A stretch of 64,000 nucleotides of DNA from Sphingomonas naphthae (lineage in GTDB: Bacteria > Pseudomonadota > Alphaproteobacteria > Sphingomonadales > Sphingomonadaceae), in assembly GCF_028607085.1 (NCBI RefSeq), contig NZ_CP117411.1:3734501-3798500 (forward strand), given 5' to 3'. The notes below the pieces were generated by a model. The model had not been told where the DNA came from. It did not search any database and was given only the letters and a program-made list of their open reading frames with translations. The translations under genes and the position numbers were made by a program. Shown piece by piece: positions 1 through 64,000 of the stretch; positions within the stretch are counted from its first letter, which is position 1, and each line of letters starts with the position of its first letter.

Positions 1-1
1 C

Positions 2-640
2 CTGTGCGCCAGTTCCTTCACCGCCCGCTCGATCGCCGCGTCGAACGTGAACCACCGCCCCGTCACGGTCGTGCCCTACGGCGCGGTGCCGGGCCGCTCG
101 GCCTATCGCCCCCGCGAAGGCGACGCCGGCCCGGTGCGCTTCCTGTTCGTGGGGCAGGCGGTGCAGCGCAAGGGCATCCACCATCTGCTCAAGGTGTGGC
201 GCGGCCTGCCGACAGCCGGGATCGAACTCACCCTCGTCTGCTCCAACGATCGCGAGAATATCCTTCACGATCTGCCGCCCAACGTGATCGTGAAAAGCCA
301 TTTGCCAATCGACGCACTGATCCGCGAATTCCAGACCGCGCACTGCTTCCTGCTGCCCGCGCTGGTCGAGGGGTTCGGGCTTGTGCTGCTGGAGGCGTTG
401 CAGGCCGGCTGCTACACCATCTTCAGCGACGCCACCGGCCTCGCCGACTGCGCGGTGCCCGATTACGCGGGGCAGGAGGTGGCGGCCGGCGATCTCGACG
501 GGCTGGCGGCGGCGATCGAGCAGGCCGTCGATCGCGTCGCCACCGGCCGCGTCGATCATCGCGCCATCGCCGATTTCGCCGACACATTATCGGCCGACGC
601 CTTCCGGCGCGGCATTCAAGCGGTGCTGGAAACGCTATAG
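2..640 (+). CDS. Glycosyltransferase family 4, C-terminal part (5' end outside window)
   Basis: The reading frame is open from the window edge, so the N-terminal acceptor domain is missing. The visible part is the nucleotide-sugar-binding Rossmann half of a GT-B enzyme: a 'VRFLFVGQAVQRKGIHHLL' strand-loop, then the EGFGLVLLE motif (the E-x7-E signature of GT4 enzymes, which contacts the sugar nucleotide). It ends in a typical C-terminal helix. The role is transfer of a sugar from an activated donor to an unknown acceptor (polysaccharide or lipid). The following crotonase gene is not obviously related. Confidence 0.85.
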   Translation: MCASSFTARSIAASNVNHRPVTVVPYGAVPGRSAYRPREGDAGPVRFLFVGQAVQRKGIHHLLKVWRGLPTAGIELTLVCSNDRENILHDLPPNVIVKSHLPIDALIREFQTAHCFLLPALVEGFGLVLLEALQAGCYTIFSDATGLADCAVPDYAGQEVAAGDLDGLAAAIEQAVDRVATGRVDHRAIADFADTLSADAFRRGIQAVLETL

Positions 641-672
641 GCTTCGCGACGATACCGGGAGGCAAGGGCGCG

Positions 673-1473
673 ATGACCGACATTCTGCTGCAGGAGCGCG
701 ACGGCGCCGTCCTCACGCTCACGCTCAACATGCCCGAGCGGCGCAATCCCATCACCGATCCGCCGATGATCGACGCGCTGTGCGATGCGCTGCAGGCGGC
801 CGACGCGGATATCGGCGTGCGCGCGGTGATCCTTACCGGCGCGGGCGGGGCCTTCTCCTCGGGTGGCGACGTCAAGAAGATGGTGCCCGGCGGCGGGCTG
901 CGCGATGCGCTGCCGGCGCAGACGCGGCGCAATTACAAGGCGGGCATCCAGCGCCTGCCGATCCTATTCCAGGCGCTCGAGGTGCCGGTGATCGCCGCGA
1001 TCGACGGGCCGGCGATCGGCGCGGGCTGCGATCTCGCCTGCATGTGCGACATCCGCATCGCCGCCGATACCGCGAAGTTCGCCGAGAGCTTCGTCAAGCT
1101 CGGCATCATCCCCGGCGACGGCGGGGCGTGGCTGCTCCAGCGCATCGTCGGCATCTCCAAGGCGACCGAGATGACCCTGACCGGCGCGATGATCGATGCC
1201 GCCGAGGCGCTGGAGTGCCGTCTCGTGTCGAAGGTGGTGCCCGTCGCCGATCTGATGCCCGCCGCCCACGCTATGGCGCAGCGGATCGCCGCCAACCCGC
1301 CCCACGCCGTCCGCATGGCCAAACGGCTGTTGCGGCAGGCGCAGGACGCCAGCCTGTCCGCCGTCCTCGAAATGTCGGCGGCGATGCAGGCGCTGGGCCA
1401 CGCCACGGCGGATCATGGCGAGGCGGTCGCGGCCTTCACCGAACGGCGCGCGCCCACCTTCCGGGGCGACTAG
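673..1473 (+). CDS. Crotonase (enoyl-CoA hydratase/isomerase) family protein
   Basis: A 266-aa crotonase fold that acts on acyl-CoA thioesters. The oxyanion-hole segments are visible (SSGGDVK about 62-68, GPAIGAGCDLA about 112-122). By alignment with rat enoyl-CoA hydratase, Glu144 corresponds here to Asp120 and Glu164 to about Phe140. The classical two-glutamate hydratase pair is therefore not preserved, and isomerase or another crotonase activity is equally possible. The ATG at 673 follows GGCAAGGGCGCG. It lies 32 bp after the glycosyltransferase and tail-to-tail with the permease, so the CoA link to the downstream catabolic region is only suggestive. Confidence 0.85.
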   Translation: MTDILLQERDGAVLTLTLNMPERRNPITDPPMIDALCDALQAADADIGVRAVILTGAGGAFSSGGDVKKMVPGGGLRDALPAQTRRNYKAGIQRLPILFQALEVPVIAAIDGPAIGAGCDLACMCDIRIAADTAKFAESFVKLGIIPGDGGAWLLQRIVGISKATEMTLTGAMIDAAEALECRLVSKVVPVADLMPAAHAMAQRIAANPPHAVRMAKRLLRQAQDASLSAVLEMSAAMQALGHATADHGEAVAAFTERRAPTFRGD

Positions 1474-2870
1474 GCCCGGCGCGCCAGCAGGCTGCGGTGG
1501 CGGCCATAGGCGAGATAGACGATCAGCCCGATCGCATTCCAAGCGAGGCACCACAGCAACGTCTTGGTCGGCAGGCTGAGGAACAGATAGGCGCAGCCGG
1601 CGATGGCGCCGATGCCGACCAGTACGCCCAGCGGCGCACGGAACGGGCGGGGCAGTTCGGGCGCGCGGCGGCGCATCACGATCAGGCACAGGCCGACGGC
1701 GGCGAAGGCGATCAGGGTGCCGGCATTGGCGAGCGCCGCGATCTCGTCGATCGGCAGCACGCCCGCGATCACCGCCACCACGATCGCGGTGAAGATCACG
1801 ATCCGCGCCGGCGTGCCGCGCTTCGACACCTGCGCCAGCCCGGCCGGCAGGAAACCGTCGCGCGCCATCACCAGGAAGATGCGGCTCTGGCCGAACAGGA
1901 AGCCCAGCAACACCGTCGGCAGCGCGATCACGGCGGCGATGGCGACGATGCGCGCGACCCCGCCTTGCCCCATTTCGCGCAGGATCAGCGCCAGCGGCTC
2001 GGGGCTGTCGGCGAAGCGGGTGAAGGGCAACGCGCCGATCGCGGCGGCGGCCACCAGCACGTAGATGAGCGTGCAGATGAGCAGCGAACCGATGATGCCG
2101 ATCGCCAGATCGCGCTCGGGCCGTTTGGCCTCCTCGGCGGCGGTGGAGATGGCGTCGAAGCCGTAGAAGGCGAAGAAGATGATCGCGGCCGCCGCCATCA
2201 CCCCACGCGCCACGCCGTCCGGCCCGGTCTCTTTGGCGAAGCCGAAGGGCATGAAGGGGTGGAGGTTTGCCGCGTCGAACGTGGGCAATGCCACGCCGAC
2301 GAACAAAGCGAGCGTGGCGATCTTGATGAGGACGAGGATGGTGTTGAGCCGCGCGCTTTCCCGCGTGCCGAAGCACAGCAGCCCCGCCACCACGGCGATG
2401 ATGAAGATCGCGGGCAGGTTGATGAGCCCGCCCAGTTCCGGCCCCTGCGTCAGCGCCACGGGGAAGCCTATGCCCGTCAGCAGCGGCGCGGCATAGCCCG
2501 ACCAGCCGACCGCCACCGTCGAGACGACCAGCGAATATTCGAGGATCAGGCTCCAGCCGACGACCCACGCCACCAGCTCGCCCAGCACGGCATAGCTATA
2601 GGCATAGGCGCTGCCCGCCGCCGGCATCATCGTCGACAGCTCGGCATAGGCGAGCGCGGCGCAGGCGCAGATGGCGCCGGCGATGGCGAACGACAGCAGC
2701 ACCGCCGGCCCCGCCCGATCCGCGCCGACCCCGATCAGGGTGAGGATGCCGGTCCCGACGATCGCGCCGACGCCGAGCGCCAGCAGGTGCGGCCAGGAGA
2801 GGGTGCGCGGCAGATCGGATTCGGCGGGCGCCGCGACCCCGAAGGGCTTGCGCCGGTTCCAGCTCGCCAT
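1470..2870 (-). CDS. APC-superfamily amino acid permease
   Basis: A 466-aa polytopic inner-membrane protein with about 12 hydrophobic segments. The consensus motif of transmembrane segment 1, GVGAIVGTGILTL, is followed by the SYAYSYAVLGELVAWVVGW region of APC/cationic amino acid transporter-like permeases. It probably imports an amino acid or amine by proton symport; the substrate is unknown. The ATG at 2870 is chosen over an upstream in-frame ATG because GAGGGGA lies 6-12 nt before it and the extra N-terminal residues are low-complexity and come from an intergenic repeat. Its 3' end overlaps the convergent crotonase stop by 4 bp. Confidence 0.9.
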   Translation of the reverse strand: MASWNRRKPFGVAAPAESDLPRTLSWPHLLALGVGAIVGTGILTLIGVGADRAGPAVLLSFAIAGAICACAALAYAELSTMMPAAGSAYAYSYAVLGELVAWVVGWSLILEYSLVVSTVAVGWSGYAAPLLTGIGFPVALTQGPELGGLINLPAIFIIAVVAGLLCFGTRESARLNTILVLIKIATLALFVGVALPTFDAANLHPFMPFGFAKETGPDGVARGVMAAAAIIFFAFYGFDAISTAAEEAKRPERDLAIGIIGSLLICTLIYVLVAAAAIGALPFTRFADSPEPLALILREMGQGGVARIVAIAAVIALPTVLLGFLFGQSRIFLVMARDGFLPAGLAQVSKRGTPARIVIFTAIVVAVIAGVLPIDEIAALANAGTLIAFAAVGLCLIVMRRRAPELPRPFRAPLGVLVGIGAIAGCAYLFLSLPTKTLLWCLAWNAIGLIVYLAYGRHRSLLARRA

Positions 2871-2963
2871 GGCTCCATTCCCCTCGTTCGGAACATCGTG
2901 TCGGCGCGAGGATAGGATCGTTCGTGGCGGATGGCGAACCGAAATCGATCGGCGATTCGTACG

Positions 2964-3031
2964 CCGGCGAAGGCCGGAGCCCAGGGCAACAGGGCGAACC
3001 GCTTGCCGCCCTGGGCTCCGGCCTTCGCCGG
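2964..3031. repeat. Long intergenic inverted repeat (CCGG-type palindromic unit)
   Basis: Perfect 24-bp arms at 2964-2987 and 3008-3031 around a 20-nt loop. Each arm contains a smaller hairpin (GCCGGAG/CTCCGGC type) followed by CCCAGGGC. Relatives occur at 36625-36696 and 44551-44636. It lies in the gap between the permease start and the small ORF at 3063, so it is a REP/BIME-like mobile palindrome rather than part of a gene. Confidence 0.85.
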
Positions 3032-3062
3032 AGCACCGCAACGCGGGTGTCAGTCGCGCCGC

Positions 3063-3290
3063 TTAAGGCCGCGCCAGACTGCTCAGTTCGCGGATCGAGA
3101 TGCCGTAGGTGCGGCAGATATGGTCGCGCAGCGCCGCCTTGGCGGTCGCCATCTCCGCATAGGCCTGCTCCTCGGCCTCCTCATGATCGAGGTCGACCTG
3201 AAAGCTGGTCGGCACGAGCGCTTCCCATGTGCTGTTATGCCGAAGCGCGGCTTCGCGTACCGCCGTGACGAGTTGCTTGCCATCCATCAT
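3063..3290 (-). CDS. Small hypothetical protein downstream of Rieske oxygenase
   Basis: A 75-aa acidic, mostly helical soluble protein (contains LDHEEAEEQAYAEMATAKAALRD). It has no transmembrane segment or signal peptide, and I do not recognise the family. It follows the Rieske gene by 75 bp on the same strand and has amino acid use typical of real protein, so it may be a co-transcribed accessory. No convincing Shine-Dalgarno precedes either ATG (3290 or 3287). It could still be a chance ORF. Confidence 0.5.
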   Translation of the reverse strand: MMDGKQLVTAVREAALRHNSTWEALVPTSFQVDLDHEEAEEQAYAEMATAKAALRDHICRTYGISIRELSSLARP

Positions 3291-3365
3291 GCCGGGGGAA
3301 ACGAGCGAGGTGGAATGCGGTGCCCGAAGGTTCGTGCGGGTGCGCGAGCGCTCCTGCTCGGACGG

Positions 3366-4769
3366 TCAGCTCTCCCACGGCATCGGCTTGATCGGCCCGT
3401 CGAAATTGCCGCTCAGCAAGGCCATGCTGGCCCCCAGCGTCTTCATGTCGACCCCGCCCAGATAGCCGTCGAGCAGGCGGTTGTAATTGCTGATGAGCCC
3501 TTCGATCCTGTGCGACAGGCGCATGAAATCGAAGCCGGCGGCGCGCAGGCCGACCTGCTGGAGCGGGATATTCTCATAATCCTGCTGCGGGATCGGCGGA
3601 AATTCCTTGCTGTCATAGGGCAGCACGACCGGCTCCATCACCACCGGTGGCGCCTGCCCCTCCGGGAAATTGGTGAGCGACCAGATTTCGAACTGGCAGC
3701 TTTCCGGCCCCAGCGGGCGGATGCGATAGGCTGCCATGCTTGAGAGGAACGGCAGCAGGAAATAGTGCGGGAAGAGAAATTCCACCGCCTTCACCGGCGA
3801 ATTGACCGCGATATGGTTGAGATCGGCGACCGGCTCGCCCCGCGCGCGGCCGGCTTCGGTGACCTGATGGTTGAGCATGCCGAACCACGCCATGATCGCC
3901 TGCATCGGATCGTCCGGCAGATCGACGTCGATCATGGTGCGGGCGACCGCGACATCCTTTTCATGGCACATGCCGGCCATGCCCTCGCTCAGCAATTCGA
4001 TATGGCGAACCTGCGCGGCGATATTGTCGCGGATGCTCAGGTTCGGGTTGATCGGCTGGCCGATGCCGCCAGTGTCCTGCCCATACATGCTGTTGTACAG
4101 CATCGGCACCGCCTGCTGGAGCTGCGGGTGGGTGCGCATGACATGATAGCCTTCCATGAAGGCTTCCATCGCGACCTTCCAATTGGCCGGCACCACCGTG
4201 CTGTACCACCATTCGGCGCGCATCGTATCAGCCTGATAGGCGTCCAGCCCGTCGGCGAGCGGCCCGACGGCCTCGCGCAGCGGCACGGCATCGTCGTCGA
4301 AATTGATGAAGGCGCAGCCGATGAAGGTTTCGACCCGGCAGGGCTTCAGCGCGAGATCGGCCTCGTCCAGCTGCCCTTCGCTGAACATGTGGCGGCCGTA
4401 GACGAAGGTGTTCTTGCCCTCCATGTTCCAGCGCCAGCCGTGAAAGGGGCAGATGAAGCCCTTGCCCTTGCAATTGCCGCTGCCCTTGGCGAGCGCGACG
4501 CCGCGATGACGGCAGGCGTTGTGAAAGGCCTTCACCCCGTCCCTGGTGCGGACCACGATGACCGATCGGCCAAGGTTGGAATATTCGACATAATCGCCGA
4601 TCTCGGGGATCAACTCCAGCCGGCAGGCCATCTGCCAGACGTGCGGCCACAGCCGCTCCTTCTCCAGCTCGTAGAAGGTCTCGTCATGATAGCGCGGCGT
4701 GGGAATGCGCTCGGGATCGGTCACCCGGAACGGCAGGGGCCGCAGGGCGGCGGGGTCGGCTTCGGCCAT
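3366..4769 (-). CDS. Rieske-type ring-hydroxylating oxygenase, alpha subunit (copy 1)
   Basis: A 467-aa Rieske non-haem iron oxygenase that incorporates O2 into an aromatic or cyclic substrate. The [2Fe-2S] Rieske ligands are C86, H88, C107 and H110 (CRHRG ... CPFHGW). The mononuclear iron histidines are H209 and H214 (MEGYHVMRTHP). The ATG at 4769 is supported by AGAGGTG upstream; the longer frame reaches into the divergent promoter region. No ferredoxin, reductase or typical beta subunit gene is adjacent. It faces the CMD-family gene at 5005 and resembles the second oxygenase at 18357-19751 in architecture (QMACRLE.IPE.G segment shared). Confidence 0.93.
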   Translation of the reverse strand: MAEADPAALRPLPFRVTDPERIPTPRYHDETFYELEKERLWPHVWQMACRLELIPEIGDYVEYSNLGRSVIVVRTRDGVKAFHNACRHRGVALAKGSGNCKGKGFICPFHGWRWNMEGKNTFVYGRHMFSEGQLDEADLALKPCRVETFIGCAFINFDDDAVPLREAVGPLADGLDAYQADTMRAEWWYSTVVPANWKVAMEAFMEGYHVMRTHPQLQQAVPMLYNSMYGQDTGGIGQPINPNLSIRDNIAAQVRHIELLSEGMAGMCHEKDVAVARTMIDVDLPDDPMQAIMAWFGMLNHQVTEAGRARGEPVADLNHIAVNSPVKAVEFLFPHYFLLPFLSSMAAYRIRPLGPESCQFEIWSLTNFPEGQAPPVVMEPVVLPYDSKEFPPIPQQDYENIPLQQVGLRAAGFDFMRLSHRIEGLISNYNRLLDGYLGGVDMKTLGASMALLSGNFDGPIKPMPWES

Positions 4770-4837
4770 CGGGACACCTCTTCGCTTTTGTCTTTCGCGG
4801 GCGCCCCCGTGACGGCGACCGCTGGACGCAAAGTGTA

Positions 4838-4910
4838 TCATCGCGGCGGTAGCCATGCGACGCGATGACCTCTCTGGGGGCCCACTCCGGCCGATGATCG
4901 CCATGGCGAT
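4838..4910. promoter_or_regulatory. Candidate operator dyads in the divergent Rieske-1/CMD-1 intergenic region
   Basis: Two clean dyads lie between the divergent starts at 4769 and 5005. One has perfect 8-bp arms, TCATCGCG at 4838-4845 and CGCGATGA at 4861-4868. The other is a perfect 14-bp palindrome, ATCGCCATGGCGAT, at 4897-4910. They are plausible regulator sites. In GC-rich DNA short dyads also occur by chance, and no matching regulator gene is adjacent. Confidence 0.35.
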
Positions 4911-5004
4911 GGCTGCCGCGACATCGCCGGGGCGGGGAGCGCGCCGTTCTGCGGCCTGCGCGGCGACGCTATAGCCGACCGACCGGAATATGAAGGGAGC
5001 GAGT

Positions 5005-5631
5005 ATGGCGGATCAGGACGCGGCGCGGATCGAGGCGCGCGAGGCGCGCATCATGGGCCATCCGCCGCGCATCGCGCCGATGACGCCGGACGAATTCACC
5101 GACGAGGCGCGCGAGTCGGTCCGGGCGTTGCGCCGCGCGGTCGGCCTGGCCGACGACGCCACCGCCCCCGTTCCCGAATATGTCGCGACGACATTGCGTC
5201 ATCCGGCTCTCTACACGGCGCACACGACCCTCGCGCTGCATCTGATGCGGGGCGCGCTGGCGGACCGTGATCGCGAACTGGCCATCCTCCGCACCGGCTG
5301 GCTGTGCCAGGCCCCGTTCGAATTCGGCGAGCATGTGAAGATCGGCCGCCGTACCGCCAACCTGACGCCCGTCGAGGTCGAATGGGTGACGATCGGATCC
5401 GCCGCGCCCGGCTGGGGCGATCATGACCGCGCCATCATCCGCGCGGTCGAGGAACTGCATGCCGACGCGATGATTTCGGATGAGACGTGGGCCGTTCTGG
5501 CGCGTCGGCTCGACGACAGGCAGTTGCTGGAGCTACCGATCCTCGTCGGCCAATATATGGGGGTCGCCTTCCAGCAGAATTCGCTGCGGGTGCGGATGAT
5601 GCCCGGCAACGTCGGCCTGATGGCCCGCTGA
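5005..5631 (+). CDS. Carboxymuconolactone decarboxylase (CMD/AhpD-like) family protein
   Basis: A 208-aa all-helical protein of the AhpD/CMD family. The family core RELAILRTGWLCQAPFEFGEHV is present. It lacks the CxxC pair of peroxide-reducing AhpD, so a lactone decarboxylase or hydratase-like role in ring-cleavage catabolism is more likely than peroxide defence. The ATG at 5005 is preferred to the one at 4990 because AAGGGAG is correctly placed before it. It is divergent from Rieske-1 and is followed by a terminator hairpin. Confidence 0.85.
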   Translation: MADQDAARIEAREARIMGHPPRIAPMTPDEFTDEARESVRALRRAVGLADDATAPVPEYVATTLRHPALYTAHTTLALHLMRGALADRDRELAILRTGWLCQAPFEFGEHVKIGRRTANLTPVEVEWVTIGSAAPGWGDHDRAIIRAVEELHADAMISDETWAVLARRLDDRQLLELPILVGQYMGVAFQQNSLRVRMMPGNVGLMAR

Positions 5632-5641
5632 CCCCGCTTTT

Positions 5642-5667
5642 GCTGCGGGCTTTCGCCGCAGCATTTT
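5642..5667 (+). terminator. Intrinsic terminator after CMD-1
   Basis: A stem GCTGCGG (5642-5648) and CCGCAGC (5656-5662) with a 7-nt loop is followed by ATTTT. It begins 10 nt after the stop codon of the CMD-1 gene and sits between two convergent genes. Confidence 0.65.
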
Positions 5668-5733
5668 CGGCGATCGAAACCCGAAATTGCCGTTTTGCTG
5701 CGCCAGATCGGGTGCAGCAAAATAAGATGCGCG

Positions 5734-6222
5734 TTATTTCGGAACGACCGACGCGTTGAGAAACGGATCGTTGCCGATGAAGATCGGAATGCTGTCGAAC
5801 AGGGAAATCCGCCATTCGCCATCGGCCTCGCGGCGGATTTCCATCGTGACGTCGGCGACGATCGTCGGCCCGACGAGGTCGAGCGCGGGGGGCGGGCCTT
5901 CCCTGGAATAATTGACCAGCGTGTAGCGCACCGTCGCCGCATCGTGCGCGGCGAAAGAATAGAGAAAATTGGAAATGGTGTGGCGCTGGGTGCGGACGCC
6001 ATCCTTTTGCAGACTCGCGACCCGCGCGTTACGCGCGGCGTAAAAGCCACGGATCGCGTCATGCCCCTGATGCACCCGCCCACCGACGAGATAGGTGCAA
6101 TCCTCGGTGCAGAGCGACGCGATGTCGGCGCCGCCATTCATGTCGAGTTCGGTGCACCAGAGGGCGAGGAGCTGGTTCAGCTCGATCACCGATGCGGCAT
6201 CTTCCTTGGCGAACCGGGGCAT
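5734..6222 (-). CDS. SnoaL-like / NTF2-fold protein
   Basis: A 162-aa protein with the cone-shaped alpha+beta NTF2/SnoaL fold, recognisable from ELNQLLALWCTELDMNG, a central YLVGGRVHQGHDAIRGFY stretch and the C-terminal GEWRISLFDSIPIF strands. Such proteins act as small cyclases, isomerases or hydratases, or as beta-subunit-like partners of Rieske oxygenases. Which applies here is unknown. The ATG at 6222 has a strong GAGGAGAGGG Shine-Dalgarno, so the longer upstream frame is rejected. It is divergent from the ThDP enzyme gene. Confidence 0.8.
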   Translation of the reverse strand: MPRFAKEDAASVIELNQLLALWCTELDMNGGADIASLCTEDCTYLVGGRVHQGHDAIRGFYAARNARVASLQKDGVRTQRHTISNFLYSFAAHDAATVRYTLVNYSREGPPPALDLVGPTIVADVTMEIRREADGEWRISLFDSIPIFIGNDPFLNASVVPK

Positions 6223-6442
6223 CGCCCTCTCCTCACAAGCCTCTTGTCGGGCCGGTGATGCCGCCATTTCCGGGGCGGCGGCAACCGCGCCGGGGCCACC
6301 CATCGCCGGTGCGATCACATCCTGATCGGGTATCCGAAACCCAAGGATTTCCGGGCTTTCCACTCACCCCAAATCTATGGTGTGGCAGCAAGATCGCGGG
6401 CCGGGGAGTGATCCGCGACAGACCATCTGGGGAGAATCGACG

Positions 6443-8137
6443 GTGGCCGTTCCGGTGTACGAGCGTATCCTGCGATTGCTGGAAGCCGAGGGTATCAAGA
6501 CGCTGTTCGGCATCCCCGATCCGGGCTTCGTGCACATGGCCGTCGCCGCCGAAACCGCCGGTTGGGAGGTGATCGCCCCGCACCACGAACAGTCGGGGGC
6601 TTTCATGGCCGATGCCTGGTCGCGGATGACCGGCAAGCCCGGCGTCTGCTTCGGCACGATGGGGCCGGGCGTCGCCAACCTGGCCGCCGCCGCGATCGTG
6701 GCCGCCAAGGAAAATTCGCCGACGATCTTCCTGGCGGGCAACCGCGGGCGCGAGGCGGAGCATCGAGTGAAGCGCGGCCGTATCCAGTACATCAGCCAGC
6801 CTAAATATTTCGAGGCGGCGATGAAATATGTCGGCGTGATCGAATATGCCCATCAGGCCGACGAAGTTATCCGCGAGGCGCTGCGCGTCTGCCAGTCGGG
6901 CAAGCCCGGCCCGGTCTATGTCGAAATCCCGATGCATGTGCTGCACGAGACGCCCGACTGGGGGCCCATCCAGCCGCCCGGCGAATATCGCCTGATCCAT
7001 CAGGCCGCGAGCGCGCCGGCCTTGGCCGAGGCGATGGCGCTGATCGGCGCGGCGAAAAGCCCGATCATCCTGGCCGGCCACGGCATCTTCACCGCCCGCG
7101 CCCATGCCCAGGTCGGCGAACTGGCGGGGGCGATGGGCTGCCCGATCATCCAGACATCGGGCGGCACCGCCTTCATCGAAGGGTATGAGGACCGCACCTT
7201 CTCCTACGGTTTCTCGCCGGTGGCGATCGAGGCCGTCGAGCAATCCGATCTCGTCATCGCGATCGGCACCGAATTGGGCGAGCCGCTGCATTTCGGGCTC
7301 AACCGGCATTGGGCGGCGGGCGACGCGAAACGCAAGTGGATCCACATCGAGCGCGATCCGCTGTCGTTCGGCGTCAACCGCAAGATCCATGTGCCGCTGC
7401 TCGGCGACCTGCGCGACATCGTGCCGCAACTGGTGGCCGCGCTGAAGGATGCGCCGCGCGGCCCGTCGCCGAAACTGGCGGAATGGATCGCGGCGCAGGC
7501 GGCGTTCAAGGCCGATCTCGCCGACAGCGCGCCGCGCGGCATGGTGCCGGTCCACACCGCGCGGCTGGTGGTCGAGGCGACGAAGGCACTGCCCGCCGAC
7601 GGAATCATGGTGCGCGACGGCGGATCGATCACGATCTTCGGCTGGACCTATTCGCAGGCGACGCCGCACGACGTGATGTGGAACCAGAATCTCGGCCATC
7701 TCGGCACCGGCCTGCCCTATGCGATCGGCGCCAAGCTCGCCGCGCGCGACCGGCCGGTGATGCTGCTCACCGGTGACAGTTCGATCATGTTCCACATCTC
7801 CGAACTCGAGACCGCCGTCCGCAAGAAACTGCCGGTCATCGTCGTCATCAGTTCGGATTATGCCTGGGGGCTGGAGGTGGGCGTCTACCGCCGCGCGATG
7901 GGCGAGCAATCGCCCGAGACCGAGGCGCATTGGAGCAAGGAAGTGCGCTTCGACATCATCGCCAAGGGCTTCGGCGCCTATGGCGAATTCGTCGAGCGTG
8001 ACGAGGATATCGGCCCGGCCATCCAGCGCGCCTTCGCAAGCGGAAAGCCGGCGCTGATCCAGGTGCCGGTCGATGCGGATGTGAACGCGACGCAGGCGCC
8101 GAACTATCAGGAATATTCGACCTGGGCGGCCTATTGA
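6443..8137 (+). CDS. Thiamine diphosphate-dependent enzyme (acetolactate synthase-like fold)
   Basis: A 564-aa ThDP enzyme with N-terminal PYR, central and C-terminal PP domains. The catalytic glutamate is E49 (HHEQSG). The ThDP/Mg motif starts GDSSIMF, but the usual closing Asn-Asn is Ser-Asp (ISSDYAWG), replacing the Asn that normally ligates the metal with Asp. The family covers acetolactate synthases, benzoylformate and oxalyl-CoA decarboxylases and 2-hydroxyacyl-CoA lyases. In this setting C-C bond cleavage or decarboxylation of a 2-keto or 2-hydroxyacyl intermediate fits. The GTG at 6443 is chosen because GGGGAG lies 8-9 nt upstream; no good site precedes the ATG at 6377. Confidence 0.85.
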   Translation: MAVPVYERILRLLEAEGIKTLFGIPDPGFVHMAVAAETAGWEVIAPHHEQSGAFMADAWSRMTGKPGVCFGTMGPGVANLAAAAIVAAKENSPTIFLAGNRGREAEHRVKRGRIQYISQPKYFEAAMKYVGVIEYAHQADEVIREALRVCQSGKPGPVYVEIPMHVLHETPDWGPIQPPGEYRLIHQAASAPALAEAMALIGAAKSPIILAGHGIFTARAHAQVGELAGAMGCPIIQTSGGTAFIEGYEDRTFSYGFSPVAIEAVEQSDLVIAIGTELGEPLHFGLNRHWAAGDAKRKWIHIERDPLSFGVNRKIHVPLLGDLRDIVPQLVAALKDAPRGPSPKLAEWIAAQAAFKADLADSAPRGMVPVHTARLVVEATKALPADGIMVRDGGSITIFGWTYSQATPHDVMWNQNLGHLGTGLPYAIGAKLAARDRPVMLLTGDSSIMFHISELETAVRKKLPVIVVISSDYAWGLEVGVYRRAMGEQSPETEAHWSKEVRFDIIAKGFGAYGEFVERDEDIGPAIQRAFASGKPALIQVPVDADVNATQAPNYQEYSTWAAY

Positions 8138-8185
8138 TCGGGCCGGGTTGATCGGGCCGGGCGGCCCGCCGCGTCAGGCGGCGGG
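8134..8185. repeat. Tandem 14-bp duplication and GC hairpin at converging gene ends
   Basis: The 14-mer TTGATCGGGCCGGG occurs exactly twice in tandem (8134-8147, 8148-8161). The first copy carries the TGA stop of the ThDP gene. It is followed by a stem CCCGCCGC (8165-8172) and GCGGCGGG (8178-8185) spanning the stop codon of the convergent CMD-2 gene. There is no U-tract, so it is at most a weak terminator. Confidence 0.6.
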
Positions 8186-8746
8186 CTCGCCTTCGGGCCG
8201 CACCGCGTTCAGGATCATCGCCCAGGCCGACCAGATGGCGACGACGCTGGTGAATTCGATCGCGCCCCGCTCGCCATAGGTGTCGACAACCGTGGCGAAG
8301 AGCGCGGCGGAGACGTCGCCGCTCGCCACCGCCTCGCTATATTCGATCACCAGTTTCTGTTCGGCATCGAACAGGTCGGATGTCTGCCATTCGGCCAGCA
8401 GATCCAGCTGTTCGTCGCTGATGCCCATGGCCTTCGCGATCGGGCGGCGCGTCTCGAACGAATAATCCGATCGGAAATTGATGTTGGCGGTCTGGATCGC
8501 CAGCTCGCGCAAATCGGCGCGCTTGCTCCAGCCGGCATCCACCGCGAGGAATTTGCTGAGCGCGGCCAGTTGCAGCGCGAGCCTGGGATTATAGGCCGCG
8601 ACCGCGAGCCCCAGATGCCCCTCGTCGATCCGCGGATCGGCGACGCCGGGGAAGAGCGTGGCAAACATATCGACGATCGCCGGATCGGTCGGGCCGCCAT
8701 ATTCGGACGGATAATCGGCGGGCTTGCGGACACCTTTGACGCGCAT
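8174..8746 (-). CDS. Carboxymuconolactone decarboxylase/AhpD-like protein (copy 2)
   Basis: A 190-aa helical protein related to AhpD/CMD-type peroxidase-like proteins: ADLRELAIQTANINFRSDYSFETR is the family core helix pair, with no CxxC. It has little resemblance to the copy at 5005 beyond the fold. The ATG at 8746 is preceded by GAGAGAGGA. It lies downstream of the CGSC/388-aa unit on the same strand but is separated from it by an intrinsic terminator, so it is probably transcribed on its own. Its substrate is unknown. Confidence 0.75.
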   Translation of the reverse strand: MRVKGVRKPADYPSEYGGPTDPAIVDMFATLFPGVADPRIDEGHLGLAVAAYNPRLALQLAALSKFLAVDAGWSKRADLRELAIQTANINFRSDYSFETRRPIAKAMGISDEQLDLLAEWQTSDLFDAEQKLVIEYSEAVASGDVSAALFATVVDTYGERGAIEFTSVVAIWSAWAMILNAVRPEGEPAA

Positions 8747-8801
8747 GGGGCTGGTCCTCTCTCGGTTCGGGATCGGGCGGCTTGGCGGCCGTCTCTGACG
8801 C

Positions 8802-8833
8802 AAAAACCCTCCCCCGGTTTGCCGGGAGAGGGT
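8802..8833 (-). terminator. Intrinsic terminator of the CGSC/388-aa operon
   Basis: Read on the minus strand: 12-bp arms (8822-8833 and 8806-8817, one mismatch) around a 4-nt loop, followed directly by a TTTTT run (plus-strand A run 8802-8806). It sits 36 nt past the stop codon of the 388-aa gene and isolates that operon from the CMD-2 gene. Confidence 0.8.
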
Positions 8834-8869
8834 CTGCTGTAACCCGACGATCGCGCCTCTGTCGCGGCG

Positions 8870-10036
8870 CTACTCGGCGGCGATGCTATGTTCCGCCGGG
8901 ACGATTTCTGCGACCGGCTTGGTCTGCGCCAGCGACGTGCCGAAGGTGTGGAAACCGGCGGCATGGAGCCCGCCGAGCCCACCCGCCACGAACACCAGAA
9001 TGTCCTTCGGCTCGGGCGCGGCATAGATGCGGCCGTCGGCGCGCACCCGGCCCTGCCCGGCCAGCTGGTCGCGATGCTGCGCGTTCAGGTCGTTCGCATC
9101 GACGCTGGCGAACTTCCACAACGTCTCCTGCACATCCTCGATATTCGGCATCTCGCGCGCGACGATCTCCGCGCAGATCGGGTTGATCGCGATCAGCGCC
9201 TCGCCGAACGGCACCGCGCCCGAGAAATTGTTGCAGCCGGCATAAGCATAGGATTTGCCGATCATCTCGAGGAAATCGCTGGCGCTGTGCGATGTCGTGT
9301 CGAGCACGTTCATCGTGCCCATCGTGCCGAACGAGGTGACGGCATTGCCGCTGACCCCGCGCCGTTCGCCGAGCGGCGCCCAGGGGGATTTCTCCTCCCA
9401 TTCGCCGGTGACGATGCCGGCGACACGCCCCGGCGAGCCGAACGTCGTCTGCGAGGTCACCCCCGCGACCTGCCCCGCGACGTTGCGCATGATGAGCCGG
9501 ATCGCCCGGCCGATCGGCGCAGACACACCCGGCACGCCACCCAGGCAGCCATAGCTGTAAGGGATATCCAGCGCCTGCCGGATCGGCCCGTTCACCACGA
9601 AGGCCGGATAGACCGACGCGGTCGTGGCGTTGACGCCGTACAGCTCGAAATCGGGATCGGCGATCGACGAGATCATCGCGATCAGCAGTTCCAGCGATTC
9701 CGCCGGCGCGCCCGCCATCACCGCGTTGATGACGATCTTCTCGACCGTGCATTCGACGTTGCCGGGCATCATCCCGATCACCTCGTCGGGATAGCGATCA
9801 TTCTCCGACAGGAAGGTGCGGACCCGCGCGTCGGTCGGCGGGATCAGCGGCAGGCCGTCGCCCCAGCCCATTTCCAGCGAGAAGCGGGTGAAGGCCTCGA
9901 CATCCAGCTCCGCCTCGACCCGGCGGCTGGCGAGCCAGTCGACCTCGCAGCCCTCCGGCCCGCAATCGCGGCTGACGAGCGGCTTGGGGGCGGGCGCGAT
10001 GCGGTTGCGGCCGGGGCGGATCAGCTCGATCGTCAT
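8870..10036 (-). CDS. Conserved 388-aa protein coupled to the CGSC-motif protein; function unknown
   Basis: I cannot assign a function. The protein is soluble, with no signal peptide. It has an N-terminal cysteine pair C25/C30 (DCGPEGCEVDW) and glycine-rich conserved-looking blocks such as GMMPGNVECTVEKIVINAVMAGA and GCLGGVPGVSAPIGRAIRLI. It starts inside the stop codon of the CGSC gene (ATGA overlap), indicating translational coupling and probably a shared complex or pathway. The terminal helix region ends AEHSIAAE. The cysteine pair suggests thiol or metal chemistry, but that is inference. Confidence 0.8.
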   Translation of the reverse strand: MTIELIRPGRNRIAPAPKPLVSRDCGPEGCEVDWLASRRVEAELDVEAFTRFSLEMGWGDGLPLIPPTDARVRTFLSENDRYPDEVIGMMPGNVECTVEKIVINAVMAGAPAESLELLIAMISSIADPDFELYGVNATTASVYPAFVVNGPIRQALDIPYSYGCLGGVPGVSAPIGRAIRLIMRNVAGQVAGVTSQTTFGSPGRVAGIVTGEWEEKSPWAPLGERRGVSGNAVTSFGTMGTMNVLDTTSHSASDFLEMIGKSYAYAGCNNFSGAVPFGEALIAINPICAEIVAREMPNIEDVQETLWKFASVDANDLNAQHRDQLAGQGRVRADGRIYAAPEPKDILVFVAGGLGGLHAAGFHTFGTSLAQTKPVAEIVPAEHSIAAE

Positions 10037-10593
10037 GCCGCCTGCTCCCGCGCGGTCAGGCTCGCGCCCATCGTCTGGAGGACGGGCAGGAAATGCGCCT
10101 CGCCGATCGGCAGCACATCTTCCTTCAACTGCTCGTTGAGCGGATAGGGCAGGACGTGGACGCGCAGGCCCGAACGGCCGCCGCGCGCCGCGATCTCATG
10201 CGCGAAGGTCTCGAAATTGGCGGTGGCAATGGCGGTCGTCGGCAGGCCGGTGTTGGCCGCCGTGATCGCGTCGCGCACCGTCCAGCCGGTGCAGGAGCCG
10301 CAATTGGCGAGGCCGACGACGGCCACGTCGATCGATTCCAGAAACGCCTTATATTCGCGTTCGCACCGCTCGCCCTCGTCGCCCGAGCGGCCGGCGGAGC
10401 GCCAGAAGGAGACTTCGGCGCCGGCCTCGCGGAATTTCTCCGCCCAAAGCTCGCTGATCCAGTCCCACGCGCGCCACATGCGATCGACGCGGAAGCCCAC
10501 GCGCTTACCGATCAGCGAGCCCGCGTCGGGGCCGGGGCTGGTAATGTCGTCCGCGCGTCGCGCGGTCGGGTCGAGGACGAAACCGGTCGCCAT
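10033..10593 (-). CDS. UGSC-family protein, cysteine form (CGSC motif)
   Basis: A 186-aa protein. The sequence GLANCGSCTGWT (C98-G-S-C101) matches the redox motif of the UGSC selenoprotein family, with cysteine in place of selenocysteine. The motif follows a predicted strand (DVAVVGLA) as in a redox or nucleophilic active site. The known family has no firmly established reaction. The start at 10593 has a perfect AGGAGG, so the longer frame to 10827 is rejected. It is the first gene of a two-gene, 4-bp-overlapping operon and diverges from a LysR regulator. Confidence 0.75.
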   Translation of the reverse strand: MATGFVLDPTARRADDITSPGPDAGSLIGKRVGFRVDRMWRAWDWISELWAEKFREAGAEVSFWRSAGRSGDEGERCEREYKAFLESIDVAVVGLANCGSCTGWTVRDAITAANTGLPTTAIATANFETFAHEIAARGGRSGLRVHVLPYPLNEQLKEDVLPIGEAHFLPVLQTMGASLTAREQAA

Positions 10594-10768
10594 AATCGCC
10601 TCCTGTGCTGCCGGCGGATCGCGCACGCGGCGATCGGCGGGCAGAAAGATTGCATCCACTCCGCCAGCGCCCCGCCGCCTCGTCGGGCGGTCGGCGCGAT
10701 GGCCGCCGACTCCCCGCTGGGAGCCGATGGCCCAAGGTTGCAGAGGGGCCTTCGACCGTCCAATGCAT

Positions 10769-10786
10769 ATCGAAGCGGTTTTTGAT
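10769..10786. promoter_or_regulatory. Possible LysR operator half-dyad
   Basis: Imperfect dyad ATCGAA-N6-TTTGAT (5 of 6 pairs) lying 15 nt before the lysR start, in the 207-bp gap shared with the divergent CGSC operon. This is the usual place for an autoregulatory LysR-type site, but the match is short. Confidence 0.3.
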
Positions 10787-10800
10787 GAGTCGAACGCATC

Positions 10801-11712
10801 ATGCTCCATCTGCGCAGCCTCACCCACCTCGTCACCCTCGCCGAACGGCTGAACTTCGCGCGGGCGGCGGAGGATCTGGGCCTGTCGCAGTCGGCGCTCA
10901 GCCGGTCGATCCAGGCGCTGGAGCGGCAGCTCGGCATGACCCTGTTCGATCGCGACCGATCGGGCGTGGCGCTGACCCCACAGGGCGCCCGCGCGGTGGC
11001 GCGCGCCGCGATCCTGCTGGCCGATGCCGAGGATTGCGAGCGCGAACTGACGCTCAACGCCAGCGCCGATGCGGGGCGGGTGCGCTTCGGCATGGCGCCG
11101 ATGCCCGCCCGCGCCCTGCTGCCCGCCGTCGTCGCCGAACGGCTGCGCGTCGCGCCCGAGGCGGTCAACGAAGTGGTGGTGCGCGACGGTGACGCCCTGT
11201 GGGCGCTGCTATTGACCGGCGAGATCGAATTCTTCGTCTGCAACGAGGGTTTCGCCTTCGATACGCCCACGCCGCGCGTCGAGCGGCTCGGCCTGTTTCC
11301 ACTGAGCGCCATCGTGCGCGCCGGCCATCCGCTGCTGCACGGCGACTGCCCCGGCGCGACCTTCCCGGTGCTGCGATCGAGCTGGACCGGCGTGCCGCTG
11401 CCGCGCGAGATCGGCGAGCGGATGGAGTGCGCGCCCAACGTGATCGAGGATTTCGGCTCGCTTGCCGCGATCACCGCCGCCTCGGACGCGATCTGGTTCT
11501 CCTCCTCCTACGCCGCGCTGCCGGAACTGGCGGACGGATCGCTGTGCCAGCTGCCCCATCGCGAGCCGCGCCATGTCGGCGTATCCCTCTATTCGCTCGA
11601 GCGCCGCTCGCCCTCGCCGCTGGCCCGCTCGCTCAAGCAATTGCTGCGCGCCCGCATCCGCGCGCTCACACGGGCGCAGGATGGCGAAGCGGTGGCGGCA
11701 TCGCCGGTGTGA
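10801..11712 (+). CDS. LysR-family transcriptional regulator
   Basis: A 303-aa LTTR. The N-terminal winged helix-turn-helix (about 1-60) contains the signature NFARAAEDLGLSQSALSRSI followed by the linker helix. A periplasmic-binding-protein-like effector domain follows (about 90-295). The effector is probably a small organic acid or CoA-pathway intermediate (inference). It is divergent from the CGSC/388-aa operon, its most likely target, and is followed 77 bp downstream by the MaoC gene on the same strand, which it may also control. Confidence 0.93.
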   Translation: MLHLRSLTHLVTLAERLNFARAAEDLGLSQSALSRSIQALERQLGMTLFDRDRSGVALTPQGARAVARAAILLADAEDCERELTLNASADAGRVRFGMAPMPARALLPAVVAERLRVAPEAVNEVVVRDGDALWALLLTGEIEFFVCNEGFAFDTPTPRVERLGLFPLSAIVRAGHPLLHGDCPGATFPVLRSSWTGVPLPREIGERMECAPNVIEDFGSLAAITAASDAIWFSSSYAALPELADGSLCQLPHREPRHVGVSLYSLERRSPSPLARSLKQLLRARIRALTRAQDGEAVAASPV

Positions 11713-11789
11713 TGCCCGGCCGCACCCCTTGCCCCTCGCCCGCCCGGCGATAGAGACGAGCGCGACAGACCAAGCGGGGAGGACCGGAC

Positions 11790-12242
11790 ATGGCGGGGCG
11801 GCATTTCGACGAATGGCAGGTCGGCGACCGGATCGAGCATGAGATCCGCCGCACGGTGACCGAGACGGACAATCTCCTCTTCTCGGTGATGACGCACAAT
11901 CCGCAGCCGCTGCACATCGATGTAGAGGCGGCCAAGGCGAGCGAATTCGGCCAGATCCTCGTCAACGGCACCTTCACCTTCGCGCTGATGATCGGCCTCA
12001 CCATCAGCGACACGACGCTCGGCACGCTCGTCGCCAACCTCAACTACGACAAGCTCGTCATGCCGAAGCCGGTGTTCATCGGCGATACGATGCGCGCCAC
12101 CAGCGAGATCAGCGAATTGCGCGAGTCCAAGTCGCGGCCCAACGCCGGATTGGTCACCTTCACCCACGAACTCATCAACCAGCGCGGCGAAGTCGTCTGC
12201 CGCTGCCTGCGCACCGCCCTGCTGTCACGCAAGGCGGCCTGA
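11790..12242 (+). CDS. MaoC-like (hotdog) acyl-CoA dehydratase
   Basis: A 150-aa single-hotdog hydratase. The MaoC motif region THNPQPLHIDVEAA (about 36-48) and FGQILVNG (about 53-60) form the substrate pocket. The 'HNPQPLHxD' variant replaces the more usual 'GDxNPxH', as in MaoC proteins related to branched or dicarboxylic enoyl-CoA hydratases. GGGGAGGA precedes the ATG. It probably hydrates an enoyl-CoA made by the CoA module encoded opposite it. It converges on the SDR gene with a 6-bp gap. Confidence 0.88.
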   Translation: MAGRHFDEWQVGDRIEHEIRRTVTETDNLLFSVMTHNPQPLHIDVEAAKASEFGQILVNGTFTFALMIGLTISDTTLGTLVANLNYDKLVMPKPVFIGDTMRATSEISELRESKSRPNAGLVTFTHELINQRGEVVCRCLRTALLSRKAA

Positions 12243-12248
12243 CCCGCC

Positions 12249-13166
12249 TCAGCCACCGTGTTCGCGCGCCATGGCGAAGCCGTAGAGCAGATGATCGAGC
12301 TGCCCGTCGGGTAGCGGGGTGAAGATCAGGGGGTCTTCGGTGCCGCGGATCGCATCGATATCGGCGGCGACCTGCTCGATCGTCCAGTCGCGGTGGAACA
12401 CGCCCTTGCTCTCGGCCAGGAAGGCGCGCGCGACCCGGCCGCCCATCGCCGCCAGCATCTCGCCGGAGACCGAGCAATCCTCATGCGCCAGCCAGGCGAC
12501 GGCGGGGGCCACCATGTCCGGGTCCATCGGCGGGAAGGCGCTGGTATCGACCCCTTCGGACATGCGCGTCACGGCGGCGGGCACGATGATGTTGCTCTTC
12601 ACCCCGCTCGCGGCGCCCTCTATCGCGGCGGTCTGCGACAGGCCGAGCATGCCCGATTTCGAGATGGCGTAATTGACGTTGTTGGCCTTGCCGTAGAGGC
12701 CGTTGATCGACGAGGTCAGCACGATCCGGCCATAGCCCTGCGCGCACATCAGCGGAAACGCCTCGCGCACGACATGGAAGGCGCCACGCAGGTGGACGCC
12801 CAGCACCAGCTCGAAATCGGCGTAAGACATTTCGGCAAGCGGCGCGCGGCGGACGTTGCCGGCGCTGTGGATCAGGATGTCGATCCGCCCGAAGCTGTCG
12901 GTCGCCGCCCGGATGATGGCCTGCGCGCCCTCGACCGTGGCGACCGAATCGGTGCAGGCGATCGCCTCACCCCCGGCCGCGCGAATTTCCTGCACCACCG
13001 CCTCGGCGGGGCTGGCGTCGGCGCCGTCGCCCGTCATGCTGGCGCCGATGTCGTTGACGACGATCCTGGCGCCGCGTGCCGCCAGCAGCAGCGCATAGGC
13101 CCGGCCGAGGCCGCGCCCGCCGCCGGTGATGACGGCGACCCGGCCGTCGAAACGCATCTCCGTCAT
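12249..13166 (-). CDS. SDR, MFE-2 (3-hydroxyacyl-CoA dehydrogenase)-like
   Basis: A 305-aa short-chain dehydrogenase with cofactor motif TGGGRGLG (14-21) and active site S152/S153, Y166 and K170 (YAISK). After the first motif, IVVNDIGASMTGDGADASPAEAVVQEIRAAGGEA resembles the dehydrogenase domain of peroxisomal multifunctional enzyme 2, so oxidation of a 3-hydroxyacyl-CoA is likely. The ATG at 13166 has AGAAGGAG upstream. It is the last gene of the ligase-MaoC-CaiB-SDR operon, 19 bp after CaiB. Confidence 0.9.
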   Translation of the reverse strand: MTEMRFDGRVAVITGGGRGLGRAYALLLAARGARIVVNDIGASMTGDGADASPAEAVVQEIRAAGGEAIACTDSVATVEGAQAIIRAATDSFGRIDILIHSAGNVRRAPLAEMSYADFELVLGVHLRGAFHVVREAFPLMCAQGYGRIVLTSSINGLYGKANNVNYAISKSGMLGLSQTAAIEGAASGVKSNIIVPAAVTRMSEGVDTSAFPPMDPDMVAPAVAWLAHEDCSVSGEMLAAMGGRVARAFLAESKGVFHRDWTIEQVAADIDAIRGTEDPLIFTPLPDGQLDHLLYGFAMAREHGG

Positions 13167-13185
13167 CCCCTGCTCCTTCTGTCGG

Positions 13186-14412
13186 TCAGGCGACGATGCC
13201 GTCGCCGCGCAGCCCCGCGATCCGCCCCGTGTCGAGGCCGAGGATGCCGCGCAATATCTCGTCGGTATGCTGCCCCAGCACCGGCGGCGCGGTCGGCACC
13301 GGCTGGCGGTTCTCGGGGAATTTGATCGGGCGATTGACGATCGGGATAGGCCCCAGCGTCCGGTGCTCGGTCTCGACCACCAGTTCGCGCGCCACCGCCT
13401 GCGGCTGCGCCAGCGCGTCGCGCACGCCCAGGATCGGGGCGTGCGGCACCTGATAGTCGGTGAACAGCGCGACCAGCTCGTCCACCGTCCTTTGCTCGGT
13501 GCATTCGCAGATGCGCGCGTTGACGATCGCGCGGGCATCGCGCCGTTTCTCGATCGAGGCGAAGCGCGGATCGTCGATCCAGTCGTCCAGCCCCAGCGCG
13601 CGGCAGATGCGGCTCCAGAAGCTGTTGGTGAGGCAGCCGACCACGACCGATCCGTCGCTCGCCGGGAAGATGCCGTAGGGCACCAGATTGGGGTGCTGCG
13701 CGCCCTGCGGCACAGGGTCTTCCCCGGTGAAGAAAGCAAGCTGCGGCAGATAGGCGAGCAGGCCGATCAGCCCGTCCATCAGCGCCACGTCGATCAGCCG
13801 CCCGCGCTCGGTGACGCTGCGTTCGTAGAGCGCGGCGAGGATGCCGATCGGGCCGTTGATGCCGCCCACCAGATCGCCCATCGGAATGCCGAGCTTGGTC
13901 GGGCGCTGGCCCTGTTCGCCATTGACGCTGAGCGCGCCCGACATGGCCTGCAACACGATATCGAAGCTGGGCCGATCGCGCAGCGGCCCGGTCATGCCGT
14001 AACCCGATATCGCGCAATAGATCAGGCGCGGGTTGATCGCCGACAGCGCCTCATACCCCAGACCCAGCCGGTCCATCACGCCCGGCCGGTAATTTTCGAC
14101 GAGGATGTCGCTGTGCGCCGCCAGATCGCGCGCCAGCGCCACGCCGGCCTCGCTCTTGAGATCGATGACGATGCTCTTCTTGCCGCGATTGACGCTCAGG
14201 AAATAATGGCTCTCGCCATTGCGCAGCGGGGGGAAGTCGCGCGTCTCGTCGCCCGAACCCGGCGGCTCGACCTTGATGACCTCGGCCCCCAGATCGGCCA
14301 GCGCCAGCGCGGCGGACGGACCGGCCAGGACGCGCGTGAAATCCAGCACGCGCACGCCCTGTAGCGGGCCGGCCCATTCGGGCGCCGATGTCTCGCTCAC
14401 AGCCACGGCCAT
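13186..14412 (-). CDS. CaiB/BaiF-type (class III) CoA-transferase
   Basis: A 408-aa family III CoA-transferase that moves CoA between carboxylic acids, with a glutamyl/aspartyl-CoA anhydride intermediate. The N-terminal CoA-binding region GVRVLDFTRVLAGPSAALALADLGAEVIKVEPP is canonical, and the catalytic aspartate is D180 in PMGDLVGG. AGGAGAGG precedes the ATG. In this operon it probably activates or recycles a pathway acid alongside the acyl-CoA synthetase. Confidence 0.93.
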   Translation of the reverse strand: MAVAVSETSAPEWAGPLQGVRVLDFTRVLAGPSAALALADLGAEVIKVEPPGSGDETRDFPPLRNGESHYFLSVNRGKKSIVIDLKSEAGVALARDLAAHSDILVENYRPGVMDRLGLGYEALSAINPRLIYCAISGYGMTGPLRDRPSFDIVLQAMSGALSVNGEQGQRPTKLGIPMGDLVGGINGPIGILAALYERSVTERGRLIDVALMDGLIGLLAYLPQLAFFTGEDPVPQGAQHPNLVPYGIFPASDGSVVVGCLTNSFWSRICRALGLDDWIDDPRFASIEKRRDARAIVNARICECTEQRTVDELVALFTDYQVPHAPILGVRDALAQPQAVARELVVETEHRTLGPIPIVNRPIKFPENRQPVPTAPPVLGQHTDEILRGILGLDTGRIAGLRGDGIVA

Positions 14413-14502
14413 GGTCTATTGCCTCTCCTGTCGGCCCTCAATGCCGTGACCCGGCTCCGGCCGGTGCCCGCGCGATTGATCGCCCCCGCGTCATAACGCG
14501 AA

Positions 14503-14536
14503 ATCCCGGCCGCGCCCCGAAAGGCACGGCCGGGAT
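14503..14536 (-). terminator. Terminator-like hairpin between double-hotdog MaoC and CaiB genes
   Basis: Perfect 10-bp arms, ATCCCGGCCG (14503-14512) and CGGCCGGGAT (14527-14536), sit 24 nt past the stop of the upstream gene on the minus strand. The U-tract is short (TT then CGCGTT), so partial termination or mRNA stabilisation is more likely than a full stop. Confidence 0.45.
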
Positions 14537-14559
14537 CGTTTCAGCCCCTGTGGATGGGC

Positions 14560-15708
14560 TCAGCCGCGGCTCGGCAGTTCGGCGATCGAGGTGCCGAAGG
14601 CCGAAACCTCGCCGCGATGCGTTTCCGCCCGCTGGCTGATCTCGACATATTTCTTGCCATTCTCCTCGAACTTGCGGACCACTTCGCCGTCGATGAAGAT
14701 CACGTCGCCATCGGGATTGTGGCGGCGGATCTGGCACTTGGACTTGTGCAGGAAGCCGTCGTCGCCGATCCAGTTGGTGACCTGATGGGTCAGCCAGCTG
14801 CACCGCTCGGGGCCGTAATCATAGGCGCCGGGCGCCCCCACCTCGAGCGCGAACGCCTCGTCCCAATGCACCCGCTCGGGGCAGTCCGGCACGTTGAAGC
14901 GGTTCTTGATGCCGGTGCCGGGGTGCTTCTGCTGCATCTTCCACGCCAGCTTGTTGGCGCGGATGTAGAGGCCGCCCCAGCCCTGCGCGTAGCAGATGAA
15001 GCCCGTGACCGTCATCGGCCCCTTCATCATGCGCGGCAGCTGGTCGCCCTCCTGCACATCCTCCCAGTAGCGCGGGGTGGCGCCACGGATCTCTTCCTTC
15101 TCGTACAATTTGTACATTTCGGCGAGCTGCTCGTCGGTGAAGGGCTCCACCCGGCCGCGTGCCTCGGTATATTTGGTGCCACGCTCGCGCGCCTCGTCGC
15201 GATCGGTGCGGAACACCCAGCTCTCGGCCTCGCAGACCTTGTCGCCATGCTGGTTGAAGAAATCGACATGGTAGATCTGCTGGAACGAGCGGCCGGCGAA
15301 GCGGGTCTGATGCTCGATCAGATCCTTCAGATAGGCCTCGGTGCGGATCGTGTCGCCGCGCAGCACCGGCTTGTGCCACGTCCAGTCGGCGCCCGCCCAC
15401 ATGGCGTGGACGCCCGACAGGCCGCCGCAATAGCCCGAGATGATGCGGCTGGTGGTGAACAGGAAGCTCGGCAGCGCGACGAGCGTGCCGTACTTCGTGG
15501 TCGCGGCATATTCCGGGTCGTTCCACAGGGGATTATCGTCGCCGATGCCGTGGGCGTAATGGCGGATCGCGTCGCGGCTCGCCTCGTAATTCCACGGCTC
15601 GACGGTGTTGGTGATCTTCACGCCGATGCGCTGGCGCAGATCCTCCAGGCCCTCCTCGGTGATCTTGGGGAAGCGGTTGGTGGGCTTGTCTTCTGCCAAT
15701 GTGGCCAT
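14560..15708 (-). CDS. Double-hotdog MaoC-type dehydratase (FAS1-like dehydratase domain protein)
   Basis: A 382-aa protein with two hotdog folds. The N-terminal FAS1-like dehydratase/MaoC N domain is at about 20-175 (RDAIRHYAHGIGDDNPLWND, with D-N-P in the hydratase position). A second MaoC-like domain occupies about 215-375. This architecture occurs in enoyl-CoA hydratases for bulky or cyclic acyl-CoAs, including steroid side-chain pathways. The ATG at 15708 has CAGGAGAAG before it. It is the second gene of the IclR-flanked CoA operon. Confidence 0.85.
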   Translation of the reverse strand: MATLAEDKPTNRFPKITEEGLEDLRQRIGVKITNTVEPWNYEASRDAIRHYAHGIGDDNPLWNDPEYAATTKYGTLVALPSFLFTTSRIISGYCGGLSGVHAMWAGADWTWHKPVLRGDTIRTEAYLKDLIEHQTRFAGRSFQQIYHVDFFNQHGDKVCEAESWVFRTDRDEARERGTKYTEARGRVEPFTDEQLAEMYKLYEKEEIRGATPRYWEDVQEGDQLPRMMKGPMTVTGFICYAQGWGGLYIRANKLAWKMQQKHPGTGIKNRFNVPDCPERVHWDEAFALEVGAPGAYDYGPERCSWLTHQVTNWIGDDGFLHKSKCQIRRHNPDGDVIFIDGEVVRKFEENGKKYVEISQRAETHRGEVSAFGTSIAELPSRG

Positions 15709-15756
15709 GGTCTTCTCCTGATGGTCGGATGTCGGGATGGGTCGGGGGCCGGGCCG

Positions 15757-17325
15757 TCAGGCCGCCGCCGCTTCGGCCGCCTTGGCGGCCTCGCGATCGC
15801 GCAGCATCTTGCGATGCACCTTGCCGGCCGGGGTCTTGGGAAGTTCGCTGACGAACTCGACGATGCGCGGGAATTCGTGCTGCGCCAGTTTCTGGCGGGT
15901 GAAGTCCTGCAATTCCTTGATGAGCGCGTCGCTGCCCTCACGATCCGAAACGACGAAGGCCTTCACGACCTGGCCGCGCTTCTCGTCGGGCACGCCGATC
16001 ACGCCGCATTCCAGCACCGCGTCATGCTTGAGCATGCTGTTCTCGATCTCGACCGCGCTCATCGTCCAGCCGGCGGAGATGATGACGTCGTCGGCGCGGC
16101 CGCAGTGGTAGAAATAGCCGTCCGCGTCGGTCCTGGCCCGGTCCTTGGTGGAGAGCCAGCCGCCGCCGCGCCACAGCATCAGCTCGCCGATCTCGCCGGC
16201 GTCGCAGACGCTGCCGTCGGGGCGCTGCACCTCCAGCTTCTGCCCCGGCACCGCCTTGCCGAGCGAGCCGGGTTTCACGGTGAAATCCTCGGCGCCAGGA
16301 TAATTCACCAGCACTACGCCGATTTCGGTCGTGCCGTACATCGAGCAGACCGGCACCTTGAAATGCAGGTCGATCCAGTCGAGCGTGGCCGGGTCGATCG
16401 GCTCGCCGGTGTAGGAGAGCTTGCGGAAGTGAAAGGCGTAATCCGCCACTTTCCCGCTGTTCTTCATCATCCGGTAATGCGTCGCCGCCGCCGACATGTT
16501 GGTGACGCGATAGTCGTCCAGCGCCTTCATCAGCCGCACCGGATCGAAGCGTCCCGCGAAAGTGCCGGTCGTAACGCCCAGCCCCAGCGGCGCGAGCGTA
16601 CCGTGCCACAGGCCATGGCCCCAGGCGGGCGAAGAGGGGCAGAAGAACTGGTCGCCGGGGCGGATGCCCGTGCCGTAAAGCGCGGCGAACATCAGCGTCA
16701 CGAGCGCGCGGTGGCTATGCTTGACCGCCTCGGGCAATTCACGGGTCGTGCCCGACGTATATTGGAACACGGCGAGGTCGTTCGCCTTGGTTTTGGGCGT
16801 ATAGGTCGAGGGGAAGCGGGCGATGTCGTCGAGCAGCCCGTCGTCCGCCACGATCACGCGCGGGCCGGGGGCGCCGCGCGCCAGGTCGGCCTTTTCGGAA
16901 TTGGTGATGAGGATCGTCGGCTTGCAATCGTCGATCCGCAGCTTCAGCGCATCCGGCCCGAACAGGGTGAACAACGGCACCGAGATCGCGCCCGTCTGCA
17001 TCGCCCCGAACAGGCAGACGTAGAAGGGCAGCGACGGCTCCAGCATGAAGGCGATGCGCTCGCCCGGCTGGATGCCCTCCGCATCGAGCCAGTGCGCGAA
17101 GCGGGCGGCACCGGTGGCGATCTCGTCGAAGCTCAATATCTCGTCGCGGCCGTCGGCATGGGCGATCCGCACCGCCGCCCGGCCCGACCCGTCGGCATGG
17201 CGGACGATACATTCATGGGCGATGTTCAGGTCTTCGCGGTCGCCGTCGAACAAATCCCATAGCGCCGCGGACGTCGCATGGCCTTGTGCATCGGCATAAG
17301 CCGTATAGTCGGTAAGCTGTGCCAT
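15757..17325 (-). CDS. AMP-forming acyl-CoA synthetase (ANL superfamily)
   Basis: A 522-aa adenylating enzyme: acid + ATP + CoA to acyl-CoA + AMP + PPi. Motif A3 is YTSGTTRELPEAVKHSHRA (about 189-207), where the usual GTTG-x-PK is GTTR-x-LPE; I recall this as the form of a subfamily. The catalytic lysine of A10 is K502 (TPAGKVHRK), and the A5-type YGTTE motif is intact. ATG 17325 is preferred to GTG 17334 on Shine-Dalgarno spacing (GGACAGTGGG). It is the first gene of the CoA operon, divergent from iclR. Confidence 0.9.
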   Translation of the reverse strand: MAQLTDYTAYADAQGHATSAALWDLFDGDREDLNIAHECIVRHADGSGRAAVRIAHADGRDEILSFDEIATGAARFAHWLDAEGIQPGERIAFMLEPSLPFYVCLFGAMQTGAISVPLFTLFGPDALKLRIDDCKPTILITNSEKADLARGAPGPRVIVADDGLLDDIARFPSTYTPKTKANDLAVFQYTSGTTRELPEAVKHSHRALVTLMFAALYGTGIRPGDQFFCPSSPAWGHGLWHGTLAPLGLGVTTGTFAGRFDPVRLMKALDDYRVTNMSAAATHYRMMKNSGKVADYAFHFRKLSYTGEPIDPATLDWIDLHFKVPVCSMYGTTEIGVVLVNYPGAEDFTVKPGSLGKAVPGQKLEVQRPDGSVCDAGEIGELMLWRGGGWLSTKDRARTDADGYFYHCGRADDVIISAGWTMSAVEIENSMLKHDAVLECGVIGVPDEKRGQVVKAFVVSDREGSDALIKELQDFTRQKLAQHEFPRIVEFVSELPKTPAGKVHRKMLRDREAAKAAEAAAA

Positions 17326-17423
17326 CGATCCCACTGTCCTGTCGGGATGCGCCGGCCGGGAATGACTTCCCGACGGCCCCCGCCGTGTCGATCGATCGCT
17401 GACATGGGCTAATTTTGTTGTAA

Positions 17424-17444
17424 ATATAGAATGCAGTTCTGTAT
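17424..17444. promoter_or_regulatory. Candidate IclR operator in divergent promoter
   Basis: A 21-bp near-palindrome ATATAGAA-TGCAG-TTCTGTAT (7 of 8 arm pairs) lies in an AT-rich island within the 152-bp gap between the acyl-CoA synthetase and iclR starts. It is 33 nt before the regulator's ATG. Size, spacing and position suit an IclR-family dimer site controlling both promoters. Confidence 0.55.
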
Positions 17445-17477
17445 ATTGAACGCTGCGTCATATCGGGGAGGCGATGA

Positions 17478-18293
17478 ATGAGCGATCCGCTACACTATGT
17501 TCCCCGGCCGGATCAGGAGCTTGCCAAGGCGGTAGAGGTCAGCAAGGCGCCCGCCATATCGCGCGCGGCGGCGGTGCTGCGGCTGCTCGGCAAGAGCGAG
17601 CAGCCGCTCGGCCTCCAGGCGATCGCGCGAGAACTGGGGCTGGTGCCCAGCACCTGCCTCTATGTGCTGCGCGCCCTCGTCGCCGAGGAATTCGTGGCGT
17701 TCGATCCCGATACCAAACGCTATGCGCTTCAGGCCGGGGTGCTGACGCTCGCGCGCCACTGGCTGCGCCGCGATCGCTTCAACGAACTGGCCCAGCCGAT
17801 CCTCAACCGGATCAGCCGGCAGGTCGATGCCACGGTGATCGGCGTCCACATCGTCGGCATCGATCATATGATCATCGTCGCCACCTCGCAGGCGGGGAAT
17901 AATTTCCAGCTGAGCGCGCAGGTCGGCAGCCGCTTCCCGGCGCTCATCAGCGCTACCGGCCGTTGCATCGCCGCCTTCGGCGATCATTCGGAAGCCGAGC
18001 TGGAGGCCAAATTCCGCACCCTGCGCTGGGATGACGGCCCGAGCTTCGAGACATGGCTGACGCAGGTGCGCGAAACCCGCGCGCAGGGCTTCGCGGTGGA
18101 CGAGGGCGCCTATATCACCGGCGTCACCGTCGTCGCCGCGCCGGTGTGGAAGGTGCGCGGCCGGCTGAGCCATGCGCTCGTCGTGGCGGGCCTCACCAGC
18201 GCCGTCCGCCGCGCCGGGCTGGAGGCCGTGCAGCAGGAATTGCTGCGGTCCGCCACATGGCTGTCGCGCCAATTGTGCGGCGAGCAGGAATGA
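17478..18293 (+). CDS. IclR-family transcriptional regulator
   Basis: A 271-aa regulator. The winged HTH is at about 25-85 (ISRAAAVLRLLGKSEQPLGLQAIARELGLVPSTCLYVLRAL) and is followed by the IclR GAF-like effector domain (about 100-265, VTVVAAPVWKVRGRLSHALVV). IclR proteins in aromatic and CoA pathways bind small acids. It diverges from the ligase-MaoC-CaiB-SDR operon across a near-palindromic candidate operator, so that operon is its most likely target. It converges on Rieske-2. Confidence 0.92.
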   Translation: MSDPLHYVPRPDQELAKAVEVSKAPAISRAAAVLRLLGKSEQPLGLQAIARELGLVPSTCLYVLRALVAEEFVAFDPDTKRYALQAGVLTLARHWLRRDRFNELAQPILNRISRQVDATVIGVHIVGIDHMIIVATSQAGNNFQLSAQVGSRFPALISATGRCIAAFGDHSEAELEAKFRTLRWDDGPSFETWLTQVRETRAQGFAVDEGAYITGVTVVAAPVWKVRGRLSHALVVAGLTSAVRRAGLEAVQQELLRSATWLSRQLCGEQE

Positions 18294-18356
18294 TGTCGCC
18301 GGGGACCGGCCACCGGGCGGCCCCTGACGCGCACCATCCCCCGATAGAGCGGCCGC

Positions 18357-19751
18357 TCAGTCGAGCAGGCGCGGCCCGCCCATGCCCATATATTGCGCCA
18401 GGTTGCGGTGGAAGTTGGTGATCTTCTGTTCCTGATGCGGATTGGGCAGGGTGCCGCGGAAGCCGCGCGACTTCATGCCCTTCTGCACCCATTCCATATT
18501 GGCGAAGTCCTGCGCCAGCACCGATCCCCATTTCTCGGCGGTCGCCTCGGCATGGACCCATTCGGTCCTGGGCACCTCGCCTTCGGGGAAACGCTCGATC
18601 GCATAGCTCTCGAAAATGCATTTGTCGGGATCGTCGCCATAGGGCCGCGCGCGGTAGCACAGCGCGAAGGTGGCACCCTGCAACAGCGACATATTGGGGA
18701 ACACATGCCAGGCGAGGCCCGCCTCGGCCATGTTCTCCGCGCTGATCTCGGGCCAGATCACGCCGCGCTTGGCGTCGTCCGCCTTGGCCGAAGCCAGCCA
18801 ATGCTTGACCACGTCGCCAGGTGACGTGCCCTCGGGCAATTCGTCCACCAGCCGGCTGGCGGCGTTGACGAGCGTCTCGGTCGAGGCGGCGTAATTGACG
18901 GTCGTGTAATTCTCGCGCGCCAGTTCGTAGGTCGACACGCGCGGATCGCCGCCCAGCCCGGCGCGGGTGACGGTGCTGCTCTGGCTCATCTTCATGCTGG
19001 CGTCGCGCTCGTCGAAACCGCTGACGCCGTGCAGGCCATAGGATTTGCTGTAGGCGTAGAATTGCCCGTATTTCAGCAGTTGCGAGTGCGTGCCGGAGAC
19101 GTGGTACGGCTCCATGAACGCCTCCAGCGCCGTCTTCCAATTGGCCGGATAGATGACCCACTGGCGCCATTTGTAGCGCATCTTCTCGAACTGGAAGGCA
19201 TCGAGGATGCTGGCGGCGGGCTCGAGAAACTCGCGCAGCGGCACGCAATTGGGGTCCATGTTGATGAACACCCAGCCGCCCCAATGATCGACCTGCACTT
19301 CGGACAGGCCGGTGCGCCCCTCGGTCAGCGCGCCCTTCCAGTCCTGCGGATCGAGGATGTAGACGTTCTTGCCCTCCAGATCGAAGGCCCAGCCGTGGAA
19401 GCCGCAGACGAAGCGCCGCTTCGTACCGCACGCGCCATTCTGCTCGCATGGCGTATCGATCAGGCGCCGGCCGCGATGCGGGCAGACGTTGTGGAACGCC
19501 TTGATCTCGTCGGGCGCGCTGCGGACGACGATGATCGAATCGTCGCCGATCTCATAGGTGATGAAATTGCCGACCTCGGGGATTTCCTCCAGCCGGCACG
19601 CCATCTGCCAGACCTTCGGCCACAGCAGCTTCTTCTCGGCCTCGGCATAGTCCTTCGAGAGGAAGGCCTCGGTCGGGTAGGTCAGCGGCTTGGCGAGATC
19701 CTCCTCGGAGGCGACCGGGGCACCGACCTCGAGACTGAAGGGCTTGTTCAT
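18357..19751 (-). CDS. Rieske-type ring-hydroxylating oxygenase, alpha subunit (copy 2)
   Basis: A 464-aa Rieske oxygenase. [2Fe-2S] ligands are C90, H92, C116 and H119 (CPHRG ... CGFHGW). An insertion with two extra cysteines (TPCEQNGACGTKR, C102 and C108) lies between the pairs. Iron histidines are H217 and H222 (MEPYHVSGTHS). AGGAGA precedes the ATG at 19751. It follows the BVMO gene by 110 bp on the same strand and probably forms an operon with it. As for copy 1, no electron-transfer partner gene is nearby, so it must borrow one. It is divergent enough from copy 1 to act on a different substrate. Confidence 0.93.
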   Translation of the reverse strand: MNKPFSLEVGAPVASEEDLAKPLTYPTEAFLSKDYAEAEKKLLWPKVWQMACRLEEIPEVGNFITYEIGDDSIIVVRSAPDEIKAFHNVCPHRGRRLIDTPCEQNGACGTKRRFVCGFHGWAFDLEGKNVYILDPQDWKGALTEGRTGLSEVQVDHWGGWVFINMDPNCVPLREFLEPAASILDAFQFEKMRYKWRQWVIYPANWKTALEAFMEPYHVSGTHSQLLKYGQFYAYSKSYGLHGVSGFDERDASMKMSQSSTVTRAGLGGDPRVSTYELARENYTTVNYAASTETLVNAASRLVDELPEGTSPGDVVKHWLASAKADDAKRGVIWPEISAENMAEAGLAWHVFPNMSLLQGATFALCYRARPYGDDPDKCIFESYAIERFPEGEVPRTEWVHAEATAEKWGSVLAQDFANMEWVQKGMKSRGFRGTLPNPHQEQKITNFHRNLAQYMGMGGPRLLD

Positions 19752-19861
19752 GAGATTCTCCTGGGTCCGCTCATCGCCGCGACGGAACGATTTGACCCGG
19801 CCTGTATCATTCCGCGCCGAGTCGATGCCATGGTCTTTGATGTTTGATGCATTATTTTCAC

Positions 19862-21769
19862 TCAGGCCACGCTTTCCGGCTCGGCCGCGTCGTTGGCCGC
19901 CACCGGCGGCGTGAGTTCGAGGCCGGCCATGCTGCCCTCGTCGCGCCATTCCTGAAGCAGCGTGTCGAAGGCGTAGAAGCCGGGGCCATAGGGCTCGCCG
20001 AAGATGAACTTCAGTTTCTTGCGCCGCTCTTCGTCGGCCCCTGCGCCGCCGCCTTCGCCGTTCCAATAGCCGGGGGTACATTCCAGCAGGAAATCGCTGA
20101 TATCGACCGCCGTCTCGTGGATGGTGCGGACCCAGCCCTCCTGCGCCTCGCGCGTCGGCTCGATCACGGCGGCGCCCCGCGCCAGCGCCTCCTTCACGAT
20201 CCAGGCGATATGGCTGACCTGCTGGTCGTACATCGCGGTGATGTTGCCGCCGGCGCCCGCCTGGGTGAAGCCGGTGTAGAAATGGTTGGGGAAGCCGTGG
20301 CTGGTCATGCCGTGGAAGGTTTTCAGCCCGTCACGCCAATGATCGTACAGCGACAGGCCGTCGCGCCCGGCATAGGGCTCGATCCCCAGCCGCCGGTCGA
20401 GCTTGGTCGTCACCTCGAAGCCGCTGGCGTAGATGATGCAATCGACCTCATATTCGACGCCGTTGGCGACGATGCCCTTCTCGGTGATCCGCTCGACACC
20501 CTGGCAGTCGGACACATCGATCAGCTTTACGTTCGGCAGATTGAACGTCTCGAGATAGGTGTCGTTCGAGCAGGGTCGCTTGCAGCCCATCCGGTAATAA
20601 GGCTTGAGCGATTCCGCCGTCGCCGGATCGGTGACGATGCTGGCGATGCGGCGGCGCAACCGCTCCATCACGCGATAATCCTCCTCCTCGCGCATCGCCA
20701 GGATCTGCTCGAGCGGCAATTCCTCGCCGATCGCTTCCAGCCGGGTCGCCATGTTGCGATTGATCTCGGTCCAGAAGTCGCAGATCGCATCCTCCGCCAC
20801 CTTGCCGGGCGGCAGGAATTCGAAGCTCCACTGGTGGAAGTTGCGCTGCCGCTCCTGCTGCCAGCCCGGCCCCAGATTGGCCGCCCAATCGGGATCGGTC
20901 GGCACGTTGCCGCGCCGGTCGACCGACGAGGGCGTGCGCTGGAAGACGAGCAGTTTCTTGGCATATTTGCCCACGAACGGCACGATCTGGATCGCGCTGG
21001 CGCCAGTGCCGATCACCGCCACCCTTTTGTCGGCGAGCTTGTCGAGCGTGGGATCCTCCCAGCTGCCGCCGGTATAATCATAGTCCCACCGCGCGCTGTG
21101 GAAGCTGTGGCCCTTGAAATCGGTGATGCCGGGGATGCCGGGCAGCTTCGGCTTGTTGGTGCTGCCCACGCACATGATGACGAAGCGGGCGCGGACGTCG
21201 TCGCCATGGTTGGTGCCGATCCGCCAGCGCTGGAGCCCGTCGTCCCACTGCATCGAACTGACCGACGTGCCGAACAGGGTATTGCCGTAGAGATCGAAAT
21301 GCGTGCCGATCCGGCGGCAATGCTCCTGAATTTCGGTGCCGTCCGAAAAGCGCGACTTGGGGACGTAGCCGACCTCTTCGAGCAGCGGGAAATAGCAGTA
21401 GGATTCGTTGTCGCACTGGATGCCGGGATAGCGGTTCCAATACCACACGCCGCCGAAATCGCCGGCGGCGTCGATGATGCGGAAATCGGTGACGCCCTGC
21501 TGCTTGAGGCGGACGCCCGCCATCAGCCCGGAAAAGCCGCCGCCGATGATGGCCACGTCGATCTCCGGCGCGATCGGCTCGCGCGCCTGCGGCGGGGTGT
21601 GCGGATCGACCTCGGCGAATTCCTTCAGCCCATCGGCCGCCTTGGCATATTGATCGCCGCCCTCGGGGCGCAGCCGCTTGTCGCGCTCCTGCCGATAGCG
21701 CGCGCGCAGCGCCGGAATGTCGATGTCATCCGGGGTCTGGCTGGGGCCGCATGTCACGATCGTCTGCAT
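19862..21769 (-). CDS. Type I Baeyer-Villiger monooxygenase (FAD/NADPH)
   Basis: A 635-aa flavoprotein. FAD Rossmann motif GGGFSG (76-81), NADPH Rossmann motif VIGTGAS (about 252-258), and between them the BVMO fingerprint F-x-G-x3-H-x3-W-D (F218, G220, H224, W228, D229). It has the N-terminal extension of about 70 residues seen in the large-ring/steroid BVMO group. It inserts oxygen next to a ketone, giving an ester or lactone. It is first in a probable operon with Rieske-2 and divergent from the aldehyde dehydrogenase. A perfect dyad lies 54 bp before its start. The substrate is unknown. Confidence 0.93.
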   Translation of the reverse strand: MQTIVTCGPSQTPDDIDIPALRARYRQERDKRLRPEGGDQYAKAADGLKEFAEVDPHTPPQAREPIAPEIDVAIIGGGFSGLMAGVRLKQQGVTDFRIIDAAGDFGGVWYWNRYPGIQCDNESYCYFPLLEEVGYVPKSRFSDGTEIQEHCRRIGTHFDLYGNTLFGTSVSSMQWDDGLQRWRIGTNHGDDVRARFVIMCVGSTNKPKLPGIPGITDFKGHSFHSARWDYDYTGGSWEDPTLDKLADKRVAVIGTGASAIQIVPFVGKYAKKLLVFQRTPSSVDRRGNVPTDPDWAANLGPGWQQERQRNFHQWSFEFLPPGKVAEDAICDFWTEINRNMATRLEAIGEELPLEQILAMREEEDYRVMERLRRRIASIVTDPATAESLKPYYRMGCKRPCSNDTYLETFNLPNVKLIDVSDCQGVERITEKGIVANGVEYEVDCIIYASGFEVTTKLDRRLGIEPYAGRDGLSLYDHWRDGLKTFHGMTSHGFPNHFYTGFTQAGAGGNITAMYDQQVSHIAWIVKEALARGAAVIEPTREAQEGWVRTIHETAVDISDFLLECTPGYWNGEGGGAGADEERRKKLKFIFGEPYGPGFYAFDTLLQEWRDEGSMAGLELTPPVAANDAAEPESVA

Positions 21770-21822
21770 TCGCCTGATTCCTCATCCGCTTTTCGGGTCA
21801 GCATGCCGCTCGCTGAACTTAC

Positions 21823-21842
21823 AATCAACACTGTCGTTGATT
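21823..21842. promoter_or_regulatory. Perfect 20-bp operator-like dyad upstream of the BVMO gene
   Basis: AATCAAC (21823-21829), 6-nt spacer, GTTGATT (21836-21842). All seven pairs match in a locally AT-rich patch 54 bp from the BVMO start, in the 277-bp divergent gap with the aldehyde dehydrogenase. It looks like a dimeric repressor site. The TetR protein encoded at 25846, the end of the divergent operon, is the nearest candidate binder (inference). The rest of the gap holds no recognisable gene. Confidence 0.55.
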
Positions 21843-22046
21843 AAGCGACGCCGCCACCCGCGCGGATGCACCACGATTGCTCTGCCCTCCCGCCGCGCAT
21901 CGCAAGAGCCGGGCCCTACTTTTCGCCCGGGCGATGAAGCGCGTGGCCGCGCAGACCCCCTCCATGATCCGTGCCATAGGCTCGATCCAACACGGCCCGA
22001 TCGTGCGAGCGCCCGGGCCGTACCTTATGCGGTCCCGGGAGAGACT

Positions 22047-23465
22047 ATGCGCGAGTATCTCAAATTCTACATCGACGGCGCCTGGGTCGATCCCATCACG
22101 CCCAGATCGGCCGATGTCATCAACCCCGCCACCGAGGCGGTCGCCGGGCAGATTTCACTGGGCTCGGCCGCCGATGTCGATCTGGCCGTGACCGCCGCGC
22201 GGCGCGCCTTCGCCGGCTGGTCGATCACCAGCCGCGAGGAACGGCTCGACATCCTCCAGGCGATCCAGGCCGAATATGCCCGCCGCCAGAGCGAGATCGC
22301 CGATGCCATCATCGAGGAGATGGGCGCCCCGGCCTCGCTCGCCCACGGCTTCCACGTCGGGCTCGGCGCCGGCCATCTCCAGACCGCGATCGAGGTGCTG
22401 AAGGACTTTCCGTTCGAGGAGGTGCGCGGCCCCACCCTGATCCGCCGCGAGCCGATCGGCGTGTGCGCGCTCATCACGCCGTGGAACTGGCCGATGAACC
22501 AGACCTGCGTGAAGATCTTCCCGGCGCTCGCCGCCGGCTGCACGATGATCCTGAAGCCGCCGCAACTGGCCCCCTTCTCGGCCCAGATCCTCGCCGAGAT
22601 CCTCCACACGGCGGGCGTGCCGGCCGGCGTGTTCAACATGGTGCAGGGTTCCGGCAGCGTGATCGGCACGGCGCTGTCGACCCATCAGGACGTCGACATG
22701 GTGTCCTTCACCGGCTCCGAAGGCGTCGGCGTCCAGATTTCCAAGGACGCGGCCGATACGGTCAAGCGGGTCGGGCTGGAACTGGGCGGCAAGAGCGCCG
22801 TCATCGTGCTCGACGATGCCGCGCTGGCCGAGAATGTCTCGGGCGCGACCGCCGGGATGATGGGCAATTCGGGCCAGACGTGCAGCGCCGGTTCGCGCCT
22901 GCTGGTGCCCGCCGCGCGCATGGAGGAGGCCATCGCCGCCGCCCGCGCCGCCGCCGACGGGGTCACGGTGGGCGATCCCAAGGGCAATGTCGCGATGGGC
23001 CCGGTCGTCTCCAAGGCGCAGTACAACATCATCCAGGACTATATCCGGAAGGGCCTCGACGAAGGCGCGCAACTCGTGGCGGGTGGGCTCGGCCGGCCCG
23101 ACGGGATCGACAAGGGCTGGTTCGTGAAGCCGACCGTGTTCGTCACCACCAACGATACGGTGATCGGGCGGGAGGAGATTTTCGGGCCGGTCTTGGTCAT
23201 CATCGGCTACGACGATGTCGATCACGCCATCGCCATCGCCAACGACAGCAATTTCGGCCTCGCCGGCTATGTGAACGGGCTCGATACCGAACTGGTCCAT
23301 TCAGTCGCGCGGCGGATGCGGACCGGCTGGGTCAGCATGAACGGCGGCTTCGATTTCCACGCGCCCTTCGGCGGCTACAAACGATCGGGCAACGGCCGCG
23401 AATGGGGCGAGTTCGGCTTCCACGAATATCTCGAGGTCAAGTCGATGCTCGGTTACGCCGCCTGA
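22047..23465 (+). CDS. NAD(P)-dependent aldehyde dehydrogenase
   Basis: A 472-aa ALDH-superfamily enzyme that oxidises an aldehyde to the acid. General base E245 (ELGGKS), nucleophile C279 (GQTCSAGSR), cofactor segment TPWNWP, and the C-terminal EIFGPV motif are all present. The ATG at 22047 with GGGAGAG upstream gives the normal family length; the extra upstream frame is intergenic. It leads an apparent operon ALDH-cofE-cofD-cofC-tetR and could process an aldehyde released after Baeyer-Villiger cleavage. Confidence 0.93.
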   Translation: MREYLKFYIDGAWVDPITPRSADVINPATEAVAGQISLGSAADVDLAVTAARRAFAGWSITSREERLDILQAIQAEYARRQSEIADAIIEEMGAPASLAHGFHVGLGAGHLQTAIEVLKDFPFEEVRGPTLIRREPIGVCALITPWNWPMNQTCVKIFPALAAGCTMILKPPQLAPFSAQILAEILHTAGVPAGVFNMVQGSGSVIGTALSTHQDVDMVSFTGSEGVGVQISKDAADTVKRVGLELGGKSAVIVLDDAALAENVSGATAGMMGNSGQTCSAGSRLLVPAARMEEAIAAARAAADGVTVGDPKGNVAMGPVVSKAQYNIIQDYIRKGLDEGAQLVAGGLGRPDGIDKGWFVKPTVFVTTNDTVIGREEIFGPVLVIIGYDDVDHAIAIANDSNFGLAGYVNGLDTELVHSVARRMRTGWVSMNGGFDFHAPFGGYKRSGNGREWGEFGFHEYLEVKSMLGYAA

Positions 23466-23477
23466 GCGGTTGCCGCG

Positions 23478-23519
23478 CCGGCGCTGACGGTCGATACTGG
23501 AGACGACCGTCAGGGCCGG
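23478..23519 (+). promoter_or_regulatory. Strong hairpin in the ALDH-cofE intergenic leader
   Basis: Arms 23478-23493 and 23504-23519 pair at 15 of 16 positions around a 10-nt loop. The core is CTGACGGTCG / CGACCGTCAG. There is no U-tract, and the 3' arm ends 13 nt before the cofE ATG, next to the only G-rich stretch that could bind ribosomes. It could be a terminator, an attenuator or a translation-limiting structure between the ALDH and F420 genes. Confidence 0.6.
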
Positions 23520-23532
23520 GGCGTACCATGTG

Positions 23533-24285
23533 ATGCAGATACTTCCCCTCACGCAGATCGGCGAAGTCGGGCCCGGCGATGACCTCGCCGCGCTGATGAT
23601 CGCCGCGCTCGACGCCGAAGGCATCGTGCCCGCCGCCGGCGACGTCCTCGTCGTGACGCAGAAAATCGTCTCCAAGGCGGAGGGCCGTGCGGTCGATCTC
23701 GCCACGATCCTGCCGGGCGCGCGCGCGATCGAGCTGGCGGCGATCACCCGCAAGCATCCGCCGCTGATCGAACTGGTGCTGCGCGAATCCACCGATGTGC
23801 TGCGCGCCGTGCCGCACGTCCTCATCACCCGCCACCGCACCGGCCATGTCATGGCCAATGCCGGTATCGACCGGTCGAACATCGGCCCCGACGGCGCCGA
23901 TCTCGCGCTGCTGCTGCCGGAGGACGCCGACGTCTCCGCCGAGGCGCTGGGCGCGCGCCTGTCGGATCATTATGGCTGCCCGATCGCGATCGTCGTGTCC
24001 GACAGTTTCGGCCGGCCGTGGCGCTACGGTGTGGTCAATGTCGCGATCGGGGCGAGCGGCCTGCCGGCCTTGCTCGACCGGCGTGGTCTGCCCGATCGCG
24101 ACGGACGCCCGCTGGAGGTGACGCAGATCGCGGTGGGCGACATGATCGCCACCGCCGCCGGCCTCGTGATGGGCGAGGGCGGCGAGGGCATCCCCGCCGC
24201 CGTCGTCCGGGGCTATAGCTGGTCCGCACCCGCCCGCCCGGCCGCCGCGCTGGTCCGCGCGCTCGCAGAGGATCTGTTCCGATGA
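23533..24285 (+). CDS. cofE: Coenzyme F420-0:L-glutamate ligase CofE
   Basis: A 250-aa single-domain CofE that adds the gamma-glutamyl tail to F420-0 with GTP. The family core VVSDSFGRPWRYGVVNVAIGASGL is present, and the C-terminal nitroreductase-like domain of mycobacterial FbiB is absent. The N-terminal VVTQKIVSKAEGR segment is also typical. ATG 23533 (or GTG 23530) has no clear Shine-Dalgarno, and a strong hairpin lies just upstream. It overlaps cofD by 4 bp. F420 is a deazaflavin hydride carrier, best known from actinobacteria and methanogens and patchy in proteobacteria. Confidence 0.92.
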   Translation: MQILPLTQIGEVGPGDDLAALMIAALDAEGIVPAAGDVLVVTQKIVSKAEGRAVDLATILPGARAIELAAITRKHPPLIELVLRESTDVLRAVPHVLITRHRTGHVMANAGIDRSNIGPDGADLALLLPEDADVSAEALGARLSDHYGCPIAIVVSDSFGRPWRYGVVNVAIGASGLPALLDRRGLPDRDGRPLEVTQIAVGDMIATAAGLVMGEGGEGIPAAVVRGYSWSAPARPAAALVRALAEDLFR

Positions 24286-25211
24286 GCAAGGTCGTGCTGC
24301 TGACCGGCGGCGTGGGCGGCGCCAAGCTGGCGCTCGGGCTGGAGGCGGTGCTGGACCCCGCCGACCTGACTTCGATCGTCAACACCGGCGACGATTTCGT
24401 CCACCTCGGCCTCGCGATCTCGCCCGATATCGACACATTGGCCTACACCCTCTCGGGCAAGGCGAGCGTCGCCAACGGCTGGGGCCGCGAGGACGAAAGC
24501 TGGGCGTTCATGGCCACCCTGCGCGAGCTGGGCGGCGAGGACTGGTTCCTGCTCGGTGACCGCGATCTCGCGCTCCACACCATCCGCACCGGGGCGCTCA
24601 AGCGCGGCGAAAGCCTCAGCGCGATCACCGCGCGCCTCGCTAGGGCGCTCGGCGTGCGATCGGCGATCGTGCCGATGAGCGACCACATCGTGTCGACCTT
24701 CGTCGATACCGACGAGGGGCCGCTCGCCTTCCAACGCTATTTCGTCGAGCGGCGCTGCGCCCCCGCCGTCCACGCCATCCGCTTCGAGGGGGCAGCCGCC
24801 GCGCGCCCGGCCCCGGCGGCGCTGGCCGCGCTGGCCGATCCGTCGCTGCGCGCTATCCTGATCGCGCCCTCCAACCCCTTCCTCAGCGTCGATCCGATCC
24901 TCGCCGTGCCGGGCTTCGCCAAGGCGCTGCGCGCGGCCAAGGCCCCGATCGTCGCCGTCTCCCCGCTGGTCGATGGCAAGGCGGTGAAGGGGCCGACGTC
25001 CAAGCTGATGGCCGAACTGGCCATCGCCGCCAGCCATGCCAGCATCGCAGCCCATTATGACGGCATCATCGATGGCCTGCTGATCGACCGGCCCGACGCC
25101 GGCGCGCCGCTGTCGATCGCCTTCGCCGAAACCGACACGATGATGGTGAGCGCCGCCGACAAGGCGCGCGTCGCCCGCGCCGCGCTCGCGCTGGCCGACA
25201 GCCTGGCATGA
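24282..25211 (+). CDS. cofD: 2-phospho-L-lactate transferase CofD
   Basis: A 309-aa CofD that joins the lactyl (or related 3-carbon) phosphodiester to FO, giving F420-0 or its precursor. Family motifs: N-terminal LLTGGVGGAKLALGL, NTGDDF, HLGLAISPDIDTLAY, and C-terminal PSNPFLSVDPIL. Length matches the family. The start overlaps the cofE stop (ATGA) and its stop overlaps the cofC start, so the three are translationally coupled. The FO synthase genes (cofG/cofH or fbiC) needed for the acceptor are not in this window. Confidence 0.95.
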   Translation: MSKVVLLTGGVGGAKLALGLEAVLDPADLTSIVNTGDDFVHLGLAISPDIDTLAYTLSGKASVANGWGREDESWAFMATLRELGGEDWFLLGDRDLALHTIRTGALKRGESLSAITARLARALGVRSAIVPMSDHIVSTFVDTDEGPLAFQRYFVERRCAPAVHAIRFEGAAAARPAPAALAALADPSLRAILIAPSNPFLSVDPILAVPGFAKALRAAKAPIVAVSPLVDGKAVKGPTSKLMAELAIAASHASIAAHYDGIIDGLLIDRPDAGAPLSIAFAETDTMMVSAADKARVARAALALADSLA

Positions 25212-25804
25212 GCTGGCAGGTCGTCATCCCGCTCAAGCGCGCCGGCGATCGCAAGCAGCGGCTGGCGCCACATTTCTCGCCCGCCGCGCGCCACGCATTG
25301 AGCGAGGCGCTGTTCGATCATGTCGTGGATACCGTCGCGCGGGTCGGCCGGATCGGCGGCGTGCATGTTTTGTCGCCGGGCGCGCCGACGCGGCCCTCGC
25401 TCGGCTGGCTGTGCGACGGGGGACGCGGGCTGAACCCCGAACTGGCCGCCGCCTGCGTGCTGCTGGCACCGGCCGACATCCTGATCCTCCACGCCGATCT
25501 GCCGCTGCTCGCCCCCGCCGATCTCGAGGCGCTGATCGACGCTGGCGTGCGCCATGGCTGCGCCATCGCGCCCGACCGGCACGGTGCCGGCACCAACGCC
25601 ATCGCGCTTACCGCCGGCCGCACTCTGCCGTTCCGCTTCGGGCCAGGCAGCCTGCGCCGCCATCTCGCCGCCGCCGACGGCCGGGCCGAACGGGTCGAGC
25701 GGCCGGGCCTCGCGCTCGATTGCGACACGCCCGACGATATCGCGGTCGCCGCCCGGTCGGGCTTCCGCTGGCCGATCGCGGCCGATACCCACCGCGCCGC
25801 CTGA
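25208..25804 (+). CDS. cofC: Phospholactate guanylyltransferase CofC
   Basis: A 198-aa nucleotidyltransferase that activates 2-phospholactate, or phosphoenolpyruvate/3-phosphoglycerate in some bacteria, with GTP for CofD. Visible motifs: IPLKRAGDRKQRLAPHFS (nucleotide loop), GRGLNPEL, HADLPLL, PDRHGAGTNAIAL and FGPGSLRRH, ending LDCDTPDDI. All are typical for CofC. The substrate among the three acids cannot be told from sequence by eye. It is third in the coupled cofEDC set; tetR follows 41 bp downstream. Confidence 0.93.
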   Translation: MSWQVVIPLKRAGDRKQRLAPHFSPAARHALSEALFDHVVDTVARVGRIGGVHVLSPGAPTRPSLGWLCDGGRGLNPELAAACVLLAPADILILHADLPLLAPADLEALIDAGVRHGCAIAPDRHGAGTNAIALTAGRTLPFRFGPGSLRRHLAAADGRAERVERPGLALDCDTPDDIAVAARSGFRWPIAADTHRAA

Positions 25805-25845
25805 GCGGTTGCAACCCGCCGTGGCCGGTGCGAAAGCCCCTGCCG

Positions 25846-26547
25846 ATGGCCCGCACCGCCCCTGACATCGCGCCGGACGCCCCACCCCGCCCGAGGGGCC
25901 GCCCGCCGCTGTCCGAAGCCGATGTCGCCGCGCGCCGGACCCGCATCGTCGAGGCGGCCTTCCACCTGTTTTTCACGGAAGGCTTCACCGAGACGACGCT
26001 GGAGGCGGTCGGCAAGGTCGCCGGCGTCACCAAGCGGACCATCTACGAACTGATCGGCGACAAGACCGCCCTGTTCACCGCCGCCTGTGACACCCTGTGC
26101 ACGCGCGGCCCGACCTTTTCCTTCGATATTCCGGTCAAGGGCAGGGCGTTGCGCGATGTCCTCGCCCACATGGCCCAGCAACTTCTCGATCATTCGCTGC
26201 GGCCGGACGTCATCGCCATTCAGCGCGCGGTGACGACGGAAAGCACCCGTTGCCCCGAGATGGTCGGCACGGCGATGGCATCCGGCAAGACCATCCTGTT
26301 CACCGCCATCGCGGAAATCTTCACCGAGCTTGTCGCCGAGCGGATGATATCGCCGCTCGACTGCGCCCGGGCGGCGGCGGTTTTCTACGACGTGGCGGTC
26401 GGCGCCCGCGGTTTCCGATCGGCCATGGGCCATCCGGCGGAGATCATTTTACCTGAAGAGATCGATATCCGCCTGGATATGTTCATTTACGGGTTTCTCG
26501 ATCGCGCCGCTTGCGATCCGCGTCTTTCCGAAACCTTCGCGCCATAA
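25846..26547 (+). CDS. TetR-family transcriptional regulator
   Basis: A 233-aa regulator with an N-terminal TetR HTH (about 30-80: RIVEAAFHLFFTEGFTETTLEAVGKVAGVTKRTIYELIGDKTALF) and a helical ligand-binding C-terminal half. The N-terminal RPRGRPPLS arm resembles other DNA-tail-bearing TetR proteins. It ends the ALDH-cofEDC operon and precedes the TonB receptor. Likely targets are its own operon, the BVMO-Rieske-2 operon opposite, or the receptor. No strong Shine-Dalgarno precedes 25846. Confidence 0.92.
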   Translation: MARTAPDIAPDAPPRPRGRPPLSEADVAARRTRIVEAAFHLFFTEGFTETTLEAVGKVAGVTKRTIYELIGDKTALFTAACDTLCTRGPTFSFDIPVKGRALRDVLAHMAQQLLDHSLRPDVIAIQRAVTTESTRCPEMVGTAMASGKTILFTAIAEIFTELVAERMISPLDCARAAAVFYDVAVGARGFRSAMGHPAEIILPEEIDIRLDMFIYGFLDRAACDPRLSETFAP

Positions 26548-26855
26548 GGTCGCGCCCAAGTAAAACATCGACAGGTCGATATGCTGCGGTTGACAGCTTT
26601 CGGCGCCGCTGATTATTTCTCCCCGCCGGTTCAAAAAATATGGCCCTGATCGGGGAGGTGGGAAACAGGCGGAGATCACGGCCCGGCCAGCTGACGCAAA
26701 GGCAGGGTGCCCGGCATGGGCGCCAGCATCTTTCCTGATTTGACGCCATCACGCGGGGGCCTTGCCGCCGCCGATCATCGCACGCACCGGGGCCATAAGG
26801 CTCCGGATTCCTTCGTGCGCCTTGAAATAAAGACAAATAAAACGGGGAGAAGAGC
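26548..26855 (+). promoter_or_regulatory. 308-bp gene-free region: operator-like dyad and candidate promoter for the TonB receptor
   Basis: No gene is supported here. A perfect dyad ATCGAC-AG-GTCGAT lies at 26567-26580, followed by a TTGACA (26590-26595) that could be a -35 box, with the weak -10 candidate GATTAT at 26611-26616 (15-bp spacing). That would leave a leader of about 230 nt before the receptor start. The last 30 bp are AT-rich and end in a clear GGGGAGAAG ribosome site. The dyad next to the -35 box suggests repression by the adjacent TetR protein (inference). Confidence 0.4.
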
Positions 26856-29120
26856 ATGAACAGGATCATCCGGACGACGTGTATCCACCTTCTGGGCGGC
26901 ACCGCGCTGCTGGGCGCGATGCCCGTGCTGGCGCAGACCGCGCCGCCGGCCACGCCCGCGGCCCCTGCCGCGCAGGCCGGCCTCGACGAGATCGTCGTCA
27001 CCGCGCAGCGCCGCGCCGAAAATCTCCAGAAAGTGCCGATCGCGGTGACCGCCGTGACCGCCAACTCGCTCAAGAATTCGGGCGTCAACGCCACCGCCGA
27101 TCTGCCGCAGCTGGTGCCCAGCGTGCAGGTCACCCGCTCCGGTCCATCCGGCCTGTTCTTCATCCGTGGCGTCGGCACCACCAACGCCGCCGCCGGCGAG
27201 GAGGGCGCCAATGCCATCTACATCGATGGCGTGTATCTGGGTGATCTCAGCCAGACCTTCAACAATTTCAACAATATCGAGCGGGTCGAGGTGCTGAAGG
27301 GGCCGCAGGGCACGCTCTTCGGCCGCAACGCCACCGGCGGCCTGATCCACATCATCACGCGCGAGCCCGGCAGGGATCTGGTGATCGACGGGCAGGCCGG
27401 CTACGCCAATTACGATACGGTCAGCAGCCAACTCTACGTCGGTGGCCCGATCAGCGACAAGATCAGCGCCGATGTCGCCACCACCTACTCGCATCAGGGC
27501 AAGGGCTGGGGCCGCAACCTCACGCTGAACCGCGAGAACAAGAAGGGCGAATATGGCGGCATCCGCTCCAAGATCGTCGCCCGGCCGACCGACGACATCA
27601 AGATCGTCCTCGGCGGCGATTATTACAAGAACAAGGACAATCTCGGCCTCGCCTTCCGGCTGGCCGACGGGCAACTCGGCACCGGCGGCAATGTCGGCCC
27701 GACCGGCCATCGCGGGCATGACACGACCGCCAATTTTCCGGCGCTCACCCGCCTGAAACTGTGGGGGCTGAACGGAACGGTCGAGGGCGATCTCGGCTTT
27801 GCCACGCTCACCAGCATCACCGGCCTGCGCCGCACCCGCAACAAGAGCGCGTTCGACGTCGATGGCGGGCCGATCAACCTCATCAACATCAGCTATGTCG
27901 CCCATGCCCGCACCTTTCAGGAGGAATTGCGGCTGGCCTCGCACAGCGGCGGCCCGCTGACGTGGCAGGTCGGCGGCTTCTACCTGAAGTCGAAGGCGAC
28001 GACCGACCAGAACCAGAACGGCCTGGCCTTCGCGCCGACCCTGTCGGGCACGCAGATCGTCTCGTCGCTGGCGACCCGCTCGCTGGCCGCCTTCGCCGAG
28101 GCGACCTACGAGATCACGCCCACCACCAAGCTGACCGGCGGCATCCGCTATACCGACGACAAGCGCGATTTCGACGGCAACCAGACGCCGATCCTCGCCA
28201 GCGGCACGCGGCTGGCGACCACGACGGTCATCTCCACGCTGAAATATAGCGAGGTCACCTATCGGGCCGCGCTCCGGCAGGAGATCACGCCCGACATCAG
28301 CATCTACGGATCGGTCAACAAGGGGTTCAAGGCGGGCGCCTACAGCCTCCAGAGCCCGACATCGCCCTCGGTGAACCCGCAATATATCATGGCCTATGAG
28401 GCGGGCCTGAAGACCGAATTCTTCAACCGCCGGCTGCGCGTGAATATCGCGGCCTACCATTATGACATCGACGATTATCAGATCCGCTCGGCCGCGACCG
28501 CGACGCCCGGCACGCAGGTGCTGCTCAACGCGGCGACGGTGAAGGTGGACGGCTTCGACCTGGAATATGAGGCCCGGCCGACGCAGCGACTGCGCTTCTT
28601 CGGCGGCTTCACCGCGCTGAAATCCAAGTTCGACCAGTTCGGCGGGCCCAACGCGCAATTCCAGGCGCCGATCGTCTACCCCAGCCCCGCGACCTGCCCG
28701 GTGGCGTTGCGCGGCACCGAGAATCCCGGCGTTCTCGGCGCCGGTCCTCGCACCGGCGGCTACACCATCTGCCTGGGCGACGTGTCGGGCAATTACACGC
28801 CGCTCGCACCGAAATTCACCGGCAGCGCCGGCACCAGCTACACCCTGCCGGTGGGCTCGGGCGAAATCCGTTTCTCGGGCCTGTTCAGCTACAACAGCGG
28901 CTATTATTTCGACCCGGACAATGTGCGCCACCAGCGCAGCTTCACCCTGCTCAACGGATCGGTCGAATATCGCCCGACCCAACGGATCGGCGTGGAAGTC
29001 TTCGCCAGGAATATCGGCAAGACCAGATATCGCGTTCAGGATCTGACGACCGCGACCGGCACCACCTCGGCGTTCGGCGCGCCGCTCACCTACGGCGTGA
29101 ATCTGAAGTTCAAATATTGA
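26856..29120 (+). CDS. TonB-dependent outer-membrane receptor
   Basis: A 754-aa receptor. Signal peptide 1-26 (cleavage near VLAQ), TonB-box-like LDEIVVTAQRR at about 43-53, plug domain to about 170 (FIRGVGTTN, IYIDGVYLGD, VEVLKGPQGTLFGRNATGG), then a 22-strand barrel ending in the aromatic YGVNLKFKY. It is of the sphingomonad type often linked to uptake of organic substrates rather than iron alone. GGGGAGAAG lies 4 nt before the ATG. Its position at the end of the catabolic region suggests uptake of the pathway's substrate; the ligand is unknown. Confidence 0.95.
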   Translation: MNRIIRTTCIHLLGGTALLGAMPVLAQTAPPATPAAPAAQAGLDEIVVTAQRRAENLQKVPIAVTAVTANSLKNSGVNATADLPQLVPSVQVTRSGPSGLFFIRGVGTTNAAAGEEGANAIYIDGVYLGDLSQTFNNFNNIERVEVLKGPQGTLFGRNATGGLIHIITREPGRDLVIDGQAGYANYDTVSSQLYVGGPISDKISADVATTYSHQGKGWGRNLTLNRENKKGEYGGIRSKIVARPTDDIKIVLGGDYYKNKDNLGLAFRLADGQLGTGGNVGPTGHRGHDTTANFPALTRLKLWGLNGTVEGDLGFATLTSITGLRRTRNKSAFDVDGGPINLINISYVAHARTFQEELRLASHSGGPLTWQVGGFYLKSKATTDQNQNGLAFAPTLSGTQIVSSLATRSLAAFAEATYEITPTTKLTGGIRYTDDKRDFDGNQTPILASGTRLATTTVISTLKYSEVTYRAALRQEITPDISIYGSVNKGFKAGAYSLQSPTSPSVNPQYIMAYEAGLKTEFFNRRLRVNIAAYHYDIDDYQIRSAATATPGTQVLLNAATVKVDGFDLEYEARPTQRLRFFGGFTALKSKFDQFGGPNAQFQAPIVYPSPATCPVALRGTENPGVLGAGPRTGGYTICLGDVSGNYTPLAPKFTGSAGTSYTLPVGSGEIRFSGLFSYNSGYYFDPDNVRHQRSFTLLNGSVEYRPTQRIGVEVFARNIGKTRYRVQDLTTATGTTSAFGAPLTYGVNLKFKY

Positions 29121-29263
29121 TGCGCGTGTCGGAAGCGCCGAGGGGCTCATTTTGGGATGGGGCCTTGGCGCTGCCGGATTGCTGCTGACCTCCTTGCGAC
29201 CGTTACTGTCGTGTCGCCAATGCCTTGTCTTCGCGACGGCAGGTCGAGTCGCGAGGGATGGCA

Positions 29264-29695
29264 ATGAACGCACTGAGTGTCGATGCGGTGGGGCGGCTGC
29301 GCAAGGCGATGGAGCTGTGCGCCTCGGTCGAGCGCGAGCTGGCGCCGGTGCTGCGGGGCGATCCGCCGCCCGCCGATCCGGTCGATCTCGCGCGGCGGGC
29401 GTTGCGGCTGCGGCGGCGGCGCGAGCGGCTGTTCGGGGCGGGGCTCTTTTCCGATCCGGCGTGGGACATATTGCTCGACCTGCTGGTGGCGGGCGCCGAG
29501 CAGCGCGCCATTTCGGTCAGCAGCGCGTGCCTCGCCGGGGCGGGGCCGGCCACCACCGGGCTGCGCCATCTGGGGATGCTGGAGCGGCGCGGGCTGGTCG
29601 AGCGGGTGCGGGCGCCGGGCAAGAGTCGGCGGGTGCATGTGCGGCTGACCGCGCGGGCGGTGGCGGAATTGTCGACGCTGCTGCTGGCGGCGTGA
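29264..29695 (+). CDS. Winged-helix (MarR-like) DNA-binding protein
   Basis: A 143-aa protein. An arginine-rich N-terminal helix (RRALRLRRRRERLFGAGLFSDPAWDILLDL) leads into a MarR-type wHTH: AISVSSACLAGAGPATTGLRHLGMLERRGLVERV, then a wing ending RRVHVRLTARAVAEL. I recall this layout from small sphingomonad regulators. The ATG at 29264 is preferred because GCGAGGG is spaced correctly (the ATG at 29258 is too close to it). The target is unknown. It stands alone between the receptor and the convergent bpt gene. Confidence 0.78.
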   Translation: MNALSVDAVGRLRKAMELCASVERELAPVLRGDPPPADPVDLARRALRLRRRRERLFGAGLFSDPAWDILLDLLVAGAEQRAISVSSACLAGAGPATTGLRHLGMLERRGLVERVRAPGKSRRVHVRLTARAVAELSTLLLAA

Positions 29696-29699
29696 GGCT

Positions 29700-30488
29700 T
29701 TACTTGAAGCGCCCGATCTTGCCCGATCCCTCGGCGGCGGGCTGGTCGGCCTTGGGGGCCTCGAAGCGGGTCCAGCCGCCGGCACCGAGGCGCTCGATCG
29801 GCTGGAAGCGGACTTTATATTGCATCCGCGCCGACCCCTCGACCCAATAGCCGAGATAGACGTAGGGCAGCTTGGCGGCCGCCGCGCGCAGGATATGATC
29901 GATGATGATGAAGGTGCCGAGCCCGTGGCGCCCGCCCTCGTCGGGCTCGAAGAAGCTGTAGACCATCGACAGGCCATCGGCCTGCTGGTCGGTCAGGCAG
30001 GCGCCGACCAGGCGGCCGGGGCGGTCGCCTTCGGCCGGCTCGCGATATTCGACGACATAGGTGTTGACCGGCGTGCGCTCGATCATGTCGGCGAAGTCGA
30101 TCTCGTCCATCTCGGCCATGCCGCCGCCGGGATGGCGCGAGGCGAGATAGCGGCGCAGCAGCGCGAATTGCTCCTCGGTCGTCCACGGCTTGCAGGCGGT
30201 GACGACGAGATCGCTATGGCGGCGCAGGAGTTTGCGCTGGGTCGCGTTGGGCGCGAATTCGCCGGCGACGACGCGGACGGAAACGCACGCCTGGCAATCG
30301 AGGCAGGAGGGGCGATAGGCGACCGACTGGCTGCGGCGGAAACCGATTCGGCCGAGCGCGTCGTTCAGCTCGCCGGCGTGCTGGCCGGAGAGTTCGGTAA
30401 AGACTTTGCGCTCTGTCCTGCCCGGCAGATAGGGGCAGGGTGACGGAGTCGTCACGAAGAAGCGCGGGAAACGGAATTGCGCAGTCAC
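29700..30488 (-). CDS. bpt: Aspartate/glutamate leucyltransferase (bacterial N-end rule)
   Basis: A 262-aa transferase that moves leucine from Leu-tRNA to proteins with N-terminal Asp/Glu, targeting them to ClpS-ClpAP. The N-terminal ATE domain has the cysteine cluster C62, C65 and C68 (SCLDCQAC) with YRPSC. The C-terminal domain has the acyltransferase-like block [26 protein letters not shown] and the YLGYWV motif. The start is GTG at 30488 with GAGGGG about 9 nt upstream. Housekeeping, not linked to the catabolic region. Confidence 0.92.
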
Positions 30489-30542
30489 CGCCGATGCCCC
30501 TCACCCGGTATGCTGCGGTTATGATCGCCCATGGCGGACATG

Positions 30543-30579
30543 AAAAGGGCGGTAACCATCAAAAGAAGGTTAACCGCCC
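30543..30579 (-). terminator. Intrinsic terminator of the threonine ammonia-lyase gene
   Basis: On the minus strand a GGGCGGT...ACCGCCC stem extended by GGTT/AACC (one bulged base), with a loop of about 10 nt, is followed by TTTT. It lies 70 nt past the ilvA-type gene and before bpt on the same strand. Confidence 0.65.
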
Positions 30580-30648
30580 CTGAAAAAATGATTTCGTGGC
30601 CTTTCCGCCGATCCGAAATGCCTGAACGTGCGATCGTTTCGGCGCGGA

Positions 30649-31902
30649 TCAGGCGAGTTCGACCGGCGTGACCTCATAGCCCGCCTCGGTCAGCGCCTCG
30701 ACCAGCCGATCGAGGTGCGCCCGATCCCGAGTCTCGCATTCGATATCGGTGATGAGGCCCTTGGCGGGCAGGGTGGTGAACACGCGCTGGTGATAGATTT
30801 CGATGATGTTGACCTGCTGCTCGTCGAACACTCGCGCCACGTTGAACAGCGCGCCGGGCCGGTCCTTCAGGCGCAGACGGAGCCGCGCGAGGCGGCCCGA
30901 GCGGGCGAGATCGCGCAGCAGCACGTTGGCGAGCAGGCGCGTATCGATATTGCCGCCGCACAGCACGATGCCGACGGTCTTGCCGGCGAATCGCTCAGGG
31001 TGCGCCAGCAGCGCGGCGAGGCCGGCGGCGCCGGCGCCCTCCACCACGGTCTTTTCGATCTGGAGGAGCAGCGCCACGGCGCGCTCCAGCTCGCGCTCGG
31101 CGACGAGGACGATGTCGTCGACCAGCTGGCCGACGATGGCGCTGGTGATCTCTCCCGGCTCCTTCACCGAGATACCCTCGGCCAGCGAATCGCCGCCCGA
31201 CGGCAGATCGAGCTGCTTGATGCGCGCGTACATCGACGGATAAAGTTCGGCCTGCACGCCGACGACCTCGATCGGCTTTTCCTGCGCCTTGGCGACGACC
31301 GAGCAGCCCGAGATCAGCCCGCCCCCGCCGATCGGCACCACCAGAGTATCGATGTCGGGCGCGTCGGCCAGCATCTCCACCGCGAGCGTGCCCTGGCCGG
31401 CGATGATGTGCGGATGATCGAACGGCGGCACGAAGGTCAGCCCCTCCTGGGCGGCCAGCGCATAGGCATAGGTCTGCGCCTCGTCGAACGTCTCGCCGTG
31501 CAGGATCACGCGGGCGCGGTGGCCCTCGGTCTGCTGCACCTTCACCGTGGGGGTGGGGCGCGGCATCACGATCGTCACCGGCACGCCCAGCCGCGCGCCA
31601 TGATAAGCGAGACCCTGCGCATGATTGCCGGCCGATGCCGCGATCACCCCGCGCGAGAGCTTCTCCGATCCGAGCTGGAGCAGGGTGTTGAGCGCGCCGC
31701 GTTCCTTGTAGGCGGCGGTGAACTGAAGATTCTCGAACTTGAGATAGACGGTGGCGCCGGTCAGCTCCGACAGTGTCTTGGAAATGAGCGTCGGCGTCCG
31801 CACGATCGAGCCCGCGATACGCTGTTGCGCCGCATAGACGTCGTCGATGGTGACGGGGACGGCGGTGCCGGCCGGTTCGCTGGTCTTGAGAAGGGTAGCC
31901 AT
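30649..31902 (-). CDS. ilvA: Threonine ammonia-lyase (PLP, with C-terminal ACT domain)
   Basis: A 417-aa enzyme: L-threonine to 2-oxobutanoate and ammonia, feeding isoleucine synthesis or catabolism. PLP lysine K66 in TAAYKERGA, SAGNHAQG phosphate-neighbour motif, and VPIGGGGL glycine loop. A single ACT domain at about 340-417 (DRPGALFNVARVFDEQQVNIIEIYHQR) suggests allosteric control. Length fits the shorter TdcB+ACT form rather than the 500-aa biosynthetic form with two ACT-like domains, so the symbol is tentative. It is divergent from an amidohydrolase gene. Confidence 0.92.
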   Translation of the reverse strand: MATLLKTSEPAGTAVPVTIDDVYAAQQRIAGSIVRTPTLISKTLSELTGATVYLKFENLQFTAAYKERGALNTLLQLGSEKLSRGVIAASAGNHAQGLAYHGARLGVPVTIVMPRPTPTVKVQQTEGHRARVILHGETFDEAQTYAYALAAQEGLTFVPPFDHPHIIAGQGTLAVEMLADAPDIDTLVVPIGGGGLISGCSVVAKAQEKPIEVVGVQAELYPSMYARIKQLDLPSGGDSLAEGISVKEPGEITSAIVGQLVDDIVLVAERELERAVALLLQIEKTVVEGAGAAGLAALLAHPERFAGKTVGIVLCGGNIDTRLLANVLLRDLARSGRLARLRLRLKDRPGALFNVARVFDEQQVNIIEIYHQRVFTTLPAKGLITDIECETRDRAHLDRLVEALTEAGYEVTPVELA

Positions 31903-31970
31903 GTCGCGGCGCTCCTACTCCAAACGCCGGGGGCTTTGAACCCCAATGGAAAAGCCGGTACGCCCGCGTG

Positions 31971-33665
31971 ATGGTCATTCCCAGATTCCTCGCCGCGCTG
32001 GCCGCCCTCTCGCTCACGGCCGCGCCCGCCGTCGCCCGCCGCAAGGCGCCCGAAGCGGCGCCGATCCCGCCCTCGGCCGGCGGGCTGGTCGATAACGTCA
32101 ACGGCTTTTCGATCGGGAAGGACGGGCGCTTCGTGCGCTTCACCGGCCTGCTGATGAAGGACGGCAAGGTCGTAAAGCTGCTGCGCGAGGGCGAGGCGCG
32201 GCCCGAGCGGCTCGATTTCCGGCTCGACGGACAGCACCGCACCATGCTGCCCGGCCTGTTCGACGCGCATGGCCATGTGCTGGGGCTGGGCTTCGCGCTG
32301 CTCCAGCTCGACCTGTCGGGCACGACATCGCTGGAGGCGGCGCAGGCCGCGCTCGGCCGCTATGCCGCCGAACATGCACGGCCCGTATGGATCGAAGGCG
32401 GCGGCTGGAACCAGGAGAAATGGGGCCTCGGCCGCTTCCCCACCGCCGCCGATCTCGATCGGGTGGTGCCCGATCGGCCGGTCGCGCTCAGCCGGGTCGA
32501 TGGCCATGCGGTCCTCGCCAACAGTGCGGCGATGAAGGAAGCGGGCATCACCGCCGCTACCAAGGATCCCGCCGGCGGCCGGATCGAGCGCGATGCGAAG
32601 GGCAATCCCACCGGGCTGTTCGTCGATTCGGCGCAGGCCCTGCTGCAAAAGGCGATCCCCCAGCCGCTACCGCGCGAGCGCGACGAGGCGCTGGCCAAGG
32701 CGCAGGAGGCTTTGCTCTCGGTCGGCGTGACCGCCACCGCCGACATGGGCACGGCGGCCGAGGATTGGAACACGATGCGCCGCGCGGGCGATGCCGGCCG
32801 GCTGCGGGTGCGGATTTCCAGTTATGCGCTGGGGATCGAACCGATGCTGTCGATCGCCGGCACCGGGCCGACGCAATGGCTGTACGACGGGCGGCTCAGG
32901 ATGATCGGCGTCAAGCTGTTCGCCGATGGTGCGCTGGGATCGCGCGGGGCTTTCCTGAAGGCGCCCTATAGCGACAAGCCCGGTGCCACCGGCCTGCAAT
33001 TCCTCGACGACGCCAAGCTCCGTAATCTGATGAGCCGCGCGGCGATGGATCATTTCCAGGTGGCGGTCCACGCCATCGGCGACGGCGCCAATGCGCAATT
33101 GCTGGGCGCGATCGAGGAACTGAGCGACACCTACGAGGGCGACCGGCGCTGGCGGATCGAACATGCCCAGATCGTCGATCCGGCCGATCTGCCGCGCTTC
33201 GCGAAGAACGGCATCATCGCCTCGATGCAGCCGACCCACGAGACGAGCGACTGGCGCATGGCCGAGGCGCGGCTGGGCGCGAACCGTTTGGGCGGCGCCT
33301 ATGCCTGGGGATCGATGCTGAAAAGCGGCGTGCCGCTGGCGTTCGGATCGGATTATCCGGTCGAGAGCCCCAATCCCTTCCCCGGCCTCGCCGCCGCGAT
33401 CAGCCGCGAGGATGCCGAGGGTCAGCCTCCCGGCGGCTGGCACCCGGAAGAGAAGGTCTCGCTGGAACAGGCGCTGGCCGCCTTCACCACCGGCGCCGCC
33501 TTCGCCGCCTTCGCGGAGGATCGGCTGGGCAGCCTCGAACCCGGCCACATGGCCGATTTCATCCTGATCGATCGCGATCCGACGCAGGTGACCCCGGCGC
33601 AATTGCGCGAGACGAAGGTGCAGGAAACGTGGATCGGCGGCGTACGCGCCTGGGTCCGCAAATGA
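31971..33665 (+). CDS. Secreted amidohydrolase family 3 (YtcJ/NfdA-like)
   Basis: A 564-aa metal-dependent hydrolase of the YtcJ-like amidohydrolase family 3. The metal HxH is in GLFDAHGHVLGLG, further ligands are at HAIGDGAN and IEHAQIV, and the catalytic aspartate is in FGSDYPVESPNP. A signal peptide (about 1-23, LAALSLTAAPAVA) points to periplasmic or lipid-anchored export. The substrate class is amides or formamides. ATG 31971 is chosen; GTG 31968 is immediately upstream. The stop overlaps the next gene by 4 bp. Confidence 0.88.
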   Translation: MVIPRFLAALAALSLTAAPAVARRKAPEAAPIPPSAGGLVDNVNGFSIGKDGRFVRFTGLLMKDGKVVKLLREGEARPERLDFRLDGQHRTMLPGLFDAHGHVLGLGFALLQLDLSGTTSLEAAQAALGRYAAEHARPVWIEGGGWNQEKWGLGRFPTAADLDRVVPDRPVALSRVDGHAVLANSAAMKEAGITAATKDPAGGRIERDAKGNPTGLFVDSAQALLQKAIPQPLPRERDEALAKAQEALLSVGVTATADMGTAAEDWNTMRRAGDAGRLRVRISSYALGIEPMLSIAGTGPTQWLYDGRLRMIGVKLFADGALGSRGAFLKAPYSDKPGATGLQFLDDAKLRNLMSRAAMDHFQVAVHAIGDGANAQLLGAIEELSDTYEGDRRWRIEHAQIVDPADLPRFAKNGIIASMQPTHETSDWRMAEARLGANRLGGAYAWGSMLKSGVPLAFGSDYPVESPNPFPGLAAAISREDAEGQPPGGWHPEEKVSLEQALAAFTTGAAFAAFAEDRLGSLEPGHMADFILIDRDPTQVTPAQLRETKVQETWIGGVRAWVRK

Positions 33666-34300
33666 TCGCCGGCGCGGCGCCAGCCTCCCCGCTGGTGCGC
33701 GGCGCGGCGGCGGTGGTGGCGGTCGCCGCGTGGGCGGGGCTCGGCCTGCGGCTCGACGTGAGCTGGGCGGCGACGGGCGACCTGTCGTGGGCGATCTGGG
33801 GGATGCTGCGCTTCTTCACGATCATCGCCAATCTGTTCGTGGCGATCCTGTTCAGCGGCATCGCGCTTGGCCGGCCACGCTGGAGCCATCCCTCGCTGCT
33901 GGGCGCGGTGACGCTGTCGATCCTGCTGGTCGGCATCGTCTTCGCCGCGCTGCTGAGCGGCCTCAAGATCCTCGCCGGCACCGCGCTGGTGGCCGATGTG
34001 GTGATGCACAAGGTGGTGCCGGTGCTGGTGCCGATCTACTGGCTGGCCTTCGCCCCCAAGGGCCGGCTGATCGCCTGGGATCCGGTGCGCTGGGCGACCG
34101 TGCCGCTGTTCTATTTCGTTTACGTCCTCGCGCGGGCGCGGATCGACGGCAAATATCCCTATTTCTTCTTCAACGTGGAGCGGATCGGCTGGGGCGGGGT
34201 GATGGCCTATGCGCTGGCGATGGCGGCGGGGTTTTTGCTCGTCGGCTTCGCGCTGGTGTGGCTGGATCGGCGATTGGGGCGCGGGGTTTCGCTTCAATGA
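33662..34300 (+). CDS. Pr6Pr family membrane protein
   Basis: A 212-aa integral membrane protein with about six hydrophobic segments and the conserved-looking WGMLRFFTIIANLFVAILF, HKVVPVLVPIYWL and DGKYPYFFFNVERIGWGGV segments of the FAR-17a/AIG1-like Pr6Pr family. Function is unknown in bacteria; the eukaryotic relatives ADTRP/AIG1 are threonine hydrolases of FAHFA lipids. It starts within the amidohydrolase stop (ATGA), so it is co-translated with it. Confidence 0.8.
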   Translation: MIAGAAPASPLVRGAAAVVAVAAWAGLGLRLDVSWAATGDLSWAIWGMLRFFTIIANLFVAILFSGIALGRPRWSHPSLLGAVTLSILLVGIVFAALLSGLKILAGTALVADVVMHKVVPVLVPIYWLAFAPKGRLIAWDPVRWATVPLFYFVYVLARARIDGKYPYFFFNVERIGWGGVMAYALAMAAGFLLVGFALVWLDRRLGRGVSLQ

Positions 34301-34310
34301 TGGGCCTCTA

Positions 34311-34502
34311 ATGCATACCTTCATCCTGCTGCTGCTAGCTCTGCTGACGTGCAACGCGATCTATTGCGGCCAACATGTCATGGCAGCCTGGAGGCAGTCG
34401 CGAAGCGGCCAAGTCGCATGGGGTTTCTTGGCGCTGTTGGGTGCAATGATGGCCTTGGTGGCAACGGTCTGGGCGATGCTCGCCAGTTTGGCTCACTTTT
34501 AA
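34311..34502 (+). CDS. Small two-span membrane protein, hypothetical
   Basis: A 63-aa protein with two hydrophobic stretches (about 2-17 and 39-60) joined by a basic loop WRQSRSGQVAWG. I recognise no family. It lies 10 bp after the Pr6Pr gene but without a clear Shine-Dalgarno. The DNA from here to about 35035 is visibly richer in A/T and in codons such as ATT, GTT and TTG than its surroundings. Confidence 0.5.
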   Translation: MHTFILLLLALLTCNAIYCGQHVMAAWRQSRSGQVAWGFLALLGAMMALVATVWAMLASLAHF

Positions 34503-34609
34503 GCGAGGGACCGCTCCCCACCATTGCCGGTCGCAGCCGCTCCCGACATCGGACAGACTGCTAACGCCCCATTTGCGGACATTGAGGCTGCGCGTGGTAT
34601 GAGCGTGCG

Positions 34610-34996
34610 ATGATCCTGAAACCACAAAAGAAAGCGTGGCTTCCCCTCCTCATTGTCGGCGTTCCTATTGGCGCGTTCGGTGCTGCTGTATTGGTGCAAG
34701 GTGGTCTGTTGACCGGCGTTGCCGCGATTGGCTTGGCGATCATGATTGTCGCCTATAACGGCACCATACGATTGGCCCTCACAGAAAGGCAGGTCCGTTT
34801 CAAGCGGTTTGGCCTGACAGTTTGGTCCGCACCCGCACGAGGGATGACCGTTGAGAGCGGCCGAGGTGGCGATCTCGGAGCTCAATCCGCATGGGTATTC
34901 GTCTTGCACTCGAAGCAAGTCGGACATGTGCTTCGCGGATGGTTTGCAGACGCTGACATCGCGGCGCTTAAAGCGGCAATGGCGAACCACCGCTAA
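34610..34996 (+). CDS. Hypothetical membrane protein with PH-like C-terminal part
   Basis: A 128-aa protein. Two N-terminal transmembrane segments (about 9-30 and 33-49) are followed by a beta-rich cytoplasmic tail (TIRLALTERQVRFKRFGLTVWSAPARGMTVESGRG) resembling bacterial PH/DUF304-like domains. Codon use is clearly different from flanking genes and the local GC is lower, suggesting a transferred segment together with the small gene upstream. No partner gene suggests a function. Confidence 0.6.
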   Translation: MILKPQKKAWLPLLIVGVPIGAFGAAVLVQGGLLTGVAAIGLAIMIVAYNGTIRLALTERQVRFKRFGLTVWSAPARGMTVESGRGGDLGAQSAWVFVLHSKQVGHVLRGWFADADIAALKAAMANHR

Positions 34997-35037
34997 CCAC
35001 CTAATCTCGGCCGTTCCACGCGGGACCCATTTGCCAA

Positions 35038-35835
35038 TCAATCCCCGTCCAGCGCGTCATAGGGCAGGCTCGGCCTGCCCTCCGGCGCCGTCTCGGCCTG
35101 CGCCAATATCTGCGCCGCAGCCTTGCCCGCCGGCCCGTCCTTGTCGAGCTTCACCGCCTGCTCCCACGCCACCTTCGCGGCATCGGTTCGGCCCAGGGTC
35201 GCGGCGATGTTGCCCGCTTCATAGGCGACCGATCCATCGTCCGGCGACAGTTCGAGCGCCTTGGCGATGTCCCGTTCGGCGCGCGGCATGTCGAGCTGGC
35301 GGCGGGCGAGGGTGGCCGAGAGCAGCCACACGAACGGATCCTGCGGCACCAGCTTGATCGCCTCGTCCAGATCGGTGCGGGCGGCGGGCCAGTCCTTGAT
35401 GGCGGCATCGGCGCGGGCGCGGTCGAGATAGGCTTCGCCGCGCATCTGGCCGGAGAGGACCGGCAGCAGCAACGCGCGATCGAGCTGGCCGCGCGCCTTC
35501 ACCGCGTCGTCGCCCGCCAGCGCCGCGTTGGCGGCCTGCACCCACAGGGTCGCGGCGCGGCCGTCGCGGTCGAGATCGGCCTGTCGCGCCGCCTGCTCGA
35601 AGGCGGCCGAGGCGGGCGCCCAGCGCTCGTCGGCGACGAAGGCGAGGCCGAGGCACTGCCCCGCCACCACCGTCCGGCTCTGCTCGCGCCAGATGTTGGC
35701 CTGTTCGACGGCGGCCTTGGGATCGGACTTCACCAGCGCGAGACAGGCGGTGAAACGCGCCGTATCGCCGCCGGGCAGGTTCGCGATCGAGGTCGTCGTC
35801 GCGGTCGCGGCGAGGGCGAGCAGGAAGGGGATCAT
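35038..35835 (-). CDS. Exported tetratricopeptide-repeat protein
   Basis: A 265-aa protein with a short signal peptide (MIPFLLALAATATTTSIA) followed by about five TPR units (AAVEQANIWREQSRTVVAGQCLGLAFVADERW ... AARTDLDEAIKLVPQDPFVWLLSATL ... AERDIAKALELSPDDGSVAYEAGNI). A scaffold role in the envelope is likely; partner unknown. It overlaps the stop of the upstream alpha/beta-hydrolase gene by 4 bp, so the two are coupled. Confidence 0.82.
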   Translation of the reverse strand: MIPFLLALAATATTTSIANLPGGDTARFTACLALVKSDPKAAVEQANIWREQSRTVVAGQCLGLAFVADERWAPASAAFEQAARQADLDRDGRAATLWVQAANAALAGDDAVKARGQLDRALLLPVLSGQMRGEAYLDRARADAAIKDWPAARTDLDEAIKLVPQDPFVWLLSATLARRQLDMPRAERDIAKALELSPDDGSVAYEAGNIAATLGRTDAAKVAWEQAVKLDKDGPAGKAAAQILAQAETAPEGRPSLPYDALDGD

Positions 35836-36572
35836 AGGCCGTCCAGATGCTGCGCCACCACGCCGATCAGGCGGCGAATGTCCTGATCGCGCGAGAGGCG
35901 ATGGTCGCCGCCCTTGACGAAGATCGTCTGCACATCGGCTGAACGCAGCGCGCGGGTGAGCCGCAGCGCGATCGACGCGGGCACCTCCTCGTCGGCCATG
36001 CCCTGGATCAGCGTGACGGGGGCGTCGATCGCGATCGCCCCGCCCAGCAGCAGATTGGCCTGCCCCGATCGCCAGAAATCGAGCGTGGTGAGCGTCGGCT
36101 CGTCGCCATAGGGCGAGGGCTCGGCGAGATAGCCCTGTTCGGCCAAGGTCTCGCGCCGCCCGTCGTCGAAGCCCCAATCGGTGAAATCGGGCGCGGCGGC
36201 GATGCCGATCAGCCCCGCGATCCGATCCGGCCGGGCCAGCGCCACCAGCAGCATGATCCACCCGCCCATCGACGATCCGACCAGCAGCAGCGGCCCGCTG
36301 GTAATCTGGTCGATCACGAGCAGGGCGTCGTCACGCCAGCTGGCGAGGGTCTGCTCCCCGAACCGCCCCTCGCTGGCGCCGCAGCCGGCATAATCGAAGC
36401 GCAGCATGGCGCGGCCCTGCTCCCCGGCCCACGCATCGAGCGCGGTCGCCTTGCCGCCGGTCATGTCGGAGGCATAGCCGGGGAGGAACAGGATCGTCGG
36501 GCCGGTGCCGGGGCGGTGATGGTATGCGAGGCTTGTGCCGTCGGGGCGGGCGAGGGTGGCGGGTTCGGACAT
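35832..36572 (-). CDS. Alpha/beta hydrolase (thioesterase-like)
   Basis: A 246-aa single-domain alpha/beta hydrolase. Nucleophile elbow GSSMGG, acid in GMADEEVP, and catalytic histidine in KGGDHRLS form the usual triad. The cap is minimal, as in the ABHD10/palmitoyl-protein thioesterase-like group. It hydrolyses an ester or thioester; the substrate is unknown. First gene of a two-gene unit with the TPR protein. Confidence 0.85.
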   Translation of the reverse strand: MSEPATLARPDGTSLAYHHRPGTGPTILFLPGYASDMTGGKATALDAWAGEQGRAMLRFDYAGCGASEGRFGEQTLASWRDDALLVIDQITSGPLLLVGSSMGGWIMLLVALARPDRIAGLIGIAAAPDFTDWGFDDGRRETLAEQGYLAEPSPYGDEPTLTTLDFWRSGQANLLLGGAIAIDAPVTLIQGMADEEVPASIALRLTRALRSADVQTIFVKGGDHRLSRDQDIRRLIGVVAQHLDGL

Positions 36573-36624
36573 AGGGGCGATGTAGGGCCGGCACGGGTGA
36601 TTGGGGAGTACCCGCCTTACCGTG

Positions 36625-36696
36625 CTCCTGCGAAGGCAGGAGCCCAGAGCCCCACGCGCCGCGCTCCGTAACCCTGGGCTCCGGCCTGCGCCGGAG
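36625..36696. repeat. Palindromic intergenic element (CCGG-type), two facing hairpins
   Basis: Two small hairpins in inverted orientation, CTCCTGC-GAAG-GCAGGAG (36625-36642) and CTCCGGC-CTGC-GCCGGAG (36679-36696), each flanked by CCCAG/CTGGG. The arms also pair with each other imperfectly. It is the same design as 2964-3031 and sits in the divergent gap between the hydrolase and the TSUP gene. Confidence 0.75.
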
Positions 36697-36756
36697 TACT
36701 ACGGCGGTTACGGGGGCTTTCACCCGCCCGCCCCCTCCGCTACCCCCTTTCCCGCG

Positions 36757-37668
36757 ATGGATCTCTACCTCCCGATCGCCGGATTGTCGGTCAACTGGCT
36801 CGTCATCATCGGGCTGGGCGGGATCGTCGGCATATTGTCGGGGATGTTCGGCGTGGGCGGGGGGTTCCTCACCACGCCGCTTTTGATCTTCTACGGTATC
36901 CCGCCCTCGGTCGCGGTCGCCTCTTCCGCCACGCAGATCACCGGCGCCAGCGTGTCGGGCGTGCTGGCCCATGCCAAGCGCGACGGGGTCGATTATCGCA
37001 TGGGGGCGGTGCTGGTGGCGGGCGGGGCGCTGGGGTCGCTGGCGGGGGGCTTCGCCTTCCGCGCGCTTCAGGCGACCGGGCAGATCGATACCGTCGTCAA
37101 TATCCTCTACGTGCTGCTGCTCGGCTCGATCGGCGGGCTGATGGCCAAGGAGGCGATCGGCAGCGTGTGGGCGGCCCGCGCCGGCCGCGCGCCCAAGCCG
37201 GTCAAGCGCCATCTGAAGATCGTCGCGGCCCTGCCCTTCCGCTGGCGCTTCTACCGATCGGGCCTCTACATCTCGCCGCTCGCCCCCGCGATCCTAGGCT
37301 TCCTGACCGGGCTCCTCACCGTGCTGATGGGGGTCGGCGGCGGCTTCGTGCTGGTGCCGGCGATGATCTACCTGCTCGGCATGTCGACCCGTGTGGTGGT
37401 CGGCACCTCGCTGTTCCAGATATTGTTCGTCACCGCCGCGACGACGCTGATCCATGCGATGACGACCCAGGCGGTGGATATCGTACTGGCCGTCCTGCTG
37501 CTGATCGGCAGCGTCACCGGCGCGCAGATCGGCGCGCGGCTGGCGCAGAAACTGCGCCCCGATCACCTCCGCCTCGCCCTCGCGCTGATCGTGCTGCTGG
37601 TGGCGCTCAGGATGGCGCTCGGCCTCGGCTGGCGGCCGGACGAAATCTATACGGTGCAGCCGCTGTGA
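36757..37668 (+). CDS. TSUP (TauE/SafE) family anion exporter
   Basis: A 303-aa inner-membrane protein with 8 or so transmembrane segments. The duplicated TSUP motif is visible: GILSGMFGVGGGFLTTPLL in the first half and GFLTGLLTVLMGVGGGFVLVPAM in the second. The family exports sulfite, sulfoacetate or related sulfur anions. ATG 36757 gives a normal N-terminus; the upstream frame is repeat DNA. Its stop overlaps the GTG start of the TIGR02186 gene, a common pairing. Confidence 0.9.
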   Translation: MDLYLPIAGLSVNWLVIIGLGGIVGILSGMFGVGGGFLTTPLLIFYGIPPSVAVASSATQITGASVSGVLAHAKRDGVDYRMGAVLVAGGALGSLAGGFAFRALQATGQIDTVVNILYVLLLGSIGGLMAKEAIGSVWAARAGRAPKPVKRHLKIVAALPFRWRFYRSGLYISPLAPAILGFLTGLLTVLMGVGGGFVLVPAMIYLLGMSTRVVVGTSLFQILFVTAATTLIHAMTTQAVDIVLAVLLLIGSVTGAQIGARLAQKLRPDHLRLALALIVLLVALRMALGLGWRPDEIYTVQPL

Positions 37669-38426
37669 GGCGGGCGCTTGCCCTGCTGATCGCGCCGCTG
37701 CTGATCGGCGCGACGGTGGAGAAGCCCCGCCTCGTGCCCGACGTGTCGCAGCGGCGGATCGAGATCGCCTACAGCTTCACCGGCGCCGAACTGCTGCTGT
37801 TCGGCGCGATCCTCTACCCCGGCGGCCGCGCGCCCGATCGCGACGCGGACATCGCCGTGGTGCTGAAAGGCCCGGCCGAGCCGATCGTGGTGCGCGAGAA
37901 GGCCAAGGTGGCCGGCATCTGGATCAACCATGATTCGGCGCGCTTCCGCACCGTGCCGGCCTTCTACGCGCTCGCCGCCTCGCGCCCGATCGAGCGGCTG
38001 GTGGATAAGCGCACCGCCGCCATCTACGAACTGGGCCTCGGCAATATCCAGCTTTCCCCGGCCAGCGCGGCGGACCCGGCGGTGCACAGCCGGTTCGAGG
38101 CGGGGCTGGTCGATCTCAAGCGGCGCGGCGGTTTCTTCGGCGATGGCGCCAACCGGGTCGAGATCACCGACGGCGTCCTCTACCGCGCCCGCATCTCCAT
38201 CCCCGCGCGCGTGCCGGTGGGGCGCTACACGGCCGAGACCTTCCTGATCCGCGACGGGCGCGTGCTGGCGGCGGCGGTGCGGCCGATCGAGATCGACAAA
38301 TCCGGCCTCGAACGCTTCGTGGCGACGGCGGCGCGGCGCTGGTCGCTGGCCTATGGGCTGGCGGCGGTGGCGATCTCGCTGCTATTCGGCTGGGCGGCGG
38401 GGTGGCTGTTCGGGCGGCTGCGGTAA
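37665..38426 (+). CDS. TIGR02186 family protein, TSUP partner
   Basis: A 253-aa protein starting at GTG 37665, overlapping the exporter's TGA. A signal peptide (RRALALLIAPLLIGATV) is followed by a periplasmic beta-rich domain (PDVSQRRIEIAYSFTGAELLLFGAILYPGG) and one C-terminal membrane anchor (WSLAYGLAAVAISLLFGWAAGWLFG). Proteins of this type accompany TSUP exporters in alphaproteobacteria. The molecular role is unknown; a periplasmic accessory is likely. Confidence 0.82.
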   Translation: MRRALALLIAPLLIGATVEKPRLVPDVSQRRIEIAYSFTGAELLLFGAILYPGGRAPDRDADIAVVLKGPAEPIVVREKAKVAGIWINHDSARFRTVPAFYALAASRPIERLVDKRTAAIYELGLGNIQLSPASAADPAVHSRFEAGLVDLKRRGGFFGDGANRVEITDGVLYRARISIPARVPVGRYTAETFLIRDGRVLAAAVRPIEIDKSGLERFVATAARRWSLAYGLAAVAISLLFGWAAGWLFGRLR

Positions 38427-38430
38427 TCAT

Positions 38431-38499
38431 CGTCATCGCGAGCGTAGCGCGGCGATCCAGCTTCCGCCGCTGGATTGCTTCGCTGCGCTCGCAATGACG
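38431..38499. repeat. Alphaproteobacterial 'CGTCATTGCGAGCG' inverted repeat
   Basis: 30-bp arms at 38431-38460 and 38470-38499 match at 25 of 30 pairs with a 9-nt loop. The sequence belongs to the widespread CGTCATTGCGAGCG...AGCAATCCAG repeat type. It lies between convergent genes (TIGR02186 and ppc) and could act as a bidirectional transcription stop. Confidence 0.85.
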
Positions 38500-38507
38500 A
38501 GTGGCGG

Positions 38508-41180
38508 TTAGCCGCTGTTGCGCAATGCCGTCGCGATCGCGTTGATCGAGAGCTGGATGCCCTCTCGCACCCGCGGATCGTCCTCCCCGGCGCGATGGCG
38601 CTTGATGAGTTCGATCTGGAGGAAGTTGAGCGGCTCGATATAGGGCAGGCGCAGCCGCACCGAGGCGTCGAGCGCGGGGCTCTTTTCCAGCAGGCGCGAC
38701 TGGCCGGTGATGTCGAGCAGGCGATCGTGAGTCAGCTGCCAGCCGTCGCGGATGCGATCGAAGATGGCGCGGCCGGCATCCTGATCCTCGACCAGCGCCA
38801 GATACCGCTCTGCGATGCCCATGTCGGATTTGGCCAGCACCATCTCCAGATTGGCGAGCGTCGCGCGCAGGAACGGCCAACTCGCGACCATCTCCTTCAG
38901 CATCCCCGTGTCGGCCGTGTCGAGCGCCTGCCCGACGCCATACCAGCCGGGCAGCATCACCCGCGCCTGGCTCCAGGAAAAGACCCAGGGGATGGCGCGC
39001 AGATCCTCGATCCGGTCGGATTTGGTGCGGCTGGCCGGGCGCGATCCGATCTTGAGATCGGCGATCTCGGCGATCGGGGTGAACTGGCGGAAGAAGGTGC
39101 GGAACCCCTCCGTCTCGTACACCAGCGCGCGGAAATTGGTGAAGGCGTCGTGCGAGATGCCGCTCATCGCCTCGGCGAAGCGGGCGTAGTCGGCCGGCGC
39201 CACCTCGCCCTGTTCCAGGCTGGACAGGAGCGTGGCCGAGGCCATGATCTCGAGATTGGCGGCGGTGCTTTCGCGCGTGCCATATTTGGCGGCGATCACC
39301 TCGCCCTGTTCGGTGATGCGGATGCGGCCCTGCACCGTGCCGGGCGGCTGGGCGAGGATCGCGGCGAAGGCGGAGCCACCACCGCGCCCGACGGCGCCAC
39401 CGCGCCCGTGGAACAGCTGCATCGCGACATTCTGCTTCGCGAACACCTCTGCCAGCGCGCGGCTCGCCTGATGCAGGCTCCACACCGAGGTGAGGTAGCC
39501 GCCGTCCTTGTTGCTGTCCGAATAGCCGACCATCACCTCCTGATGGCCGCGCGCGCACACCACGGCGGAAACCTCGGGCAGCGCGAACCAGTCGGTCATC
39601 ACCTCCGGCCCGCGCTCCAGATCGCCGATCGTCTCGAACAACGGCACCACCATGATCGCGGAATGGGGCGTGCCGTCTTCCTCCTCCGGCGCGCGATAGA
39701 GGCCCGCCTCCTTCAGCATCACCGCCACCTCCAGCATGTCCGACACGGTCGCCGCCTTGGAGATGATGTGGGTGGTGATGCAGGCCGGGCCGTAGAGCGC
39801 ATGGGCGTCGGCGGCGGCGTGCATGATCGCCAGTTCGGACGCCGTCTCGTCCGAATAGGTGCAGTAAGCGCTGGAAAGCGGGCGGTTGTGCCCCAGCTCG
39901 CGGCGCAGCAGCGCGACCCGTGCCTCCTCGTCTAGCGCGAGATAATCGGCCTCGACTCCCGCCACCTTGAGCAGTTCGGCGACGACCCGCTCGTGCACGT
40001 CGCTATTCTGGCGCAGGTCGAGCGTGGCGAGGTGGAACCCGAACGTCTCGACCGCGCGGATCAGCCGGCCGAGCGCCCCGCCCGACGACAGCAGCCCCTT
40101 GCCCGCCCCGCCCAGCGCATGGGCCAGCGTGACGAGGTCGTGGCGCAATTCCTCAGGCGTGGCATAGGCGTCGGCCGGGTGGGCCGCCGGGCGCGCGGGG
40201 GCCTTGCCGGTGATCTTCGTGCAGGTGGCCGCCAGCCGCGCGTAGATGCCGGTCAGCGCGCGGCGATAGGGTTCGTCGGCGCGCGCGGGCGACGGATCCT
40301 GCCCGCCCTCCGCCAGCGCCTCGACATCGCCCGTCACCGTCGCCAGCTCGCTGGAGATGGAGAGTTCGGCGCCCAGCGCGTGGGTCAGGTCGAGATAATG
40401 CGCCAGCACGGCTTCGGACGCGGTGGCGAGGTTGAGGCGCAGCGTATCGGCGGTGACGAAGGGATTGCCGTCGCGGTCGCCGCCGATCCAGTTGCCGGGC
40501 TTGAGGAAGCTGGCCGGGCGATGGCCCAGCGCGCGCTCCCACCGGGCATAGAGCGCGGGCAGCACCGGCAGGAAACTGTCGCGCAGATAGGAGAGCGCGA
40601 TCTCGATCTCGTCGGCCACGAACAGCCGCTCGCGGCGGAGCGGGCGCGTCTGCCACAGCAGGGCGATCTGGCGGGTGATCGCCTCGTCGATGATCTCGCC
40701 GTCGGGCGTCTCCTCGCGGCCGGCATCCTTCAGCCGCATCAGCGCGGCGATGCGGTTGCGATGGTCGATGATGCTCTTGCGGCGGACTTCGGTCGGGTGC
40801 GCGGTCAGCACCGGGGCGATCAGCGCGCGGTTGAGCAGGTCGAGCGCGGCGGCGCGGTCGATGCCCTCCTTCTCCAGCCGCTCCAGCGCGTCGGACAAGT
40901 CCGATCCCTGCTCGGTGGTGGCGCCCTGCCGATCCTCGGCGAGATTGGCGAGCAGGGAGAACAGCATGAAGCCGCGCGTGAAGGCCAGCGCCTCGTCCAG
41001 GGTCAGCGCATCCAGCCCCGGATCGATGTCGCCGCCCGCCAGCCCACGCGCGCGATCGACCGAGGCCGAGCGGATATATTCGATCCGCCGGAACAGCCCG
41101 TCGCCGCCATAAGCGCGGATCACGTCGCCGAGCAGGCGGCCGAGGAAGCGGATGTCCGGATTCTGGGTGATCGTCGCCAT
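38508..41180 (-). CDS. ppc: Phosphoenolpyruvate carboxylase
   Basis: An 890-aa enzyme: PEP + bicarbonate to oxaloacetate + Pi, anaplerotic. Catalytic H128 in VLTAHPTEVRRKS, the second active-site block VMVGYSDSNKDGGYLTS with its lysine, and the glycine-rich FHGRGGAVGRGGG loop are intact. The C-terminus ends LRNSG where most family members end in RNTG or QNTG, a mild variation at the inhibitor-site tail. It starts 38 nt upstream of... the pyrC' stop side, i.e. it follows pyrB-pyrC' closely on the minus strand and may be read with them. Confidence 0.96.
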   Translation of the reverse strand: MATITQNPDIRFLGRLLGDVIRAYGGDGLFRRIEYIRSASVDRARGLAGGDIDPGLDALTLDEALAFTRGFMLFSLLANLAEDRQGATTEQGSDLSDALERLEKEGIDRAAALDLLNRALIAPVLTAHPTEVRRKSIIDHRNRIAALMRLKDAGREETPDGEIIDEAITRQIALLWQTRPLRRERLFVADEIEIALSYLRDSFLPVLPALYARWERALGHRPASFLKPGNWIGGDRDGNPFVTADTLRLNLATASEAVLAHYLDLTHALGAELSISSELATVTGDVEALAEGGQDPSPARADEPYRRALTGIYARLAATCTKITGKAPARPAAHPADAYATPEELRHDLVTLAHALGGAGKGLLSSGGALGRLIRAVETFGFHLATLDLRQNSDVHERVVAELLKVAGVEADYLALDEEARVALLRRELGHNRPLSSAYCTYSDETASELAIMHAAADAHALYGPACITTHIISKAATVSDMLEVAVMLKEAGLYRAPEEEDGTPHSAIMVVPLFETIGDLERGPEVMTDWFALPEVSAVVCARGHQEVMVGYSDSNKDGGYLTSVWSLHQASRALAEVFAKQNVAMQLFHGRGGAVGRGGGSAFAAILAQPPGTVQGRIRITEQGEVIAAKYGTRESTAANLEIMASATLLSSLEQGEVAPADYARFAEAMSGISHDAFTNFRALVYETEGFRTFFRQFTPIAEIADLKIGSRPASRTKSDRIEDLRAIPWVFSWSQARVMLPGWYGVGQALDTADTGMLKEMVASWPFLRATLANLEMVLAKSDMGIAERYLALVEDQDAGRAIFDRIRDGWQLTHDRLLDITGQSRLLEKSPALDASVRLRLPYIEPLNFLQIELIKRHRAGEDDPRVREGIQLSINAIATALRNSG

Positions 41181-41218
41181 ATGGCCCCCAACGATGCTGC
41201 GATGCGGCAGGAACGCCC

Positions 41219-42454
41219 TTACAGGACGATCGTGCCGCCCTTGATGGTATGACGGACCTTGCCCTGCACCGGAAGCCCGTCGAACGGCGTGTTGCCCGCT
41301 TTGGCCGCCATCGCCTCGGCGCGGATCACCCACGGCGCGTCGGGATCGAACAGCACCAGATCGGCGGGCGCGCCGATGGCGAGGCTGCCCGGATCGAGGC
41401 CGATCAGCGTGGCCGGCGCGGTCGAGAGCAGGGCCAGCAGGCGCGGCAGGCTGACATGCCCGTCGCGCACCAGATTGAGCGACAGGGTCAGCAGCGTCTC
41501 GGCGCCCGCCATGCCGGGTTCGGCGTCGGCGAAGGGCAGCCGCTTGGCCTCCGGCCCCTGCGGGTCGTGCGCCGAGCACAGCATGTCGATCGTGCCGTCC
41601 GCCACCGCCGCCAGGCAGGCGAGCCGGTCGCGCTCGTCGCGCAAGGGCGGCGAGAGGCGGGCGAAGGTGCGGAAGCCGGTGACGGCGGTATCGGACAGCA
41701 GCAGATGCGCCGGGCTGATGCCGCAGGTGACGGCGAGGCCGCGCTTGCGGGCGGCGCGGATCAGGTCGAGCGCGCGCGCGGTGGTGATCTGGCGGAAATG
41801 GAGCCGCGCGCCGGTTTCCTCGGCCAGCATCAGATCGCGCGCGACGGCCAGCGCCTCGGTGATGGCCGGGGCCGACGCGAGCCCTAGCCGGGTCGCGGTC
41901 TCGCCGGCGGTGGCGACGGCGGCGCCGGCGAGCCCCTCGTCCTCGGCATGGGCGATCACCGGCAGGCCGAGCGCGCCGGCATAGGCCAGCAGCCGCTGCA
42001 TCGTGCCCGCGTCGGCGATCCGCCGCCGCCCGGTGGCGACCGCGACCGCGCCGCCCGATCGCATCAGGCCGATCTCGGCCAGCTCAGCGCCCGCCAGCCC
42101 GCGCGTGGCCGCCGCGATCGGGTGGACCCACAGATCGGGCTTGCCGGCCGCCGCCGCGCGCTGGACCAGCGCCACCTCGTCGAGCGGGGGCGATTGATCG
42201 GGCATCAGCGCGGCGCGGGTGATGCCGCCCGCCGCAAACGCCGGCAGGTCGATCGCGAACACGCCCACGTCGATCAGGCCGGGCGCCACCACCGCGCCGC
42301 GCGCGTCGATCGTGCGCGCGTCGGCGGGCAGATCGAACAGGCCCGTCGCGGCGATCGCGCCGTCCTTCAACAATATGCCGCCGCGCGTCTCGCTGCCCGC
42401 TACGGGATCGATCAGGCGCGCGTTGAGGATGGCGAGGGGGGCGTTGGTCACCAT
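41219..42454 (-). CDS. pyrC': Dihydroorotase-like protein PyrC', probably non-catalytic
   Basis: A 411-aa protein of the dihydroorotase family with the key metal ligands lost. The expected GLIDxHVH is GLIDVGVFA, the usual TDHAPH is SAHDPQG, and the VTPHHL-type block is ISPAHLLL. The [10 protein letters not shown] block remains. In pseudomonads a similar inactive PyrC' is needed to assemble aspartate carbamoyltransferase; that role fits here because it overlaps pyrB by 7 bp. A true PyrC would have to be encoded elsewhere. Confidence 0.88.
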
Positions 42455-43434
42455 CCCTCGATCCCCCGCCGCCCGCGCGTCAGCACGTCGAGGCAGGCCA
42501 TGCGCACGGCCACGCCCATCTCGACCTGTTCGGTGATCGCCGATCGCTGGAGATCGTCCGCCACCGACGAGGCGATCTCGATCCCCCGGTTCATCGGGCC
42601 GGGGTGCATCACCAGCGCGTCGGGCGCGGCGCGCGCCAGCCGCTCGGGCGTGAGGCCGTGGAGCATGTGATATTCGCGCGGGGAAGGCACGAAGCCGCCC
42701 GCCATCCGCTCGCGCTGGAGGCGCAGCATCATCACCACGTCGGCCCCGGCGATGCCCTCGTCGAAATCGGTGAAGGGCGTGACGCCCATCGCCTCGATGG
42801 CGGGCGGGAGGAGCGTGGGCGGGGCCACGACCCGCACCTCGGCGCCAAGCGCCGTGAGGCAGAGGATGTTGGAACGCGCGACCCGGCTGTGCAGCACGTC
42901 GCCGCAGATGGCGACCGTCAGCCCCTCGATCCGCCCCTTGCGGCGGCGGATGGTGAGCGCGTCGAGCAAGGCCTGGGTCGGATGCTCGTGGCGTCCGTCG
43001 CCCGCGTTGAGGACGGGGCAATCGACCTTGTCGGCGATCAGCTGCACCGCGCCCGATGATTCGTGGCGGATGACGATGACGTCGGCACGCATCGCGTTGA
43101 GCGTCATCGCCGTGTCGATCAGCGTCTCGCCCTTCTTCACGCTCGATTGCGCGACCGCCATGTTGACGACGTCCGCCCCCAGCCTTTTGCCGGCGATCTC
43201 GAACGAGAGGAGCGTGCGGGTGCTGTTCTCGAAGAAGGCGTTGATGAGTGTCAGCCCGCGCAGCCGCTCATCATGCTTGGTCCGCCCGCGATTCACCTCG
43301 ACCCATTGCTCCGCCTCGTCGAGCAGGCCGGTGATCTCCCACGGCTGGAGCCCGTAGATGCTGACGAGATCGCGATGGGGAAACGGGTGCGGCCGATCGC
43401 CGAGAGGGTTTGCGCGGGCGGCGGGATCGCTCAT
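42448..43434 (-). CDS. pyrB: Aspartate carbamoyltransferase catalytic subunit
   Basis: A 328-aa enzyme: carbamoyl phosphate + aspartate to carbamoyl aspartate, the committed step of pyrimidine synthesis. Carbamoyl-phosphate loop FFENSTRT (68-74 region), [14 protein letters not shown], the [13 protein letters not shown] motif, and the [10 protein letters not shown]-terminal block are all present. It overlaps the start of pyrC' by 7 bp, consistent with a PyrB-PyrC' complex. Its upstream region carries a long inverted repeat shared with the divergent peptidase gene. Confidence 0.96.
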
Positions 43435-43497
43435 CGGAACGGCGCTGTAATGGCGGATGCGGCAGGGCTCAAGCCAATAGCCCACGCACGGCTCTCC

Positions 43498-43578
43498 CCG
43501 TTCGTCCCGAGCGTAGTCGAGGGACGTGCCCCAAGCGACCCGGCTCCCCCGTACCTCGACTACGCTCGGCACGAACGG
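43498..43578. repeat. Family 'CCGTTCGT..GAGCG' inverted repeat, copy 1
   Basis: 25-bp arms, 43498-43522 and 43554-43578, with one mismatch. It shares the CCGTTCGT..(C/T)GAGCG(T/A)AGTCGA core with the elements at 45599-45681 and 52771-52857. It occupies the divergent gap between pyrB and the isoaspartyl peptidase gene, where promoters are expected. Confidence 0.85.
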
Positions 43579-43621
43579 CAGAGAATGACGCTTACGATCG
43601 CGGGGTGTATGCACCCACCCC

Positions 43622-44542
43622 ATGCAATGGACCCTCGTCATCCACGGCGGCGCCGGCCGCCTCACCCGCGACACCGTCAGCCCCGATCAGGAGTCCGCGA
43701 TCCGCGCCGCGCTGACCGCCGCGCTCGATGCCGGCGCCGCGATCCTCGATGCGGGCGGCCCCGCGCTCGACGCGGTGGCCGCCGCCGTGCGCGTGCTGGA
43801 GGACGATCCGCATTTCAACAGCGGGCGCGGCGCGGCGCTCACGCAGGACGGGCGGATCGAGCATGACGCCGCGATCATGGACGGCGCCACCCGAGATGCC
43901 GGCGCGGTCGCCGGCGTCACCACCACCCGCCACCCGGTCGATCTGGCGCGCACGGTGATGGAGCGGAGCCCGCACGTCCTGCTGTCCGGCGCGGGGGCCG
44001 ATCGTTTCTCGCGCGATCAGGGGCTGGAACAGGCCGAGCCCGCCTGGTTCGAGGTCGCCGAACGCCGCCGCCAGCTCACCGAAATGCTGGCGCGCGACCC
44101 CGACGCGTTCGACGTGGACATGAAATACGGCACCGTCGGCGCGGTCGCGGTGGATGCCGCCGGGCACCTCGCGGCCGCCACCTCGACCGGCGGGGTGACC
44201 GGCAAGCGCTGGGGCCGGATCGGCGATTCGCCGTCGATCGGCGCGGGCACCTGGGCGGACGACCGCGCCTGCGCCGTCTCCTGCACGGGCTCCGGCGAAC
44301 ATTTCATCCGCGCCGGCGTCGCCCACGGCATCGCCGCGCGGGTGCGGCTGCTGGGCGAGAATGTCGTCGATGCGGCCGGCATTATGCTGGCCGAGGCCGA
44401 GGCGCTCGGCGGGCGCGGCGGCGCGATCGTGGTGACGCCTGCCGGCGAGGCCGGCTGGGCGCTGACGACGGCGGGGATGCACCGGGGCATCCGCCGCGCG
44501 GGCGAGGCGGGGACGGTGGCGATCTTCGGGGAGGAGGGGTGA
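43622..44542 (+). CDS. iaaA: Isoaspartyl peptidase / L-asparaginase (Ntn-hydrolase)
   Basis: A 306-aa precursor of an N-terminal nucleophile hydrolase that cleaves isoaspartyl dipeptides and asparagine. It autocleaves before T171 ([11 protein letters not shown]) to give alpha and beta chains. Other conserved parts are the N-terminal [18 protein letters not shown], and [17 protein letters not shown] (substrate loop). Cytoplasmic; damaged-protein repair or peptide turnover. Confidence 0.93.
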
Positions 44543-44550
44543 CATAGGCC

Positions 44551-44636
44551 GTCGCCCCGGCGCAGGCCGGGGCCTCTGGCGGCTGCCACAGCCGTCGCCC
44601 CAAGCGTACAGCGGCCCCGGCCTGCGCCGGGGCGAC
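44551..44636. repeat. Perfect 24-bp inverted repeat (CCGG-type)
   Basis: Arms 44551-44574 and 44613-44636 are exact reverse complements around a 38-nt loop. Each contains CCCCGGC-GCAG-GCCGGGG or its complement. Structurally similar to 2964-3031, with GTCGCCCC replacing CCCAGGGC at the outer end. It separates the peptidase and nuclease genes. Confidence 0.88.
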
Positions 44637-44691
44637 GCATCTTGTAACCGCGTCATTCCACCCGTCATCAAAACCCATTAAGGGCGCAATC

Positions 44692-45588
44692 ATGCGTCGT
44701 ATCCCCGCCCTGCTGCTGGCCCTCGCGGCCCTGATCCTCACCGCCTCGCCGGCCGCCGCCTGGTGGGAATGGGGGCATGAGACCGTCGCCGGCATCGCGC
44801 GGATGAACGTCACCCCGCGCACCCGGCTGGAGATCGATCGGCTGCTGAAGCAAGGCGCGCTCGTCGGCACGCCGACCTGCCCGCTGAAAACGATCGAGGA
44901 TGCCAGCGTCTGGGCCGATTGCATCAAGCCGCTCGGCGATCGCTTCAGCTACGCCTACAATTGGCATTATCAGAACGTCGATATCTGCAAGCCCTTCGCG
45001 GTGAAGCCCAATTGCCCGGACGGCAATTGCGTCTCCGCGCAGATCGCCCGCGCGCAGCGGATGCTGGCCGATCGCAAGCTGCCCACCCGCGACCGGATCG
45101 AGGCGCTGGCCTTCCTCGTCCACTTCGTCGGCGATCTCCACCAGCCGCTCCATGCCGGCGACCATCACGATCTCGGCGGCAATCAGGCGAAGGTGAATTA
45201 CGGCGCGATCGGCGGCCGCATGAACCTCCATTCCATCTGGGACGGTCTCCTCGCCGAGCGCGCGATCTCCACCCCGGAAGCGGGCGCGAAAGGCATCCTG
45301 GCCGAAGTGCCGGTCGCCGAGCGCGCAACTCTCGCGGGCGGCACGATCGAGGATTGGAGCCGCGAAAGCTGGCAGATGGCGCACGACGCCTATGCCGCCG
45401 TCATGGCCGACCCCTGCGCCACGCCCGACGGGCGGGTGACGATGGACGCGGCGACGATCGACCGGCTGGTGCCCCGGGTGCGGCTGACCATCGCCAAGGG
45501 CGGGCTGCGGCTGGCCAAGCTGCTCGACGAGGCACTGGACGGCGATCACCCGGAAGTGGCGCATCCGGCCAAGGGTTTCGTGCGGTAG
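44692..45588 (+). CDS. S1/P1-type secreted nuclease
   Basis: A 298-aa exported zinc nuclease that degrades single-stranded nucleic acids to 5'-mononucleotides. Signal peptide 1-23 ends at AAA so that W24 becomes the N-terminal Trp ligand of the tri-zinc centre. H29 (WGHE), the HFVGDLHQPLHAG block and NLHSIWD supply the other ligands. Extracellular or periplasmic nucleotide scavenging is the usual role. Confidence 0.92.
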   Translation: MRRIPALLLALAALILTASPAAAWWEWGHETVAGIARMNVTPRTRLEIDRLLKQGALVGTPTCPLKTIEDASVWADCIKPLGDRFSYAYNWHYQNVDICKPFAVKPNCPDGNCVSAQIARAQRMLADRKLPTRDRIEALAFLVHFVGDLHQPLHAGDHHDLGGNQAKVNYGAIGGRMNLHSIWDGLLAERAISTPEAGAKGILAEVPVAERATLAGGTIEDWSRESWQMAHDAYAAVMADPCATPDGRVTMDAATIDRLVPRVRLTIAKGGLRLAKLLDEALDGDHPEVAHPAKGFVR

Positions 45589-45598
45589 GATTGCGATT

Positions 45599-45681
45599 CC
45601 GTTCGTGCTGAGCGAAGTCGAAGCACGGGAGGCAGACGCAGCGTTCGGGGCACGCCCTTCGACTTCGCTCAGGGCGAACGG
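45599..45681. repeat. Family 'CCGTTCGT..GAGCG' inverted repeat, copy 2
   Basis: 25-bp arms 45599-45623 and 45657-45681, 23 of 25 paired, same family as 43498 and 52771. It separates the S1/P1 nuclease and exonuclease genes. Confidence 0.82.
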
Positions 45682-45721
45682 GCAAGGTTAAGGCCGTCGG
45701 TTTGAGGGCATAAGGAGCATC

Positions 45722-46174
45722 ATGCGCTATTTCCTCGATACCGAATTCAACGGCTTCGGCGGCGACCTCATCAGCCTCGGCCTCGCGGCGGAGGAGGGCG
45801 ATCAGGATTATTACGTCGCCCTGCCGCTGCCCGACGAGGTCGATCCTTGGGTGCGCGCGCATGTCGTACCCTATCTGTATCAGGTGCCCCAGGCGCTCGA
45901 TAACCGGCTGGACCGGATCGCCGCCGCGCACGATCTGGCGGCGTATCTGGCGACCGATCCGGCGCCGCTGATCGTAGCCGACTGGCCAGAGGATATCGCG
46001 CTCTTCTGCCGCCTGCTGCTCACCGGCCCGCGCGATATCGTCGATGTCGGGCGGATCGAATTCGAGTTCCGCCGCACCCCCGGCTTTTCCACCGCGCACA
46101 ACAGCGCGGTGCCGCACAACGCCCTGCACGACGCACGCGCCTTGCGGCGTTTCGTTCTCGACAGCGAGGCCTAG
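45722..46174 (+). CDS. DEDDh-type 3'-5' exoribonuclease (Rv2179c-like)
   Basis: A 150-aa DnaQ-fold exonuclease. Catalytic residues D6 and E8 (FLDTEFNG), D87 (ADWPED), and H132/D137 (PHNALHDARAL) make up the DEDDh set. It matches the short polyadenylated-RNA exonuclease type rather than the DNA polymerase epsilon subunit. Its stop overlaps the stop of acyP on the opposite strand by 4 bp. Confidence 0.88.
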   Translation: MRYFLDTEFNGFGGDLISLGLAAEEGDQDYYVALPLPDEVDPWVRAHVVPYLYQVPQALDNRLDRIAAAHDLAAYLATDPAPLIVADWPEDIALFCRLLLTGPRDIVDVGRIEFEFRRTPGFSTAHNSAVPHNALHDARALRRFVLDSEA

Positions 46175-46443
46175 CGGCGGGCGAACCCCGTCGTGCCGGG
46201 ATCGTCGGCCGGCGCCTCCGTCACGCCATCCACCTGCGCGCGGGCGGGCCCGTCATGCGCGCGGCGGATCAGATCGGCGACGGCGGCGGTATCGCCCGCG
46301 GCGAGGATTTCGACAGTCCCGTCGGGCAGGTTGCGCACCCAGCCGTCGAGCCCGAGGCCCGTCGCCTGCGCCACCGTCCAGTCGCGGAAGAACACGCCCT
46401 GCACCTTGCCTGTCACGATCAGGTGACGGGCGACCCGGCTCAT
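46171..46443 (-). CDS. acyP: Acylphosphatase
   Basis: A 90-aa acylphosphatase. Catalytic R20 and N38 ([26 protein letters not shown]) match the family. It hydrolyses acyl phosphates such as carbamoyl or acetyl phosphate. It overlaps the aroC stop by 4 bp and is the last gene of the fabI-...-aroC-acyP run. Confidence 0.93.
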
Positions 46444-47516
46444 GCCCCGCCCACCTGCCCCCGGTGGAGCAATTTCTGGTCGGCCAGCACCAGCGCGACC
46501 ATCGCCTCCACCACCGGCGCGGCGCGGATGCCGACGCAGGGGTCGTGGCGGCCCTTGGTGCGGATGTCGGCCGCCTGCCCGTCGCGGCCGATCGTCTCGA
46601 CCGGCGTGAGGATCGAGGAGGTGGGTTTGAGCGCGACGCGCACCACCACCGGCTGGCCGGTGGCGATACCGCCCGCGATGCCACCGGCATGGTTGGCGAG
46701 GAATTCGGGCTTGCCGTTCGCGCCGGGGCGCATCGGATCGGCGTTGCTCTCGCCGGTCAGCCGCGCGGCGGCGAAACCGTCGCCGATCTCGATGCCCTTC
46801 ACCGCGTTGATCGACATCAGCGCCGAGGCCAGCTCGCTGTCCAGCTTGGCATAGAGCGGCGCGCCCCAGCCGGCCGGCACGCCGGTCGCGACGCATTCGA
46901 CCACCGCGCCCACCGAGGAACCGGCCTTGCGCGCATTGTCGACGATCACCTCCCACCGCGCGGCGGCGGCGGCATCGGGGCAGAAGAAGGGGTTGCGATC
47001 GATCTCGCCATCGTCGAACGCCGCCGGGTCGATCGGATTGCCGCCCAGCTCGACCAGATAGGCGCGGATCGAAACCTCGGGGATCACCGCGCGCGCCACA
47101 GCCCCCGCCGCCACCCGCGCCGCCGTCTCCCGCGCCGAGGATCGCCCGCCACCGCGATAGTCGCGGAAGCCGTATTTCGCGTCATAGGCATAATCGGCAT
47201 GGCCCGGCCGATAGGCGAGCGCGACCTCCGAATAATCCTTCGACCTTTGGTCGACATTCTCGATCATCAGGCTGATCGGCGTGCCCGTCGTCCGCCCCCC
47301 GAACACGCCCGAGAGGATGCGGACGGTGTCCGGCTCCTGCCGCTGCGTGGTGAAGCGCGAGGTGCCGGGGCGCCGCTTGTCGAGCCAGGGCTGGATATCG
47401 CTTTCGCTGAGCGGCAACCCCGGCGGGCACCCGTCCACGACGGCGCCCAGCGCCGGCCCATGGCTCTCGCCCCAGGTGGTGAAGCGGAACAGACGACCGA
47501 AACTGTTGAGGCTCAT
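46440..47516 (-). CDS. aroC: Chorismate synthase
   Basis: A 358-aa enzyme: 5-enolpyruvylshikimate 3-phosphate to chorismate, needing reduced FMN. Signatures: [51 protein letters not shown], and [10 protein letters not shown]. It starts inside the stop of the DUF2442 gene (ATGA). Housekeeping aromatic amino acid synthesis. Confidence 0.97.
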
Positions 47517-47767
47517 GCGGCGGTAGCGCGCGTCCGCGTCATGTCGCCCCGCCCCGCCAGCAGGCCGGCGATCGAGATATCCTCGTCAAGCTCGTCCCAG
47601 TGGAGACCGACTGTTCCGATATGTACCTTGGCGCGATCCTCCGGCGATCCATCCAGCAGGCGCGGAAACCAGACAAGGGGCACACCGAGCGTGCGACCGT
47701 CCTCCAGCTCGACCCACATTGTCACGTCGTCGAAGCGAACCTCGACCGCCTTAGCGGAAGTGTCCAT
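47513..47767 (-). CDS. DUF2442 protein
   Basis: An 84-aa protein with the full DUF2442 pattern: VWVELEDGR-type start, [36 protein letters not shown]. Function unknown. DUF2442 and DUF4160 genes are commonly adjacent, and some such pairs have been proposed as toxin-antitoxin-like. Here the pair overlaps by 17 bp and is spliced into a core operon, ending inside the aroC start codon. Confidence 0.85.
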
Positions 47768-47993
47768 GCCATGCGTCCTGCAACTCGCGCTTGCGCGCCC
47801 TGATGATAAGCAGCGCCATCGCGAGCGAGCGCCGATCCAGTCCATGATTGTAAGCCAGCTCGATCGTGTCACCAAGCCAGAACTTGGCTTCGTGCCCATC
47901 GCGCTCGACATGGATATGGATCGGCTCGCGCGGATTGCCCTCGTTCGAGAAGAAGTGAAACCGCAAACCCTTGTCGCGAAAGACGAGCGGCAT
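47751..47993 (-). CDS. DUF4160 protein
   Basis: An 80-aa protein: FRDKGLRFHFFSNEGNPREPIHIHVERDGHEAKFWL is the DUF4160 core with its HIHV block, followed by a helical tail ending [14 protein letters not shown]. It begins 4 bp after the fabI stop and overlaps the DUF2442 gene by 17 bp. Function unknown; possibly a toxin-like partner of the DUF2442 protein (inference). Confidence 0.85.
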   Translation of the reverse strand: MPLVFRDKGLRFHFFSNEGNPREPIHIHVERDGHEAKFWLGDTIELAYNHGLDRRSLAMALLIIRARKRELQDAWHGHFR

Positions 47994-47997
47994 CAGA

Positions 47998-48801
47998 TCA
48001 CACTAGCCCGATGTCGGGCGCATCCTCCGCCTTCATGCCGATCACGTTGTACCCCGCGTCGACATGGTGGATCTCCCCCGTCACGCCGCTCGCCAGATCG
48101 GATAGCAGATAGAGCGCGCCGCCGCCGACATCCTCGATGGTCACGTTACGGCGGAGCGGGGAATTATATTCGTTCCACTTCATGATGTAACGGAAATCGC
48201 CGATGCCGCTGGCCGCCAGCGTCTTGATCGGGCCGGCCGAGATGGCGTTGACCCGGATCTTCTCGCGCCCCAGATCCATCGCCAGATATTTGACCGAGGT
48301 TTCCAGCGCCGACTTCGCCACGCCCATCACGTTGTAATGCGGCACGACCTTCTCGGCGCCGTAATAACTGAGCGTCAGCACCGATCCGCCATCGGGCATC
48401 ATCCGCCGCGCCGCGCGGGTGACGGCGACGAAGCTGTAGACCGAGATGTTCATCGTCAGCAGGAAATTATCCAGGCTGGTATCGACGAACAGGCCGCGCA
48501 GCTCGTTCTTGTCGGAAAAGCCGATGGCGTGGACGAGGAAGTCGATCGTCGGCCAGCGTTCGGCGACCTGCGCGAAGGTCGCGTCGATCGCCTCCATGCT
48601 CGATACGTCGCATTCCACCAGGAAATCGCTGCCCAGTTCGGCCGCCAGCGGGCGCACGCGCTTGGCCAGCGCCTCGCCCTGGTAGGAAAAGGCCAGCTCC
48701 GCGCCCTGCGCGGCGAGCGCCTTGGAAATTCCCCAGGCGAGCGACTTGTCGTTGGCGAGGCCCATGATGAGCCCCCGCTTGCCCTCCATCAACCCGGCCA
48801 T
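47998..48801 (-). CDS. fabI: Enoyl-[acyl-carrier-protein] reductase (NADH)
   Basis: A 267-aa FabI, final step of each fatty-acid elongation cycle. Active-site Y156 and K163 align exactly with E. coli numbering (YNVMGVAKSAL), Y146/Y147 also fit, and the N-terminal GLANDKSLAWGISKALA dinucleotide loop is typical. It heads the fabI-DUF4160-DUF2442-aroC-acyP run with minimal gaps. Confidence 0.97.
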   Translation of the reverse strand: MAGLMEGKRGLIMGLANDKSLAWGISKALAAQGAELAFSYQGEALAKRVRPLAAELGSDFLVECDVSSMEAIDATFAQVAERWPTIDFLVHAIGFSDKNELRGLFVDTSLDNFLLTMNISVYSFVAVTRAARRMMPDGGSVLTLSYYGAEKVVPHYNVMGVAKSALETSVKYLAMDLGREKIRVNAISAGPIKTLAASGIGDFRYIMKWNEYNSPLRRNVTIEDVGGGALYLLSDLASGVTGEIHHVDAGYNVIGMKAEDAPDIGLV

Positions 48802-48803
48802 CT

Positions 48804-49757
48804 CTACTCCCTCGCTTCCGGTGCCGATCCCCTTAGCCGCGCTTCAGGGGTTTCCGCCAGTGCCGCGTTGAGATGCGCGCCGATCACCAGCCCGAAGCCG
48901 ACCAGCCAGAAGAAGAACAAGGCGATCACCACGCCCGCCAGGCTGCCGTAGGTGCGATCGTAACCGCCCAGCAGCGAGAGGGCGGCGGGCAGCGCCATCG
49001 TGATCGCCATCCACCACACGCTGGTGAACAGCGCGCCCGGCCATTTCGGGCAGCCCGCATAGCGATATTTGGCCGGCGTGAGCGTCAGGAAGACGAGGTA
49101 GATCGATCCGGTCAGCAGCAGCAGGGTCGGCAGGCGCAGCACGTTGATGACCGCGCCGATCCGCGTCGTGAAGGGCAGCAGGCGATAGATGAACTGCTCG
49201 GCGCCGGTCAGCACAACCTGCGCCGAAAAGGCCGTCAACACCGCCACCACCGACACGAAGATGATCGCGACCGACCCGAGCCGGTAATGCCAGAAGGCGC
49301 GGCTGAACTGCGTGCCGTAGGCGCGGCGCAGGATGTCGCGGATCGTCTCGATGAAGCTGCCGACCGTCCAGAAGCCGACGAGCGCGCCCAGCCACAGCAG
49401 CGCGCCGGTGCGGTTGGCCAGCACGTCGGCGATCGGCTGGCGCAGCAGATTGGCCACGGTGGGGGGCAGGGTGCGCAGAAAGCTGGCGATGGCGGCGGCC
49501 GTATCCGGCCCGCGATCGAACGCCTGCGCCAGCGCCGCCAGCACGATGAAGAAGGGGAAAAGGGAGACCAGCGCCAGATAGGCGAGGTTTCCGGCGTGGA
49601 TGAAGCCATCCGAATAGACGCCGATCGCAACCCGCTTGACGACCTCCATCACCCGCCGCGTCGGGCGCAGCCGACGGAGCGAGCGCCGCCAGAGCGGATG
49701 GGCGGCGCGTTCCTCGGGCGATTCGGGAGAGATTCGCTGCAAACCTCTCCCTTTCAA
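48804..49757 (-). CDS. YihY/BrkB family inner-membrane protein
   Basis: About 317 aa, six hydrophobic segments, with the family's GFIHAGNLAYLALVSLFPFFIVLAALAQAF start and FFFWLVGFGLVIGAHLNAAL end. Function is unresolved in bacteria. The start is uncertain: the frame opens at TTG 49757, and the first ATG is 36 codons further in (about 49649). It directly precedes fabI (2-nt gap). Confidence 0.85.
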   Translation of the reverse strand: MKGRGLQRISPESPEERAAHPLWRRSLRRLRPTRRVMEVVKRVAIGVYSDGFIHAGNLAYLALVSLFPFFIVLAALAQAFDRGPDTAAAIASFLRTLPPTVANLLRQPIADVLANRTGALLWLGALVGFWTVGSFIETIRDILRRAYGTQFSRAFWHYRLGSVAIIFVSVVAVLTAFSAQVVLTGAEQFIYRLLPFTTRIGAVINVLRLPTLLLLTGSIYLVFLTLTPAKYRYAGCPKWPGALFTSVWWMAITMALPAALSLLGGYDRTYGSLAGVVIALFFFWLVGFGLVIGAHLNAALAETPEARLRGSAPEARE

Positions 49758-49776
49758 ACGGCCCCGAAACGATTCT

Positions 49777-50727
49777 TCAAACCCCCAACCCGGCCCTCGG
49801 GTTGCGTGCCTTTTCCTCTTCCCAGCTTTCGACGAAGGCGGTCAGTGCCGCGTCGTCGGCGGGCAGGTCGACCATCAGGGTCACATATTGCGCGCCGCGC
49901 GTGCCGTCCTTCCTGTGGAAGCCGCGATCCTTGAGGCGCATCACCTTGCCCGAGGAGGAGCCGGCCGGCAGCTTCAGCATCACCGCGCCCTCGACGGTCG
50001 GCACCTTGACGGTCGCGCCTAGCACCGCCTCGTCGAGCCGGATCGGCAGGTCGAGCCGCACGTCGTCGCCGTCGCGCTTGTAGAAGCGGTGGGGCTTCAC
50101 CTCGACGGTGACGATCGCGTCGCCCGCGCCGCCGGGGCCGGCCTCGCCCTGCCCACCCAGCCGCATCGGCGATCCGCCGACCGCGTCGGCCGTGAGTTTC
50201 AGGTCGATCGTCTTGCCCGAGGACAGCGTCACCCGCTGCGACTTGAGCGCGGCGGCCTCCTCGAAATCCACCGACAGGCGATAGGCGACGTCGGCGCCCT
50301 TGGGGGCTGCGCGCTGGCGGAAGCCGCCGCTGCCGCCGCCGAACGGATTGCCCCCGCCGCCGCGCCCGGCCGCGCCGCCGAACAGCCCCTCGAAGATATC
50401 CGAGAAATCTCCGCCGCCGCCACCGAAGTCCGCGCCACCCGCCGGCCCGCGCTGGCGGAAACCGCCGCCGGGATGCCCGCCGCCATAGCCGAACGGCGCC
50501 CTGGGATTGCCCTGTTCGTCCAGCTCGCCGCGATCATATTGCGCGCGTTTGTCCTTGTCGGAGAGAAGGTCATAGGCCTGCGTCACCTCCGAGAAGCGCT
50601 CGGAAGCCTTGGGATTGTCCTTGTTGCGATCGGGGTGCAGTTCCTTGGCGAGCTTGCGATAGGCTTTCTTGATCGTCGCCTCATCCGCGTCGCGCGCCAC
50701 ACCCAGCCTTGAATAGAGATCCGCCAT
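49777..50727 (-). CDS. DnaJ-family (CbpA-like, type II) co-chaperone
   Basis: A 316-aa J-protein. J domain 1-70 with HPD at 31-33, Gly/Phe-rich linker about 80-140 containing DIFEGLFGG, then two C-terminal beta domains; no zinc finger. It stimulates a DnaK partner's ATPase. It lies upstream of the YihY gene on the same strand (19-nt gap). Confidence 0.93.
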   Translation of the reverse strand: MADLYSRLGVARDADEATIKKAYRKLAKELHPDRNKDNPKASERFSEVTQAYDLLSDKDKRAQYDRGELDEQGNPRAPFGYGGGHPGGGFRQRGPAGGADFGGGGGDFSDIFEGLFGGAAGRGGGGNPFGGGSGGFRQRAAPKGADVAYRLSVDFEEAAALKSQRVTLSSGKTIDLKLTADAVGGSPMRLGGQGEAGPGGAGDAIVTVEVKPHRFYKRDGDDVRLDLPIRLDEAVLGATVKVPTVEGAVMLKLPAGSSSGKVMRLKDRGFHRKDGTRGAQYVTLMVDLPADDAALTAFVESWEEEKARNPRAGLGV

Positions 50728-50807
50728 CGTCGTCCGTGTTGCCCGAGTGCAACGCGATGTGCGCATGGGGGAGCCGACACACAAGAGGTATTTCGCGCTG
50801 AAGAACA

Positions 50808-50915
50808 CCCCTCCCGCTTGCGAGAGGGGCTGGGGGTGGGCCTATCCATCGCCACGACGGCGCAACCCTGGCGGACCGCGCGCCCTCCCCCGACCCCTCC
50901 CGCAAGCGGGAGGGG
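50808..50915. repeat. Palindromic element with CCCCTCCCGC hairpins
   Basis: Left hairpin at 50808-50829 (CCCCTC/GAGGGG around a 10-nt loop) and a near-perfect right hairpin CCCCTCCCGC-AA-GCGGGAGGGG at 50894-50915. Between them lie runs of GGGGGTGGG and its rough complement. It resides in the divergent gap between the dnaJ-like and metallopeptidase genes. Confidence 0.75.
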
Positions 50916-51002
50916 AGAGAATGGATTTTAGGGCGCATCACGGCACCATCTTCGCGGAAGGGCGTTCAGGCGGGCAAATCCCCAATATCAAAGGTGTTTT
51001 CC

Positions 51003-52127
51003 GTGGCTCCCCTCGCTTGCCCCAATTGCGCTCGCCTCAACCATTTCGAGGTGCGGGTCTGCCCGAACTGCTCCTTCACACTCGGCTACGATCCGGCCAG
51101 CGAGGGCTTCCTGTTCCTGGGCGACAATGCGACGACCTGGCGCGACGCCGCCGGGCGCGACCATGATGTCGTCGTCTGCGCCAACAACAATGAGTTCGAG
51201 GTGTGCAACTGGCTGGTGCCGACCGGCGACGACACGCCCTTCTGCCGCGCCTGCCGCCACAACCGCACCATCCCCGACCTGACCGCCGACCCGACCGTTC
51301 CCGAGCGCTGGGGCAAGATCGAGGCGGCCAAGCGCCGCTTGTTTCACGAACTGATCCACATGAAGCTGCCGCTGGAAACGATCGGCGAGGCCGCCGCCAC
51401 CGGCGCGCCGCAGGGGCTGGCGTTCGATTTCCTCTACGATCCCAGCATCGAGAACAACGGCCAGCAGCAGGTGTTCACCGGCCACGAATCCGGCCTCGTC
51501 ACCCTCAACCTGATCGAGGCCGACGATGTCGAGCGCGAGCGCATCCGCCGCTCGCTGGGCGAACCCTATCGCACCCTGCTCGGCCATATGCGGCACGAGG
51601 TGGGCCATCATTACTGGTCGCGCCTGATCGAGAATACCGACGAGGTCCACGCCTTCCGCGCGCTCTTCGGCGATGAGACGATCAGCTATGAGGATGCCAA
51701 GAGCCTGCATTATGGCGGCGACGGCAGCGGCAGCGGCTGGACCAGCGATTTCGTCTCGGCCTATGCCACGATGCATCCGTGGGAGGATTTCGCCGAGACC
51801 TTCGCCCATTATCTCCACATCGTCGACGCGCTGGCGACGCTGGGCGGCTTCGGGATGCGCATGACCAACTGGCCCGGCGAGGAGGAACAGCCGGACGCCA
51901 GCTTCGACCCCTATAACGCGCCGACCAGTCAGCTGGTCGCCGAATGGCGCCCGTTCAGCTTCGCGCAGAACGCCATCAACCGCAGCATGGGCCAGGCGGA
52001 TCTCTACCCGTTCCATCTCTCGCAGAAGATCATCGCCAAGCTGGATTATGTGAACCAGCTCGTCCGCCGCGCGCGAAACGGCGAGATCCGGGGCGCGTTC
52101 ACTCAGCCGCAGATGGCGGCGGCCTGA
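51003..52127 (+). CDS. Zinc-binding metallopeptidase (PF15887-like)
   Basis: A 374-aa protein. An N-terminal zinc ribbon (C6, C9, C20, C23) and a further cysteine pair (C81, C84) precede a zincin domain with HEVGH at 198-202 and a downstream EDFAETFAHYLH glutamate helix. Start GTG 51003 is chosen because AAGG lies 8 nt upstream. Members of this family often accompany cp-ATP-grasp/alpha-E and transglutaminase genes, as here a few kilobases further on, suggesting a shared peptide-processing role. Confidence 0.85.
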   Translation: MAPLACPNCARLNHFEVRVCPNCSFTLGYDPASEGFLFLGDNATTWRDAAGRDHDVVVCANNNEFEVCNWLVPTGDDTPFCRACRHNRTIPDLTADPTVPERWGKIEAAKRRLFHELIHMKLPLETIGEAAATGAPQGLAFDFLYDPSIENNGQQQVFTGHESGLVTLNLIEADDVERERIRRSLGEPYRTLLGHMRHEVGHHYWSRLIENTDEVHAFRALFGDETISYEDAKSLHYGGDGSGSGWTSDFVSAYATMHPWEDFAETFAHYLHIVDALATLGGFGMRMTNWPGEEEQPDASFDPYNAPTSQLVAEWRPFSFAQNAINRSMGQADLYPFHLSQKIIAKLDYVNQLVRRARNGEIRGAFTQPQMAAA

Positions 52128-52144
52128 CTCGGCCCCGGCTGCGG

Positions 52145-52630
52145 TCAGTTCACGCGGCGGCGGTTGCGCTGCCAGGAGGTATAGATCTGGCGGCCGGAGC
52201 CCAGCCGCTGCGGCTTCTGGCAGCGGCGCGGCTGATACACGCATTGCTGCGCCAGATCGCGCTCGACCTTCTGGGCACCGGCGCCCTGCGTCGGCGACAG
52301 GCGATTGTAAGGCTGATCGAGCGAGGCCATCCGATCGTTGATGTCGATACCCGCCAGACGCGCCAGATCGGTGCCGATCGCATTCTTGTCCTGCGCGCCG
52401 GTCGAATAAGGCTTGGCATATTTGTCGGTCGCGGTGCGGTAGCTGGCCCAGCGCTCGCTCGCGGTGCGATAGGTGGGGACGCGATCGGTCGCGGTCTTGT
52501 AGCCGTCGGTGCGCGTCTGGCGACCGGGATAGCTCTTCATCCGGCTGAGCGGATCCTTGTCCTCCTGCGTCTGCGCGAAGGCGGGCATGGCGAGCAGCAG
52601 GATCAGCGGCAGAAACCAGGTACGGATCAT
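52145..52630 (-). CDS. Exported hypothetical protein with repeated YRTATD-like motif
   Basis: A 161-aa protein with a signal peptide (about 1-20, LILLLAMPAFA). The mature part carries a loose repeat (GYKTATDR, YRTASER, SYRTATDK) and two C-terminal cysteines (CVYQPRRCQ). It is basic. No family is recognised. ATG 52630 is used; GTG 52633 is adjacent. It is convergent with the metallopeptidase gene and lies near the transglutaminase cluster. Confidence 0.7.
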   Translation of the reverse strand: MIRTWFLPLILLLAMPAFAQTQEDKDPLSRMKSYPGRQTRTDGYKTATDRVPTYRTASERWASYRTATDKYAKPYSTGAQDKNAIGTDLARLAGIDINDRMASLDQPYNRLSPTQGAGAQKVERDLAQQCVYQPRRCQKPQRLGSGRQIYTSWQRNRRRVN

Positions 52631-52770
52631 CACGGCCCTTCGGGTCGGAGGCGATCGACGAACGACCGCGAGCTAGGCATGCGCTTAGCAGGAATCGGCG
52701 GTTCGATCGAGACTTAGATGATTCGCGATAGCGATGAGCGGGTTAATATCGGCTGAAGTCGCATACTTCC

Positions 52771-52857
52771 CCCGTTCGTCCTGAGCGTAGTCGAAGGACG
52801 TGCGACTGGACGACACCGCTTGGCGCACGTCCTTCGACTGCGCTCAGGACGAACGGG
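52771..52857. repeat. Family 'CCGTTCGT..GAGCG' inverted repeat, copy 3
   Basis: 34-bp arms 52771-52804 and 52824-52857 with one mismatch and a 19-nt loop. It is the longest and best-preserved copy of the family seen at 43498 and 45599. It lies in the 245-bp gap between the hypothetical protein and small transglutaminase genes; the rest of the gap shows no gene. Confidence 0.88.
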
Positions 52858-52875
52858 TTTGTTAGAGTGGCCTGT

Positions 52876-53772
52876 TCACGCCGCCGCAGCCGCATCCTCC
52901 AGCGGCTCCACATCCACCGACACATCGATATCCTGCCCGTCGCGGCCGACGAACACGCCGTCGATCGGGGCGACGTCGGCATAGTCGCGGCCGATGGCGG
53001 TGACGATATGGTCGGCGCCCATCGTCACGCCGTTGGTGGGATCGAAGCCCAGCCAGCCGCGCGCCGGGCCGCACCACAGCAGCACCCATGCGTGGGTCGC
53101 GTCCGCGCCGACCAGACGCGGCTTGCCGGGCGGCGGCAGGGTGCGCAGATAGCCCGACACGTAGGCGGCGGCGAGGCCGAGGCCACGCAGGCCCGAGATC
53201 ATGATCTGCGCGAAATCCTGGCAGACGCCGGCTTTGGCGGCGAAGGCCTGCGCGGGGGTGGTGTCGATCTGGGTCGCGCTGCCGTCGTAGCGGAACTCCG
53301 CCTTGATCCGCTTCGACAGGGCCAGCCCCGCCTCGACGATGCCGCGCGTGGGGGCGAATTCTTGCGTGCACCAGTCGATGATGGCCGGCACCAGATCGAT
53401 CCCGCCCGAGGGGAAGAGATAGCCGGCGGGCGACATCACGCCGAGATCGGTGGAGGCCCGGCACAGCGCGGCCACCGCCGCCACGGAGAGGTCCGCCGGA
53501 TCGGCGACCGGCGCGACCCGATCGACCGTCAGCCGCGCCCGGCTTTCGATCACCAATTCGGTCGCGGGCTTATCGAGCAGGATGCGGGTGACGTGGCAGA
53601 GATAGCCGGCGGGGCGTGGCGTTTCGCTCAAGGGCGCGGGGGTCACCTCCAGCGCGGATTCCTCGACCCGCTGGCCCTCCCAGTCGATCGGCTTCAGCCG
53701 CAGGTTGCAGCGCGCGAAGCGGAACGGGGCCTCATATTTGAAGCGGGTGACGTGGCGGATGGCGTAACGCAT
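52876..53772 (-). CDS. Small transglutaminase-like protease (bacterial transglutaminase-like family)
   Basis: A 298-aa cytoplasmic papain-like fold protein. An N-terminal bacterial transglutaminase-like domain (RYAIRHVTRFKYEAPFRFARCNLRLKP) precedes the catalytic core with triad C184 (GVCQDFA), H227 (THAWVLL) and D244 (FDPTN). In the predicted peptide-tagging clusters it acts as a peptidase. It lies 11 bp after the cp-ATP-grasp gene on the same strand. Confidence 0.9.
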   Translation of the reverse strand: MRYAIRHVTRFKYEAPFRFARCNLRLKPIDWEGQRVEESALEVTPAPLSETPRPAGYLCHVTRILLDKPATELVIESRARLTVDRVAPVADPADLSVAAVAALCRASTDLGVMSPAGYLFPSGGIDLVPAIIDWCTQEFAPTRGIVEAGLALSKRIKAEFRYDGSATQIDTTPAQAFAAKAGVCQDFAQIMISGLRGLGLAAAYVSGYLRTLPPPGKPRLVGADATHAWVLLWCGPARGWLGFDPTNGVTMGADHIVTAIGRDYADVAPIDGVFVGRDGQDIDVSVDVEPLEDAAAAA

Positions 53773-53783
53773 GGCTCCCCTCC

Positions 53784-56312
53784 TTACGCCAGCGTCATGC
53801 CCGGCGCACGGATCGTCTCGGCGCCCTGGAGGAAGAAGCGCCGGCCGATCGCGTCGGACAAGGCATAGAGCCGGTTTTCCATCGCCAGCACCGCATCGCC
53901 GCCGAGCGATTCCGCCTTGGCCGTGGCGATCGCGGCGGTCAATTCGGTCGCCAGCACCTGCTGTTCCTCGGCCATACCGTCGTCACGCAAATTGGGGATG
54001 GCGGCCAGATGCTCGGTCACCCGCGCGATCTGGAACGCCAGACTGCGCGGGTTGCTGGGATCGAGCGCGATCAGGTCGCGCACCGGCACCAGCGCGATGC
54101 CCGCCAGATAGCGCGAGCGATAGCTGATCTGGCTGTCGACCAGATCGAGCAGGGTCGTCAGATCGTCCTGCGTGGCGGCATTGCCGGCGAAGGTGCGCAG
54201 CAGGCGGCAGCACACCACCGCGCGCTCCAGCCGGCGCCCCATGTCGTGGAAGCGCCAGCCGGCGTTGCGGCTCATATTCTCGGCGGCGAGGCCGGCCAGC
54301 GCCGAGAAGCGCTCCTGAAGCGCGGTGACGCGGGCGGCGAGCGCGCCGGCATCGGCCGATGCCGTGACGGGCGGCGGCTTGTCGAGCAGGCGCCACACGT
54401 CGGCCGAGAGGCGATCGCGGATGCCCTCGCCGATGTTCCGCACCGAGGCGAAGACCGATCGCACGCTGGCGCTGCCCGGCCCGTCGAGCGCGTCGCGGGC
54501 GAGTTCGGGCAGGTCGAGGATCACCCCGCCGCGATCGTCGTCGCCTTCCTCGTCCTCGTCCGTCTCGGCCACCGCCGCGCCCGACGAGATGAGCATGGTG
54601 GCGATGCGTTCGAGCGTGACCGGCACCAGCGCGCCGCCGCCGTCCGCGTCGATCGTGCCGCCCAGCGCCGAGCGGACCAGCCGCAACGTCGCCTCGCCCC
54701 GCTCCAGATAGCGGCCCAGCCAGTATAGATTGTCGGCCGCGCGCGACGGGAGCGTGCCGGGGTTGCGGCGGATCGCGATATTGTGCGGCAGCAGGCTGAC
54801 CGGCGCGACCGGATCGAGCCCGGCGATGCACACGTCGGCGGAAAAGGCGCCTTCGCCCATCACCGTGGCGCGCACGTCGGACACGTCGGACAGGCGGGCG
54901 AAGCCGCCCGGCATCACCGTCCAATGGCCCTTGCCGTCGCGGGCCGCGAAGGCGCGCAGGGTGAAGGGGCGGGCGACGAGTTGCCCCTCGCTCACCGCCG
55001 GCATGGTCGAGAGGTGGACGACCTCCTGCCCGACATAATCCATCGGCCGGCGGGCGATCGCCTCGGCGAGCGCGGCACGCGCGGCGGGGTCGAGCGAGCC
55101 GCCCAGCACCGGCTGCCCGCCCGGCAGGCCGGCCGGCGCATCGGCGAATGCCGGCGTGATGAGCATCTCGTCCAGCCGGGCCTGCACCTGCCCGCGCGCC
55201 CAATCCTGCCCGCACCACCAGGTGGCGATGTTCGGCAGCAGCAGATCGGTGCCGAGCAGGCGGCGCGACAGGGCCGGCAGAAAGGCCGCCATCGCCGGGC
55301 TCTCGACCACGCCGACGCCGGGATGGTTGGCGATGATCGCATTGCCCGCCAGCATCGCATCCATCAGCGCGGGCACGCCGATGCCCGATCCGGCATCGAA
55401 CGCCAGCGGATCGAGGAAGCGCGTGTCCATCCGCCGCCACAGCGCGTCGACCCGCTTCAGCCCCTCGATCGTGCGAACGTACAGCCTGTCCTCGCGCACG
55501 GCGAGATCGTCGCCCTCGACCAGCAATATGCCGAGGTAGCGCGCGAGATGCGCCTGTTCGGCATAGGACGGATTGTAGCGGCCGGGGGTGAGCAGGCCGA
55601 TGCGCGGTTCGGCGCGGTGGCAGGCGGCGGCCAGCCCCTCGCGGAAGGCGGCGAAGAAGGGCGCCAGCCGCTCGACGTTGAGCCGGGTCTGGAGCGTGCC
55701 CATCACCCGGCTCGCGCCCAGCCGGTTCTCCAGCGCGTAGCCGGCGCCGGCCGGCGCGCGGACATGATCGGCCAGCACGCGCCACTCGCCATCGGGCCCG
55801 CGCGCCAGATCGACCGCGTAGAATTGCAGGCGATGGCCTCCGGTCGGCGGCACATCGATCATGCTGCGCCAGAAATGGCGGCTGCCGGTGACGAGGGCGG
55901 CGGGCAGGCGCCCCGAGGAGACCAGATCGGCCGGGCCGTAGATGTCCGCCAGCAGCCGTTCGAGCAGCTCGGCGCGCTGGGCGACGCCGGCCGAAATGCC
56001 GGTCCATTCGTCCTGCCCTATCAGCAGCGGCAGGGCGGAGAGCGGCCAGGGGCGCTCCTGCTGGTCGCCCGGCAGGCGGAAGGCGGTGCCGAGTTCGGCG
56101 ACCTGCCGACCGACCCGATCCTGCAACCGCTGGAGATGCCCCTCGGTGATGGTCGCCACGCCATCGAACAGATGATGCCACCAGCGCGCGCCCCGCCCGC
56201 TGTCGCCCCGCACGACATCGTCGATCCCGGCGCGGGCGATGTAGCTGTCGAGCCAGCCCTGTCCCCAGGAGGGGAGGCCGGGGAGTTGCGACATGGCGTG
56301 CGCGGGGCTCAC
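53784..56312 (-). CDS. Circularly permuted ATP-grasp / alpha-E fusion protein
   Basis: An 842-aa fusion. The N-terminal part (about 20-500) is a type 2 circularly permuted ATP-grasp, a peptide-bond-forming ligase fold (EPRIGLLTPGRYNPSYAEQAHLARYLGI, LWRRMDTRFLDP). The C-terminal part (about 530-840) is the helical alpha-E domain (RAADNLYWLGRYLERGEATLRLVR). These are often two genes. Start GTG 56312 is chosen because AGGGGAGG sits 8 nt upstream; the ATG 56294 lacks any site. That Shine-Dalgarno lies at the edge of an inverted repeat. Confidence 0.9.
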   Translation of the reverse strand: MSPAHAMSQLPGLPSWGQGWLDSYIARAGIDDVVRGDSGRGARWWHHLFDGVATITEGHLQRLQDRVGRQVAELGTAFRLPGDQQERPWPLSALPLLIGQDEWTGISAGVAQRAELLERLLADIYGPADLVSSGRLPAALVTGSRHFWRSMIDVPPTGGHRLQFYAVDLARGPDGEWRVLADHVRAPAGAGYALENRLGASRVMGTLQTRLNVERLAPFFAAFREGLAAACHRAEPRIGLLTPGRYNPSYAEQAHLARYLGILLVEGDDLAVREDRLYVRTIEGLKRVDALWRRMDTRFLDPLAFDAGSGIGVPALMDAMLAGNAIIANHPGVGVVESPAMAAFLPALSRRLLGTDLLLPNIATWWCGQDWARGQVQARLDEMLITPAFADAPAGLPGGQPVLGGSLDPAARAALAEAIARRPMDYVGQEVVHLSTMPAVSEGQLVARPFTLRAFAARDGKGHWTVMPGGFARLSDVSDVRATVMGEGAFSADVCIAGLDPVAPVSLLPHNIAIRRNPGTLPSRAADNLYWLGRYLERGEATLRLVRSALGGTIDADGGGALVPVTLERIATMLISSGAAVAETDEDEEGDDDRGGVILDLPELARDALDGPGSASVRSVFASVRNIGEGIRDRLSADVWRLLDKPPPVTASADAGALAARVTALQERFSALAGLAAENMSRNAGWRFHDMGRRLERAVVCCRLLRTFAGNAATQDDLTTLLDLVDSQISYRSRYLAGIALVPVRDLIALDPSNPRSLAFQIARVTEHLAAIPNLRDDGMAEEQQVLATELTAAIATAKAESLGGDAVLAMENRLYALSDAIGRRFFLQGAETIRAPGMTLA

Positions 56313-56319
56313 CGGAAAT

Positions 56320-56441
56320 CCTCCCCTGCAAGGGGAGGGGGACCGCCGGCGCAGCCGGGGGTGGAGGGGTATCCCGCTGTCGAGAGGGCGTCACCCCTCC
56401 ACCATCGCTGCGCGATGGTCCCCCTCCCCTTGCAGGGGAGG
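56320..56441. repeat. Perfect 25-bp inverted repeat with hairpin arms, inside an operon
   Basis: Arms 56320-56344 and 56417-56441 are exact reverse complements around a 72-nt loop. Each arm contains CCCCTGCAAGGGG-type hairpins. It lies between the large transglutaminase stop and the cp-ATP-grasp start. Its distal arm supplies the G-rich ribosome-binding sequence of the latter gene. Confidence 0.88.
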
Positions 56442-56469
56442 AACTTCATTTTGCCCCCCATCGCCATCG

Positions 56470-59400
56470 CTACCCGCGCGGCCCCGGCGCGCGCAGGTCC
56501 AGCGTCATCGGAAATTCGCTCGCCCGCTCCGCCGCCGGCGCCTCGACCCGGCCGGGCGTATGGCCATGATCCTGGAACCGCGCCTTGCGCCGGGCCTCCG
56601 CCTCATAATCGTTGATCGGCAGATTGTCGTAGCTGCGGCCGCCGGGGTGGGCGACGTGGTACATGCAGCCCCCCAGCGAGCGGCTGTTCCACGTATCGAC
56701 CAGATCGAAGGTGAGCGGCGCGTTGGCGGGCAGGCGCGGGTGCAGGCAATTGGCCGGCGCCCACGCCTTGAAGCGCACGCCGCCCACCGCCTGCCCCGGC
56801 ACGCCCGTCGGCGCCATCGGCACCGCGCGGCCGTTGCAGGTGACGACGTGGCGGCCGGGCACCAGCCCGTCGGCCTTCACCTGCACGCGCTCGGTCGAGC
56901 TGTCGACATAGCGCACCGTGCCGCCGATCGCCCCGGTCTCGCCCAGCACATGCCACGGCTCCAGCGCCTGGGTGATCTCCAGCTTGACCCCGCCGGCGAC
57001 GAAATCGCCATGCTTGGCGAAGCGGAACTGGCGTTGCGCCTCGAACCAGTCGGGATCGAAATCATAGCCCGCCGAGCGAAGATCGGCGAGCACGCCGAGG
57101 AAATCCTCCCACACGAAATGGGGCAGCAGGAAACGATCGTGGAGTGTCGTGCCCCAGCGGACGAGGCTGCCTTCCTGCGGCTGGCGCCAGAACCACGCCG
57201 TCAGCGCGCGGATCAGGAGTTGCTGCGCGAGGCTCATCCGCGCCTCTGGCGGCATCTCGAACCCGCGGAACTCGACGAGGCCGAGGCGTCCGGTCGGGCC
57301 GTCCGGCGAGAACAGTTTGTCGATGCAGATTTCGGTGCGGTGGGTGTTGCCCGTCACGTCGACCAGCAGGTTGCGGAACAGGCGATCGACCACCCACGGC
57401 TCGGGCGTCGGCCCCTCGCCGGGGCGCGGCACCTGCGCCAGCGCGATCTCCAGCTCGTAGAGGCCGTCGTGGCGCGCCTCGTCGATGCGCGGCGCCTGAC
57501 TGGTCGGGCCGATGAACAGGCCGGAGAACAGGTACGAAAGCGACGGATGGCGCTGCCAGTAGAGGACGAAGCTCTTGAGCATGTCCGGCCGGCGGATGAA
57601 CGGGCTGTCCATCACCGATCGCCCGCCGAGAACGAGGTGATTGCCCCCGCCGGTGCCGATCGCGCGCCCGTCGACCATGAACTTGTCGGCGGTCAGCCCA
57701 CATTCGCGCGCCATGTCATACAGGCTGGTGGTCAGGTCGACCGTCTCGGCCCAGCTGCCCACCGGCTGCACGTTGACCTCGACCACGCCCGGATCGGGGG
57801 TGATCTTCAGGACTTGCAGGCGCGGATCGGGCGGCGGGGAATAGCCCTCGATCCGCACCGGGATGCGGGTCGCCTCCGCCGCGCGCTCGACCTGGGCGAC
57901 CAGCTCCAGATAATCCTCCAGCGCCTCGGTCGGCGGCAGGAACACGGCGAGATGGTCGCCGCGCGGCTCGACGGTGACGGCGGTGCGCACCGCGCCCTCG
58001 ATGATGCGCTGCTCGGATCGCTCCTGCTGGGCATAGCCGCCCTCGGCCGAGGCCACCGCCTCGGACCGCTGCGGCGCGGCGGGGGCCGCCGCCGGCTGCT
58101 GGTCGCGGAAATCGGGCAGGGGCTCTCGCGGCTCGGTCGTGTCGCGCACATGGAGATAGGGATAATCGGATTTGGGGATATGCGGCAGCGATCCCAGCGG
58201 CAGGCGATAGCCGAGCGCGCTGTCGCCGGGCACCAGGAACAGCTTGCCGCGACGGGTCTGCCACCGCTCGCTGCGCCAGCGGCGCGGCTCGGGCATGGCT
58301 GCCGCCTGCCACCGCTGGACGGGCAGGACATAGCCGACCGGCGTGGAAAGGCCGCGCTCGAACGCCGTCACCATCCGCGCCCGCGCCTCCGGGTCTTCGA
58401 TCGCCGGATCGGTCGGGTCGGTATTGTCGGGCAGCGCCGCTTCCTTGACGGCCCATTCGAGGCCGTCCTCATAGGCGGGCTGGATATTCTCCGCCTCGAC
58501 GCCCAGCCCCTCGGCCATGGCGGCGAGGAAGTCGCCCGCGACGGACGGGTCGATCGGCGCGCCGCCGCCCGGCAACATCGGCGCGATCAGGCTGGTGTCG
58601 CGCCAGATCGGCACGCCATCCAGCCGCCAATAGACCGAATAGCCCCAGCGCGGCAGGCTCTCGCCCGGATACCATTTGCCCTGGCCGTGGTGGATCATGC
58701 CGCCCGGCGCATAGCGATCGCGCATCTTGCGGATCAGCTTGTCGGCGAAGAAGGCCTTGGTCGGCCCGACGGCGTCGCCGTTCCACTCGCCCGCCTCGCC
58801 GCCGTCGATCGCCACGAAGGTCGGCTCGCCGCCGGTCGTAAGCCGCACGTCGCCCGCGACCAGATCGGCGTCCACCTTCTCGCCCAGCGCCATCAGCGCC
58901 TGCCAGCGGGTATCGGTGAAGGGCTTGGTGATGCGGACGGCTTCGTCGATGCGCTGCACGTCCATCGCGAAATCGAAATCGGTGCGCGCGGGCTCCAGAA
59001 TGGCGCCCTCGATCGGGGTGGCCGATCGGTAATGCGGCGTGGCGGCCAGCGGAATGTGGCCCTCGCCCGCGAACAGCCCGGATGTCGGGTCCATGCCGAC
59101 CCAGCCCGCGCCGGGCACATAGGCCTCGACCCAGGCGTGCAGGTCGCACACGTCCTGCGCGACGCCGCTGGGGCCATCCAGCGCCACCACGTCTGGCTTC
59201 AGCTGGATCGAATAGCCCGACACGAAGCGCGAGGCGAAGCCGAGATGGCGCAGCAGGTGGACGAGCAGCCAGGAGGAATCGCGGCACGATCCCGTCCCCA
59301 ATTCCAGCGTCTCCTCGGGCTGCTGCGTGCCCGCCTCCAGCCGGATGACATAGCCGACCGCCTGATTCACCGCGCGGTTGATCTCGACCAGGAAGTCGAT

Positions 59401-59820
59401 CGTCCGCATCTCGACGTCGGCGAAGCGGTGGACCATCTCGGTGAACTTCGGCCCCATCGCCTGCGTCTCGAAATAGGGCGCGAGATCGGCGGCGAGATCG
59501 ACCGCGTACACGAACGGCCGCTGCTCGGCATATTCCTCGAGGAAGAAGTCGAACGGATTGTAGACCACCAGATCGGCGAGCAGGTCCACGGTCACGCGGA
59601 ACTCGCTGACCTTTTCGGTGAACACGATCCGCGCCAGCCAGTTGCCGTGCGGGTCCTGCTGCCAGTTGATGAAATGATGCTCGGGCGAAACCTTGAGCGA
59701 ATAATTGGGGATGCCGGTGCGGCTGTGCGACGCCGGGCGCAGGCGGATGGTCTGCGGCCCCAGCAGGACCGGATGGTCGTAGCGATACGACGTCGAATGG
59801 TGGAGCGCGGCCTGAATCAT
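56470..59820 (-). CDS. Large transglutaminase-DUF2126 protein
   Basis: A 1116-aa protein. N-terminal bacterial transglutaminase-like domain (1-90, [25 protein letters not shown]), transglutaminase core with C179, H228 and D244 ([24 protein letters not shown]), then a DUF2126 region of about 800 residues related to amidoligase/COOH-NH2 ligase-like folds ([25 protein letters not shown]). The full length matches the family. It heads the transglutaminase, ATP-grasp/alpha-E, small transglutaminase run. Confidence 0.93.
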
Positions 59821-59876
59821 CACTGCCCTTCGATCATATCGCCTGTTGCGGCGCAATACGCTGAGCGGCCGCACAT

Positions 59877-59903
59877 GGGGTGCCCGATGCCTCGGCGCAC
59901 CCC
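59877..59903. promoter_or_regulatory. Hairpin in divergent large-transglutaminase/cysD gap
   Basis: Stem GGGGTGC+CCGA (59877-59887) with TCGG+GCACCCC (59892-59903, one bulged C) and a 4-nt loop: 11 bp in total. No U-tract follows on either strand. It lies 106 nt before the cysD start and could be an operator or a 5'-leader structure; unproven. Confidence 0.4.
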
Positions 59904-60008
59904 CAAATGGGATTAGCTTAGCTTCGGGCGCCTACAGTAACCGTGCTTTGCGCCGAACGACGACCCAATCGATCTGCGGCGGCGAGAATCTTGCGAACGG
60001 AAGTGCCG

Positions 60009-60914
60009 GTGTCCCAGACCCTTACCCATCTCCAGCGGCTCGAGGCCGAGAGCATCCACATCCTGCGCGAAGTGGTGGCCGAGGCGGAGCGGCCGGTGAT
60101 GCTCTATTCGGTCGGCAAGGATTCGGCGGTGATGCTGCATCTGGCGCGCAAGGCCTTCTATCCCTCGCCCCCGCCGTTCCCGCTGCTCCATGTCGATACG
60201 ACGTGGAAGTTCAGGGCCATGTACGATCTTCGCGACAAGGCGGCGCGCGATGCCGGCATGGAATTGCTGGTCTACCAGAACCCCGAGGCGAAAGAGCGTG
60301 GGATCAACCCGTTCGATCATGGCCCGCTCCATACCGACATGTGGAAGACCGAAGGGCTGAAGCAGGCGCTCGACCTCCACGGCTTCGACGCGGCCTTCGG
60401 CGGCGCGCGCCGCGACGAGGAGAAGAGCCGCGCCAAGGAGCGCGTCTTCTCCTTCCGATCGGCCAACCATCGCTGGGATCCGAAGAACCAGCGGCCGGAG
60501 CTGTGGAACCTCTACAACGCCAAGAAGGCGAAGGGGGAGAGCATCCGGGTGTTCCCGATCTCCAACTGGACCGAGCTGGATATCTGGCAATATATCCACC
60601 TGAACGACATCGAGATCGTGCCGCTCTATTTCTCCGCGCCCCGCCCCACGGTGGAGCGCGACGGGCTGCTGCTGATGGTGGACGACGACCGCTTCCCGCT
60701 GGCGCCCGGCGAAGTCCCCGTCGAACGCTCGATCCGCTTCCGCACGCTCGGCTGCTATCCGCTGACCGGCGCGGTCGAGAGCGAGGCCAGGACACTGCCC
60801 GAAGTGATCCAGGAGATGCTGCTCACCACCACCTCCGAACGGCAGGGCCGCGCGATCGACAAGGATGCGGGCGGGGCGAGCATGGAGAAAAAGAAGCAGG
60901 AGGGGTATTTCTGA
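60009..60914 (+). CDS. cysD: Sulfate adenylyltransferase subunit 2
   Basis: A 301-aa N-type ATP pyrophosphatase: sulfate + ATP to APS + PPi, together with the CysN GTPase. P-loop [11 protein letters not shown] (about 34-44), [31 protein letters not shown], and the [11 protein letters not shown] tail are typical. Start GTG 60009 is preferred because GGAA lies 7 nt upstream and the length then equals E. coli CysD; GTG 60003 is possible. Confidence 0.95.
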
Positions 60915-60933
60915 CGTGGCGGCTGAGCCGGCA

Positions 60934-61014
60934 CGTCATCCCAGCGAAAGCTGGGATCTCCCTCCACAGGCCGCGCGCCTGCCGCACAAGATCCCAGCTT
61001 TCGCTGGGATGACG
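60934..61014. repeat. Perfect 26-bp inverted repeat between cysD and cysNC
   Basis: Arms 60934-60959 and 60989-61014 are exact reverse complements; each arm itself holds the ATCCCAGC-GAAA-GCTGGGAT hairpin. Its place inside the cysD-cysNC gap means it will fold in the operon mRNA and may affect the expression ratio of the two subunits. Confidence 0.9.
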
Positions 61015-61025
61015 GGGTTAAACGA

Positions 61026-62933
61026 ATGACCACCCAGGACGCCATCTACCAGACCGACGCGCTCATCGCCGAGGATATCGACGCCTATCTGATCCAGCAT
61101 CAGAACAAGTCGCTGCTGCGCTTCATCACCTGCGGATCGGTGGACGATGGCAAGTCCACGCTGATCGGCCGCCTCCTCTACGACAGCAAGATGATCTTCG
61201 AGGATCAGCTCGCCGCGCTGGAGGCGGATTCGAAGAAAGTCGGCACGCAGGGGCAGGAGATCGATTTCGCGCTGCTGGTCGACGGCCTCGCCGCCGAGCG
61301 CGAGCAGGGCATCACGATCGACGTCGCCTACCGCTTCTTCGCGACCGAAAAACGCAAGTTCATCGTGGCGGACACGCCCGGCCACGAACAATATACCCGC
61401 AACATGGTGACCGGCGCCTCCACCGCCGACCTCGCCGTGATCCTGATCGACGCGCGCAAGGGCGTGCTGACCCAGACGCGGCGGCACAGCTACCTCGCCC
61501 ACCTGATCGGCCTCCGCAATCTGGTGCTGGCGGTGAACAAGATGGACCTGATCGGCTATGATCGGGCGCGCTACGACGAGATCGTCGCCGACTACGCCGC
61601 CTTCGCCGCGTCGATCGGCATCACGGCCTTCACGCCGATGCCGATCTCCGGCTTCAAGGGCGACAACATCACCGCGCCGAGCACGAACACGCCCTGGTAT
61701 GACGGGCCGACCCTGATGGGCCATCTGGAAACCGTCGAGCTGGACGTCACCTCTGCGCAGGGTCAGCCGTTCCGCATGCCGGTGCAATGGGTCAACCGGC
61801 CCAATCTCGATTTCCGCGGCTTCTCCGGCCTGATCGCCGCCGGCACCGTGAAGCCGGGCGACGCGGTGCGGGTGCTGCCCTCGGGCAAGACATCGACCGT
61901 GACGTCGGTCGTCACCTTCGATGGCGATCTGCCGCAGGCGGTGGCGGGCCAGTCGGTGACGCTCACCTTCGCCGACGAGGTGGATTGCTCGCGCGGCGAC
62001 GTGATCGCGGTGGCGGACAATCCGCCGCAGACCGCCGACCAGTTCGAGGCCACGATCGTGTGGATGGCCGACGAGGCGATGCTGCCCGGCCGCCCCTATT
62101 GGCTGAAGCTCGGCACGCAGACGGTGAGCGCCACGATCCAGGCGCCCAAATATCAGGTCAACGTCAACACGATGGAGCAATTGGCGGCGAAAACGCTGGA
62201 GCTGAACGCGATCGGCGTGGCCAATTTCGCCACCGATCGCGCCATCACGTTCGAGGCCTATCCCGCCGATCGCACGCTCGGCGGCTTCATCCTGATCGAC
62301 AAGATCACCAACGCCACCGTCGGCGCGGGGATGATCCACTTCGCCCTCCGCCGCAGCCAGAACGTCCACTGGCAGGCGACCGACATCGGCCGCGAGCAGC
62401 ATGCGGCGCTCAAGAACCAGAAGCCCGCCGTGCTGTGGTTCACCGGGCTTTCGGGCGCGGGCAAATCGACCATCGCCAACCTCGTCGAGAAGAAGCTGGC
62501 GCGGATGAACCGCCACACCTTCCTGCTGGACGGCGACAACGTCCGCCACGGGCTCAACAAGGATCTCGGCTTCACCGATGCCGATCGGGTGGAGAATATC
62601 CGCCGCGTGGGCGAGGTCGCGAAGCTGATGACCGATGCCGGGCTGATCGTCATCACCGCCTTCATCTCGCCGTTCCGCGCCGAACGGGCGATGGTGCGCG
62701 GCATGATCGCGGCGGGCGAGTTCATCGAGGTGCATATCGATACGCCGCTGGCCGACGCCGAGCAGCGCGACGTGAAGGGCCTCTACGCCAAGGCGCGGGC
62801 CGGGCAGCTCAAGAATTTCACCGGCATCGACAGCCCCTACGAGCCGCCCGAGGCGCCCGAAATCCGCATCCACACCACCCGCCTGACCCCCGAGGAGGCC
62901 GCCGACCTGATCGTCGCGCAAATCATCCCATGA
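61026..62933 (+). CDS. cysNC: Bifunctional sulfate adenylyltransferase subunit 1 / APS kinase
   Basis: A 635-aa fusion. CysN GTPase domain: G1 GSVDDGKST (37-45), G3 [13 protein letters not shown]4 NKMD, then the EF-Tu-like beta-barrels. CysC APS kinase domain from about 465: P-loop [25 protein letters not shown], and [12 protein letters not shown]. It makes PAPS from sulfate and ATP. The last codon overlaps the cysQ start (ATGA). Confidence 0.96.
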
Positions 62934-63676
62934 GCGGGATCATGACCGACGCCGAATTGGCCGCGCATCTGGCCGAGGTGGCGGGGCGCATCCTGCTCGA
63001 AGTGCGAAACAGCGGGGTCTTTTCGGAGAAACTGCTCGGCAAGGCGGGCGACCAGACCGCCAACCAGTTCCTCGTCCATGCCCTGCGCGAGCAACGCCCC
63101 GACGACGGGCTGCTGTCCGAGGAGATGAAGTGCGACGGCGCGCGGCTGGCGCAAAGCCGGGTGTGGATCGTCGATCCGGTCGACGGCACGCGCGAATATG
63201 GCGAGGGCCGCGCCGACTGGGCGGTGCATGTCGGCCTGGCGATCGACGGCGTGGCGGAGGTCGGCGCGGTGGCGCTGCCGGGCGTCGGCGCGGTGCTGCG
63301 CAGCGATCAGGTCGCGCCGCTGCCGTCCGCACCCGCACGGCTGCGCATGGTCGTCAGCCGCACCCGGCCGGCGAAGGAAGCGATCGCGATCGCCGAGCGG
63401 ATCGGCGTCGAACTCGTGCCGATGGGCTCGTCGGGCGCCAAGGCGATGGCCGTGATCCGGGGCGAGGCCGACATCTACCTCCATTCGGGCGGGCAATATG
63501 AGTGGGATTCGGCCGCCCCGGTCGCGGTGGCGCGCGCCTACGGCCTGCATTGCTCGCGGATCGACGGCAGCCCGCTCACCTACAACAATGAAGACGTCTA
63601 CCTCCCCGATCTGTTGATCGCGCGGCCCGAACATGCCGAAACCGTGCTGGCGTTGTTGGCGGAAATGCCCGCCTGA
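62930..63676 (+). CDS. cysQ: 3'(2'),5'-bisphosphate nucleotidase CysQ
   Basis: A 248-aa FIG-superfamily phosphatase that removes the 3'-phosphate of PAP, clearing the product of PAPS reduction. Metal site E64/E65 (LLSEEMKCD), D82 and D85 (DPVDGTREY), and the C-terminal [15 protein letters not shown] block are complete. Coupled to cysNC by a 4-bp overlap. Confidence 0.94.
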
Positions 63677-63730
63677 CGCCTTTGCCGCCTGCGCCCCGGA
63701 CCTGTAGGTCTGGCGGCGAAGGGGATCGGC

Positions 63731-64000
63731 ATGACGGGTGCGGCGAGCGGCGGCAAAGGGATCGGGGCGGCCGATCTGCTGCGCCTCGACCAGACCGGTC
63801 CGCTACGCTTCCGCGCGCTCCACAATCAGGATAACGGCACCGGCGCGATCTTCGGCGGGCAACCGATCGCGCAGGGGCTGGCGGCGGCGCAGCGCACCGT
63901 GCCCGACTGGCCGGTACATAGCGCGACCGGCTATTATCTGCGCGCCGGGGCGATCGGCGTGCCGGTGGATTATACCGTCGAGGTGCTGCGCGACGGGCGG
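63731..64000 (+). CDS. Acyl-CoA thioesterase II (TesB-like), 5' part only
   Basis: The first 90 codons of a gene cut by the window end. After a short N-terminus, FRALHNQDNGTGAIFGGQPIAQGLAAAQRTV and HSATGYYLRAGAIGVPVDYTVEVLRDGR match the first hotdog of TesB thioesterases (FGGQ..AQ and HS.H.YFLR.G blocks). It would hydrolyse acyl-CoAs. It starts at ATG 63731, 54 bp after cysQ, and is probably not functionally tied to it. Confidence 0.82.
   Translation, partial: MTGAASGGKGIGAADLLRLDQTGPLRFRALHNQDNGTGAIFGGQPIAQGLAAAQRTVPDWPVHSATGYYLRAGAIGVPVDYTVEVLRDGR

Follow-up and report, generated by a model that had tools for sequence, protein, structure and literature searches.

A two-gene unit of Sphingomonas naphthae joins a cysteine-form protein of the UGSC family to a 388-aa partner of no described family, and across genomes the pairing of these two families is nearly obligate. 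Our main reading, held at a probability of about 45%, is that the two proteins make up a two-subunit, thioredoxin-recycled Cys/Sec reductase that would act in carboxylate catabolism. The complex and the redox role of the pair rest on genome evidence, and attack on a carboxylate followed by reductive cleavage is suggested by selenoprotein B chemistry and by the neighboring genes. In the portion of the 2008 study that bears on it (PMC2398784), UGSC is among the most abundant selenoprotein families of aquatic metagenomes; a literature search for a function of the family, or for SAR202 selenoproteins, found none. The near-obligate partner, the predicted fold and the probable electron donor make a defined candidate enzyme, fit for purification and assay, of a family that has been without a function since 2008.

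The two-gene unit and its surroundings

The window, by which we mean the whole stretch of 64,000 nucleotides that was analyzed, carries the partner gene (8870..10036) and the UGSC gene (10033..10593) on its minus strand. Both frames are where the preliminary description placed them, and they share the four bases ATGA (10033..10036, minus strand), a stop/start overlap that provides for translational coupling and is of a type found in 23 separate-gene pairs elsewhere. The unit is isolated between its own terminator and a LysR gene. The intrinsic terminator, at about 8800..8837 (minus strand), consists of a 13-pair stem followed by U5 (-29.1 kcal/mol, z -4.2) and was missed by a consensus terminator scanner. 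The divergent LysR-type gene (10801..11712, plus strand; HTH_1 6e-20, LysR_substrate 8e-15) encodes the likely regulator of the unit; a LysR protein 60% identical to it is divergent from the pair in locus L010. A promoter scan gave no match, and neither did Rfam over the whole window.

Terminator, divergent regulator and degradation locus had all been proposed from the letters alone, and all are real. Pfam matches around the pair comprise Rieske oxygenases, a flavin monooxygenase, an AMP ligase, MaoC, a CoA transferase, an SDR, a TPP enzyme and CMD-like proteins. Rieske oxygenases and CMD proteins had also been named as companions of the pair to look for; neither stood out across the family, and for this reason they look like context of the window locus, outside the unit. 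One of the CMD/AhpD-like proteins (8174-8746, minus strand) lacks cysteines, shares 54% identity with a protein encoded close to the pair in L010 and has a weak NCBIfam match to "YciW-related (seleno)protein". Three consecutive Pfam-identified genes for coenzyme F420 biosynthesis, namely CofE (F420 ligase), CofD and CofC (23530-25804, plus strand), adjoin the degradation cluster.

The UGSC protein and its predicted fold

The 186-aa protein matches PF24696 at 103.3 bits (E 2.1e-29; gathering cut-off 25 bits) over profile positions 2-158 of 172. It also matches NF041046 (NCBIfam) at 60.8 bits, below the equivalog cut-off of 125 bits. On these profile matches it is a Cys-form member of the UGSC family, as the preliminary description had supposed from the motif. 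That motif, C98 G99 S100 C101, is encoded at 10291..10302 (minus strand); C98, G99 and C101 are invariant in all 69 aligned sequences, and S100 is kept in 63.

An AlphaFold2 model of the protein, built with its 69 relatives (pLDDT 94.8), has five strands alternating with helices; CGSC opens the helix that follows strand 3. Among solved structures the closest folds are flavodoxin/Rossmann-like (Foldseek, VIA), and we describe the domain as flavodoxin-like by prediction. Folds of this kind are generic; the top VIA rows (MilB, DNPH1 and an MCR-activation protein) are closely spaced, and we did not read them as homology.

A thioredoxin fold for UGSC was suggested in 2008, as the relevant portion of PMC2398784 has it, and the CxxC motif and the membership in a selenoprotein family would suit a thioredoxin-fold oxidoreductase. 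In such a fold, however, CxxC opens the first core helix, whereas the predicted model alternates strand and helix and has the motif after the third strand. The near-obligate partner, the tens to more than 100 divergent paralogues in one genome and the catabolic operons also argue against this assignment, which we regard as very improbable.

The partner protein

The 388-aa partner has no relative in Pfam, NCBIfam or PDB sequences, and 90 of its relatives, scanned as a set or as a profile, gave no match in Pfam, NCBIfam or PDB sequences either. Profile comparison found no relation between partner and UGSC, nor did a comparison half against half. Invariant positions are D60, G61, P63, P67, A108, G109, G150, P151, G176, R177, E212 and W219, and the conserved polar set consists of D60, N104, T138, T139, R177, N185, E212 and E214. 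The alignment contains no invariant Cys or Lys that could serve for a pyruvoyl group or a Schiff base. A special role had been proposed for the cysteine pair C25/C30; this does not hold, since the pair is limited to the window protein and eight close relatives (L010, L011 and L017-L022) and is absent from the rest of the family, and we rejected it as a family-wide active site.

Pairing of the two families across genomes

Recurrent pairing with the 388-aa family had been anticipated, and the survey returned something stronger: a near-obligate association at a ratio of about 1:1, sometimes as a fusion. Seven of 199 genomes of the host's family carry the partner, and all seven have a UGSC domain adjacent or fused to it. 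At the level of the phylum (398 genomes), the identical five genomes hold both genes, which has a chance probability of about 1e-9. Copy numbers over 20 genomes amount to 272 versus 264 members and are correlated with r 0.999.

A contig scan confirmed at least 570 relatives, the best 80 of which were used as named loci. The taxa, among the matches listed, are Chloroflexota, Alpha-, Beta-, Gamma- and Deltaproteobacteria, Actinomycetota, Rokubacteria, Methylomirabilota, Bacillus and archaea. Of the best 80 loci (of at least 570), 73 have a UGSC domain that is fused to the partner or lies no more than 500 nt away. The domain is present at a greater distance in L051, L057 and L061, and L043 begins at the partner, so that its upstream sequence falls outside the view. 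Three of the 80 (L030, L036 and L078) have the partner with no detectable UGSC, which counts against our main reading. The two genes are found in either order, and fusions make up 21 of the 107 pairs tabulated. One contig, L034, is titled "Bordetella parapertussis isolate TH-08apr19-38"; it is a MAG whose UGSC gene groups with betaproteobacterial MAGs, and the species label looks doubtful.

Co-occurrence, coupling, 1:1 copy number and, in some lineages, fusion are our reasons for proposing one two-subunit enzyme. The model of a natural fusion (L029; pLDDT 95.2, pTM 0.94) is consistent with a fixed arrangement of both parts. Fold searches with this model gave matches that cover the UGSC part only, so the partner fold was barely probed.

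Selenocysteine and cysteine forms

Most relatives have TGA, for selenocysteine, at the first motif position. Exactly one in-frame TGA is present in 81 of 98 UGSC genes and none in 16. The folding energy directly behind the TGA is below expectation (z -1.79, n=82), in comparison with z -0.26 at 150 nt upstream and z -0.27 for Cys homologues. A tree of 99 UGSC domains requires at least six Sec/Cys switches, with the motif kept throughout. Taken together, the invariant motif, these switches and the hairpin signal behind the TGA suggest that UxxC/CxxC is catalytic. In the tree the window protein belongs to a clade of Cys forms from Sphingomonadaceae and close relatives, beside Sec forms of Acidimicrobiia and Myxococcota. 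Its gene has no in-frame TGA and its genome has no SelA, so it is not itself a selenoprotein. As the Cys form needs no selenocysteine, it is a convenient first target for assay.

Paralogue expansion

The Chloroflexi MAG NC_groundwater_644 (JACPQD01; G583), at 5.0 Mb, encodes at least 150 UGSC-domain genes (its loci are L032, L033, L036, L037, L046 and L126-L155). Among 150 UGSC matches scored, 143 contain one in-frame TGA, three contain two and four contain none. In a sample of 30 of these genes the TGA stands at the motif in every one, the median identity is 37% (maximum 74%), and the partner lies inside the 1.5-kb flank in 27. This MAG has one copy each of SelA and ribosomal S9, an observation that speaks against mixed bins without excluding them. 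In a betaproteobacterial MAG (G597) the counts are 62 partners and 58 UGSC genes.

The largest bacterial selenoproteome on record comprises 63 genes, all families counted (2026 review, PMC13188914); the UGSC genes of NC_groundwater_644 alone exceed twice that number. Such an expansion points to a large, still unexplored set of enzymes for the breakdown of organic carboxylates. A broader proposal, which we offer as doubtful and with clearly less weight than the main reading, is that UGSC and its partner represent a new, thioredoxin-dependent superfamily of (seleno)reductases with two subunits, each built from a selenoprotein B relative and an unrelated substrate subunit. These would have diversified on many organic carboxylates, and the approximately 150 paralogues of some groundwater Chloroflexota would form the largest known bacterial selenoproteome.

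Probable thioredoxin link, neighboring genes and proposed function

Genes for thioredoxin reductase or TrxB-like proteins occur near the pair in several genomes. The Arthrobacter ERGS1:01 plasmid has an operon trxB-trxA-partner-UGSC, and the Roseovarius THAF8 plasmid has partner-UGSC-trxB. On the Variovorax SRS16 plasmid trxB lies three genes upstream of the partner, a V. boronicumulans plasmid has a TrxB-like flavoprotein near a UGSC-partner fusion, and L016 has a TrxB-like stretch near the pair. Such genes are found in four of 13 plasmid loci read, versus about 0.08 expected if two TrxB-type genes per 4000 are assumed; the loci were not picked for TrxB. On this evidence we propose that UGSC is recycled by thioredoxin, the probable electron donor of the pair. 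Against the reductase reading, TrxB or TrxB-like genes were found near the pair in only five of roughly 110 loci, and the window has no TrxB near the pair.

The recurrent neighbors across the family are TctC receptors, CoA transferases, enoyl-CoA hydratases, MmgE/PrpD and DUF6282. TctC, CoA transferase, MmgE/PrpD and enoyl-CoA hydratase point to carboxylate catabolism. A DUF6282 gene is close to the pair in L049, L157, L165, L039 and L087, from haloarchaea and Chloroflexota.

In the mechanism that we propose for the thioredoxin-recycled reductase, the partner would bind and activate a small carboxylate-type substrate. The first Cys of UGSC (Sec in relatives), as thiolate or selenolate, would attack this substrate and bring about reductive bond cleavage, and the second Cys would resolve the adduct to a disulfide or selenosulfide. 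Thioredoxin and thioredoxin reductase would then re-reduce UGSC in a manner similar to that of glycine and D-proline reductase, and the product would enter CoA-dependent catabolism.

The same neighborhood would also suit a covalent acyl/alkyl transfer enzyme, in which the thiol or selenol accepts a group from the substrate and delivers it to an acceptor such as CoA. CoA transferases, enoyl-CoA hydratases and thiolases are nearby, and glycine reductase itself passes through acyl/alkyl-type adducts. No CoA-binding signature was recognized, however, and the CxxC spacing suits disulfide formation, so that we hold transfer chemistry to be improbable.

Distant fused homologues in Sporomusa termitida (L160:7323-9047) and Vibrio europaeus (L164:5386-7071) have MGTS in place of CGSC and lie near aconitase X and DUF126 genes. 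Because they have MGTS, the fold can serve without a redox pair, which counts against the reductase reading, and part of the family may be doing something else. These Cys-less proteins near aconitase X, the carboxylate-catabolism enzymes beside the pair and the partner's invariant Arg and acids, which suit carboxylate chemistry, would all fit a non-redox isomerase, racemase, lyase or dehydratase of carboxylates; Cys or Sec would then serve in acid/base catalysis or as a covalent nucleophile, with a structural role for the second Cys. The invariance of that second Cys, the heavy use of Sec and the thioredoxin reductase operons speak against this, and we consider non-redox catalysis unlikely, if the most plausible of the alternatives to the two-subunit reductase.

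Comparison with known systems

The nearest candidate relative of UGSC is selenoprotein B. GrdB-family proteins co-occur with UGSC in nine of 14 genomes, and some UGSC genomes contain GrdE/GrdB-like pairs together with half-length, mostly Sec-bearing GrdB-family proteins (L110, L111, L119 and L112-L118). Comparison of the UGSC profile with the Sec half of the GrdB family (hhalign) gave 93.5% (E 2e-7) with Sec aligned on Sec, versus at most 0.6% for 20 column shuffles, 0.5% for the reversed profile and at most 30.3% for 14 unrelated families; because the common CxxC motif adds to the score, we take the relation to the Sec-bearing half as a good lead, not as proof of homology. PF07355 is absent among Pfam matches of the window protein to E 1.

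Like UGSC, the Sec half of GrdB/PrdB (PF07355), from glycine, betaine and D-proline reductase, has a Sec/Cys-x-x-Cys motif behind a beta strand, and next come a helix and then a GIPTV-type strand. The N-terminal half of GrdB/PrdB is missing from UGSC. GrdE, the substrate subunit of glycine reductase, is unrelated to the partner by sequence (hhalign against two GrdE-like proteins, 0.2%); this difference counts against the reductase reading, and so does the fact that no Cys or Lys suited to a pyruvoyl group or Schiff base is invariant in the partner. Set beside the UGSC family of PF24696 and NF041046, the window protein is alike in its whole-domain match, its CGSC motif and its length, and differs in having Cys for Sec and in scoring under the NF041046 equivalog cut-off.

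Both the family and its fusion to an unknown domain have been known since 2008. The UGSC/Unknown_1 fusion of the Global Ocean Sampling set (PMC2398784) joins a UGSC domain to a second domain that is probably the window's partner family; the part of that paper concerned with it treats it as one fusion among others and does not describe obligate pairing, copy number, fold or a thioredoxin link. To this the present analysis adds the nearly obligate subunit, the possible GrdB-like relation, the probable link to thioredoxin and, in one Chloroflexota MAG, at least 143 single-TGA UGSC genes.
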